Shown here: positions 1-34,623 of the stretch, piece after piece
Numbering within the stretch: the stretch's first letter is position 1
How the letters are laid out: every line of letters begins with the position of its first letter
NCBI GenBank assembly: GCA_028877205.1
Contig: JAPPHY010000010.1
Coordinates: 14,294-48,916 of the forward strand
Length of the DNA stretch: 34,623 nt
Reading direction: 5' to 3'
From: Chloroflexota bacterium
Lineage (GTDB): Bacteria; Chloroflexota; Dehalococcoidia; Lucifugimonadales; UBA2985
Notes under the pieces: generated by a model
Database searches by the model: none
Told to the model about the DNA's origin: nothing
What the model saw: only the letters and a program-made list of their open reading frames with translations
Position numbers and translations under genes: made by a program

Positions 1-75
1 CCCCCCCCGCCCCGCCCCACACCCCCCCCCCGGGCCTAACCCCCCCCACCCCCCCCCCCCCCCCCCCCCCCCCCC
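1..75. repeat. Poly-C low-complexity stretch at window edge
   Basis: The first 75 bases are almost pure C with a few interruptions. Read in the frame of the partial gene that follows, they give proline codons, but a TAA stop interrupts that frame at 37-39. A proline-rich linker of a surface protein could give such a sequence. The homopolymer character and the in-frame stop make a sequencing or assembly artefact at a contig end more likely. Confidence 0.7.
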
Positions 76-300
76 GCGGCCCCCCCGCCCGCCGCCCCGC
101 CTTCGCCGGCGCCCACTACACAACTGCTTCCCGCTCCCACTCCAACCGTAGAGGTCGAAGAGCCGACTGCTACGTCTGCCGCCGTGCCCGTATACGACGA
201 ACAGGGTGTCGATCAGATGGGGTGGATCGTGACCACAGTGCTTGCAGGCGTCACGGCCGCAACCGGAGGCCTCGTGCTGATGCGTGAGCCAACGCAGTAG
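40..300 (+). CDS. C-terminal fragment of a proline-rich, membrane-anchored surface protein
   Basis: The frame ending in TAG at 298-300 is open back to a stop at 37-39. It encodes a Pro/Ala/Thr-rich linker (many consecutive Pro codons, then PAPTPTVEVEEPTATSA), followed by one hydrophobic segment (about GWIVTTVLAGVTAATGGLVL) and a short MREPTQ tail with a basic residue. Pro/Thr linker plus single transmembrane helix plus short charged tail is the usual end of a secreted, cell-surface-anchored protein. The N-terminal part lies outside the window or is lost in the poly-C artefact, so the function cannot be assigned. No start codon is claimed. Confidence 0.5.
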   Translation, partial: PPPPPPPPPPPPAAPPPAAPPSPAPTTQLLPAPTPTVEVEEPTATSAAVPVYDEQGVDQMGWIVTTVLAGVTAATGGLVLMREPTQ

Positions 301-341
301 GGAGCGGGAGAGCGCCCATGTGGAGTACGGGCGAGCCGCAC

Positions 342-367
342 TTGGCGTGGATAATTTGTGCTATAAT
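342..367 (+). promoter_or_regulatory. Weak candidate promoter for the TIR-like gene
   Basis: A perfect TATAAT lies at 362-367, about 90 bases before the TIR-like ATG. The best upstream match, TTGGCG at 342-347, leaves only a 14-bp spacer, shorter than usual for sigma-70. The -10 element is convincing by itself; the -35 is doubtful. Confidence 0.3.
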
Positions 368-455
368 TGGCTACCGCTGGTGCAACTAATCGCTCGGCAA
401 AGCCAACGCCCGGCTTTGACCTTTAAATGGCCTTACGCAGAGAGATAAGAGCATC

Positions 456-1271
456 ATGCCCAAGCTAACCAGAGAATTCGCATTGGCTCGTCTGCAAGAG
501 CAACTGGATGCCATACCCGGTCTAATGGGGTTGACGGTCTCTTCACCCAAGTTTGCGCAGTGGGGAAGAGACACTAAGGTCGCAATAGCCTACATCTTTG
601 GGGATTCTTCTCCGCAGGCGCGGGAGTTCGATCTCATACGATTCGTGCCGGTAGCTACGACTGCATTCTCCTACCTTTCGCTGGAAGAGCAATACCGAAA
701 TGGTTTCAACGAAGGCTTAGGCTTAGCCAGTGGAACACTCAGTTCAATGATTAATGAAGTTCGAAAATACTGGACTGATGACACACAGGCTCAAAGGCCC
801 TCTGAGGTTTCCAAGACTCCCCAGCCTGCCGATAGTCGCCGGGTGTTCGTCATTCATGGAACGGACCACGGATCTAGGGACACAGTGGCAAGATTTCTCA
901 AGGACTTGGAGCTTGAGCCGGTGATACTGGAGGAACAACCTGACCGTGGTCTGACGGTAATCGAGAAGTTTGAAGAGACTGCTAGTGGTGGTTTCGTAGT
1001 GGCACTCCTGACGCCTGACGACATAGGTGGCCTCAGCGAGTCCGAATTGAAGCCCCGCGCGAGGCAGAACGTGATACTGGAGCTTGGCTATTTCGTTGCA
1101 AGGTTTGGCCGAGAGAAGGTTCGCGCCTTGGTGAAAGGAAACGTAGAGTTACCCTCGGACTTTGCCGGGGTTATCTACATACCGCTTGATGAACACGGAG
1201 GATGGAGGATGAAACTCATAAGGGAGATGAACAACGCGGGCCTCGCCGTTGACGCCAATCGTGCACTATGA
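456..1271 (+). CDS. TIR-like nucleotide-binding protein (CAP12/Pycsar-effector TIR family), orphan
   Basis: 271 aa. Residues 129-263 match the TIR-like family of predicted nucleotide-binding proteins (PF10137 type). They show an opening strand RRVFVIHGTDHGSRD, a middle FVVALLTPDD, the signature RARQNVILELGYF with Glu209 as the likely catalytic NADase glutamate, and a closing FAGVIYIPLDEHGGW segment. Residues 1-115 form a separate N-terminal domain I do not recognise, joined by a Pro/Ser/Gln linker at 110-127. Family members degrade NAD+ in cyclic-nucleotide or other anti-phage systems. No cyclase or sensor gene is visible next to it, so the trigger is unknown. The ATG at 456 follows a weak purine-rich stretch (GAGAGATAAGAG). 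The gene is clearly poorer in GC than its neighbours and lies beside a housekeeping operon, which suggests horizontal acquisition. Family assignment is firm; a defence role is inferred. Confidence 0.85.
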   Translation: MPKLTREFALARLQEQLDAIPGLMGLTVSSPKFAQWGRDTKVAIAYIFGDSSPQAREFDLIRFVPVATTAFSYLSLEEQYRNGFNEGLGLASGTLSSMINEVRKYWTDDTQAQRPSEVSKTPQPADSRRVFVIHGTDHGSRDTVARFLKDLELEPVILEEQPDRGLTVIEKFEETASGGFVVALLTPDDIGGLSESELKPRARQNVILELGYFVARFGREKVRALVKGNVELPSDFAGVIYIPLDEHGGWRMKLIREMNNAGLAVDANRAL

Positions 1272-1336
1272 ACAAGCAAGAGGAGTTCCAGAACCGTGCC
1301 CTAGCCAAGCGCGGCATCAGCACGGACTTCAAGTAG
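1268..1336 (+). CDS. Possible 22-aa ORF overlapping the TIR-like gene by ATGA
   Basis: An ATG at 1268-1270 overlaps the TIR-like gene's TGA (ATGA arrangement) and opens a frame of 22 codons (MNKQEEFQNRALAKRGISTDFK) ending in TAG at 1336. The peptide is hydrophilic and charged. The four-base overlap is typical of translationally coupled genes, and codon use resembles the TIR-like gene. It may be a genuine small partner, the decayed start of a longer gene, or chance. There is no homology evidence. Confidence 0.25.
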   Translation: MNKQEEFQNRALAKRGISTDFK

Positions 1337-1349
1337 CTCGCACCGGCCG

Positions 1350-2000
1350 TCAACCCGGTTGCATCGCGGCGATGAGCTCCCGCGCAGCGGCCTCCGGGTC
1401 GGGCGCGCTCACGACTGCCGAGATCACGCAGGCGGCGTCTGCTCCCGCGCTCACCACCTGCGAGATGTTGCCCAAGTTGATGCCGCCGATGGCAACCACC
1501 GGCGCGCTCGCCGTCGCCTTCACCGCAGAGAGCGTGCTCAGTCCGGCCGGCCGCGTGCGCTCCTTCGTGTCCGTGGGGAACATGGCGCCCACCGCCAGGT
1601 AGTCCACACCCTGCCTTTCCGACTCCGCCGCCTCCTCCACAAGCGCGTTGGATGTGCCAATGATCTGGTAGGGCTTGAGGATCGCTCTGGCCTCCGCGAC
1701 GGGCAGGTCGTGCTGCCCCAGGTGGAGGCCGTGGGCGTCGCAGGCGACGGCCAGATCGGCGTGGTCGTTCATGATGAAGACGGCGTCATGCCGGTCGCAC
1801 AGGTCGCGGATGCTGCGGGCCACGGGCAGGACGTCGCCCTTGTCGCTCAGCTTGTCACGGAGCTGGATGACGCGAGCGCCTCCGCGGAGCGCCGCCTGCG
1901 TGAGCTCGACGAGGTCCCTGTCACCGGCCGCCTGGGCGTCCACTATAACGTACAGCCCGCTCACCTTGCGGGCCGTCTCGTCTCTTGCGGCGCGGTCCAT
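1350..2000 (-). CDS. thiE: Thiamine phosphate synthase
   Basis: 216 aa, the usual ThiE length. The enzyme joins hydroxymethylpyrimidine diphosphate to the thiazole phosphate to make thiamine monophosphate in the cytoplasm. The (beta/alpha)8 barrel is recognisable by GLYVIVD at the start, VIQLRDK (diphosphate-binding region), FIMNDHADLA, GLHLGQHDLP, IIGTSN, YLAVGAMFPTDTK and PVVAIGGI near the end. It is the last gene of a minus-strand run, 24 bases after the FmdB-like gene, and has no good Shine-Dalgarno of its own, so translation is probably coupled to upstream genes. No other thiamine genes are in the window, so this copy sits apart from any thi operon. Confidence 0.95.
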   Translation of the reverse strand: MDRAARDETARKVSGLYVIVDAQAAGDRDLVELTQAALRGGARVIQLRDKLSDKGDVLPVARSIRDLCDRHDAVFIMNDHADLAVACDAHGLHLGQHDLPVAEARAILKPYQIIGTSNALVEEAAESERQGVDYLAVGAMFPTDTKERTRPAGLSTLSAVKATASAPVVAIGGINLGNISQVVSAGADAACVISAVVSAPDPEAAARELIAAMQPG

Positions 2001-2024
2001 AAGGTCGCAACCCCAGTCGGGGGC

Positions 2025-2384
2025 CTACAGGCCCAACTCGAAGTCCTCGACCTCGTCGGTGTTGACCATCTCACCCGCATCCAGCCGGGCGAGCAGCTCC
2101 TCGCCCTCCGGGCCGATCGCCTGGCCGGTATCGTCCTTCATGCGCCTGAGCATGTCGGCCACACTGCGCGGGTCGTCCTCGTTGAAGTCGGTCATGGTGT
2201 CCCAAGCGGGCATACCGCCCATGAAGTCGTTGGGACTCCTGTGGACTCTTACCTGCGACATGATGCGCGTCCCACCGGCAACGCCGCAGTGGGAGCACAC
2301 CGGCTCCTTGATCTCGGAGAAGCTGCGATTGAGCATGGAGAACTTGCGTCGGCAGCTATCGCAGCGGTACTCGTAGATGGGCAT
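2025..2384 (-). CDS. FmdB-family zinc ribbon protein
   Basis: 119 aa. The N-terminus MPIYEYRCDSCRRKF, followed by a second CxxC in PVCSHCG, is the single zinc ribbon of the FmdB/CxxC_CXXC_SSSS family. Four cysteines bind one zinc. The remaining 70 residues are acidic and probably helical or disordered (FNEDDPRSVADMLRRMKDD, then a glutamate-rich end). The family was named for a putative formamidase-operon regulator, but its molecular role is unsettled. A good ribosome-binding site (AGGGAG, seven bases before ATG) fixes the start. It lies between the rnhB-yraN fusion (63-base gap) and thiE (24-base gap) on the same strand, so it is probably cotranscribed with them. Confidence 0.88.
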   Translation of the reverse strand: MPIYEYRCDSCRRKFSMLNRSFSEIKEPVCSHCGVAGGTRIMSQVRVHRSPNDFMGGMPAWDTMTDFNEDDPRSVADMLRRMKDDTGQAIGPEGEELLARLDAGEMVNTDEVEDFELGL

Positions 2385-2447
2385 GAGCTTACTCCCTGGC
2401 CGGGCTTGATTCTAGCACATGGCGCGGACGCGGTAAACAAGAGGTGA

Positions 2448-3482
2448 CTACCCGCCGCCCGTGACGGCGTTCTCCGTCCGCTCGATACGGGCGATGCGGC
2501 CCTGCGAGTCCACGTCGACGGCCACCAGGTCGATGCGCCAGTGCGACGGCAGGTCGTCTCTGGTCTGGAGGTACGTCTGGGCCGTGGCGATGAGCCTGCG
2601 TGCCTTGCCCGCGGTTATCGACTCCTCAGGCGTGCCGAAGCCTCGGCCGCGCTGCGTGCGCACCTCCACGAACACGACTGCCTCGGCGTCCCGCGCCACT
2701 ATGTCTATCTCGCCGTGCGGGCAGCGAAAGTTGATGTCCAGCACGGTGAAGCCCGCGCGCTCCAGGTGGCCGCGAGCCGCCTGCTCTCCCAGCCCGCCGA
2801 GGCGCATCCTGCCGGTCTTGGCTGCGCTGCGGACGCTGTCAGTCGTGTCCTCCGACATCGCCTCATGGACGGGAGCGAAGCTGCGCCGGTGGATCGGGCA
2901 GGGCCCCAGGCGTCGCAGCTGCTCAAGGTGAGCAGGAGTGGGGTAGCCCTTGTTGGAGTCGAAGCCGTAATCCGGGTACCTGGCGTGCTCCTCGAGCATG
3001 ATCGCGTCTCGCGTCACCTTGGCGACTATGGAGGCTGCGGCGATCGACATGCAGCGACCGTCTCCGCCAACCAGCGCCTTCGCAGGCAGGCCGTCCAGGT
3101 CCACGGGCAGCCCATCGACGAGCACGAAGTCAGGCCGAGATGGCAGGCTGCCCAAGGCTCTCAGCATGGCCTCGCGGGTGGCCGACGCTATGCCGAGCCG
3201 GTCCACCTCCTCGTTCGACACCACGCCCGCGGCCCAGCCCACGCCGGAGTCACGTATGCACGCGTAGAGTTCCGCGCGCCGGCTGGCGCTGAGCTGCTTG
3301 CTGTCTCGCAGGCGTCCGATCCACGGCGCGCGTAAGTCGGGCGGTATGACGACTGCACCGGCGACCACTGGTCCTGCGAGCGGCCCGCGTCCAGCCTCGT
3401 CCACGCCCGCGACGACGCGATTGCCCAGTCGGCGGAGCGCGGTCTCCTCATCGAAAGTGGGAGGCTGTGGGGCTGTCCTCAT
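2448..3482 (-). CDS. rnhB-yraN: Ribonuclease HII fused to a YraN (UPF0102) endonuclease-like domain
   Basis: 344 aa from the ATG at 3482, preceded by GAAGG four bases upstream. Residues 20-215 are RNase HII, which nicks RNA/DNA hybrids and single ribonucleotides in DNA. The DEDD metal site is visible as Asp28-Glu29 (GVDEAGRGPLAGP), Asp123 (LVDG) and Asp141 (GGDGRCMSIAAASIVAKVTRD). Residues 230-344 are the YraN family, a predicted PD-(D/E)xK nuclease fold: LGGLGEQAA, HGEIDIVA and VFVEVRTQ, with Arg in the place of the usual Lys. The two are normally separate neighbouring genes; here one frame covers both with no stop between. The open frame continues upstream to 3932, but that part is arginine/proline-rich shadow of the methyltransferase gene. 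Confidence 0.92.
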   Translation of the reverse strand: MRTAPQPPTFDEETALRRLGNRVVAGVDEAGRGPLAGPVVAGAVVIPPDLRAPWIGRLRDSKQLSASRRAELYACIRDSGVGWAAGVVSNEEVDRLGIASATREAMLRALGSLPSRPDFVLVDGLPVDLDGLPAKALVGGDGRCMSIAAASIVAKVTRDAIMLEEHARYPDYGFDSNKGYPTPAHLEQLRRLGPCPIHRRSFAPVHEAMSEDTTDSVRSAAKTGRMRLGGLGEQAARGHLERAGFTVLDINFRCPHGEIDIVARDAEAVVFVEVRTQRGRGFGTPEESITAGKARRLIATAQTYLQTRDDLPSHWRIDLVAVDVDSQGRIARIERTENAVTGGG

Positions 3483-3514
3483 GTGCCTTCGGCGGCGAGA
3501 CGTAGGAGGAGTGC

Positions 3515-4336
3515 CTAGACTGCGCCGTCGCCGGCGGCCCGGTTGTCGACGCCGCGGATGGCCTTGACCACCACGCAGTCCCACTTGAAGCTGATGGCGC
3601 CGTTGCCGTCCTGCCGAATGTCGAATGCCTCGACCGCTCCTCGGGGAGCGTTCAGGAAGTCGCGTCGCAGGCCCTCCACCACGTCCGCCGGCGTGCCGGA
3701 CCGTCGCACCCAGTCGTCGAAGTCGTGGGGGACGTTGGTCAGCGTGGAGTCCGTGGGGTACAGGCCGTTCTCCTCCAGTACCTCCAGCCAGCCGGACGGG
3801 GACAGGTTGGAGACGTGGCTGGGGTCGCGGCGCTCTTCCACGTCGTTCATCCAGACGGACGTTGGAGCGTCCTCCGGCGAGCACGTGTCTGCAAGTATGA
3901 GAACGGCGCCCGGGGCGAGCACACGGCGCCACTCCGTTATCGCCTTCCCCAGGTTCATGAAGTGGTGCGGCGCAATGCGACAGGTGAGCAGATCAAGCGA
4001 GGCATCCGCGAACGGCAGGTCCTCTGCCGCCGCGAGCGCATAGCCGAGGTTGCCGACGCCGCGCTCTGTGGCCAGCCTGCGGGTCTCAGCGATCATCTCT
4101 GGGGTGAGGTCAGAGGCGACAACCCAGTCTGCGTATGGTGCTATGGTGAATGCCGTGAAGCCGGTTCCGGTCGCCACGTCTACGGCACGGGGGTATCGTG
4201 CACCGGAGGCCCATTCGCGCACCACCTGAAGGCTCTCGCCGGAGCTGTGACCGACGCTGCTGGAGTAGAACTGGGCCTGCCGTCCGAACTGCTCCTGTGC
4301 TCCCGTGCGTCTGGGCGCGCCGCCTTCTGTAGACAT
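3515..4336 (-). CDS. Class I SAM-dependent methyltransferase (UbiE/Methyltransf_11 type)
   Basis: 273 aa. The Rossmann-like methyltransferase core spans about residues 45-155. Motif I is AVDVATGTGFTAFTIAP, an acidic post-I residue follows in VVASDLTPEM, the motif II region reads LPFADASLDLLTCRIAPHHF, and motif III follows LAPGAVLILADT. This is the layout of small-molecule methyltransferases such as UbiE and YcgJ. The substrate is unknown; the C-terminal 100 residues would decide it. The start is the ATG at 4336. It has no Shine-Dalgarno, but a -10 box ends six bases before it, so the message may be leaderless. It heads the minus-strand run through rnhB-yraN, the zinc ribbon and thiE, with a 32-base gap to the next gene. 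Confidence 0.88.
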   Translation of the reverse strand: MSTEGGAPRRTGAQEQFGRQAQFYSSSVGHSSGESLQVVREWASGARYPRAVDVATGTGFTAFTIAPYADWVVASDLTPEMIAETRRLATERGVGNLGYALAAAEDLPFADASLDLLTCRIAPHHFMNLGKAITEWRRVLAPGAVLILADTCSPEDAPTSVWMNDVEERRDPSHVSNLSPSGWLEVLEENGLYPTDSTLTNVPHDFDDWVRRSGTPADVVEGLRRDFLNAPRGAVEAFDIRQDGNGAISFKWDCVVVKAIRGVDNRAAGDGAV

Positions 4337-4342
4337 GGCAGT

Positions 4343-4371
4343 ATGTTAGCCCAAAGCTATGCAGCTTGCAA
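4343..4371 (-). promoter_or_regulatory. Promoter of the methyltransferase operon, probably leaderless
   Basis: Read on the minus strand, TTGCAA (4371-4366), a 17-bp spacer and TAACAT (4348-4343) form a sigma-70-like promoter. Only six bases separate the -10 box from the ATG of the methyltransferase gene. Transcription should therefore begin at or next to the start codon, in line with the absence of a ribosome-binding site. Confidence 0.5.
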
Positions 4372-4416
4372 GCGCAGGAGGTTGACGCTCTGAAATGGGA
4401 ATGTACGCATGTGCTT

Positions 4417-4449
4417 CCGCTCGTGCTGAGCTTGTCGAAGTGCGAGCGG
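4417..4449. repeat. REP-like palindromic element
   Basis: CCGCTCG (4417-4423) and CGAGCGG (4443-4449) form a perfect 7-bp stem, which two wobble pairs and one more C-G extend to about 10 bp. The core GTGCTGAGCTTGTCGAAG resembles a short palindromic repeat seen scattered between genes in many bacterial genomes. It lies between the 3' end of mnmA and the methyltransferase promoter, so it may also act as mnmA's terminator, but there is no T-run. A GC-rich perfect palindrome (4458-4471) adjoins it. Only one copy was noticed in this window. Confidence 0.55.
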
Positions 4450-4478
4450 AGGTGTGGGCCGGCGCGCCGGCGGCAGCC

Positions 4479-5552
4479 TCAATCGCCCTCTATGTAGCCG
4501 CCGCCCAGGACCTCATCGCCCCTGTAGAAGACCACAGCCTGTCCGGGAGTAATTGCACGCTGGGGCTCACGGAATCGAAGCTCGGCCTGCTCGCCACGCG
4601 GTGTCAGCACGGCCGGCGCCGCCTCCGACTTGTAGCGTATCTTCGCCTCCACCTCGGTTGGGCCGTTCGGCGCCTCGCCGGACAGGTAGTTCACGCCGTC
4701 CGCGAGCAGTGTGCTCCGCAGCAAGCCCTCGGCAGGCCCCACGACGACGCGGTTCTCGGCCCTGTCCAGCGACAGCACGAAGAGAGGCTTCCTAGAGTGT
4801 ATGCCCAGCCCGCGGCGCTGGCCGACAGTGAACCGCTCAATGCCCTGGTGCGTACCGACCAGGTTCCCTTCAGTGTCGACGATCTCGCCGGGTGTGGGGG
4901 CGAATCTCTCGGCCAGAAACGCGCGGTAGTCGTTGTCGGGGATGAAGCAAATCTCCTGGCTGTCCGGCTTGTCGGCCACGGGCAGGCCGGCGTCCCGCGC
5001 AATGTCCCTGATCTCCGACTTGTCGAAGCCGCCGACGGGCAGCAGCAGGTGGCGCATCTGGTGGGGACGCAGGCCGAACAGAACGTACGACTGGTCCTTC
5101 AGCGGGTCCACGCCACGCAACAGCCTGGGGCGGCCGCAGGAGGCATCCAGCCGTGCATAGTGACCGGTTGCCACGTACTCCACGTCGAGCGCGTTTGCCC
5201 GCTTCATCAGGAAGTCGAACTTGATCTTGTCGTTGCAGGCCAGGCAGGGGTGAGGAGTGCGTCCCCGGCGGTACTCGCTGATGAAGTAGTCGATGACGTG
5301 GGCGCGGAACTCGTCCTGGAAGCTCATGACGTAGTGGGGCGCGCCGATGATCTGGCACACGCGGCGCGCATCCTCCACGTCGTCGATTGTGCAGCAGCCG
5401 CGCGATCGCCCGAGCGTATCCGTTCGGTCGTCGCTCCACAGCTTCATCGTCACGCCGACGACGTCGTATCCCTGCGACTTCAGCAGGCATGCGGCCACGG
5501 AAGAATCAACTCCTCCGCTCATTGCCACCATGACCCTGCCCTTGTTGACCAT
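4479..5552 (-). CDS. mnmA: tRNA-specific 2-thiouridylase MnmA
   Basis: 357 aa, normal length. It transfers sulfur to C2 of the wobble uridine in tRNA Lys, Glu and Gln, activating the base with ATP. Visible features are the PP-loop SGGVDSS (residues 12-18), the catalytic Cys103 in TPHPCLACND, the second active-site Cys202 in DSQEICFIP, and the C-terminal beta-barrel with FTVGQRRGLGI and RAITPGQAVVFY. The ATG at 5552 is preceded by GGAGG seven bases upstream. It is monocistronic by layout, with its own promoter 70 bases upstream and a 142-base gap to the next minus-strand gene. Nothing looks damaged. Confidence 0.97.
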   Translation of the reverse strand: MVNKGRVMVAMSGGVDSSVAACLLKSQGYDVVGVTMKLWSDDRTDTLGRSRGCCTIDDVEDARRVCQIIGAPHYVMSFQDEFRAHVIDYFISEYRRGRTPHPCLACNDKIKFDFLMKRANALDVEYVATGHYARLDASCGRPRLLRGVDPLKDQSYVLFGLRPHQMRHLLLPVGGFDKSEIRDIARDAGLPVADKPDSQEICFIPDNDYRAFLAERFAPTPGEIVDTEGNLVGTHQGIERFTVGQRRGLGIHSRKPLFVLSLDRAENRVVVGPAEGLLRSTLLADGVNYLSGEAPNGPTEVEAKIRYKSEAAPAVLTPRGEQAELRFREPQRAITPGQAVVFYRGDEVLGGGYIEGD

Positions 5553-5621
5553 TGCGAAACCTCCGATTCAATTGCCCGTGTGGGTGCTCGACTCCGCGAC
5601 GAGCGTCGCCGCGACTGTGAC

Positions 5622-5651
5622 AGTATACCCTGCGATGGTACCGCGGGTGAA
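5622..5651 (-). promoter_or_regulatory. mnmA promoter
   Basis: On the minus strand, TTCACC (5651-5646), an 18-bp spacer and TATACT (5627-5622) match sigma-70 boxes at four and five of six positions. The start site would leave a leader of about 60 bases, ending in the GGAGG ribosome-binding site of mnmA. Confidence 0.5.
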
Positions 5652-5708
5652 GTGCGGAATACCTCTAGCCCGGGCGTCCCGCGCTAGCGAGTGAATTGCT
5701 GAGAAAGC

Positions 5709-5740
5709 AGCAGCCGGCAGGTTCTTGCCTGCCGGCTGCT
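5709..5740 (-). terminator. Strong hairpin downstream of the DUF11 protein gene
   Basis: AGCAGCCGGCAGG (5709-5721) and CCTGCCGGCTGCT (5728-5740) are a perfect 13-bp inverted repeat around a six-base loop. It starts 27 bases after the stop codon of the minus-strand DUF11 gene. On that strand it is followed by TTTCTC, a short imperfect T-run. It most likely terminates that gene's transcript before the mnmA promoter. Confidence 0.7.
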
Positions 5741-5767
5741 TGATGGTCCGATTGGCGGGAGCAGGAA

Positions 5768-8386
5768 CTACTGCTCGATCACCGTGTTGCCTTCGTCGGT
5801 GCTGACCGGCTCCGAGAACTCGGCGTATGTCAGCGTTGCTGTGGTAACCGTGTCCTTCCTCAGCTCGCCTTCGGCCAAGTCGTTTGCCGTCACCGTAATG
5901 GTGAAGCTGAAGCTATCGCCCGTGGCCAGCGCCTCGCCGTGGTTGTAGGTCACGGTTGCCGCATCTGCGTCGATCGTTGCCTTCGGCTCCGCGTCCGGGT
6001 CAGCGGTGACGCCTTCGGCTAGGACCTCCGCCGCGGAGTCGATGGTGAACTGAGCCGGAATGTCCACTACCACGTTCACATCGGTCATCGGCGACCTACC
6101 CTGGTTGCTCACGGTCACCGTGAAGGTGACATTCTCACCCTCCCTGACCGGGTCGAAGTCGTCGGTGATGGCGATTGTGGCGCCGGGTGCGGGTAGGATG
6201 CTCACTTCCAGCACGGCCTCCAGCACGGATGCCGGCATGGTCTCTGTGCTGACCTGCTCAGCGGCGGTTACACTGGCGGTATTCGTCATTGTGCCCGACT
6301 CGTCGCCTTGCAGCGTGAGGGTAACCTCGGCCTGTGCATCGACTGCCAGGTCGCCGATCTCCCAGGTTACCGTGTTGGTGTCCTCGTCGAACACACCGCC
6401 ATTGCTGGAGCTCACATAGGACATGCCAGTTGCGAATGTGTCGCTTATGGTCACGCCTGTCAGTGGCGCCTCACCGTTGTTGGTGGCGGTCAACGTGTAG
6501 GTCACCTCGTTGCCCACGAAGATCGCCGTGCGTCCGGTCTTCTCGATCGTGATTGCGGGCACCTCTACGGTGGTGGACGTCTCGGTTTCGACCGTCGCTG
6601 CAGCGTTATCGGCTGTGACGGACGCCTCGTTCACCTGGGCGCCTGCCGTGGTCGCCAAAACTGTCAGCGTGAAGGTGGATGACGCTCCGGGGTTCATGTT
6701 GCCGACGCTCCAGGTCACCGTGTCGCCGGCTTCTGAGACCGTCCCTGCCGGATCGCTGCTGACGTACTCAAGGCCCGCAGGCAGAGTGTCAACTACCGTG
6801 GTGTTGTTGGCGACACCGTTGCCGTTGTTGGTGACCGTTATGGTGTACTCGAAGTTTTCGCTCAGCAGAGCCGTTCCACTTTCCGGTCCCTCCTTGGTGA
6901 TTGCGAGCTCAGGCTGAAGGACCGTGGTCATAGCCTGGGCGGTGGCCTCGGCGCCCTCCGTGGAGGTCACCCTCACCTCATTGGTCCAGTCGCCTGCCTG
7001 GTTGGCCTGCAGGACTACTGTAATGTCAATTGTTGCCGGCGGGCTCAGCGCACCCAGCTCAAACGCCAGCTGATTGCCGCTCTGGGTGCCCGCAGGATCG
7101 GAGCTGACCAGGCTCATGCCGGCCGGTATGGTGTCCACCAGCCTTACGCCTGTGCTTGCGCCGGTGCCGGTACCACTCACCCGAATTGCGTAAGTGGCTT
7201 CGCCGCCGATGTCAACCTGGGCAGGTCCGGTCTTGGTCACTTCCAAACCACCGGCCAGGACCTCCGTGGAGCTGGTCTCTTCGTCGCTGAGTCCTTCGGC
7301 CGACTCTGCCCTGTAATTGACTTCGAATTCACCCACTCGCACGCCCTGGGCCGTCAGCTGCACCGAGGCGGTGCCGTCGATCTCAATGGTGCCGAGATCC
7401 CAGGTTACGACCGAGTTGCTCTCCGTGCCGTCCCCTGTGGAGGACACGTAGGCCATGCCGGCGGGCAGTGTTGCTACAAGCTGGGTGCCCGTGGCATCGC
7501 GGTTGCCGGTGTTGGTGACGGTGATGTCAAACGTTACTTCAGCCAGCAGACCGATCTGACCGGAGACGCTGGTGACTTCGACATCCAGAACAGCCTGCTT
7601 CCACTGCTTCCGCATGGTGTGGGAGAACATGGTCTTGCCATCCGGCGTCAACACCTCAATGAACACGCTGTTGTCGCCGATGAACGTGTCTATCTGTTCA
7701 AGCGTAACGGCAGCCTCGCCGGAGGCATTGGTTGTGGTTACGATGTCGTTGCTGTCCTCTGAAGCGTTGGCGAACCGGGCGTTCGGGTCGTCATCAACTA
7801 TGGTCCAGCGGACGGACGTGCCCTGGACAGGTGCGCCGTCCGAAACATTGTTGATGGTTACGCTCATGGGGTGAGGCGTTCCGAAGCGATTCTCTGCATC
7901 GCCCGGGAACACAGGACACCCGTCCACCCAGTGCACAACGCCAAAGTCCTTGTGGGTGTTCCTGTCCTGAATGCCTGGTGCGAAAGCCGTTACGTCGGTG
8001 TCGCCAGGACGTGAGGCTACCAGCGTTGCGGTGGCCTGTCCGTCTGAGTTGGTGTTCACAATTGCGAAGTCGTTCGTCATCTTCATCGGGCTCGTGTTGC
8101 CCGTTACTTCGACGATGTCACCGACCGCATCCGGGAACCGGTTGAGGAAGAATTCGATGCGTCCGTTTGCCGCGGCTGCCTCGCCAGCTGCCAGGTTGGC
8201 GGTAACGTCGTGCTGGTTGAGAATGCACTCCCACGACTCCGAGGGGCTCAGCGACACCATAGTAGGTGTGCTGGTTTGGGAACTTGTGGAGCTTTGGGGG
8301 TCGGCTGCAGTGGCATTGCCAATCAGTCCAACCACCAGGAGAAGTAGCCCCATCGCGGGCAAGGCCAATCGCTTCGCATTGAGCAT
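5768..8386 (-). CDS. Secreted protein with tandem DUF11 (conserved repeat) domains
   Basis: 872 aa. A signal peptide is clear (basic MLNAKR, hydrophobic core LPAMGLLLLVVGLIG, then ATAAD). Residues about 30-265 form an Ig-like part with two cysteines and bacterial Ig-type strands (SVRWTIVDDD, GEAAVTL). From about residue 270 to the end come five tandem DUF11-type beta-sandwich repeats of roughly 105-140 residues. Each has the signature TVTNTGN or TVTNNGN, then LPAGMxYVSS, then VTWxxG. No C-terminal anchor, sortase motif or transmembrane helix follows, so the protein is probably released or held by other wall components. The start is supported by GAGGTG seven bases before ATG. A good promoter lies 60 bases upstream and a strong terminator downstream, so it is a monocistronic, probably well-expressed structural surface gene. 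Confidence 0.9.
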   Translation of the reverse strand: MLNAKRLALPAMGLLLLVVGLIGNATAADPQSSTSSQTSTPTMVSLSPSESWECILNQHDVTANLAAGEAAAANGRIEFFLNRFPDAVGDIVEVTGNTSPMKMTNDFAIVNTNSDGQATATLVASRPGDTDVTAFAPGIQDRNTHKDFGVVHWVDGCPVFPGDAENRFGTPHPMSVTINNVSDGAPVQGTSVRWTIVDDDPNARFANASEDSNDIVTTTNASGEAAVTLEQIDTFIGDNSVFIEVLTPDGKTMFSHTMRKQWKQAVLDVEVTSVSGQIGLLAEVTFDITVTNTGNRDATGTQLVATLPAGMAYVSSTGDGTESNSVVTWDLGTIEIDGTASVQLTAQGVRVGEFEVNYRAESAEGLSDEETSSTEVLAGGLEVTKTGPAQVDIGGEATYAIRVSGTGTGASTGVRLVDTIPAGMSLVSSDPAGTQSGNQLAFELGALSPPATIDITVVLQANQAGDWTNEVRVTSTEGAEATAQAMTTVLQPELAITKEGPESGTALLSENFEYTITVTNNGNGVANNTTVVDTLPAGLEYVSSDPAGTVSEAGDTVTWSVGNMNPGASSTFTLTVLATTAGAQVNEASVTADNAAATVETETSTTVEVPAITIEKTGRTAIFVGNEVTYTLTATNNGEAPLTGVTISDTFATGMSYVSSSNGGVFDEDTNTVTWEIGDLAVDAQAEVTLTLQGDESGTMTNTASVTAAEQVSTETMPASVLEAVLEVSILPAPGATIAITDDFDPVREGENVTFTVTVSNQGRSPMTDVNVVVDIPAQFTIDSAAEVLAEGVTADPDAEPKATIDADAATVTYNHGEALATGDSFSFTITVTANDLAEGELRKDTVTTATLTYAEFSEPVSTDEGNTVIEQ

Positions 8387-8445
8387 TGAAACACCTCGTT
8401 GTCAGCCGCCTCGAATTTTGGGCGCAGACCTAGATAATCTCGCCG

Positions 8446-8474
8446 ATGATAGCATAGTAAGATTCAGGTGTCTA
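8446..8474 (-). promoter_or_regulatory. Promoter of the DUF11 protein gene
   Basis: On the minus strand, TAGACA (8474-8469), a 17-bp spacer and TATCAT (8451-8446) each match the sigma-70 consensus at five of six positions with ideal spacing. The leader would be about 50 bases and contains the GAGGTG ribosome-binding site. This is the best promoter in the window. Confidence 0.65.
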
Positions 8475-8860
8475 TATGGAGAGGGAAAATTCTCACAAAT
8501 AAATTCACGGAACGGGAATGAAGCCCCAGCCCGGGCTTGATCAAGGGAGGGTCCATCCCGAATTCTGGCCAGCCGCTGGCGAGAGCTCTGCGTCTTCCTC
8601 CGTCTCCCGGGCACGCATGGGCAGCGCTGCGTGCCGGCATGGCGCCACCCGGTGCGGTTGAGGCTGCCGGGTCTCTGCCGGGCTCTTGTACCGCACGGTT
8701 CGGTGGAACATAATGGGCTGAAACCACCCGGCGCAGAAACTTCCACCTTCGTTACCGGGTAGTACAGGCAAGAGGTCTGGCTCTGTCCCGTTACTCGGCC
8801 TTGGCCTGAGAGTCCGAGTGGTTCCACCGGTCGCGGGAAGGCGGCTGCGATGGACCGGAG
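8475..8860. other. Divergent intergenic region between the DUF11 and FAD-oxidoreductase genes
   Basis: The 386 bases hold no credible gene. The short open frames across them are arginine/proline-rich and belong to shadow frames. A possible plus-strand promoter lies at 8686-8714. Apart from that and the minus-strand promoter at its edge, I see no repeat or RNA structure that stands out. Confidence 0.5.
8686..8714 (+). promoter_or_regulatory. Candidate promoter of the FAD-oxidoreductase gene
   Basis: TTGTAC (8686-8691), a 17-bp spacer and CATAAT (8709-8714) form a possible sigma-70 site. The -10 box matches five of six, the -35 box only three of six. The resulting leader would be about 140 bases. 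Confidence 0.3.
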
Positions 8861-10243
8861 ATGTCGCAAGCGATGACGAGGACTCAACGAATTGCGATTG
8901 TGGGCGGAGGCGCTGCCGGAATGGGGGCTGCCTGGGCGCTCCACCACAGCCCGGACAGGTTCGACTTCCGCGTCTTCGAGGCTAAGGATCGCCTGGGCGG
9001 CAACGCTGTTACGGTCCACATGCCGCAGGACGGCGGCGGGTCGATTCCATTCGACATTGCCGCGACAGCGCTCATACCATCCGTTTATCAGCACATCTTG
9101 CTCCTGATGGAGCAGTTTGGCATAGAACTCATCCCCACGCGGTTCAGCTATGTCGTCCGGTACGGGGACGGGACCTACGCCCATGACTTCGACTCCGCTC
9201 TTCGCGATGAGCTCAAGGACGAGATAGAGCGGTTCCAGCGACTGCTGCGGTTGCTGAGGAAGGTGGGTGTGCTGACCCGCGCCAAGTCGCGTCTCCTCAA
9301 CGCTCTCAACCCGTTCAACTACGTCTCCATGGGGCCCGTGCTGGACTTTGCAGAGCTGTCCGAGGCGTTCCGATTCAAGATACTCAAGCCCATGTTCATC
9401 AACTTCGTGCTGGCGACCAACGTGTTCGATATGCCTGCTTCGCTCTTTGCCAGATACCTGGAGTTCTTCGATATCGAGGCCGCAACCCCGATGTGGACGT
9501 GGGACCAGGGCACACAGAGCATATACGACCACCTCAGCGCCGGTTTCCGCGACAAGGTCTACCTGAGCCGGCCGGTGCAGAGGGTTCACCGCCATCCCGA
9601 CGGCGTCGTGGTGGAAGACGCCAACGGCGAGCGCGAGGCGTTCGACCAGGTCATCTTCGCCTGCAACGCCAACCAGGCCCTGGCCGTGATGGATGACGCC
9701 GGTCCGCTGGAACGGTACATCCTCTCGTCGGTGCGCTACGACACGGAGCTGCACCGGGAGGCGATCGTCCATTGGGACGCGTCCGTTCTCCCGGAAGACG
9801 AAACCCAGGCGCTGAAGACCAGGAGCAACTACATTCGCCAGTACGGGGCCAAGCCGGACAACTACGAGGTCACCTACATCATGCACAATCAGCAACCCTG
9901 GGCCGGCAGGTCGGACAAGCCCTGCCTCGTCACCTACAACCCGGTCAGCCCCATCGACAGCCGGAAGGTCATCGCCCGTCACCGATTCCAGCACATCGTG
10001 CACGACATACGGCACGTGGTGTGGCTGGTGCCACTGTTCAGGTTCATCCAGGGCAAGCAGCGGACCTGGCACTGCGGCGCTCACACCCTGATCAACAGCC
10101 AGGAGACTTGCCTTGTCAGCGGGCTGATCACGGCGAGACAGCTCGGGGCGGACTACCCCTTCTCCGACGACGAGGCTCGAAGGTGGTTCAACTACTACGG
10201 GAGCGTCATGTATGGCTGGGGGTTCAGGAAGGCGAAAGGATAG
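8861..10243 (+). CDS. FAD-dependent oxidoreductase of the amine-oxidase-like COG2907 type
   Basis: 460 aa. The N-terminal dinucleotide-binding fold is plain: RIAIVGGGAAGMGAAWAL, then a ribose-binding FRVFEAKDRLGGNA, the arrangement of FAD-binding amine-oxidase-like proteins. The C-terminal part includes CGAHTLINSQETCLVSG, where the FAD-closing motif is expected. It resembles predicted NAD/FAD-binding proteins (COG2907) that often accompany fatty-acid cyclopropanation or carotenoid-like chemistry; none of those partners is here, so the substrate is unknown. Two starts are possible. For the ATG at 8861, the GGAG touches the start codon. For the ATG at 8873 (MTRTQRIAIVGGG), the same GGAG is 12 bases away, which is better for translation. 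It ends tail-to-tail with the SulP gene, 19 bases apart. Confidence 0.85.
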   Translation: MSQAMTRTQRIAIVGGGAAGMGAAWALHHSPDRFDFRVFEAKDRLGGNAVTVHMPQDGGGSIPFDIAATALIPSVYQHILLLMEQFGIELIPTRFSYVVRYGDGTYAHDFDSALRDELKDEIERFQRLLRLLRKVGVLTRAKSRLLNALNPFNYVSMGPVLDFAELSEAFRFKILKPMFINFVLATNVFDMPASLFARYLEFFDIEAATPMWTWDQGTQSIYDHLSAGFRDKVYLSRPVQRVHRHPDGVVVEDANGEREAFDQVIFACNANQALAVMDDAGPLERYILSSVRYDTELHREAIVHWDASVLPEDETQALKTRSNYIRQYGAKPDNYEVTYIMHNQQPWAGRSDKPCLVTYNPVSPIDSRKVIARHRFQHIVHDIRHVVWLVPLFRFIQGKQRTWHCGAHTLINSQETCLVSGLITARQLGADYPFSDDEARRWFNYYGSVMYGWGFRKAKG

Positions 10244-10262
10244 CGAGGTCGCGGTCGCCCCT

Positions 10263-11906
10263 CTAGTGGGCCAGCAGGCTAGTGGCGACTTCTCGTGCTT
10301 CCTCCCAGCTTCCCACGATCTGGTTTGATGGAACGCGCCTGAGCACGTTCAGGGCCTGGATATTATGGACCGACGAGCCGCCGAGCCCCATAACGATGCA
10401 GTGGGTGTCGTAGCTCGTTGCGGTCTCGATGAGCTGCTCAACCACCAGGGCCGCGCTGTCGTCCACGTAGACGGTGTCGGTGAAGTCGAGTATGACGACC
10501 TCGTGTTCCCGGATGTCCTCACCGATGGTCTCCAGCAGCTTGCTGGAGGAAGCGACGGTAAAGGCGCCCCTGAGTGCAACAAGTCCCACCCTTGCTGTGA
10601 AATCGTCGATTTCATCCTGGCTCCCTTTGGAGCCGAAGAAGTCTCTGTCCAGAATTGGCACTGAAACCACGCTGTCCAGCTCCAGCAGCTCGAACTGGCG
10701 AGCGTGAGTGACCGCTGCCGCGATCATGCCAACCGCAACGGCCGTTACCAGGTCCAGGAACACGGTGAGCCCTAACGTCAAGAGCATCACCGCCATGTGT
10801 TCACGTTGGACGCGGTGCAACCGGGTGACAAACCTCCAGTCTATGGTATCCAAAGCAACCTTGAACAGGATGCCAGCCAGAAGTGCGTTGGGAATCGCTG
10901 CCACATAATCTCCCAGGGCCAGGACCATAGCAACCAGGATGACCACGGCAACCACTCCCGAAACGAAGGTCCTGCCCCCGGCGCGGAAGTTTGCAACCGT
11001 GCTTGGCGTTGCACCTGCTCCGGGCAGACCTTGAATGAACCCTGTAAACACTGCGCCCATTCCCTGGGCCAGGAGCTCCTTGCTGGGCTCGTGACGCGTG
11101 CGCGTCATGGAGTCCGCTACAAGTCCAGTCAGCAGCGTGTCCGCCGAGCCGACGAGGGCTATGACAAGCGCCGGCTCTATGGAACTCACCAGTACGTTGA
11201 ACGAAATGTCCGGCATCTTGAAGGAGGGAAAAGCCGTCGGCACGGCTCCGATGGTTGGCGCGTTGGTGAGCCACATCAGGCTCACCACAGTCCCGGCTCC
11301 CAGCGCAACCAGTGAGGACGGGAGATACCTGTCGAGCTTCCTGGGCCACAGGATGGCTACGGCCAGCGTGATGCCCGCCACCCCCACGGCGTTGGCCTCA
11401 AAGTGCTCGATGATGCTCGGGAAGTTACGAATCGCCCCGATGGGTCCTCCGGTCGCAACCGGAGCACCCAGGAATGGCAGGGTCTGCACCAGTATGATTA
11501 TTATTCCCACCCCGGTCATGAACCCCGAGATTACGGAGTAAGGGGTGTATGTCACGTAGCGTCCGAGTCGCAGCAGGCCGAACACCATCTGGATAAGCCC
11601 GGCCATGATCACGATTGTGAAGGCCTCGGCGATGTTGTCGGCGTGGGCGGCTACGATGACGGCCATGGCTACGGTCATCGAGCCGGTGGGTCCCGAAATC
11701 AAGGCCCTCGTGCCGCCGAACACGGCTGCGAAGAACCCAACGGAAATTGCCCCGTAAACCCCGGCGGCCGGCCCCAGCCCGGCCGCTACGCCGAACGCCA
11801 GGGCCACAGGCAGGCCTACCACTGCCGCCGTGATGCCACCGAGGATGTCTCCCAGCAGGCTCCTGGCCTCGAAGTTCGGGTAGAGAGTCGAGATACGGTT
11901 CAGCAT
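10263..11906 (-). CDS. SulP-family inorganic anion transporter with STAS domain (copy 1)
   Basis: 547 aa from the ATG at 11906. Residues 1-420 are the SulP (SLC26) membrane domain, with GDILGGITAAVVGLPVALAFG, GGTRALISGPTGSMTVAMAV and a second half ending in FLDLVTAVAVGMIAAAV. Residues about 440-545 are a cytoplasmic STAS domain carrying VILDFTDTVYVDDSAALVV, whose Asp-Ser matches the phosphorylated serine region of SpoIIAA. Family members carry sulfate, bicarbonate or similar anions; which one cannot be read here. An open frame extends to a TTG at 11942, but that start has no ribosome-binding site, while the ATG at 11906 follows AGGA by five bases. A close paralogue lies at 21621-23249. The gene is shut off from the IS element by about 300 bases. 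Confidence 0.93.
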   Translation of the reverse strand: MLNRISTLYPNFEARSLLGDILGGITAAVVGLPVALAFGVAAGLGPAAGVYGAISVGFFAAVFGGTRALISGPTGSMTVAMAVIVAAHADNIAEAFTIVIMAGLIQMVFGLLRLGRYVTYTPYSVISGFMTGVGIIIILVQTLPFLGAPVATGGPIGAIRNFPSIIEHFEANAVGVAGITLAVAILWPRKLDRYLPSSLVALGAGTVVSLMWLTNAPTIGAVPTAFPSFKMPDISFNVLVSSIEPALVIALVGSADTLLTGLVADSMTRTRHEPSKELLAQGMGAVFTGFIQGLPGAGATPSTVANFRAGGRTFVSGVVAVVILVAMVLALGDYVAAIPNALLAGILFKVALDTIDWRFVTRLHRVQREHMAVMLLTLGLTVFLDLVTAVAVGMIAAAVTHARQFELLELDSVVSVPILDRDFFGSKGSQDEIDDFTARVGLVALRGAFTVASSSKLLETIGEDIREHEVVILDFTDTVYVDDSAALVVEQLIETATSYDTHCIVMGLGGSSVHNIQALNVLRRVPSNQIVGSWEEAREVATSLLAH

Positions 11907-12032
11907 TACCTTCCTGTCGATGAGTCGGGCGCTCCGACTCAAACGGGAGGTATAGGCGAATGACCCATACCCTCAGATCTTCAGTTACTAGGTACGGCGC
12001 AATGTACGTTGTAGCTTCGGACGGGTAAGCCT

Positions 12033-12211
12033 TTAGACCGTTTCGTCCGGTGCTTCGCCGGTGCGGCGATGGCGCTCCAACTCTGCCTTGAGAGCCGCAT
12101 CCAGGTTGGCAGAGCCGAAGCTTATCATATATATATCACAGCTTCGCTTGCCTGCGGCAAGTATCGTGCGTCGATTTTGAGGCACTTTGCGGGGCAAAAG
12201 TTTGTCTTGAC
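12033..12211 (-). pseudogene. Possible C-terminal gene remnant truncated by the IS element
   Basis: A minus-strand frame ending in TAA at 12033 reads NRRTILAAGKRSCDIYM, then SANLDAALKAELERHRRTGE and a short acidic end. It is a plausible protein tail with an amphipathic helix. Read upstream it runs into the left inverted repeat of the IS at 12212, and the ATG giving 74 codons lies inside the element. It may be the severed end of a gene. No matching front part is visible beyond the right end of the IS, where the SDR gene starts within 35 bases. The region is AT-richer than its neighbours. I do not recognise the protein. Confidence 0.25.
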
Positions 12212-12227
12212 CCCGCATTTCCCATAT
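12212..12227 (+). repeat. Left terminal inverted repeat of the IS1380-family element
   Basis: CCCGCATTTCCCATAT pairs with the right-end sequence at 13944-13959. The inner 11 bases (ATTTCCCATAT) match perfectly and three of the outer five match. Confidence 0.75.
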
Positions 12228-12369
12228 CAACTCCGCACGGTGCGTCGTAATCAGCAAGAGAACTACCTAAAGTAGCCATATATCAGAGGCCAATGGTTAT
12301 CCAGAGTGCTAGACTGGTCATAATCGACAACTGTCCTTCTCGATTTCGTATCCACTCTGGAGGCACCCA

Positions 12370-13701
12370 ATGGGAGAAAGCACCAACGCCCTCGCCACGC
12401 TCCGTTTCGACCGCCGTATACGACTGGAGTTCCACGGCGCCACTATTAGCTCGGACGCTAGACTGTTGGCCTGTCGTGACTTGGACGATGCGATGGGACT
12501 GACGGAGATGGTGAGTGAGCATTTGCAGGAGAGTCGGGGCGGCCGAAACGTGCAGCACCGACTGGTGGGCCTTCTCAGACAGTCGGTGTACAGTCGTCTA
12601 GCGGGCTACGAGGATACCAACGACGCTGTACGGCTGTCGGACGATCCGACGATGCGGGTGATCGTCGGGGACCGAGGGGTAGACAGACCGGCGGCGAGCG
12701 CTAGCGCCATGAGCCGGTTCGAGACCGGGGTACTCACACAAGACGCCAACGAGGACGGTTTGGATCGACTGAACGCTGCGTGGGAGTACCGCGCAATGAC
12801 GCACACGGCTCACCGGCGGGTGATCTTGGACATGGACAGTTCGGAGAGTCCGGTGCATGGAGAACAGGAGGGAGGGTCGTACAACGGTCACTTTGAGAGC
12901 ACGTGCTATCACCCTCTGTTCGTGTTCAACCAGTTCGGTGACTGCGAGGGCGCGATGCTGCGTGCGGGGAAGGTGCATAGCGCGCACAGGTGGCGCGATG
13001 TGTTGGATCCGATCCTGTCGCGCTACGAGAGGACGGGAGTGCGCCGGTACTTTCGGGCCGATGCCGCTTTCGCCAAGCCGGACATCTATGAGTACCTGGA
13101 GGAACGGCGAGTCTTCTACGCAATACGTCTTCCGAGCAACGAAGTGCTGCAATGGGAGATCGCACCCCTGCTGATACGACCTGTGGGGAGGCCGCCGAAG
13201 CGACCAGTGATCCTGTACGACGACTTTTGGTATCGTGCCGGGAGTTGGGACCGTGCGCGGCGAGTGGTGGCGAAGGTGGAGTGGCACCAGGGAGAGTTGT
13301 TCCCTCGGGTGGGCTTCATCGTCACGAACATGACGGCTGGCCCCGAAGGAGTGGTGCGATTCTACAATGGACGCGGGACAGCCGAGCAGTGGATCAAGGA
13401 GGGGGAGTACGCGTTGAAGTGGACTCGGCTGTCGTGCCATCGGTTCGTTGCCAACCGGGTGCGTCTGTCGCTGTTCGTCCTGGCGTATAATCTTGGGAGC
13501 TTCCTTCGCCGGCTGTGTCTGCCTAAGGCGGTGAGGCACTGGTCGCTGAGGAGCGTGCAAGTCAAGCTGATCAAGATGGGAGGCCGTCTGGTACGGCACG
13601 CACGGCGGTTGATCTTTCAGTTGTGCGAGGTGTCGGTATCTGTGAGGTTGTTCCAAAGCGTGCTGGAACGTATCGGGCGATTATCGCCAGCGCCAAGCTG
13701 A
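12370..13701 (+). CDS. IS1380-family transposase
   Basis: 443 aa, full length for the family, with no frameshift or internal stop. The DDE transposase core is recognisable. The first aspartate lies in VILDMDSSESPVHGEQEG, followed by the family's tract SYNGHFESTCYHPLFVF. The second aspartate is in YFRADAAFAKPDIYEYLE, and the glutamate in NGRGTAEQWIKEGEYALKW. The N-terminal region NALATLRFDRRIRLEF and the LAGYEDTNDAVRL segment also fit. GGAGG lies six bases before the ATG. The enzyme would cut and reinsert its own element at the inverted repeats. Base composition is lower in GC than the flanking genes, consistent with recent arrival. Confidence 0.93.
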   Translation: MGESTNALATLRFDRRIRLEFHGATISSDARLLACRDLDDAMGLTEMVSEHLQESRGGRNVQHRLVGLLRQSVYSRLAGYEDTNDAVRLSDDPTMRVIVGDRGVDRPAASASAMSRFETGVLTQDANEDGLDRLNAAWEYRAMTHTAHRRVILDMDSSESPVHGEQEGGSYNGHFESTCYHPLFVFNQFGDCEGAMLRAGKVHSAHRWRDVLDPILSRYERTGVRRYFRADAAFAKPDIYEYLEERRVFYAIRLPSNEVLQWEIAPLLIRPVGRPPKRPVILYDDFWYRAGSWDRARRVVAKVEWHQGELFPRVGFIVTNMTAGPEGVVRFYNGRGTAEQWIKEGEYALKWTRLSCHRFVANRVRLSLFVLAYNLGSFLRRLCLPKAVRHWSLRSVQVKLIKMGGRLVRHARRLIFQLCEVSVSVRLFQSVLERIGRLSPAPS

Positions 13702-13943
13702 GGGAGGCTACTAAACGATCAGGATCTCGCCAAAAGGGAGGGTGCTCCAGGGAGTCGGCTTGTCTTCCCTGCGCATTTACCCCATTGACGAGGGGCCCGA
13801 AGACGACAAAGACGGACAAGAAGCATAGTTCACGGCAAGTATCGTATCCCTCATCGGATAGACCGGAGATTGACATACCTTGCAGGACCTGACTACGATG
13901 CCACCATCTCTTTTGGGTTGTCCTTTGAGCCTGATGACTCCCA

Positions 13944-13959
13944 ATATGGGAAATTCCGG
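13944..13959 (-). repeat. Right terminal inverted repeat of the IS1380-family element
   Basis: ATATGGGAAATTCCGG is the near-perfect inverse of the left repeat at 12212-12227. The following SDR gene begins 34 bases beyond it. Confidence 0.75.
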
Positions 13960-13993
13960 ATAAGATATCGGCGTTCGAGGAGTGGGTGGGTCA

Positions 13994-14761
13994 ATGGGTA
14001 ACGAAATCTTCGATCTGAGCGGCAGGGTCGCCATCGTGACGGGCGGCAACGGCGGGATCGGGCTAGGCATCGCCGAGGGCCTGGCCGCCGCGGGCGCGAA
14101 CGTGGCGATCGTGGGCCGGGACGAGACGAAGACGGCCGCGGCCGTCGAGCGTCTGCGAGGACACGGCGTCGAGGCGCTGGGACTTGCTGCCGATGTCAGC
14201 GACGCGGCGGCCGTCGACGAGGTCGTGTCTTCGACCGCGGAGAGGCTGGGCCGCATCGACATCCTCGTCAACAACGCAGGAATCGCCAGGCGCGGGCTGC
14301 TCCAGGACTACGCGGAGGAGGACTGGGACAGCGTCGTGGACATCAACCTGAAGGGCATGTTCCTATTCTCGCGGGCCGTCCACCCGCACATGGTCAGGGC
14401 TGGCGGGGGGAAGGTCATCAATATCGGGTCTATGGCCTCGATCTTCGGCCTCGACTGGGCGCCGGCGTACGGCGCCAGCAAAGGTGGGGCGGTGCAGCTC
14501 GCCAAGAACATGGCCGTCGCGTGGGCGAAGGACAACATCCAGGCCAACGCGGTCCTGCCAGGATGGATCGAGACGGACATGACGGCGCCGCTCCCGGAGA
14601 TCGCCCCCGAGCGCTACGCGCTGATCAACTCGCGGATACCTCAGCGGCGATGGGGCGTGCCGGCCGACTTCGCCGGGATCGCCGTCTTCCTGGCCAGCAG
14701 CGCGTCCGACTACGTCACCGGGGCCGTAATCACGGTCGACGGTGGCTTCTCGTCCTTCTGA
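13994..14761 (+). CDS. Short-chain dehydrogenase/reductase (SDR), KduD/gluconate-5-dehydrogenase-like
   Basis: 255 aa, classical SDR length. It has the cofactor motif TGGNGGIG after VAIV, the structural NNAG in ILVNNAGIA, the catalytic Ser in NIGSMAS, Tyr and Lys in YGASK, and the late PGWIETDM and VDGGFSSF segments. Such enzymes oxidise or reduce sugar-acid or ketone hydroxyls with NAD(P). The similarity is closest to 2-deoxy-gluconate or gluconate dehydrogenases, but substrate is not provable from motifs. The frame is open from a GTG at 13982, but ATG at 13994 is preferred, with GAGGAG 11 bases and GGTGG four bases upstream. The IS right end sits just upstream, so its native promoter has been displaced and expression may depend on the element. 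Confidence 0.9.
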   Translation: MGNEIFDLSGRVAIVTGGNGGIGLGIAEGLAAAGANVAIVGRDETKTAAAVERLRGHGVEALGLAADVSDAAAVDEVVSSTAERLGRIDILVNNAGIARRGLLQDYAEEDWDSVVDINLKGMFLFSRAVHPHMVRAGGGKVINIGSMASIFGLDWAPAYGASKGGAVQLAKNMAVAWAKDNIQANAVLPGWIETDMTAPLPEIAPERYALINSRIPQRRWGVPADFAGIAVFLASSASDYVTGAVITVDGGFSSF

Positions 14762-15287
14762 GATGGCGGTCTATATCCAAGATACATTCCCGAAGGCCCT
14801 GGAATAGGCGCAACCCCAAAGCCTCCCATTCTTCGCTTTCCTGGCCCCTTACCTGTGGCTGATCTACGACTGTTCTGACCGCCAAGTGAAACTGTGGCTA
14901 TTGAAGGTTCCAATTGAGGTAGCCCTACCGGATCACGATTTAGATTCAACCCCGGCCCGCCCGCAAGCGGCGCAGAGACCCTTCGTACCCAGCAAAGCAG
15001 TGCATGTGCCAGCGTGACACAGTCCTGACGTAGCTCTGGACTCGGTTCGGGGCAGAACTCTCTCTGAGGCTCCACCGTCGCCAATCACCAGCCCCAAGCG
15101 CACATGGTCGTTCGCAGCCAAGTTGGAGATTTCGAGCTTGACAAGCCCTGCTGTCTGTCAGCGCTATGTGCAAATTCAGATGGGAATCAGGAGCGTCTTG
15201 CTGGTCGGAGAGAGCGCAGCCGCAGCAACTCTTCTCCTGGCTGCTGCTATTCTCTTGTGTGCGTGCTCTCAACGCGAGAACCTGCAC
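14762..15287. other. Intergenic region without a recognisable gene
   Basis: The 526 bases lie between convergent SDR and AI-2E-family genes. The open frames in it are short, overlap each other on both strands and show no protein-like character. There are scattered GCAGC/GCTGC repeats near 15220-15255 that could fold downstream of the minus-strand permease, but no clean terminator. Lower GC than the genes suggests decayed or imported sequence, possibly linked to the nearby IS. Confidence 0.5.
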
Positions 15288-16490
15288 TCATTGGCTCTCT
15301 CCGCCCGGTAATGGCGTCTGGGACGCCGGTTCTTCGTCAGCGATCTGCGGAGCATCGGTTTCTTCCAGTGCCTCCAGCTCAGAGCTCGGCCCGCCGTGGT
15401 CGCTCCACTCATGGTAGAAGTAGGCAAATAGGTCCCTTGCCACTGCCACCAGCGGCACGCCTACGAACACTCCCCACAGCCCGGCTATCTCGCTGGCTAC
15501 TATCAGCGTCGCCATTATGAATATGGGATGGAGCCTGAGCGCTCTTCCCTGTATGCGAGGCGCGATGACGTTGCTTTCTACAAGCTGCACGATGATGTAG
15601 ACCAGAGCTACCCAGGGCAGCTTGCCTGGATCGGTTGCCAGAGCAACCAGCAGGCCCGGAACAGCGCCGATATAGGCGCCGACAATCGGTATGAGACCGA
15701 GTACGCCGGCCAGCAGCCCGAGGGTAAGCGCAAAGCTGACGTCCAGGAGGAGAAGTCCAAGGTACACGAAGACGCCGACTATGGTCGCGCTGAGAAGCTG
15801 GGCACGAATGTAAGAGCCGATTACGCCGTGGACCAGGTTCAGGACGTTGTGCGTGTGCCTGGAAACGTTCTCAGGCAGCATGGAGTACATGCCGCCAACC
15901 AGCTCCTCCTTGTCCTTGAGCATGTAGAACAGCAGGAATGGGACTACGACCAGGCCCACAACCAGAGATACTGTGCCGGTGATGCCGCTCAGAGTTCTCG
16001 TGAGGATGGCCAGCGCCGCATCTCCGATGGCCCCGCTTGCGGATCGCAGCCACTCCTCAATCTGCGCCTGTACATCCTCAGGCACCTGCCTGTCATAGTC
16101 CTCCAGCCACCCTTCTACGGTCGACTGGGCCTCATCGTATATGTCCGGAGCCGTCTGGAAGAACTCCCTGGCCTCTCTGTAGAGAGGCTGTACGGTGAGG
16201 AACAAGAAGCCCGCCATCACCGCAAGGAACGCGGCGTACACTGCGGCTATGGCGACCAGCCGGGCGACACGAGGATGGCGCGAATGAATGGGGAGCACTC
16301 TCTCAATATAGGAGACGAGTGGAAAAATGAGCGCCGCCACGATGATACTCATTACGATGGGAAGCAGCGCCCCCCGGCCGAGGTACAGGATGAATAGGAC
16401 CGTCAGGACACCGACAGTGATCAGTCCTGTCAGCCTCCACCGGAGCCAAACCGAGGGGGCTTCGTTGCGCGCGCTGTCTGGAGAGGACAT
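15288..16490 (-). CDS. AI-2E-family transporter (PerM/TqsA type)
   Basis: 400 aa from the ATG at 16490, which has AAGG seven bases upstream; the frame is open further to 16691, but that extension is shadow sequence. The AI-2E transporter family architecture is visible. Two N-terminal helices (LITVGVLTVLFILYLG, LLPIVMSIIVAALIFPLVSYIERVL) come first, then a soluble helical insert at about 115-180. A helix pair near VVGLVVVPFLLFYMLKDKEE follows, and then the family's C-terminal block GLIPIVGAYIGAVPGLLVAL, VQLVESNVIAPRIQG and LHPIFIM. Members export small molecules or act as ion/proton antiporters; autoinducer export is shown for few. An acidic tail ends the protein. The substrate here is unknown. 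It is divergent from the sterol reductase-like gene, 260 bases apart. Confidence 0.9.
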   Translation of the reverse strand: MSSPDSARNEAPSVWLRWRLTGLITVGVLTVLFILYLGRGALLPIVMSIIVAALIFPLVSYIERVLPIHSRHPRVARLVAIAAVYAAFLAVMAGFLFLTVQPLYREAREFFQTAPDIYDEAQSTVEGWLEDYDRQVPEDVQAQIEEWLRSASGAIGDAALAILTRTLSGITGTVSLVVGLVVVPFLLFYMLKDKEELVGGMYSMLPENVSRHTHNVLNLVHGVIGSYIRAQLLSATIVGVFVYLGLLLLDVSFALTLGLLAGVLGLIPIVGAYIGAVPGLLVALATDPGKLPWVALVYIIVQLVESNVIAPRIQGRALRLHPIFIMATLIVASEIAGLWGVFVGVPLVAVARDLFAYFYHEWSDHGGPSSELEALEETDAPQIADEEPASQTPLPGGESQ

Positions 16491-16750
16491 AGAACTACCT
16501 TCAGTGGCTGCCGGGCCAAACCCAGCTGCATCGATCGTTCGGACAGGCGGCCGAGTCGCACCCATTGTAGCACTCACGAAGTTCCACTGCATTCGCCGGA
16601 GTGCTCGCTGGCGAACGGAGGCCTTGCGTGGCAGTAGCGCGCTGGATATGCCTCCTGACGCTGGGGCGTGGCACAATTGACTTGGCCTCAACGCATACCG
16701 ATAATGGCAAATGGATCGGCCACTGCGTTAGACGAGATTGGCGAGCTGAC

Positions 16751-17890
16751 ATGATAGAAACGCTTGGAATCGAGCACCTATTCGAGCTTAAGGGCGCGCA
16801 GGCAGTCGCAGGCTTCTTCACGCCACTGGCGGTCTTCGTCGCGGTGTTCCTTGCGCAGATCATCCTCCCGGCCAGGAGAGTTCCCGGCTATGTCATAGAC
16901 AAGCAGACCGGCGAGCCCCGCAACTACCGGCTTAACGGGTTACTGGTCTTTCTCATTGCCCTCGCGGTTTGGGCCAGCGAGATCACGGGAATGCCGCGCG
17001 ACTGGTTCTACAGGTCGGCAGTCTATTCGGTGGCGGGCGGAACGGTCTTCACGCTCATCTTTGCGCTGATCGCGGTGTTTAGCCAGCCGAGAGGCGAGGA
17101 GTCTAACCCGATCGCGGCGTGGTGGACCGGGCGAGTGCAGGAGATATCCTTCTTCGGCAGCCGCTTCGACGTGAAGATGTACTTCTACGTGGTCGGCGGG
17201 ACAATGTTGTCGCTCAATGCCCTGTCCGGGGCCGCGTACCATCACGAACGCTTTGGCTACGACGCCAACCCGGGCGTATACCTGTACGCGGCGTTCTACA
17301 CGTTCTACGTGCTGGACTACTTCATCTTCGAGCGCGTCCAGCTGTACACCTACGACCTCATCCATGAGAAGCTGGGCTTCATGCTGTTCTGGGGCGGCCT
17401 GATCGTGTACGGGTGGATGTTCATCCTGCCGATGTGGGGCATGGCCGCACACCCGGACCCCGGCTTCTCACCGGTGCTGACGAGTGTCTGGCTGGGGGGT
17501 ACGGTGATCCTGTTCCTGCTGGGGTGGAGCATCTCGCGGGGCGCCAACATGCAGAAGTACACGTTCAAGCGATGGCCGGACCGCAAGTTCCTCGGGATCA
17601 TCGAGCCGAAGTACATTGAGGCTGGCGACCGCAAGATCCTCTACAGCGGATTCTGGGGAGTTGCCCGCCACTTCAACTACATGGGCGAAGGCTTCCTGTC
17701 CCTGTCCATTGCCCTTGTATTCGGGCACTTTGGGAACCCCTGGGCGTGGACGTACTTCGTCTTCATCGTAACGATGTTCACGTTCCGCCAGCGCAACGAC
17801 GACGCCCAATGCGCGGAGAAGTACGGCGCCGAGAAGTGGGCGGAGTACCAGGCGCGGGTGAAGTACCGGATCTTCCCCGGCGTCTACTGA
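16751..17890 (+). CDS. ERG4/ERG24-family sterol reductase homologue
   Basis: 379 aa from the ATG at 16751. It is a polytopic membrane protein with eight or so hydrophobic stretches. The C-terminus carries the family signatures: ILYSGFWGVARHFNYMGE, where sterol reductases have LLxSGWWGxxRHxNYxGD, and QCAEKYGAEKWAEYQARV followed by YRIFPGVY. In eukaryotes these enzymes reduce the C14 or C7 double bond of sterols with NADPH. Bacterial homologues exist, but most have unproved substrates. No squalene cyclase, epoxidase or other sterol gene is present in this window. The ribosome-binding site is poor (GCGAG). An open extension to 16601 is disregarded because it lacks membrane-protein character. It converges with the GYD gene. 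Confidence 0.88.
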   Translation: MIETLGIEHLFELKGAQAVAGFFTPLAVFVAVFLAQIILPARRVPGYVIDKQTGEPRNYRLNGLLVFLIALAVWASEITGMPRDWFYRSAVYSVAGGTVFTLIFALIAVFSQPRGEESNPIAAWWTGRVQEISFFGSRFDVKMYFYVVGGTMLSLNALSGAAYHHERFGYDANPGVYLYAAFYTFYVLDYFIFERVQLYTYDLIHEKLGFMLFWGGLIVYGWMFILPMWGMAAHPDPGFSPVLTSVWLGGTVILFLLGWSISRGANMQKYTFKRWPDRKFLGIIEPKYIEAGDRKILYSGFWGVARHFNYMGEGFLSLSIALVFGHFGNPWAWTYFVFIVTMFTFRQRNDDAQCAEKYGAEKWAEYQARVKYRIFPGVY

Positions 17891-17941
17891 GAGTGGGTGG
17901 TGGTAGGCTGTGCGGGGCTTCTGCTGGACGCTCTCGGCCGC

Positions 17942-18262
17942 CTACCCTCCAGGCGGCCGGTAATTCACGGCGCGGCGTGTGGCCTCGTCTATGGTCTCAG
18001 GCGTGATCAGGACGGTGATTCTGGCTACAATCGCGCCGGCGGATGAGACCGCCATCGACGCGGCGGCCGCCGCGGCGTCGTCGGGAAGGTCCACGATCAT
18101 GTACAGGTCCTCGGCCCCGAACCCATAGTAGAAGGCCTCCAGCGACCCGCCCATGTCGGCAAACATTCGCTCAAACATAGCACGGCGTCCCGTACCGCCC
18201 TCGCGCTGCAGTCCCGCGATCCCCTCCGTTGTGTAGTCTGCCTGGAACAGATACTTCGACAT
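17942..18262 (-). CDS. GYD domain protein
   Basis: 106 aa from the ATG at 18262, with a strong GGGAGG six bases upstream; the longer open frame to 18502 is rejected. The GYD family (PF08734) features are YLFQADYTTEGIAGLQREGG at the start, then MFADMGGSLEAFYYGFGAEDLYMIVDLPD in the middle and an alanine-rich stretch with a GAIVARITVLITPETIDEA end. The fold is a ferredoxin-like dimer with no firmly known enzymatic role. The gene converges with the sterol-reductase homologue: 51 bases separate the stops, with a 7-bp inverted repeat (17902-17908 with 17940-17946). Confidence 0.9.
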   Translation of the reverse strand: MSKYLFQADYTTEGIAGLQREGGTGRRAMFERMFADMGGSLEAFYYGFGAEDLYMIVDLPDDAAAAAASMAVSSAGAIVARITVLITPETIDEATRRAVNYRPPGG

Positions 18263-18380
18263 ACTCGTCCTCCCCGCGGTGATGGCTGAAATATACCAGA
18301 AGTTGCCGCCGCGGCTCAACGAGTAGCCTAGTCCGTGCCAGTTACGGATGCGCGGGTAGCCCGGCGTACGATCCCACTTC

Positions 18381-20198
18381 CTACGGAGCGATGCGGACGG
18401 TGATGATGTCCGTGTTGTGGAACTGCTGGTGCCTGACGGATGAAGCGTATGCGCGAAGCAGCTGAAGTGACAGGTCCTGTTCCACCACGTTGTCAGAGTC
18501 AAACTGCTGAAGCTGGCGCAGCCTGTCCTCCATGTTCCCCTCGTCTCCGGCCCCGCCTATGAACTCCAGGGTGGCCACGGGGCCGTCGCTTGAGGCCAGG
18601 ACCACGAGCTGCCGTTCAGGCTTCGGGTCCTCCTCCTCGGCGGACTCGTCGTCCTGGGCGGCAAGCTCGCCGAAGTCCAGCGGCGCGAGGGTCAGGAGCG
18701 TCTCTTCGGCAACGGCGCTCAGGCGCTCTCGCATGGCCGTGTCCCATCCGCGGCGGCCGGCGAACTTCTCCAGGAAGTCGTTGAGCTCCGGCAGGGCATC
18801 GATGTGGAGGCGCGAGTGGAACCGCATTCCGCGGGGGTTGGTGAACTCCAGATAGAGGATCATCACGATCGCTGCCACGCCTCCCGTGGTTATCCCGCTC
18901 TGCAGCAGCGCACCCCACACCGGCACAATCTCGGGAAACGAGAACAGGCCGAACTGGAAGGCCGCGCCGATCCAGAAGCACACTCCCGCCACCGTTATCC
19001 TCTGCCTGTTCGGCTCGCTCTGAATGACTGTCCTCGCACCGTCGACGAACAGGTATGCGCTCAGCACTATCAGGTAGCCCGCCATGACCGAGCCTGGGAT
19101 CGAGCTCAGCAGCCCGGACACCTTGGGCAGAAAGGCCAGCGCGATCAGCATTCCGCCTATGAGGTATCCGACCCTTAGTGAAGCAACGCCGGTTGTCTGG
19201 GTGTAGGACACGGCTCCCGGATTGACGATATACGGCATCGTTCCCCCGATACCGGCGAACAGGTTGGTGACGCCCGTGCCGGCCAGCGCCGCCTGTACCT
19301 CTCGAAAGTCGACTGCTCGAGCGTCCCGCCTTGAGACCCGTTGCTGAGCAATCGACTCGCCGTTGACCTGTATGGAAATGATCACGCTGAGGAAAAGGAA
19401 TGCGGGAAGGAGCGTCCAGAACGTTACGCCAAGACCGGAAACCACCGGGGGCCAGTCAAGGCCCGGCCACTCGCCGGGCAGCCCTACCCACGCAGCTTCC
19501 CTGACTTGCCCGCTGTCATAGAGGCCGAACGCTGCGGCGACGGCCGACCCGGCCACTATGCCGATAATCGGGCCCCAGAGTCGCACCACGGCCGAACCCC
19601 GAAGGATGAGGGCCGAGACGATGCCGAGCGTGGCCAGCGCCGCGACGTGCGCTCCGAGTGCGTCGCTATCGGAGGCTTCCGGCAGCAGCCGGGGCACCAC
19701 GGAGGCCAGCGTGATCGACAGGATCATGAGCACCGTCCCGCCCACCACCGGCGTGACTATGCGCCGCAGTATGAACAGCCACTTGGCGATGGCGATCTGG
19801 CCAATGCCGCAAACGATGACAAGAGCGGCCAGGGTCGCAGGCCCGCCATCCGAGACCGCGTCTATACAGAAGGGTATGGAGAAGGCGGCCGTAAACATGG
19901 GCAGCATTGCCCTAGCACCAACAACTCCCACGCTGCGCACCTGCATCATCGTTGTCAGGCCGGCAACAAGCAGGGACGCAAATACAACCCACACCAGGTA
20001 CGAATCGTCACGACCAGACGCCTTGGCGACCACGACCGGTGTCACCAGCAGCGTGGCAGACGCAATCAGGCTGAACTGGGCGCCGTAACCGAGGGAAGCA
20101 AGGAGAGGAGGACTCTCATGCGCTTCGTAGCGGGGCTGCTGTTGGGCTTGAGTAGACAATCTCGATTCCCGATTGCGCCGCTCTGCCGATGTACTCAC
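18381..20198 (-). CDS. NCS2-type nucleobase permease with C-terminal HATPase-like regulatory domain
   Basis: 605 aa, about 150 longer than a plain permease. Residues 25-455 are the NCS2 (xanthine/uracil permease) membrane domain. Recognisable parts are GARAMLPMFTAAFSIPFCID, QVNGESIAQQRVSRRDAR and GTGVTNLFAGIGGTMPYIV, followed by NPGAVSYTQTTGVASLRVG. Residues about 465-605 are soluble. LPELNDFLEKFAGRRGWDT, RERLSAVAEETLL and later VATLEFIGGAGDEGN have the rhythm of an RsbW-like HATPase, but the N-box asparagine is missing and the glycine motifs are poor, so ATP binding is unlikely. An acidic loop (DDESAEEEDPK) interrupts it. The start is a GTG at 20198, without a clear ribosome-binding site. 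Substrate is unproven: uracil, xanthine or another nucleobase. Confidence 0.85.
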   Translation of the reverse strand: MSTSAERRNRESRLSTQAQQQPRYEAHESPPLLASLGYGAQFSLIASATLLVTPVVVAKASGRDDSYLVWVVFASLLVAGLTTMMQVRSVGVVGARAMLPMFTAAFSIPFCIDAVSDGGPATLAALVIVCGIGQIAIAKWLFILRRIVTPVVGGTVLMILSITLASVVPRLLPEASDSDALGAHVAALATLGIVSALILRGSAVVRLWGPIIGIVAGSAVAAAFGLYDSGQVREAAWVGLPGEWPGLDWPPVVSGLGVTFWTLLPAFLFLSVIISIQVNGESIAQQRVSRRDARAVDFREVQAALAGTGVTNLFAGIGGTMPYIVNPGAVSYTQTTGVASLRVGYLIGGMLIALAFLPKVSGLLSSIPGSVMAGYLIVLSAYLFVDGARTVIQSEPNRQRITVAGVCFWIGAAFQFGLFSFPEIVPVWGALLQSGITTGGVAAIVMILYLEFTNPRGMRFHSRLHIDALPELNDFLEKFAGRRGWDTAMRERLSAVAEETLLTLAPLDFGELAAQDDESAEEEDPKPERQLVVLASSDGPVATLEFIGGAGDEGNMEDRLRQLQQFDSDNVVEQDLSLQLLRAYASSVRHQQFHNTDIITVRIAP

Positions 20199-20349
20199 GT
20201 CGTGCAGAGAAGATCCGCGTATACTCTACCACAGTCAGAACGTCTCTGAGCTTGGGTAGACTGTGGCCCCGAGCCGCGACTGTTGAAGCACCCGATTGAC
20301 GGGAGTTGGCGGGGGTCTATTGGGAGGGGAAGTTCTCCTGCAACAGTTG

Positions 20350-21594
20350 CTATTGTGACAGAAGCCAGTCCAGCAGAGCGTCCAGGAACGCCTCGCCGTA
20401 GCCGGGTGAATGGCCGCTGCCTTCGCCGACCCAGAAATCGATTGTGATGCCCTCGGCGCAGCCCGACTCCAGGCGGAATGCTTGCGTCTCGGCGCCCGGC
20501 ACGTACCGGTCGAGGTCGAGGGCGGCATAGGGCTGGAGGTACTCGGGCCAGTCGCAGCCCGCACGCCGGCTCCAGCGCGTCACCGTCTCCTGAGCACCGG
20601 CGTAGTATGCCCTCATGCCGTCGCCTATCTGGACCGCCTCGATTTCATCTCCCTCAAACAAGATTACGCCGTCTGCGGTGCCATGAATGTGCAGCACGGA
20701 CACGGGCGGCGCGCCTTCGCAACTGGAGTCCTCCACGTAGCTTGTGCCGGCCAGGCTGGCCACGGCGCGGAGGCCCGGCAGTCCCTTGCAGGCAACGTGG
20801 TACGACATGAACCCGCCGTTGGAGTATCCGAAGAAGTACACCGGACCGAACCTCCTTACCTCACTTGCACTGGCCACTAGCTCAGTCAGGTAAGCGACGT
20901 CGTCCTGTCCGGTCTTGCCGCCCTCGCAGCACCGATCGGTTGGGTTCCAGAAGGTGATTCCCTCGCTGCTGGATGCTCCGGTGGGGAGCAGGAGGGCAAA
21001 CCCGTCGCTGTTCACCCGCTCGTGAAGGGGCATGTACGCGGAGTGGCTGGCGGCGTCTCCTCCAAAGCCGTGAAGGGAAACTATGAGCGGGGTTTCACCG
21101 TCGACAAATCCCACGGGCGTCACCAGGACCGCGGGCACTTCCCGGTCGGGGTGGTCCAGGTAGGAGACCTGCCCCCCGAATTCCTCCGCAAGCGTTGCGG
21201 CCGCTTCATGAACGGCGCCGTCCGGCAATGAAGGTTTCTCTGCCTCGCTCTTTGACCACGAGTCCTTATCGGGTAATTCCGTCTCAGCTGCGGAGACTGC
21301 CTCCTCAAGTTCCTGAATCCTGGCCTCCAACTCGTCCAGGCCCTCGCGGAGGGTAGCCAGTTCGCCCTTCAGCTCAGCGTTATCGTTCTGCAGGGTCTTG
21401 ATTGTCTCTTCCTGAGCGTGAGTCTTCTTCTCTAGCTCCAGCACTTCCTCGTCTCTCTCAGAATTATCAGCTCCACTGGCACAAGAAAGCATCGAGGCGG
21501 CCAGGAGAATGCCTACCGCAACCACACCTGGATGACGCAGAATGGCGACGCGAATGGACGCCAGAGCTTGGATGACGCTTATGTGCCATCCCAT
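20350..21594 (-). CDS. Lipoprotein carboxylesterase of the PHB-depolymerase/LpqC type with coiled-coil stalk
   Basis: 414 aa from the ATG at 21594. A lipoprotein signal is clear: hydrophobic VVAVGILLAASMLSC with Cys38 as the lipidated residue. Residues 48-105 form a coiled coil (heptads such as ELEKKTHAQEETIKTLQ), a stalk lifting the enzyme from the membrane. Residues 140-414 are an alpha/beta hydrolase of the poly(3-hydroxybutyrate)-depolymerase/feruloyl-esterase type. Its features are PLIVSLHGFGG (oxyanion region), nucleophile Ser258 in FGYSNGG, Asp308 in HGTADGV and His395 in GSGHSPGY. Extracellular ester cleavage is likely; the natural substrate is unknown. It starts 26 bases after the stop of SulP copy 2, so the two are probably cotranscribed. 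The ribosome-binding site is weak, and the longer frame to 21777 overlaps SulP coding sequence and is rejected. Confidence 0.85.
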   Translation of the reverse strand: MGWHISVIQALASIRVAILRHPGVVAVGILLAASMLSCASGADNSERDEEVLELEKKTHAQEETIKTLQNDNAELKGELATLREGLDELEARIQELEEAVSAAETELPDKDSWSKSEAEKPSLPDGAVHEAAATLAEEFGGQVSYLDHPDREVPAVLVTPVGFVDGETPLIVSLHGFGGDAASHSAYMPLHERVNSDGFALLLPTGASSSEGITFWNPTDRCCEGGKTGQDDVAYLTELVASASEVRRFGPVYFFGYSNGGFMSYHVACKGLPGLRAVASLAGTSYVEDSSCEGAPPVSVLHIHGTADGVILFEGDEIEAVQIGDGMRAYYAGAQETVTRWSRRAGCDWPEYLQPYAALDLDRYVPGAETQAFRLESGCAEGITIDFWVGEGSGHSPGYGEAFLDALLDWLLSQ

Positions 21595-21620
21595 GGCGAA
21601 CGCAGGCAACAACCTCGCCC

Positions 21621-23249
21621 TCACGCCGTGTCCGTCGGGTTCAGACCCAGGAGCCGTCCCGCAATCTCGCGGGCCCCATCGATGTCGTCCGCGAAGTGGT
21701 CTTCGGGTATCTGCTGCAGGGCGTTGAGAGCGCGCAGGGTGATGGCGGGCTGGTCGAACAGGCCCATCACAACGCACTGGGTGTTCTCGGCGATGGCGGT
21801 GTCGATAAGCTCCTCCACGACCAGCGAGGCGCTGTCGTCCATGTAGGCCGTGTCGGAGAAGTCGAAGATCACCACGTCGTGCTCAGTGATGTCCTTGCTG
21901 ATGGTGCTTATCAGCTTGTGAGAAGAAGCCACCGTGAACACGCCGCGCAGGATCACCATGCCTACGTGGGCCGAATGGTCGTCCGCCTCCAGCTTGTAAT
22001 CTCCCCTGAAGAAGACCTCGTCCAGGATCGGCACGGATACCACGTTGTCCATCTGGAGCCGCTCGAACCTCCTTGAGGTCGCCATACCGGCCGCGATGAG
22101 TCCCACCGCCACGGCGGTCACCAGGTCTATGAACACGGTCAGGAGCAGGGTGATTACCATGACCGCGAGATGCTCGCGCTGTACTCGCATGATGCGGGTC
22201 AGGAATCGCCAGTCGATGATGTCCCAGCCCACTTTCAAGAGGATGCCCGCCAGGCAGGCGTGAGGGATTACCTCGACGTATTTGGCCAGGCCCAACACCA
22301 GCGCAAGCAGTATTCCCGCGCAGATGACGCCGGCTACCGGTGTCCTGCCGCCGGCGCGGATGTTGATTACCGTGCCCATCGTTGCCCCTGCGCCGGGCAG
22401 CCCGCCAAGGAATCCCGCGGCCACGTTTCCAATGCCCTGTCCCACCAGTTCCCTGTTGGCGCTGTGCTGTGTCCGCGTCATGGAGTCCGCAATGAGCGCC
22501 GTCAACAAACTGTCGATGGAGCCTAGCATCGCGAGGGTGAGCGCGGGAGTTACGGCCTGTGCCAGAATCCCGAGCGACAGGTCAGGCAGCTGCGGCGCGG
22601 GCAGGCCGGTGGGCACGTTGCCGATGACGGGCACGTCCGTGAGCCACAGCACCCCCATCATTGTGCCTGCCACCAGAGCGGCAAGGGTCGGGGGGATGTA
22701 GCGCCGGAGCCGCCCGGGCCACAGGATGCCCACCGCCAGCGTGACGGCCGCGATTGCAAAGGCGCTTGCGTTGAAGTCGGTTATGCCGTCCGCCCAGCCT
22801 CTGATCGAGGCGACGGGTCCCTCCGCCACCGGGGTACCCATGAATGGCAGGGTCTGCAGCAGGATTATGATGATGCCGATGCCCGACATGAAGCCGGAGA
22901 TGACAGAGTAGGGCGTGAACGCGATGAACCGGCCGATACCCACGAGGCCCAACAGCACCTGCAAGAGCCCGGCCATGATTACGATGGTGAACGCGGCAGC
23001 GAGATTGTCAGCGTGGAGCGTGACGACGGCGGCCATTGCAATGGCCATAGGGCCGGTAGGTCCGGAGATCTGAGATTTGGTGCCGCCAAACACCGCCGCG
23101 AAGAACCCTACGGCGATCGCGCCGTAGATGCCCGAGAGCGCTCCGAGACCGGAAGCCTCTCCGAAGGCCAGCGCCACGGGCAAGCTCACCACCGCGGCGG
23201 TGATGCCGCCGAACAGGTCCCCTTTCAGTGAACCTAGGCGCTGTTGCAA
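21621..23249 (-). CDS. SulP-family inorganic anion transporter with STAS domain (copy 2)
   Basis: 542 aa, strongly similar along its whole length to copy 1 (10263-11906): GDLFGGITAAVVSLPVALAFG, GGTKSQISGPTGPMAIAMAA, and a STAS domain with VIFDFSDTAYMDDSASLVV that retains the Asp-Ser. It begins with a TTG at 23249, supported by GGGAG seven bases upstream; no ATG fits before the first helix, and an in-frame TAG lies shortly before. The N-terminus is shorter than in copy 1. It is followed closely by the lipoprotein esterase. A duplication within this region or two independent copies are both possible; the family's usual cargo is sulfate or bicarbonate. Confidence 0.93.
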   Translation of the reverse strand: MQQRLGSLKGDLFGGITAAVVSLPVALAFGEASGLGALSGIYGAIAVGFFAAVFGGTKSQISGPTGPMAIAMAAVVTLHADNLAAAFTIVIMAGLLQVLLGLVGIGRFIAFTPYSVISGFMSGIGIIIILLQTLPFMGTPVAEGPVASIRGWADGITDFNASAFAIAAVTLAVGILWPGRLRRYIPPTLAALVAGTMMGVLWLTDVPVIGNVPTGLPAPQLPDLSLGILAQAVTPALTLAMLGSIDSLLTALIADSMTRTQHSANRELVGQGIGNVAAGFLGGLPGAGATMGTVINIRAGGRTPVAGVICAGILLALVLGLAKYVEVIPHACLAGILLKVGWDIIDWRFLTRIMRVQREHLAVMVITLLLTVFIDLVTAVAVGLIAAGMATSRRFERLQMDNVVSVPILDEVFFRGDYKLEADDHSAHVGMVILRGVFTVASSHKLISTISKDITEHDVVIFDFSDTAYMDDSASLVVEELIDTAIAENTQCVVMGLFDQPAITLRALNALQQIPEDHFADDIDGAREIAGRLLGLNPTDTA

Positions 23250-23638
23250 ACCACTACTCCCGTACTACGCCCGGAGCCCTCGAATGACCAGACCGGCTGA
23301 GCGCTGTCCTAGTCACGAATTTCCCTACCGCTAGTGGCCGGTCGGCCAACCGCGCCCAATAGTTGTAACACCCGCTGCGCAATGGTGGCAAGCAAAGGAC
23401 TCGCTTCCTTGACCGCACGACACCTCCTGCTGTAGAGCAGCACGCGCCTGCTGACCGGCGCAAACACTCGCCATACGTACAACCCGCGGCCTGAATTTTG
23501 AGGCGGCGGCGCGTTATCGGTGGGTTCGCTCAGGCGCAGACGTCGCGATTTCGTTCTCATGCGTGGGCGCTGTCGGAACTGCCGGTATGCAGCGCCCACC
23601 CGGATGAGATTTTCACTTGGCGGGAGTGCCCCGCAGCC
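23250..23638. other. Intergenic region upstream of SulP copy 2
   Basis: The 389 bases between the SulP gene and the pre-peptidase-domain gene contain no convincing coding frame. A 10-bp perfect hairpin lies at 23563-23599. The bases next to the SulP start should hold its promoter, but I could not identify one with confidence. Confidence 0.5.
23563..23599. terminator. Hairpin downstream of the pre-peptidase-domain gene
   Basis: GTGGGCGCTG (23563-23572) and CAGCGCCCAC (23590-23599) are a perfect 10-bp inverted repeat, with a second small stem (CGG/CCG) inside the 17-base loop. It lies about 40 bases after the stop of the minus-strand gene. No T-run follows on that strand, so it is a possible structural terminator or RNA 3' protection element. 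Confidence 0.4.
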
Positions 23639-26185
23639 TCACTCTTCGGCGCCCTCCGGCATTGCGGAGATCTCGCCGCTGCGAAGCCACACGCCGGCCG
23701 GAATGTCTGCGGCCAGGTAGCGGAGGTCAGGAGAGATCATCTCGCCGGTGGCGTCCACAAAGCTCAGCTCGGCACGTCCGTCTTGCAGTATCCGACCTTG
23801 GATCCTTCCGAGAACGACACCTGCCACCTCGACGTCGCTGCTGCTCCTCCAGCTTCCGGTGCGAGTGTCGAGAGACAGGAAGCGGCTGGTCGGCAGAATC
23901 TGATGTCCTGAGGCCAGCTCAACGCCGTGCTCGATATAGCCCTCTTCCGCCAGCCTGGCGATTATTCGCAGCCGGACCGGGGCCGGCCCGGTGGGCTCCA
24001 GCGAAGGCTGGTCGTAGCCGAACAGCTCTTGAATCTCGCTGTTGCCGGCGATGGCCAGACCCCGGAGGAAGAGCGAGTTCTCGTCATCGGCTTCCGCGAT
24101 GGCGCAAAGTACGGCGTCGAGCGTCAGGCCAGTAATCGGGGATGCAACGCGCATTTCCGCGGCCAGTCTGATCTGCTCCTCAACATTCGAAACCCCCGCC
24201 CCCTCCAGTGCGTCTTGCAGATGCTCATCCGTATCGCCGCAAGAGGCCCTTTGCTGCAAGTCGCGGAAAATGACCAGGACTTGCGGGTCTTCCCAGCCGA
24301 GTTCGGCGTTGCTCGCGGCAGCCACGATTTCGCCCGCCGCCACCGCCGGTGAGATGACGCGTTCGGCGTATGCGAACTGCGAGTGGACTTCGAACGCTTC
24401 TTCGTATGACAGTGCGTCGCCGCTATCGACCCTCTCCTGTAGAGCGCTCCAGGACTCCGCCAGGGTGACGAATTGCTCCGACGACTCCTGAGCGATTCCG
24501 GTTACGATGTCCTCAACTTCCATCGGGACAAGCGCCTCTTCCGCGGCCAGCGCCTCGGCCAGCCCGGATGCGGCGACCGCGCTCGTGTACTGGCCCGCGA
24601 AGTGGCTCGACAAGGCGGATGACGACGCGCCATCGACCGCGGCCGGCGCCGACTCTCCGTCGCGCAGCAGTGCGGCGATTGCCGGCTGTTCGAATATCCC
24701 GTCAAGCACCTGGGAGTGAACGCCCGCGGCGTAGATGGCTTTCGCCTGGACGGAAGGGTCAACCCCTGCTTCAGGATCCGCGGCGGCGCTGACAGAGGTC
24801 GTCACCAGGCCTTCGGCATCGGCAACCGCCTCGACCACGTAGTCCGCGTCATCCACCTTGACTGTGACCGAGTCGAGCGGCGTGCCGCTCAGGACAGTCA
24901 GATTCCTCCACAGGCCATGGAACCCAACCTCTTCCCCAAGACTGTTGTATGTGACCGCTCCCACGAACAGCCAGGTTGGACCTGAACTCCCAAACGAGAC
25001 CTCGAAGGGCCTCACGTGACCGATTTCGACACTATTGTTGCCGGCAGTCCCGGCACTGGTGTGGTAAGAGACTCCCGATTCCCAGCGTCCCTCCGCCGCC
25101 GTGATCCGTGGGCCAACCTCAAGTACGCGTGGTCCAACCACGTACACCAGCGCATACCCACCGACCTCAGCGAGACTGCCCCCGCCAAGATTTCCGACTC
25201 TAAAGTCAACCGGGAAGGGCTGACCCGCAACCACGACGTCCGGTGTGCGGGACTCTTCGATCTTCAGGAGGAATCTCTCTTGCTTGGCCTGCTCATCCAC
25301 CAGGTTGACCACGAGAACAAAGTCGGACATCAGCGGCTGGAAGTCACGCTCCAGGTAGGTCGTGGCTTCCAGCAGGTAGGTGCCAGCCTGAAGGTACCGC
25401 TCAATGCGCGAGTTCCGCCGTTCGCCCCCGTCGTCGTTGGCGGCGATCAGGCCTTCGGTCAGGGAAACGAGAGAGAGCACAGGGTCGCCGTTCTCGGACA
25501 TCAGGTCTATGAGCACGCGACCGTCCTGCGGCATTTCGAAGAGGTAGCCATGAGCGGGATGCTCCACCACGAATCGCGAGCCGCAGGTGTCGAGCGACCA
25601 GGAGCCGGACGCAGTCAGGCCGACGCCCGGACCCAGCGTTCCGAGATGCACCGGGTCGCAGCCAGTGACGCGACTCACGGTGAGTGAGAAGTCCGCAGGG
25701 CCGCGCTTCCGTCCGCCCAGAGTGGTGGCCTCCACCATGTAGACGCCCGGAGCGAGGTCACGCTCCAGTCGTGCGTCCAGGCCGGCTCCGCTGTCGTCGT
25801 TGTACGTGATGCGGCGGCCGTCTTCGTCCATCAGATAGAGGTAGGAGTCGCCGTCCGCTGACGTCAGGTTCACCCTGATTCGCCCACCCTCGCCGAGCTC
25901 AAACCGGTACGTGTGGGCGTCGCTGTCGGTCCGGAAGCGCGAATCGCAGTCCTTGGTTGACCAGCTGCCGCTCGCTGTCAGCTCGGAATCCGGCCCGGCT
26001 TCGAGTGTGCCCAGGTCGATTGGAGCGCAGGCCGTCTGGCCCTGTGCGGATCTAGCGTTAGACCATTCCAAGGCAAGCAGCGCGGCCAGCATCGCGACGA
26101 TAACGAAAGAGACGGCAAGCGTGCGCCTTCCGATTGCCGGAAGTGGAATTGAGAGTGCAGTTGTTCGAGTTGTTCGGGGATTCAC
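23639..26185 (-). CDS. Secreted protein with two pre-peptidase C-terminal (PPC)-type domains
   Basis: 848 aa. An N-terminal signal is present (RRTLAVSFVIVAMLAALLAL, cleavage after about residue 48). Residues 52-165 and 172-290 are two PPC-type beta-sandwich domains. Each opens with a Cys and IDLGTL or VHLGTL, a SGSWS segment and a second Cys. Each then reads like HTYRFELGEGGRIRVNL, and YNDDSGAGLDARLERDL with APGVYMVEATT. Residues 310-445 look like another beta domain, and 450-710 is alanine-rich and probably helical with no family I recognise. No protease active site is visible, so it is not an obvious enzyme. The start is a GTG at 26185, with GGAAGGAG about 11 bases upstream. There is no C-terminal anchor. 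A secreted structural or binding protein is the safest reading. Confidence 0.8.
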   Translation of the reverse strand: MNPRTTRTTALSIPLPAIGRRTLAVSFVIVAMLAALLALEWSNARSAQGQTACAPIDLGTLEAGPDSELTASGSWSTKDCDSRFRTDSDAHTYRFELGEGGRIRVNLTSADGDSYLYLMDEDGRRITYNDDSGAGLDARLERDLAPGVYMVEATTLGGRKRGPADFSLTVSRVTGCDPVHLGTLGPGVGLTASGSWSLDTCGSRFVVEHPAHGYLFEMPQDGRVLIDLMSENGDPVLSLVSLTEGLIAANDDGGERRNSRIERYLQAGTYLLEATTYLERDFQPLMSDFVLVVNLVDEQAKQERFLLKIEESRTPDVVVAGQPFPVDFRVGNLGGGSLAEVGGYALVYVVGPRVLEVGPRITAAEGRWESGVSYHTSAGTAGNNSVEIGHVRPFEVSFGSSGPTWLFVGAVTYNSLGEEVGFHGLWRNLTVLSGTPLDSVTVKVDDADYVVEAVADAEGLVTTSVSAAADPEAGVDPSVQAKAIYAAGVHSQVLDGIFEQPAIAALLRDGESAPAAVDGASSSALSSHFAGQYTSAVAASGLAEALAAEEALVPMEVEDIVTGIAQESSEQFVTLAESWSALQERVDSGDALSYEEAFEVHSQFAYAERVISPAVAAGEIVAAASNAELGWEDPQVLVIFRDLQQRASCGDTDEHLQDALEGAGVSNVEEQIRLAAEMRVASPITGLTLDAVLCAIAEADDENSLFLRGLAIAGNSEIQELFGYDQPSLEPTGPAPVRLRIIARLAEEGYIEHGVELASGHQILPTSRFLSLDTRTGSWRSSSDVEVAGVVLGRIQGRILQDGRAELSFVDATGEMISPDLRYLAADIPAGVWLRSGEISAMPEGAEE

Positions 26186-26360
26186 CGTGGTGTGTGCTCC
26201 TTCCTGATACGTTGTACCAAAACCCTACTGGGCGTCGATATGTTATCACTGCATTCGAGAGCCAATCAAGCCGTGGACGCAGCGCGGCAAGTCCCGCACC
26301 TGCTCACGCTCGGGTCTCGGAACTTTTTGCATGGGACCGGTGGCGGTCATTGATCGGCTC

Positions 26361-27059
26361 TCAGGATTGGGCCGCGTGGCATGCCGATCCGCACGCGCGC
26401 ACACCGAAGAAACAGCCGCCGCAGAAGCAGACCTTGGCGGCACCCCCTTCATCCTCTTCCTCGTGCCCCGAGAGGTTTTCCATGCCCTCCCTTACAAAGA
26501 GCGGGACGAGGAACAAGGCCGCCACCGGATCGGCCCACCACCAGGCGAGCAGGCCGTTCAGCACCAGACCTACCAGGATAGTCAGGTCCTGAAGGTCGCA
26601 GAACAGGCTCTCCATTGCCTCCGCTCTCAATGACCGGGACTGCATGCGTTCGGCGATTCGCATCTTGCCCACGTAAAGGCCAGCCATTACTACTGCGCTT
26701 GCAGCCACAATCGCTGCTCCTGCGAGGCTTGGCCGCGGCTCCGGCAGCCACCCCAGCAGACTGGCGCCGGAGTGAAGCACAACGTAGGCAGCCAGGAGAA
26801 AGAAGCTGAGCCCCAGCAGTTGTTGGGATTTTGCCTCGGCGGACTCGGCATCCATTTCGCTTCGTCCACCCCACAGACGCCATATGAGTACACCGCCGGC
26901 GAGAAGCTCGATGATGCTGTCCAGCCCGAATGCCAGGATTGCCACGCTTCCTGAGCGGGCGCCTGCCCACAGGGCAACGCCGCCCTCAACGACGTTCCAC
27001 AGCAGACCGATAAGGACGAGGAGCAGTGCTGTCCTTCGAAGAGAGTCCGATTCAAGCAT
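26361..27059 (-). CDS. Cation diffusion facilitator-like transporter with Cys-rich tail
   Basis: 232 aa from the ATG at 27059. Membrane helices and motifs fit the cation-efflux family: LLWNVVEGGVALWAG, then SVAILAFGLDSIIELLAG (first metal-site helix) and AEAMESLFCDLQDLTILVG (second), with a last helix before the acidic HEEEDEGG. The tail KVCFCGGCFFGVRACGSACHAAQS carries five cysteines, and one histidine lies near the end. The usual cytoplasmic dimerisation domain of CDF proteins is missing, so this is a short form. Zn, Fe, Cd or Co are possible loads. An open frame runs to a TTG at 27173 and adds 38 Pro-rich residues; it has a partial AGGG site, so the start is uncertain. It lies 175 bases upstream of the PPC gene on the same strand. 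Confidence 0.75.
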   Translation of the reverse strand: MLESDSLRRTALLLVLIGLLWNVVEGGVALWAGARSGSVAILAFGLDSIIELLAGGVLIWRLWGGRSEMDAESAEAKSQQLLGLSFFLLAAYVVLHSGASLLGWLPEPRPSLAGAAIVAASAVVMAGLYVGKMRIAERMQSRSLRAEAMESLFCDLQDLTILVGLVLNGLLAWWWADPVAALFLVPLFVREGMENLSGHEEEDEGGAAKVCFCGGCFFGVRACGSACHAAQS

Positions 27060-27222
27060 CAGCGGCAATCTCCATTGCGGTTCTGGCTCTCCAGTATCGA
27101 GGACTGACCAGCCACTAGAGGCCGGAGTTGGTGTGGCGGGTGGCTCTATTGATACTGGCGGTCGGGCCGGCAAGTGTCCCTAGGTAGAAATTGTACCGCC
27201 AAATGCGACTCGGGCGCCAGAT

Positions 27223-27259
27223 GCTGCGAGCGGGTCTTGACTCCTGGCCCGCTCGCAGC
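27223..27259. promoter_or_regulatory. Perfect 12-bp inverted repeat in a divergent promoter region
   Basis: GCTGCGAGCGGG (27223-27234) and CCCGCTCGCAGC (27248-27259) pair perfectly around a 13-base loop. The repeat lies between the divergent CDF-like gene and the membrane-protein gene. It could be a regulator-binding site or an attenuator stem. It has no T-run on either strand, so it is not a typical terminator. Confidence 0.5.
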
Positions 27260-27360
27260 GCGGGTGTTCCACGTTGTGGTAGAGTGTCCACGAAACACAT
27301 CAGCCCGGCTCGCTGCGGAATTGTACGAGCGGCGCGAAAACGGGGCGGGAGTTCAGGCCT

Positions 27361-27933
27361 ATGCTCAAGATCATAGCATCCAGAGACTTGGCGCCGATCC
27401 CTGCGCTCGCAGCCGTGGCCTTCGTGTTCCTTGCCACGTTCGCCTGGGCGGAACGCACAGCAATCATCGACCCGGATGGGCTGTCCGTCCCATACTGGCC
27501 CTGGAAGCTGTGGCAAGCGGGCGCGTTGCTGCTGGGTATTGCCGGTGTCTGGTGGGTCTGGCTGAGCACTCGCCCGGTACCCTGGGTGCGCAGCCTGGCG
27601 CTTGCAGTCCTGGCCGCTGCGGTTCTAGCCAACGCGTACAGCGACGTGTTCGGGGATTACGGCGGCGACTTGTGGCGAACCATCAACCCGCTCTTCATCG
27701 GCTGTTCGAGCGTGGCGGCGGTGGCTCTATGGCGCTTGGGCAGTCCCCCCGGGCGAGTGGCTTCCCTCGTTTCCGCTGCGCTGGGTGCCACCCTGTTTGC
27801 GAACGCCTACTTCGTCGACTACGGCGACGCCTGGCAGTTCCTCAACCCGCTGATGATACTCGCGATTCTGGCGTGGGCCGCAATCGACGGCCAGGTCAGC
27901 CCGGCCACATCGGTGAGCAGGGCAGAGGACTGA
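27361..27933 (+). CDS. Unrecognised six-helix membrane protein with internal duplication
   Basis: 190 aa, with no family recognised. Hydrophobic segments lie at about 12-30, 50-68, 76-92, 108-124, 133-150 and 160-176, so five to six membrane helices are expected. Two matching stretches lie 57 residues apart: ANAYSDVFGDYGGDLWRTIN with PLFI after it (from residue 90), and ANAYFVDYGDAWQFLNPLMI (from 147). A weaker third copy may lie near residue 33 (DPDGLSVPYWPWKLW). The protein is probably built from repeats of a two-helix unit with a periplasmic Asp/Tyr/Trp loop. GGGAG lies nine bases before the ATG, and codon-position bias supports this frame over longer shadow frames on both strands. It converges with the MFS gene, 41 bases apart. 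Confidence 0.65.
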   Translation: MLKIIASRDLAPIPALAAVAFVFLATFAWAERTAIIDPDGLSVPYWPWKLWQAGALLLGIAGVWWVWLSTRPVPWVRSLALAVLAAAVLANAYSDVFGDYGGDLWRTINPLFIGCSSVAAVALWRLGSPPGRVASLVSAALGATLFANAYFVDYGDAWQFLNPLMILAILAWAAIDGQVSPATSVSRAED

Positions 27934-27974
27934 TAGATCGCCCGGCGGGCGGCAGGGGCCTAAAGCGCGACCGG

Positions 27975-29285
27975 TCAGTTCGAGCGGCTCCGAGCCTGTT
28001 CCGCTTCCTCTGAGCTTCCGCCCTCGAAGACGCCTGGTATGGGCTCCCGCAGACGGAGCAGCAGCGCCAGGGGAGGAGCCATCAGGGACATGCCGAGGAT
28101 TCCCAGCATTGGCAGTCCCATGTACTCGACCACCACGCCTCCCACGATTGGCATGCTGATTGCGGCGGCGGCTGTGAAAGTGTCGTTGGCGCCGATGACG
28201 CGGCCGCGCTCGGCGGGACTGGTCGTGTCGGCGTACAGGGCGGTCGCGGCAATGTTGACGCATGACCAGCCCAGCCCCACGAAGAATGTGCCTGCAGTTA
28301 TCGCTGCATAGGCGGGCGTGGCCACTATCAGCCAGGAGCCCAGCGAGGCCTGGACCAGACCCAGCAACATCACGTTTCTCCGGCCTATCCTGTCGGCAAG
28401 CCAGCCCAGCGGCAGCGAGAAACCGAACATCCCCATGACGTGAATGGCCACGGACACGGAGATAGCGGAGAGTGTGTGACCGTGGTGATTCAGGGCGAGG
28501 GAGGTCATGACCATCATCATGTTCATGTTGCCCTGCGCGGCGAACATGGTGATGAAGGCGGTCAGCTTGGGGTAGTGGCGAACGAAGTAGAAAAGCCCGA
28601 CCTTGCCCGCGGCCTGCTGCGGCTCGACCGGCGGCGAGTAGCCCGGATAGTAATCCCCAAGATTGGACGCGATCTCCTTGGGGTCGGGCCGGACCCGCAG
28701 TACTAGGACCATGCTCATCACCACGACTATCGGTATGAAGAACCATGCAAGCGCGATGGGCTCGATTCCTACGTCAGGAGCCACAATCTCAGAGGCCTTG
28801 ATGAGGAGCGGGCTGGCCAGAGCACCCACCAGTGATCCGGTGAGGACTATCCCCAACCCCTCTGCTCTGCGGTTAGGCGGGTACATGTCCGCGGCCGCCA
28901 CTCGAAGCTGTTGCACAGCTCCCGTCCCCAGGCCAAGAACCAGTATGCCCACTACAAACGCGGGGAATGACTCCGCCACCGCTGCGACGCCCGTGACCGC
29001 CGCTCCTGAGCCGACCAGGAGAAGCCCAAGGATGACGCCCGCCCGTCTGCCGTAAGCGTCGGTGAACTTGCCGATTGGGTACGCGATGATCAGGCGACTG
29101 AGGCCGGTGATGCTGGAGCCGATGCCGGCAAGGGCGGCCGAGTTGATCATCTGGGTGACCAGCACCGGCCCGAGCGTCGGCACCATCTGAGCGCCGGCGC
29201 CGTTGAAGGCCTGGGAGGAGGCCAGGTATGCCGTATTCCGCTTGATCAGCGGCGGGATGGGAGTCTTGGAAGCGTTCCTGCTCAA
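27975..29285 (-). CDS. Major facilitator superfamily transporter
   Basis: 436 aa with twelve predicted membrane helices. The MFS signature between helices 2 and 3 is clear (IGKFTDAYGRRAG), and its second-half counterpart is LGWLADRIGRRN. The N-terminal half also has GLGTGAVQQLRVAAADMYPPNRRAEGLG, typical of drug or metabolite efflux proteins; the loop after helix 6 is long and Pro/Tyr-rich. The tail is charged. Substrate cannot be told. The start is a TTG at 29285, with GAGG five bases upstream; no in-frame ATG exists before the first helix. It lies downstream of coxG on the same strand, 144 bases away, with unusual short phased repeats between. Confidence 0.88.
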   Translation of the reverse strand: MSRNASKTPIPPLIKRNTAYLASSQAFNGAGAQMVPTLGPVLVTQMINSAALAGIGSSITGLSRLIIAYPIGKFTDAYGRRAGVILGLLLVGSGAAVTGVAAVAESFPAFVVGILVLGLGTGAVQQLRVAAADMYPPNRRAEGLGIVLTGSLVGALASPLLIKASEIVAPDVGIEPIALAWFFIPIVVVMSMVLVLRVRPDPKEIASNLGDYYPGYSPPVEPQQAAGKVGLFYFVRHYPKLTAFITMFAAQGNMNMMMVMTSLALNHHGHTLSAISVSVAIHVMGMFGFSLPLGWLADRIGRRNVMLLGLVQASLGSWLIVATPAYAAITAGTFFVGLGWSCVNIAATALYADTTSPAERGRVIGANDTFTAAAAISMPIVGGVVVEYMGLPMLGILGMSLMAPPLALLLRLREPIPGVFEGGSSEEAEQARSRSN

Positions 29286-29361
29286 TGCGTCCTCGATCTA
29301 CATTGCGAGTTCGGCGCGGGCCTCGTCCGCGTCACGGCGCGGGGTGTGTGTCGCCATCCGA

Positions 29362-29427
29362 ACAGTGAACTCGTGCACGGAACAGTGCAGCACAGTGCAT
29401 TTCAAGCGAATAGCAGTTCATAGCAGT
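29362..29427. repeat. Short repeats phased at 10 bp between coxG and the MFS gene
   Basis: ACAGTG occurs at 29362, 29382 and 29392, and the longer ACAGTGCA at the last two. TAGCAGT occurs at 29411 and 29421. Intervals are 10 or 20 bases, one or two helical turns, so the same DNA face is presented each time. The region lies upstream of the MFS start on the minus strand and could be an operator array. It is too short for satellite DNA. Confidence 0.4.
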
Positions 29428-29429
29428 CC

Positions 29430-29870
29430 TCAGTGCCCTTCCACCCTCTCGCTAAGCCTCTCGAAGAAGTCGTCGAACTGCGACTTGGCGGCACTGCTCA
29501 TGAACCGCTGCCCAACCCTCGCGAGAGCGCCCGTCACCATCACGTCGCCGTCAACCGTGACGGTGGTCGCGTCCCCGTCCGCAGAGAGTGACACGAGCGC
29601 ATCCCCCGTGAGGTTCGTCATCGGGCCCGCGCCGCGGACGCTCATGCGGTAGGAGGACATGGGCTGCTTGTCGAATATCTCCAGTGTGCCTGTGAGCGAG
29701 CCGGAGAATACGCCAACCTTCACGCCAACCTCCACCCGGTAGCTGTCGGGCGTGACGATCTGCATGTCCTGAACGCCCGGGATGCAGTCTCTCACGACCT
29801 CGGGGTCCAGGAGGGCGTCCCACACGCGTTCCTGCGCTGCGTCAAATCTGTACGTGTTGCTGATCTTCAT
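29430..29870 (-). CDS. coxG: CO dehydrogenase subunit G-like SRPBCC protein (CoxG)
   Basis: 146 aa, the usual CoxG length. It belongs to the SRPBCC/START-like lipid-binding fold. Signature stretches are YRFDAAQERVWDALLDPEVV at the start, CIPGVQDM, FSGSLTGTLEIFDK and a C-terminal helix SQFDDFFERLSERVEGH. CoxG is needed for anchoring CO dehydrogenase to the membrane in Oligotropha, and the family is common near molybdenum hydroxylases. It is transcribed away from coxSLM, sharing a 139-base region with two promoters. There is no ribosome-binding site, and a -10 box lies six bases before the ATG, so the mRNA may be leaderless. Confidence 0.9.
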   Translation of the reverse strand: MKISNTYRFDAAQERVWDALLDPEVVRDCIPGVQDMQIVTPDSYRVEVGVKVGVFSGSLTGTLEIFDKQPMSSYRMSVRGAGPMTNLTGDALVSLSADGDATTVTVDGDVMVTGALARVGQRFMSSAAKSQFDDFFERLSERVEGH

Positions 29871-29876
29871 GGGGCA

Positions 29877-29905
29877 ACTATATCAGGGAGAAGGCGAGTT
29901 GTGCA
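29877..29905 (-). promoter_or_regulatory. coxG promoter, probably leaderless
   Basis: On the minus strand, TGCACA (29905-29900), a 17-bp spacer and TATAGT (29882-29877) form a sigma-70-like site. Only six bases (TGCCCC) separate the -10 box from the coxG ATG. Confidence 0.5.
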
Positions 29906-29927
29906 GGGTCGCAACGCGCCGGCCGCA

Positions 29928-29956
29928 TTGTCAATACAGACGGCGTTTGCTAAACT
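29928..29956 (+). promoter_or_regulatory. coxSLM promoter
   Basis: TTGTCA (29928-29933), a 17-bp spacer and TAAACT (29951-29956) match the sigma-70 boxes at five and four of six positions. The leader to coxS would be about 50 bases and ends in an extended ribosome-binding site (AAGGGGGTGAT). It is back to back with the coxG promoter, so one regulator could control both. Confidence 0.5.
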
Positions 29957-30009
29957 TGCCGCCATAGGGCCAAGTCTGCGCTGAGCCAGGGCAGTGCGTC
30001 AAGGGGGTG

Positions 30010-30489
30010 ATGAAGTTGAAGGTACCAGTGGAGATTACCATCAATGGGAAGTCCTGCTCCGGAGAGGTTGAACCCCGCCAGCTTCTTGTCCACTTCATAC
30101 GTGAGAATGCGGGGCTGACGGGCACCAAGGTCGGATGCGACACCAGCCAGTGCGGCACCTGCACGGTGGTGCTGGACGGCTCGACGGCCAAGGCCTGCAC
30201 TGTGCTCACCGTCCAGGCGTCGGGCAGCTCCGTAACGACCATCGAGGGGTTTGCCGACGGCGCCAACCTGCACCCACTCCAGGAGGCGTTCTGGAACAAC
30301 CACGCCCTGCAGTGCGGGTTCTGCACGCCGGGGATGATCATCGCAGCCGACGCCATACTGCGGAACAACCCGTCTCCGACGCGCGAGGAGATCCGCCAGG
30401 GCCTGGAGGGGAACATCTGCCGGTGCACCGGCTACCAGAATATCGTGCGGGCGGTCGAACAGGCCGCCGAAACGATGGGAGGTGGTTAG
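30010..30489 (+). CDS. coxS: CO dehydrogenase-type small subunit, [2Fe-2S] protein
   Basis: 159 aa from the ATG at 30010. It carries both iron-sulfur clusters of xanthine-oxidase-family enzymes. The plant-ferredoxin-like cluster uses Cys43, Cys48, Cys51 and Cys63 (GCDTSQCGTCTV); the helical-domain cluster uses Cys102, Cys105, Cys137 and Cys139 (QCGFCTPGM, NICRCTGYQNI). It passes electrons from the molybdenum centre to the FAD subunit. Three starts are close together: GTG 30007, ATG 30010 and TTG 30016. The AAGGGGGTGAT before and over the first two is an excellent ribosome-binding site for the TTG, eight bases on. coxL follows after three bases. Confidence 0.95.
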   Translation: MKLKVPVEITINGKSCSGEVEPRQLLVHFIRENAGLTGTKVGCDTSQCGTCTVVLDGSTAKACTVLTVQASGSSVTTIEGFADGANLHPLQEAFWNNHALQCGFCTPGMIIAADAILRNNPSPTREEIRQGLEGNICRCTGYQNIVRAVEQAAETMGGG

Positions 30490-30492
30490 GCC

Positions 30493-32847
30493 ATGACTAC
30501 AAGAGTATTCAGTTCAGGCATACGCCGGCGCGAGGACCCAAGGCTCATCACGGGCAGGGCCTCCTACACGGACGACATCAAGCTGCCCGGCATGGTGTAC
30601 GCGGCGATACTGCGCAGCATGTACGCGCATGCCAACATCAGGTCGATCGACACCAGCGCGGCGGCCGGCCAGCCCGGCGTGATCGCCGTGTATACCGGCG
30701 CGGACACCGAGGGCGCGCTCAACGGACTCCCGTGTGCGTGGCTGATTCCCAACTCGGACCTGAAGACTCCTGCGCATCCCGCCATCGCGAAGGACCGCGT
30801 ACGCTACGTCGGCGACGCGGTGGCTGTGGTAGTCGCTGAGACGCGCTACCAGGCGGAGGACGCGCTGGAGCACATCGTGGTGGAGTACGAGCCTCTGGAC
30901 GCGGTGCTCAACCCCAAGGACGCCGCTCAGGACGGCGCTCCGCAGCTGCACGATGACGCGCCCAACAACGTCGCCTTCACGTGGGCGGTGGCCGGCGGTG
31001 ACGCCGACGCCGCATTCGCAGACGCGGACGTGACGGTGAGCGACGTCATCACGCTGCCGAGGCTCATCGCCAACCCCATGGAGCCAAGGTCCGCTATCGC
31101 GCAGTGGGTGGGAGCGACCGGTGAGCTCACGCTGTGGAACACCTCACAGAACCCGCACATCGCACGGTTCCTCACGTGCGTCGTGACGGGCGTACCCGAG
31201 CACAAGATTCGGGTCATCGCGCCGGAGGTCGGCGGGGGATTCGGAAGCAAGATCCCGTACTACCCGGACGAGGCCATCACGGCGTTCTGCTCCATGCGCC
31301 TGGGCGTTCCGGTGAAGTGGACGGAGACCAGAAGCGAGAACTACCTTGCCACCACGCAGGGCCGCGACCACATAGAAGAGGTGGAGATGGCGGCCACGTC
31401 GGACGGCAAGATCACGGGGTTGCGCACGACGGTATACGCAGGCCTGGGCGCCTACCTTTCGACGGCGGCCCCCGGCGTCCCGACCATCCTGCACGGGCTT
31501 ATGTACTCCGGCGCCTACGACATTCCCAACATCAGCGGGACCATCTACGGCGTGTTCAACAACGGCACGCCCGTGGACGCCTACCGCGGCGCGGGCCGCC
31601 CGGAGGCCACGACGCTGATCGAGCGGCTCGTGGACGTGCTGGCCGCCGAGCTGGGGATGGACCCGGTCGAGGTGCGCCGGAAGAACCTCATCCCGAAATT
31701 CGAGAACGGGCACGACGTCGTCACCGGCCTCACCTACGACAGCGGAGACTACGGGGCCACTCTCGACACCGTACTGGACGCCGCCGGCTACTCGGCGCTG
31801 CGCGAGGAGCAAGAGCAGGCCCGCGGTGAAGGCCGGCTAATGGGCGTCGGTGTCTCCACCTACGTGGAGATTTGCGGGCTGGGGCCTTCGCAGGTCGCAG
31901 GCGCGGTCGGCTTCCAGGGTGGGCTGTGGGAGAGCGCAATCGTGCGCTTCCACCCGACAGGCAAGGTGAACGTCATGGTAGGCTCATCGCCCCACGGACA
32001 GGGCGAGGAGACCACCTTCGCGCAGATCGTGGCGGAGGAGGTGGGCGTAGGCGTGGACGACGTCGAGATCATCCACGGCGACACCGACCTCACACCGATG
32101 GGCTGGGGCACGTACGGCAGTCGTACCACTGCGGTGTCCGGCGCGGCAGTCACGCTGGCGACGCGCAAGATCAAGGACAAGTCGAAGGCACTGGCCGCAC
32201 ACCTGCTGGAGGCCGCCACCGAGGACATCGAGTACGAGGACGGCCGGTTCTTCGTGCGTGGGTCGCCCGACCAGCACAAGACCATCCAGGACATTGCGCT
32301 GATGGCCAACGTGGCGTGGGACATGCCGGAGGGCATGGAGCCGGGCCTGGAGGCCAGCGCATTCTACGACCCACCGAACTTCACGTACCCGTTCGGGGCG
32401 CACCTGGCGGTCGTGGAGGTTGATCCCGCGACCGGCCAGATTGACCTGCAAAGGTACATCGCCGTCGACGACTGCGGCGTGCAGATCAACCCCATGATTG
32501 TGGAAGGCCAAGTCCACGGCGGCGTCGCGCAGGGGGTGGGGCCGGTGCTGTGGGAGGGCGTCGTGTACGACGAGAGCGGCCAGCCGCTGACCGGGACGAT
32601 GCTGGACTACGCGCTGCCTCGTGCCGACGGCCTGCCGGACATCGAGGTGCAGTCGAACACCACGCCATCGCCTCATCACCCGCTTGGCGTAAAGGGCGTC
32701 GGAGAGGCCGGGACAATCGCTTCCACGCCCACCGTATACAACGCAGTCATGGACGCACTGCGGCCGCTGGGGATCACGCGTATCGACATGCCGTTGACGC
32801 CCGAGAAGGTATGGCGGGCCATGCAGGACGCCAGGAACGGAGGCTAG
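30493..32847 (+). CDS. coxL: Form II CO dehydrogenase-type molybdopterin large subunit
   Basis: 784 aa, the normal length for molybdenum hydroxylase large subunits. The active-site loop reads AYRGAGR at residues 363-369, the hallmark of form II (form I CODH has AYRCSFR with the copper-binding Cys). It also has GGGFGSKI near 245, the SPHGQGEETTFAQIVAEE segment, and the catalytic Glu738 in KGVGEAGT. Form II enzymes are related to CO dehydrogenase, but for many the substrate is unproved and may be another small aldehyde, purine or aromatic. The protein is cytoplasmic or membrane-associated. It binds molybdopterin cytosine dinucleotide and pairs with CoxS and CoxM. The gap to coxM is two bases. 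Confidence 0.95.
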   Translation: MTTRVFSSGIRRREDPRLITGRASYTDDIKLPGMVYAAILRSMYAHANIRSIDTSAAAGQPGVIAVYTGADTEGALNGLPCAWLIPNSDLKTPAHPAIAKDRVRYVGDAVAVVVAETRYQAEDALEHIVVEYEPLDAVLNPKDAAQDGAPQLHDDAPNNVAFTWAVAGGDADAAFADADVTVSDVITLPRLIANPMEPRSAIAQWVGATGELTLWNTSQNPHIARFLTCVVTGVPEHKIRVIAPEVGGGFGSKIPYYPDEAITAFCSMRLGVPVKWTETRSENYLATTQGRDHIEEVEMAATSDGKITGLRTTVYAGLGAYLSTAAPGVPTILHGLMYSGAYDIPNISGTIYGVFNNGTPVDAYRGAGRPEATTLIERLVDVLAAELGMDPVEVRRKNLIPKFENGHDVVTGLTYDSGDYGATLDTVLDAAGYSALREEQEQARGEGRLMGVGVSTYVEICGLGPSQVAGAVGFQGGLWESAIVRFHPTGKVNVMVGSSPHGQGEETTFAQIVAEEVGVGVDDVEIIHGDTDLTPMGWGTYGSRTTAVSGAAVTLATRKIKDKSKALAAHLLEAATEDIEYEDGRFFVRGSPDQHKTIQDIALMANVAWDMPEGMEPGLEASAFYDPPNFTYPFGAHLAVVEVDPATGQIDLQRYIAVDDCGVQINPMIVEGQVHGGVAQGVGPVLWEGVVYDESGQPLTGTMLDYALPRADGLPDIEVQSNTTPSPHHPLGVKGVGEAGTIASTPTVYNAVMDALRPLGITRIDMPLTPEKVWRAMQDARNGG

Positions 32848-32849
32848 AC

Positions 32850-33716
32850 ATGTATCCAGCCAACACAACCTACCATCGCGCAGGTTCAGTGGCTGAGGCG
32901 GTGCAGCTGCTCGCCGACAACGAGGGGGCAAAGGTCCTGGCCGGCGGCCACAGCCTGATTCCGGCGATGAAGCTGCGCTTGGCTGCGCCGCAGGCCCTGG
33001 TGGACATTGGCCACATCGCGGCCCTGAGGGGCATCAGCCTGGAGGGAGGCTCGCTGGTCATCGGCGCGCTGACGAACTTTGCGACCATCGCTTCGAGCGA
33101 GCTGGTGCAGGCCAACGCGCCCGTCCTCGCGGAGGCTACTGGTGTGGTCGGCGACCCGGCCGTGCGGAATCGCGGGACGATCGGCGGCAACGTGTCGCAC
33201 GGTGACCCGGCCTCCGACCCGCCGACCGCTCTGACCGCTCTGGGCGCGACCTACAACGTCAGCGGCCCCGGGGGCGAGCGCAGCATAGCGGCGTCGGACT
33301 TCCCCACAGGGCTGCTGGAGAACGCTCTACAGGACAATGAGATACTGACCGGCGTCTCGGTTCCGGCTCTTGCGCCGGGCAGCGGCTCGGCGTACGTCAA
33401 GTTCCCGCATCCCGCCTCTCGCTATGCCGTTGTCGGCGTTGCCGCGATCGTGGCGTCGCAGGGAGGCAGCTGCTCATCGGCGAGCGTTGTGATCGGCGGC
33501 GTCGAGACGACTCCGACGAGGGCATCCTCGGTCGAGGCGGCGCTGGTTGGGTCGGACCTTGGCAATGACGCTCTGGACGCGGCTGCGGCGGCGGTGGCCG
33601 GCGACTTCACGGGCGACCCGATGAGCGACATCTTCGCCTCCGACGAGTACCGCAGGGCGATGGCGGCCGTTTATCTGCGCCGTGCTCTCGGCATAGCTGC
33701 CTCGCGGGCAGGATAG
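32850..33716 (+). CDS. coxM: CO dehydrogenase-type FAD-binding medium subunit
   Basis: 288 aa from the ATG at 32850, with GGAGG six bases upstream; the longer open frame to 32550 overlaps coxL and is rejected. It is a typical FAD-binding subunit of the PCMH/CO-dehydrogenase flavoprotein type: KVLAGGHSLIPAMKLRLAAP binds the FAD pyrophosphate and TIGGNVSHGDPASDPPTAL the isoalloxazine and ribityl region. The C-terminal CODH flavoprotein domain contains YVKFPHPASRYAVVGVAAIV. It takes electrons from the CoxS clusters and passes them to the respiratory chain. The gene order S-L-M is that of form II clusters (form I is M-S-L). Confidence 0.95.
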   Translation: MYPANTTYHRAGSVAEAVQLLADNEGAKVLAGGHSLIPAMKLRLAAPQALVDIGHIAALRGISLEGGSLVIGALTNFATIASSELVQANAPVLAEATGVVGDPAVRNRGTIGGNVSHGDPASDPPTALTALGATYNVSGPGGERSIAASDFPTGLLENALQDNEILTGVSVPALAPGSGSAYVKFPHPASRYAVVGVAAIVASQGGSCSSASVVIGGVETTPTRASSVEAALVGSDLGNDALDAAAAAVAGDFTGDPMSDIFASDEYRRAMAAVYLRRALGIAASRAG

Positions 33717-33762
33717 GCGCTTCCCGGCACGCCCGAGCGCAGCTTCCAGGAGGACGCACAAG

Positions 33763-34623
33763 TTGGAGCAAGCGTCTGCCGCTTTAATGCCCGCCTCGGT
33801 TGACGACCTTCAGGCGGCGCTTCGCAAGGAGCTATACGTAGCCGACCGCGGCCTGGCAATGTCCGTCTACCTGGCGTTGCAGCTGCGGCGGCCGCTGTTC
33901 CTGGAGGGCGAGGCCGGCGTCGGCAAGACGGAGGTGGCCAAGGCGCTGTCGTCCGCGCTGGGCGCGAGGCTCATCCGGCTCCAGTGCTACGAGGGACTGG
34001 ACGTCAGCCAGGCGGTCTACGAGTGGAACTACTCGCGCCAGCTGCTGCACATCAGGCTGCTGGAGGCCGCGGGCGGCGTTGACCGGAAGGACGCGGAGAG
34101 TGAGCTCTTCGGCGAGGAGTTCCTCATCAAGCGCCCCCTTCTGCAGGCGCTGGAGAGCGGCGGGCCGACGGTGCTGCTCATCGACGAGCTGGACCGCGCT
34201 GACGAGGAGTTCGAGGGCTATCTCCTGGAGATGCTGTCGGACTTCCAGATAACCATCCCGGAGGTCGGCACGTACACTGCGGCCGAGCCGCCGGTCGTGG
34301 TCATAACTTCCAATCGCACGCGTGAGATTCACGACGCGCTGAAGCGCCGCTGCCTCTACTACTGGATCGACTACCCCGATCTCGACAAGGAGATGCAGAT
34401 CGTGCGGAGCAAGGTGCCTGCCGCCGAGCAGATGCTGGCGGAGCAGGTGACGGCCTTCGTGCAGGAGCTTCGGAGCACGGAGCTGTACAAGGTGCCGGGT
34501 GTGGCTGAGACCCTCGACTGGACGGCCGCGCTGGTGAGCCTGAACGAGACTGAGCTCAGCCCCTCGGTCATCGACGACACGCTGGGCGTCATGCTGAAGT
34601 ACCGTGAGGACGTGCAGATGGTG
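33763..34623 (+). CDS. coxD: MoxR-type AAA+ ATPase (CoxD-like), truncated by the window end
   Basis: 287 codons are visible, with no stop before the window ends. The start is probably the TTG at 33763, preceded by AGGAGG nine bases upstream; an ATG at 33787 is the alternative. The AAA+ motifs are Walker A GEAGVGKT at residues 49-56 and Walker B VLLIDELD with Asp141-Glu142. A sensor 1-type VVVITSNRTREIHDALKRRC follows, ending in the arginine region. CoxD in Oligotropha is a MoxR ATPase that helps build the copper-sulfur-molybdenum centre. In form II clusters the homologue has an analogous maturation role, usually with a CoxE (VWA) partner that would lie beyond the window. It begins 46 bases after coxM. 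Confidence 0.92.
   Translation, partial: MEQASAALMPASVDDLQAALRKELYVADRGLAMSVYLALQLRRPLFLEGEAGVGKTEVAKALSSALGARLIRLQCYEGLDVSQAVYEWNYSRQLLHIRLLEAAGGVDRKDAESELFGEEFLIKRPLLQALESGGPTVLLIDELDRADEEFEGYLLEMLSDFQITIPEVGTYTAAEPPVVVITSNRTREIHDALKRRCLYYWIDYPDLDKEMQIVRSKVPAAEQMLAEQVTAFVQELRSTELYKVPGVAETLDWTAALVSLNETELSPSVIDDTLGVMLKYREDVQMV

What the first reader, a model, noticed from the sequence alone, without database searches (positions are those of the whole stretch)
18381..23249. Permease with a degenerate HATPase-like tail close to a STAS-tailed SulP transporter
The NCS2-type permease (18381-20198) carries about 140 extra C-terminal residues with the rhythm of an RsbW-like HATPase, but without the N-box asparagine or clean glycine motifs. 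SulP copy 2 nearby ends in a STAS domain (RsbV-like) keeping the Asp-Ser that anti-sigma kinases phosphorylate. A HATPase/STAS pair is the regulatory unit of RsbW/RsbV systems. Finding the two as tails of two different membrane transporters 1.4 kb apart on the same strand suggests the tails might interact to coordinate nucleobase and anion transport. The domain call on the permease tail is my pattern reading and is the weak point.
Basis: partly seen in the sequence, partly recalled or inferred. Interest (0 to 1): 0.6.

Follow-up and report, generated by a model that had tools for sequence, protein, structure and literature searches.

The report
Permease with dead RsbW-type tail
This nucleobase-type transporter carries a cytoplasmic tail folded like the bacterial anti-sigma kinase RsbW but stripped of its ATP-binding residues; the tail is old and strongly conserved, and its genomes nearly always also hold a stand-alone RsbV/RsbW switch that has no obvious sigma factor to control, so the transporter may be one of that switch's targets.

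Summary
The last ~150 residues of the NCS2 permease (18381-20198, minus strand) fold like RsbW/SpoIIAB/UsfX: Z 14-15.6, and 14.7-17.1 for a paralogue's tail, against 7.8-8.5 for ordinary histidine kinases. A profile of 41 tails matches true RsbW of the same phylum (hhalign score 40.4; best of 100 shuffles 19.4).

In 101 distinct tails the N-box Asn, the DxG Asp and the GxG motif are essentially gone. The catalytic Glu pair and a new set of residues are invariant. It is a conserved pseudo-kinase domain, not a decaying one. All four NCS2 permeases of this genome carry it, as do many Chloroflexota. Proteobacterial relatives carry a similar tail; on a tree of the membrane part alone the tailed permeases separate from untailed ones.

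The proposed pairing with the SulP-STAS neighbour fails: 1 of 32 fetched homologous loci has a SulP nearby. Instead, tailed permeases co-occur with a stand-alone STAS / receiver-PP2C / RsbW module: RsbW in 11 of 12 tailed relatives against 1 of 48 others. Those genomes have no SigB/F/G-type sigma factor.

Most likely the tail is a non-enzymatic docking domain for an RsbV-like STAS protein, or a dimerisation module. Binding is untested.

The parts
18381..20198 (-). NCS2 (SLC23, xanthine/uracil-type) permease with C-terminal pseudo-RsbW domain, 605 aa, GTG start
   Evidence: PF00860 85.9 bits; NF037981 above cut-off; homologues end to end in 12 of 60 relatives
18837..20198 (-). membrane (transport) part of the permease, residues 1-454
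   Evidence: PF00860 covers 38-412; a tree of this part separates tailed from untailed NCS2
18384..18836 (-). pseudo-RsbW tail, residues 455-605: beta1-alpha1-alpha2-beta2-beta3-alpha3-alpha4-beta4-beta5; E498/E499, E545, N555, H590 invariant; N-box Asn, DxG Asp and GxG lost
   Evidence: AF2 pLDDT 78, pTM 0.72; Z 15.6 to UsfX, 15.3 to RsbW; paralogue tail Z 17.1 to RsbW; residue table of 101 tails
21621..23249 (-). SulP copy 2 (BicA-like) with C-terminal STAS domain; neighbour, probably not a functional partner
   Evidence: Sulfate_transp E 2.4e-81, STAS E 5.6e-7; best NCBIfam BicA 488.7 bits, below cut-off 880; neighbourhood not conserved
20350..21777 (-). ORF between permease and SulP2: lipoprotein with coiled coil and alpha/beta-hydrolase-like part; the true start probably lies inside the listed ORF, after the end of SulP2
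   Evidence: weak sub-cut-off Pfam matches to Abhydrolase_2 and Peptidase_S15; sequence
17942..18502 (-). GYD-domain protein downstream of the permease; the domain lies at residues 84-174, so the true start is probably near 18250
   Evidence: PF08734 E 2.1e-22; also downstream of the closest relative L001

Best explanation
The permease belongs to an NCS2 subfamily that fused, probably once and long ago, to an RsbW/SpoIIAB-type domain which then lost ATP binding. Shown here: the fold (by prediction), the loss of ATP-site motifs, the strong conservation of a new residue set, presence on every NCS2 permease of this genome, and co-occurrence with a stand-alone STAS / receiver-PP2C / RsbW module that has no SigB/F/G-type sigma factor. 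Inferred: the tail is a non-enzymatic docking domain for the RsbV-like STAS protein. RsbW would phosphorylate the STAS protein and the PP2C phosphatase would dephosphorylate it in response to the receiver's input; the STAS form with affinity for the tail would bind alpha1/alpha2 of the tail on the cytoplasmic face of the permease dimer and change uptake, or the permeases would act as a sink for the STAS protein.
For: Fold: two models match anti-sigma kinases at Z 14-17, well above general histidine kinases at about 8. Sequence: hhalign tails vs phylum RsbW score 40.4, E 5.7e-6; 100 column shuffles at most 19.4; the tail profile finds the genome's own RsbW at E 2.9e-4 in a small set. Dead ATP site, kept alpha2: N-box Asn position 503 is T50/S21/I21%, Asp position 548 is G47/T21/A17/S10%, GxG is replaced by E-[ILV]-S-[LF]; E498 and E499 are 100%, W485 99%, R492 96%; W, R, E, E are shared with the genome's own RsbW. 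In RsbW-RsbV the equivalent Glu49 touches the phosphorylatable Ser56 and RsbW alpha1-alpha3 contact RsbV (PMC7340262). Selection: median dN/dS 0.10 in the tail, 0.03 in the membrane part. Co-occurrence in 60 relatives: RsbW 11/12 vs 1/48; stand-alone STAS 11/12 vs 2/48. In 81 Chloroflexota genomes RsbW is strong in 9/9 with tailed NCS2 but 5/23 with untailed NCS2 only. Module composition: STAS, receiver+SpoIIE phosphatase, RsbW. No SigB/F/G sigma in the 12 tailed genomes.
Against: No binding or co-folding result. The permeases are not genetically linked to the RsbV/RsbW module (one loose case, L200, about 3.4 kb apart, is within chance). G009 has the module but no tailed permease, so the tail is not its only output; G013 has the tail but no RsbW found (fragmented assembly). 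Genomes are not independent, and large-genome ecotypes share many genes. RsbW dimerises through the same alpha1/beta1 face, so conservation there also fits plain dimerisation.
Confidence: 0.4

Rival explanations
1. The tail is a structural dimerisation or assembly module for the permease. NCS2 carriers work as dimers and RsbW-type domains dimerise through beta1/alpha1; the tail needs no partner protein.
For: RsbW dimerises through alpha1 and beta1 (PMC7340262); UapA homodimerisation is required for function (PMC6597760); the beta1-alpha1-alpha2 half of the tail is its best predicted and most RsbW-like part. SLC26 carriers have a cytoplasmic STAS domain in the same place (established knowledge).
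Against: Does not explain the co-occurrence with the RsbV/RsbW module or the invariant polar set E545, N555, D558, H590 in the C-terminal half.
Confidence: 0.3
2. The former ATP pocket was re-tooled to bind another ligand, for example the transported base or a nucleotide, and the tail feeds this back to the carrier.
For: New invariant polar residues (E545, N555, D558, S577, H590, D597) lie in the half of the fold that forms the nucleotide pocket in RsbW.
Against: The Asp that reads adenine and all phosphate-binding glycines are gone; no coordinates were available to test whether the new residues line one pocket.
Confidence: 0.13
3. One reading: the tail pairs with the STAS tail of the neighbouring SulP transporter to coordinate nucleobase and anion transport.
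For: Same strand, 1.4 kb apart here; one other genome (L004) has a SulP relative next to the tailed permease; SulP STAS keeps Asp-Ser.
Against: 31 of 32 fetched homologous loci lack a SulP within the DNA held; four of 12 tailed relatives have no SulP-STAS match at all.
Confidence: 0.05
4. The tail forms mixed dimers with, or competes with, the genome's true RsbW, tethering the kinase to the membrane instead of binding the STAS protein.
For: Shared W, R, E, E on alpha1/alpha2 with the co-resident RsbW; co-occurrence with RsbW.
Against: No interface comparison could be made; mixed dimers of paralogous RsbW proteins were not looked for in the literature.
Confidence: 0.09

Closest known systems
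RsbW / SpoIIAB / UsfX anti-sigma kinases (PF13581 HATPase_c_2)
   Same: Fold and order of elements, length, catalytic Glu, detectable profile similarity
   Different: N-box Asn, adenine Asp and GxG missing; fused to a transporter; no kinase activity expected
NCS2/SLC23 nucleobase transporters (UraA, XanQ, UapA)
   Same: Membrane domain PF00860; NxGxxxxT-like stretch (NPGAVSYTQ) and NGES stretch are visible in the sequence
   Different: Known members end shortly after TM14; this subfamily has a 150-residue globular tail
SLC26/SulP transporters with C-terminal STAS domain
   Same: Related membrane fold with a cytoplasmic domain of the RsbV-RsbW world in the same position
   Different: STAS there, pseudo-RsbW here: the opposite half of the partner pair
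CbrA / CrbS transceptors (SLC5 symporter fused to histidine kinase)
   Same: Transporter fused to an HATPase-fold signalling domain
   Different: Those have an active, complete histidine kinase and a STAC domain; here a dead RsbW-type domain
Partner switches with non-sigma or unknown targets (SypE/SypA, BtrU/V/W)
   Same: STAS, PP2C and RsbW-type kinase without an evident sigma factor target
   Different: Their outputs are biofilm or secretion; no transporter output was seen in the passages read (PMC8256260)
ChpT-type pseudo-HATPase (HPTransfase, PF10090)
   Same: Degenerate HATPase fold that serves as a protein-protein module; a proteobacterial tailed NCS2 scores weakly to it (E 0.0047)
   Different: ChpT is a soluble phosphotransferase dimer with its own His; structural match to the tail is only Z 6-7

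Membership tests
NCS2 / SLC23 permease (PF00860) | Membrane domain above the curated cut-off | tested here: met
   85.9 bits vs 27; NF037981 45.2 vs 40. Narrower models (pbuX, ncs2) are far below their cut-offs, so the substrate is not assigned
NCS2 / SLC23 permease (PF00860) | Transport of a nucleobase | not testable with these tools
   needs an uptake assay
GHKL / HATPase_c_2 (RsbW-SpoIIAB type) | Bergerat-type fold with RsbW order of elements | tested here: met
   predicted models only; Z 15.6 and 17.1 at best, Foldseek E 2.2e-6 and 1.5e-7
GHKL / HATPase_c_2 (RsbW-SpoIIAB type) | N-box Asn (Mg-ATP) | tested here: not met
   position 503: T50, S21, I21%, Asn in about 1 of 101
GHKL / HATPase_c_2 (RsbW-SpoIIAB type) | DxG Asp that binds adenine | tested here: not met
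   position 548: G47, T21, A17, S10%, no Asp among the listed residues
GHKL / HATPase_c_2 (RsbW-SpoIIAB type) | GxG of the second glycine box | tested here: not met
   positions 575-578 are E-[ILV]-S-[LF]
GHKL / HATPase_c_2 (RsbW-SpoIIAB type) | Catalytic Glu of alpha2 | tested here: met
   E499 invariant in 101 tails, aligned by hhalign to the RsbW Glu
GHKL / HATPase_c_2 (RsbW-SpoIIAB type) | Curated Pfam cut-off | tested here: not met
   no match for the window tail; 2 of 41 tails touch PF13581, best E 0.087
RsbV/RsbW partner-switch component | Binds a STAS protein | not testable with these tools
   co-occurrence only
RsbV/RsbW partner-switch component | Encoded with its STAS partner | tested here: not met
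   SulP-STAS beside 1 of 32 fetched homologues; stand-alone STAS unlinked except about 3.4 kb away in L200
SLC5-type transceptor (CbrA/CrbS) | Active histidine kinase core fused to the transporter | tested here: not met
   no HisKA or HATPase match in the permease; ATP motifs lost

The most novel reading that the evidence does not exclude
A partner-switching module acts directly on membrane transporters: the RsbV-like STAS protein shuttles between a live kinase (RsbW) and several dead RsbW copies built into nucleobase permeases, so that stress signalling sets nutrient uptake after translation, without a sigma factor.
Probability: 0.3. Interest if true: 0.85.

Novelty: new variant of a known kind. 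Interest (0 to 1): 0.6.

Why it matters
Partner switches are known to control sigma factors and a few undefined outputs. An old, conserved, catalytically dead RsbW domain on every NCS2 permease of a genome, found together with an RsbV/RsbW module that has no SigB-type sigma factor, gives a directly testable candidate output: a transporter. It also gives SLC23 carriers a regulatory cytoplasmic domain, matching the STAS domain of their structural cousins SLC26.

Tried and rejected
Chance reading of the tail: rejected by fold, profile and 101-sequence conservation. Pseudogene-like decay of the tail: rejected by dN/dS of about 0.10 and invariant residues. SulP-STAS as partner: rejected on neighbourhood and weaker co-occurrence. 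Sequence search of the tail against the PDB: nothing alone, and only insignificant Erlin-1 matches for the profile. Conserved neighbours: clustering of ORFs in 33 loci found none beyond small groups of loci. Viral contigs: no relative. Plasmids: no match to the window's tail, but tailed NCS2 on three proteobacterial plasmids. Direct profile comparison of Chloroflexota and proteobacterial tails was not convincing (score 18.0 against shuffles up to 16.6); their kinship rests on the membrane-part tree and on each being closer to RsbW than shuffles. Linkage of one tailed permease to the RsbVW module in L200: judged within chance. Literature searches for NCS2 with HATPase, and for SAR202 with RsbW or nucleobase permeases, found nothing. 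Laying out the whole genome for scripts was not available.
Full report
What is there. The ORF 18381-20198 (minus strand, 605 aa) is an NCS2/SLC23 permease: PF00860 covers residues 38-412 with 85.9 bits against a cut-off of 27, and NF037981 is just above its cut-off. Residues 455-605 (window 18384-18836) form a tail that matches nothing in Pfam, NCBIfam or the PDB by sequence on its own. Upstream on the same strand lie a lipoprotein/esterase-like ORF and SulP copy 2 (21621-23249), a BicA-like carrier with a STAS domain that reads YMDDSASLVV. The observation as written is therefore correct.

The fold. AlphaFold2 on an alignment of 41 tails gave pLDDT 78 and pTM 0.72, with the order beta-alpha-alpha-beta-beta-alpha-alpha-beta-beta. 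Foldseek's 19 matches under E 0.001 are all anti-sigma kinases (UsfX, RsbW, SpoIIAB). VIA-align gives Z 14.0-15.6 for these, then SiaB and LvrC at about 11, then generic histidine kinases at 7.8 and below. A second model, of the tail of a paralogue from the same genome without the long acidic loop, is better (pLDDT 83, pTM 0.78) and gives Z 17.1 to B. subtilis RsbW, rmsd 2.1 over 114 residues. Independently of structure, the tail profile compared with an alignment of true RsbW from Chloroflexota gives hhalign score 40.4, E 5.7e-6; 100 column-shuffled controls reach at most 19.4 and the reversed control 17.1.

It is a dead kinase but a living domain. In 101 distinct tails the N-box Asn position is mostly Thr, Ser or Ile, the DxG Asp position is Gly, Thr, Ala or Ser, and the GxG motif is E-[ILV]-S-[LF]. 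These positions bind Mg-ATP and adenine in GHKL proteins (established knowledge of that family), so ATP binding is unlikely. Yet E498, E499, E545, N555 and H590 are invariant, and W485, D558, L581, V588, F546 and S577 are at 98-99%. Median dN/dS over 47 close pairs is 0.10 for the tail and 0.03 for the membrane part. W485, R492, E498 and E499 match the W, R, E, E of the genome's own RsbW, on the helices which in B. subtilis RsbW contact RsbV and form the dimer; RsbW Glu49, equivalent to E499, touches the phosphorylatable Ser56 of RsbV (PMC7340262). The half of the fold that faces the STAS partner is thus better kept than the ATP half; this is an inference from alignment, not from a solved complex.

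Distribution and origin. The window lies in a genome of the SAR202/Dehalococcoidia type (judged from the record titles of its relatives). All four NCS2 permeases of this genome carry the tail. A profile of the tail finds it in 29 of 301 Chloroflexota genomes, up to six copies each, and nearly all hits lie in frames of permease size. Three proteobacterial plasmids (Azospirillum, Thiodictyon, Pseudoroseomonas) encode NCS2 proteins of about 570-595 aa with a similar tail that also resembles RsbW (score 32.1, shuffles at most 17.2) and keeps the Glu while replacing the Asn. On a maximum-likelihood tree of the membrane part only, the tailed permeases of both phyla separate from untailed Chloroflexota NCS2 with support 96/91 (midpoint root). 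A single fusion is the simplest reading, but direct similarity of the two sets of tails is not convincing on its own.

The SulP link. Of 32 homologous loci fetched with up to 6 kb on each side (some cut short by contig ends), only L004 has a SulP relative, divergently placed. No widely conserved neighbour was found.

The RsbV/RsbW link. In the same 60 relatives, tailed permeases occur in 12 genomes; a full-length stand-alone RsbW (E below 1e-20) occurs in 11 of these and in 1 of the other 48 (one-sided Fisher p 4e-10); a stand-alone STAS protein in 11/12 and 2/48 (p 3e-9); SulP-STAS in 8/12 and 4/48 (p 7e-5). Restricted to genomes of 2.4 Mb or more it is 10/10 against 1/9 (p 1e-4). Within the families labelled f1, f7, f11, f15 and f22, tail and RsbW are present together or absent together; f6 is the exception (G009 has RsbW, no tail). 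The exception in the other direction, G013, is an assembly of 340 contigs. It is the tail rather than NCS2 as such that goes with RsbW: in 81 Chloroflexota genomes, strong RsbW is in 9 of 9 with tailed NCS2 but in 5 of 23 with only untailed NCS2 (p 7e-5). These p-values ignore shared descent and are descriptive. In this genome the module reads STAS, receiver+SpoIIE phosphatase, RsbW (L168 6212-8304); in L200 a periplasmic binding protein follows, and L201 holds a HAMP/HisKA sensor kinase beside the module. A SigB/F/G model gives scores above 200 bits only in G039, G029, G050 and G034, none of which has the tail; the tailed genomes show only lower scores (about 140 bits and below), the best of them mostly in long frames typical of housekeeping sigma factors. 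The module's target in these genomes is therefore unknown.

Mechanism. I consider it most likely (0.4) that the tail is a non-enzymatic docking site for an RsbV-like STAS protein, so that the phosphorylation state of that protein, set by RsbW and the PP2C phosphatase, affects the permease or is buffered by it. A plain dimerisation module is the main rival (0.3), then a re-tooled ligand pocket (0.13), mixed dimers with RsbW (0.09) and the SulP pairing (0.05). Shown: predicted fold, motif loss, conservation, distribution, co-occurrence. Inferred: STAS binding, effect on transport, substrate.

Known or new. Each part is a known kind. The combination, an NCS2 carrier with a pseudo-RsbW tail, was not found described in the literature searched. 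CbrA/CrbS are the nearest transporter-kinase fusions and SLC26-STAS the nearest architectural parallel. I file it as a new variant of a known kind.

Noticed in passing
L168 6212-8304; L200 9156-14001; L201 6134-11737; L203 35-6093: A conserved partner-switch locus of SAR202-type genomes: STAS protein, receiver+PP2C phosphatase, RsbW, and in some genomes a Peripla_BP_6 protein and a HAMP/HisKA sensor kinase beside it; no SigB-type sigma factor in the genomes with tailed permeases. Its target is unknown.
   Followed up: partly
window 30493-33716: Molybdopterin hydroxylase subunits (MoCoBD and FAD-binding, xanthine/aldehyde/CO dehydrogenase type) about 10 kb from the permease; could hint at purine-like substrates.
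   Followed up: no
window 12370-13701: Full-length DDE_Tnp_1_4 transposase ORF between SulP copy 1 and the permease region, so the neighbourhood may be recently rearranged.
   Followed up: no
L105 216-4225: Two tailed NCS2 permeases head to head on a Thiodictyon plasmid.
   Followed up: partly
L107 1474-3387: Rhodococcus plasmid NCS2 permease fused to an OHCU decarboxylase (urate catabolism), another C-terminal fusion to an NCS2 carrier.
   Followed up: no
window 5768-8386: 872-aa surface-type protein with about five DUF11 repeats.
   Followed up: no
G144, G128, G183 and other genomes of family f68: Three STAS domains in tandem within about 2 kb (two stand-alone, one in a 309-366 aa frame) in genomes with four to six tailed permeases.
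   Followed up: no
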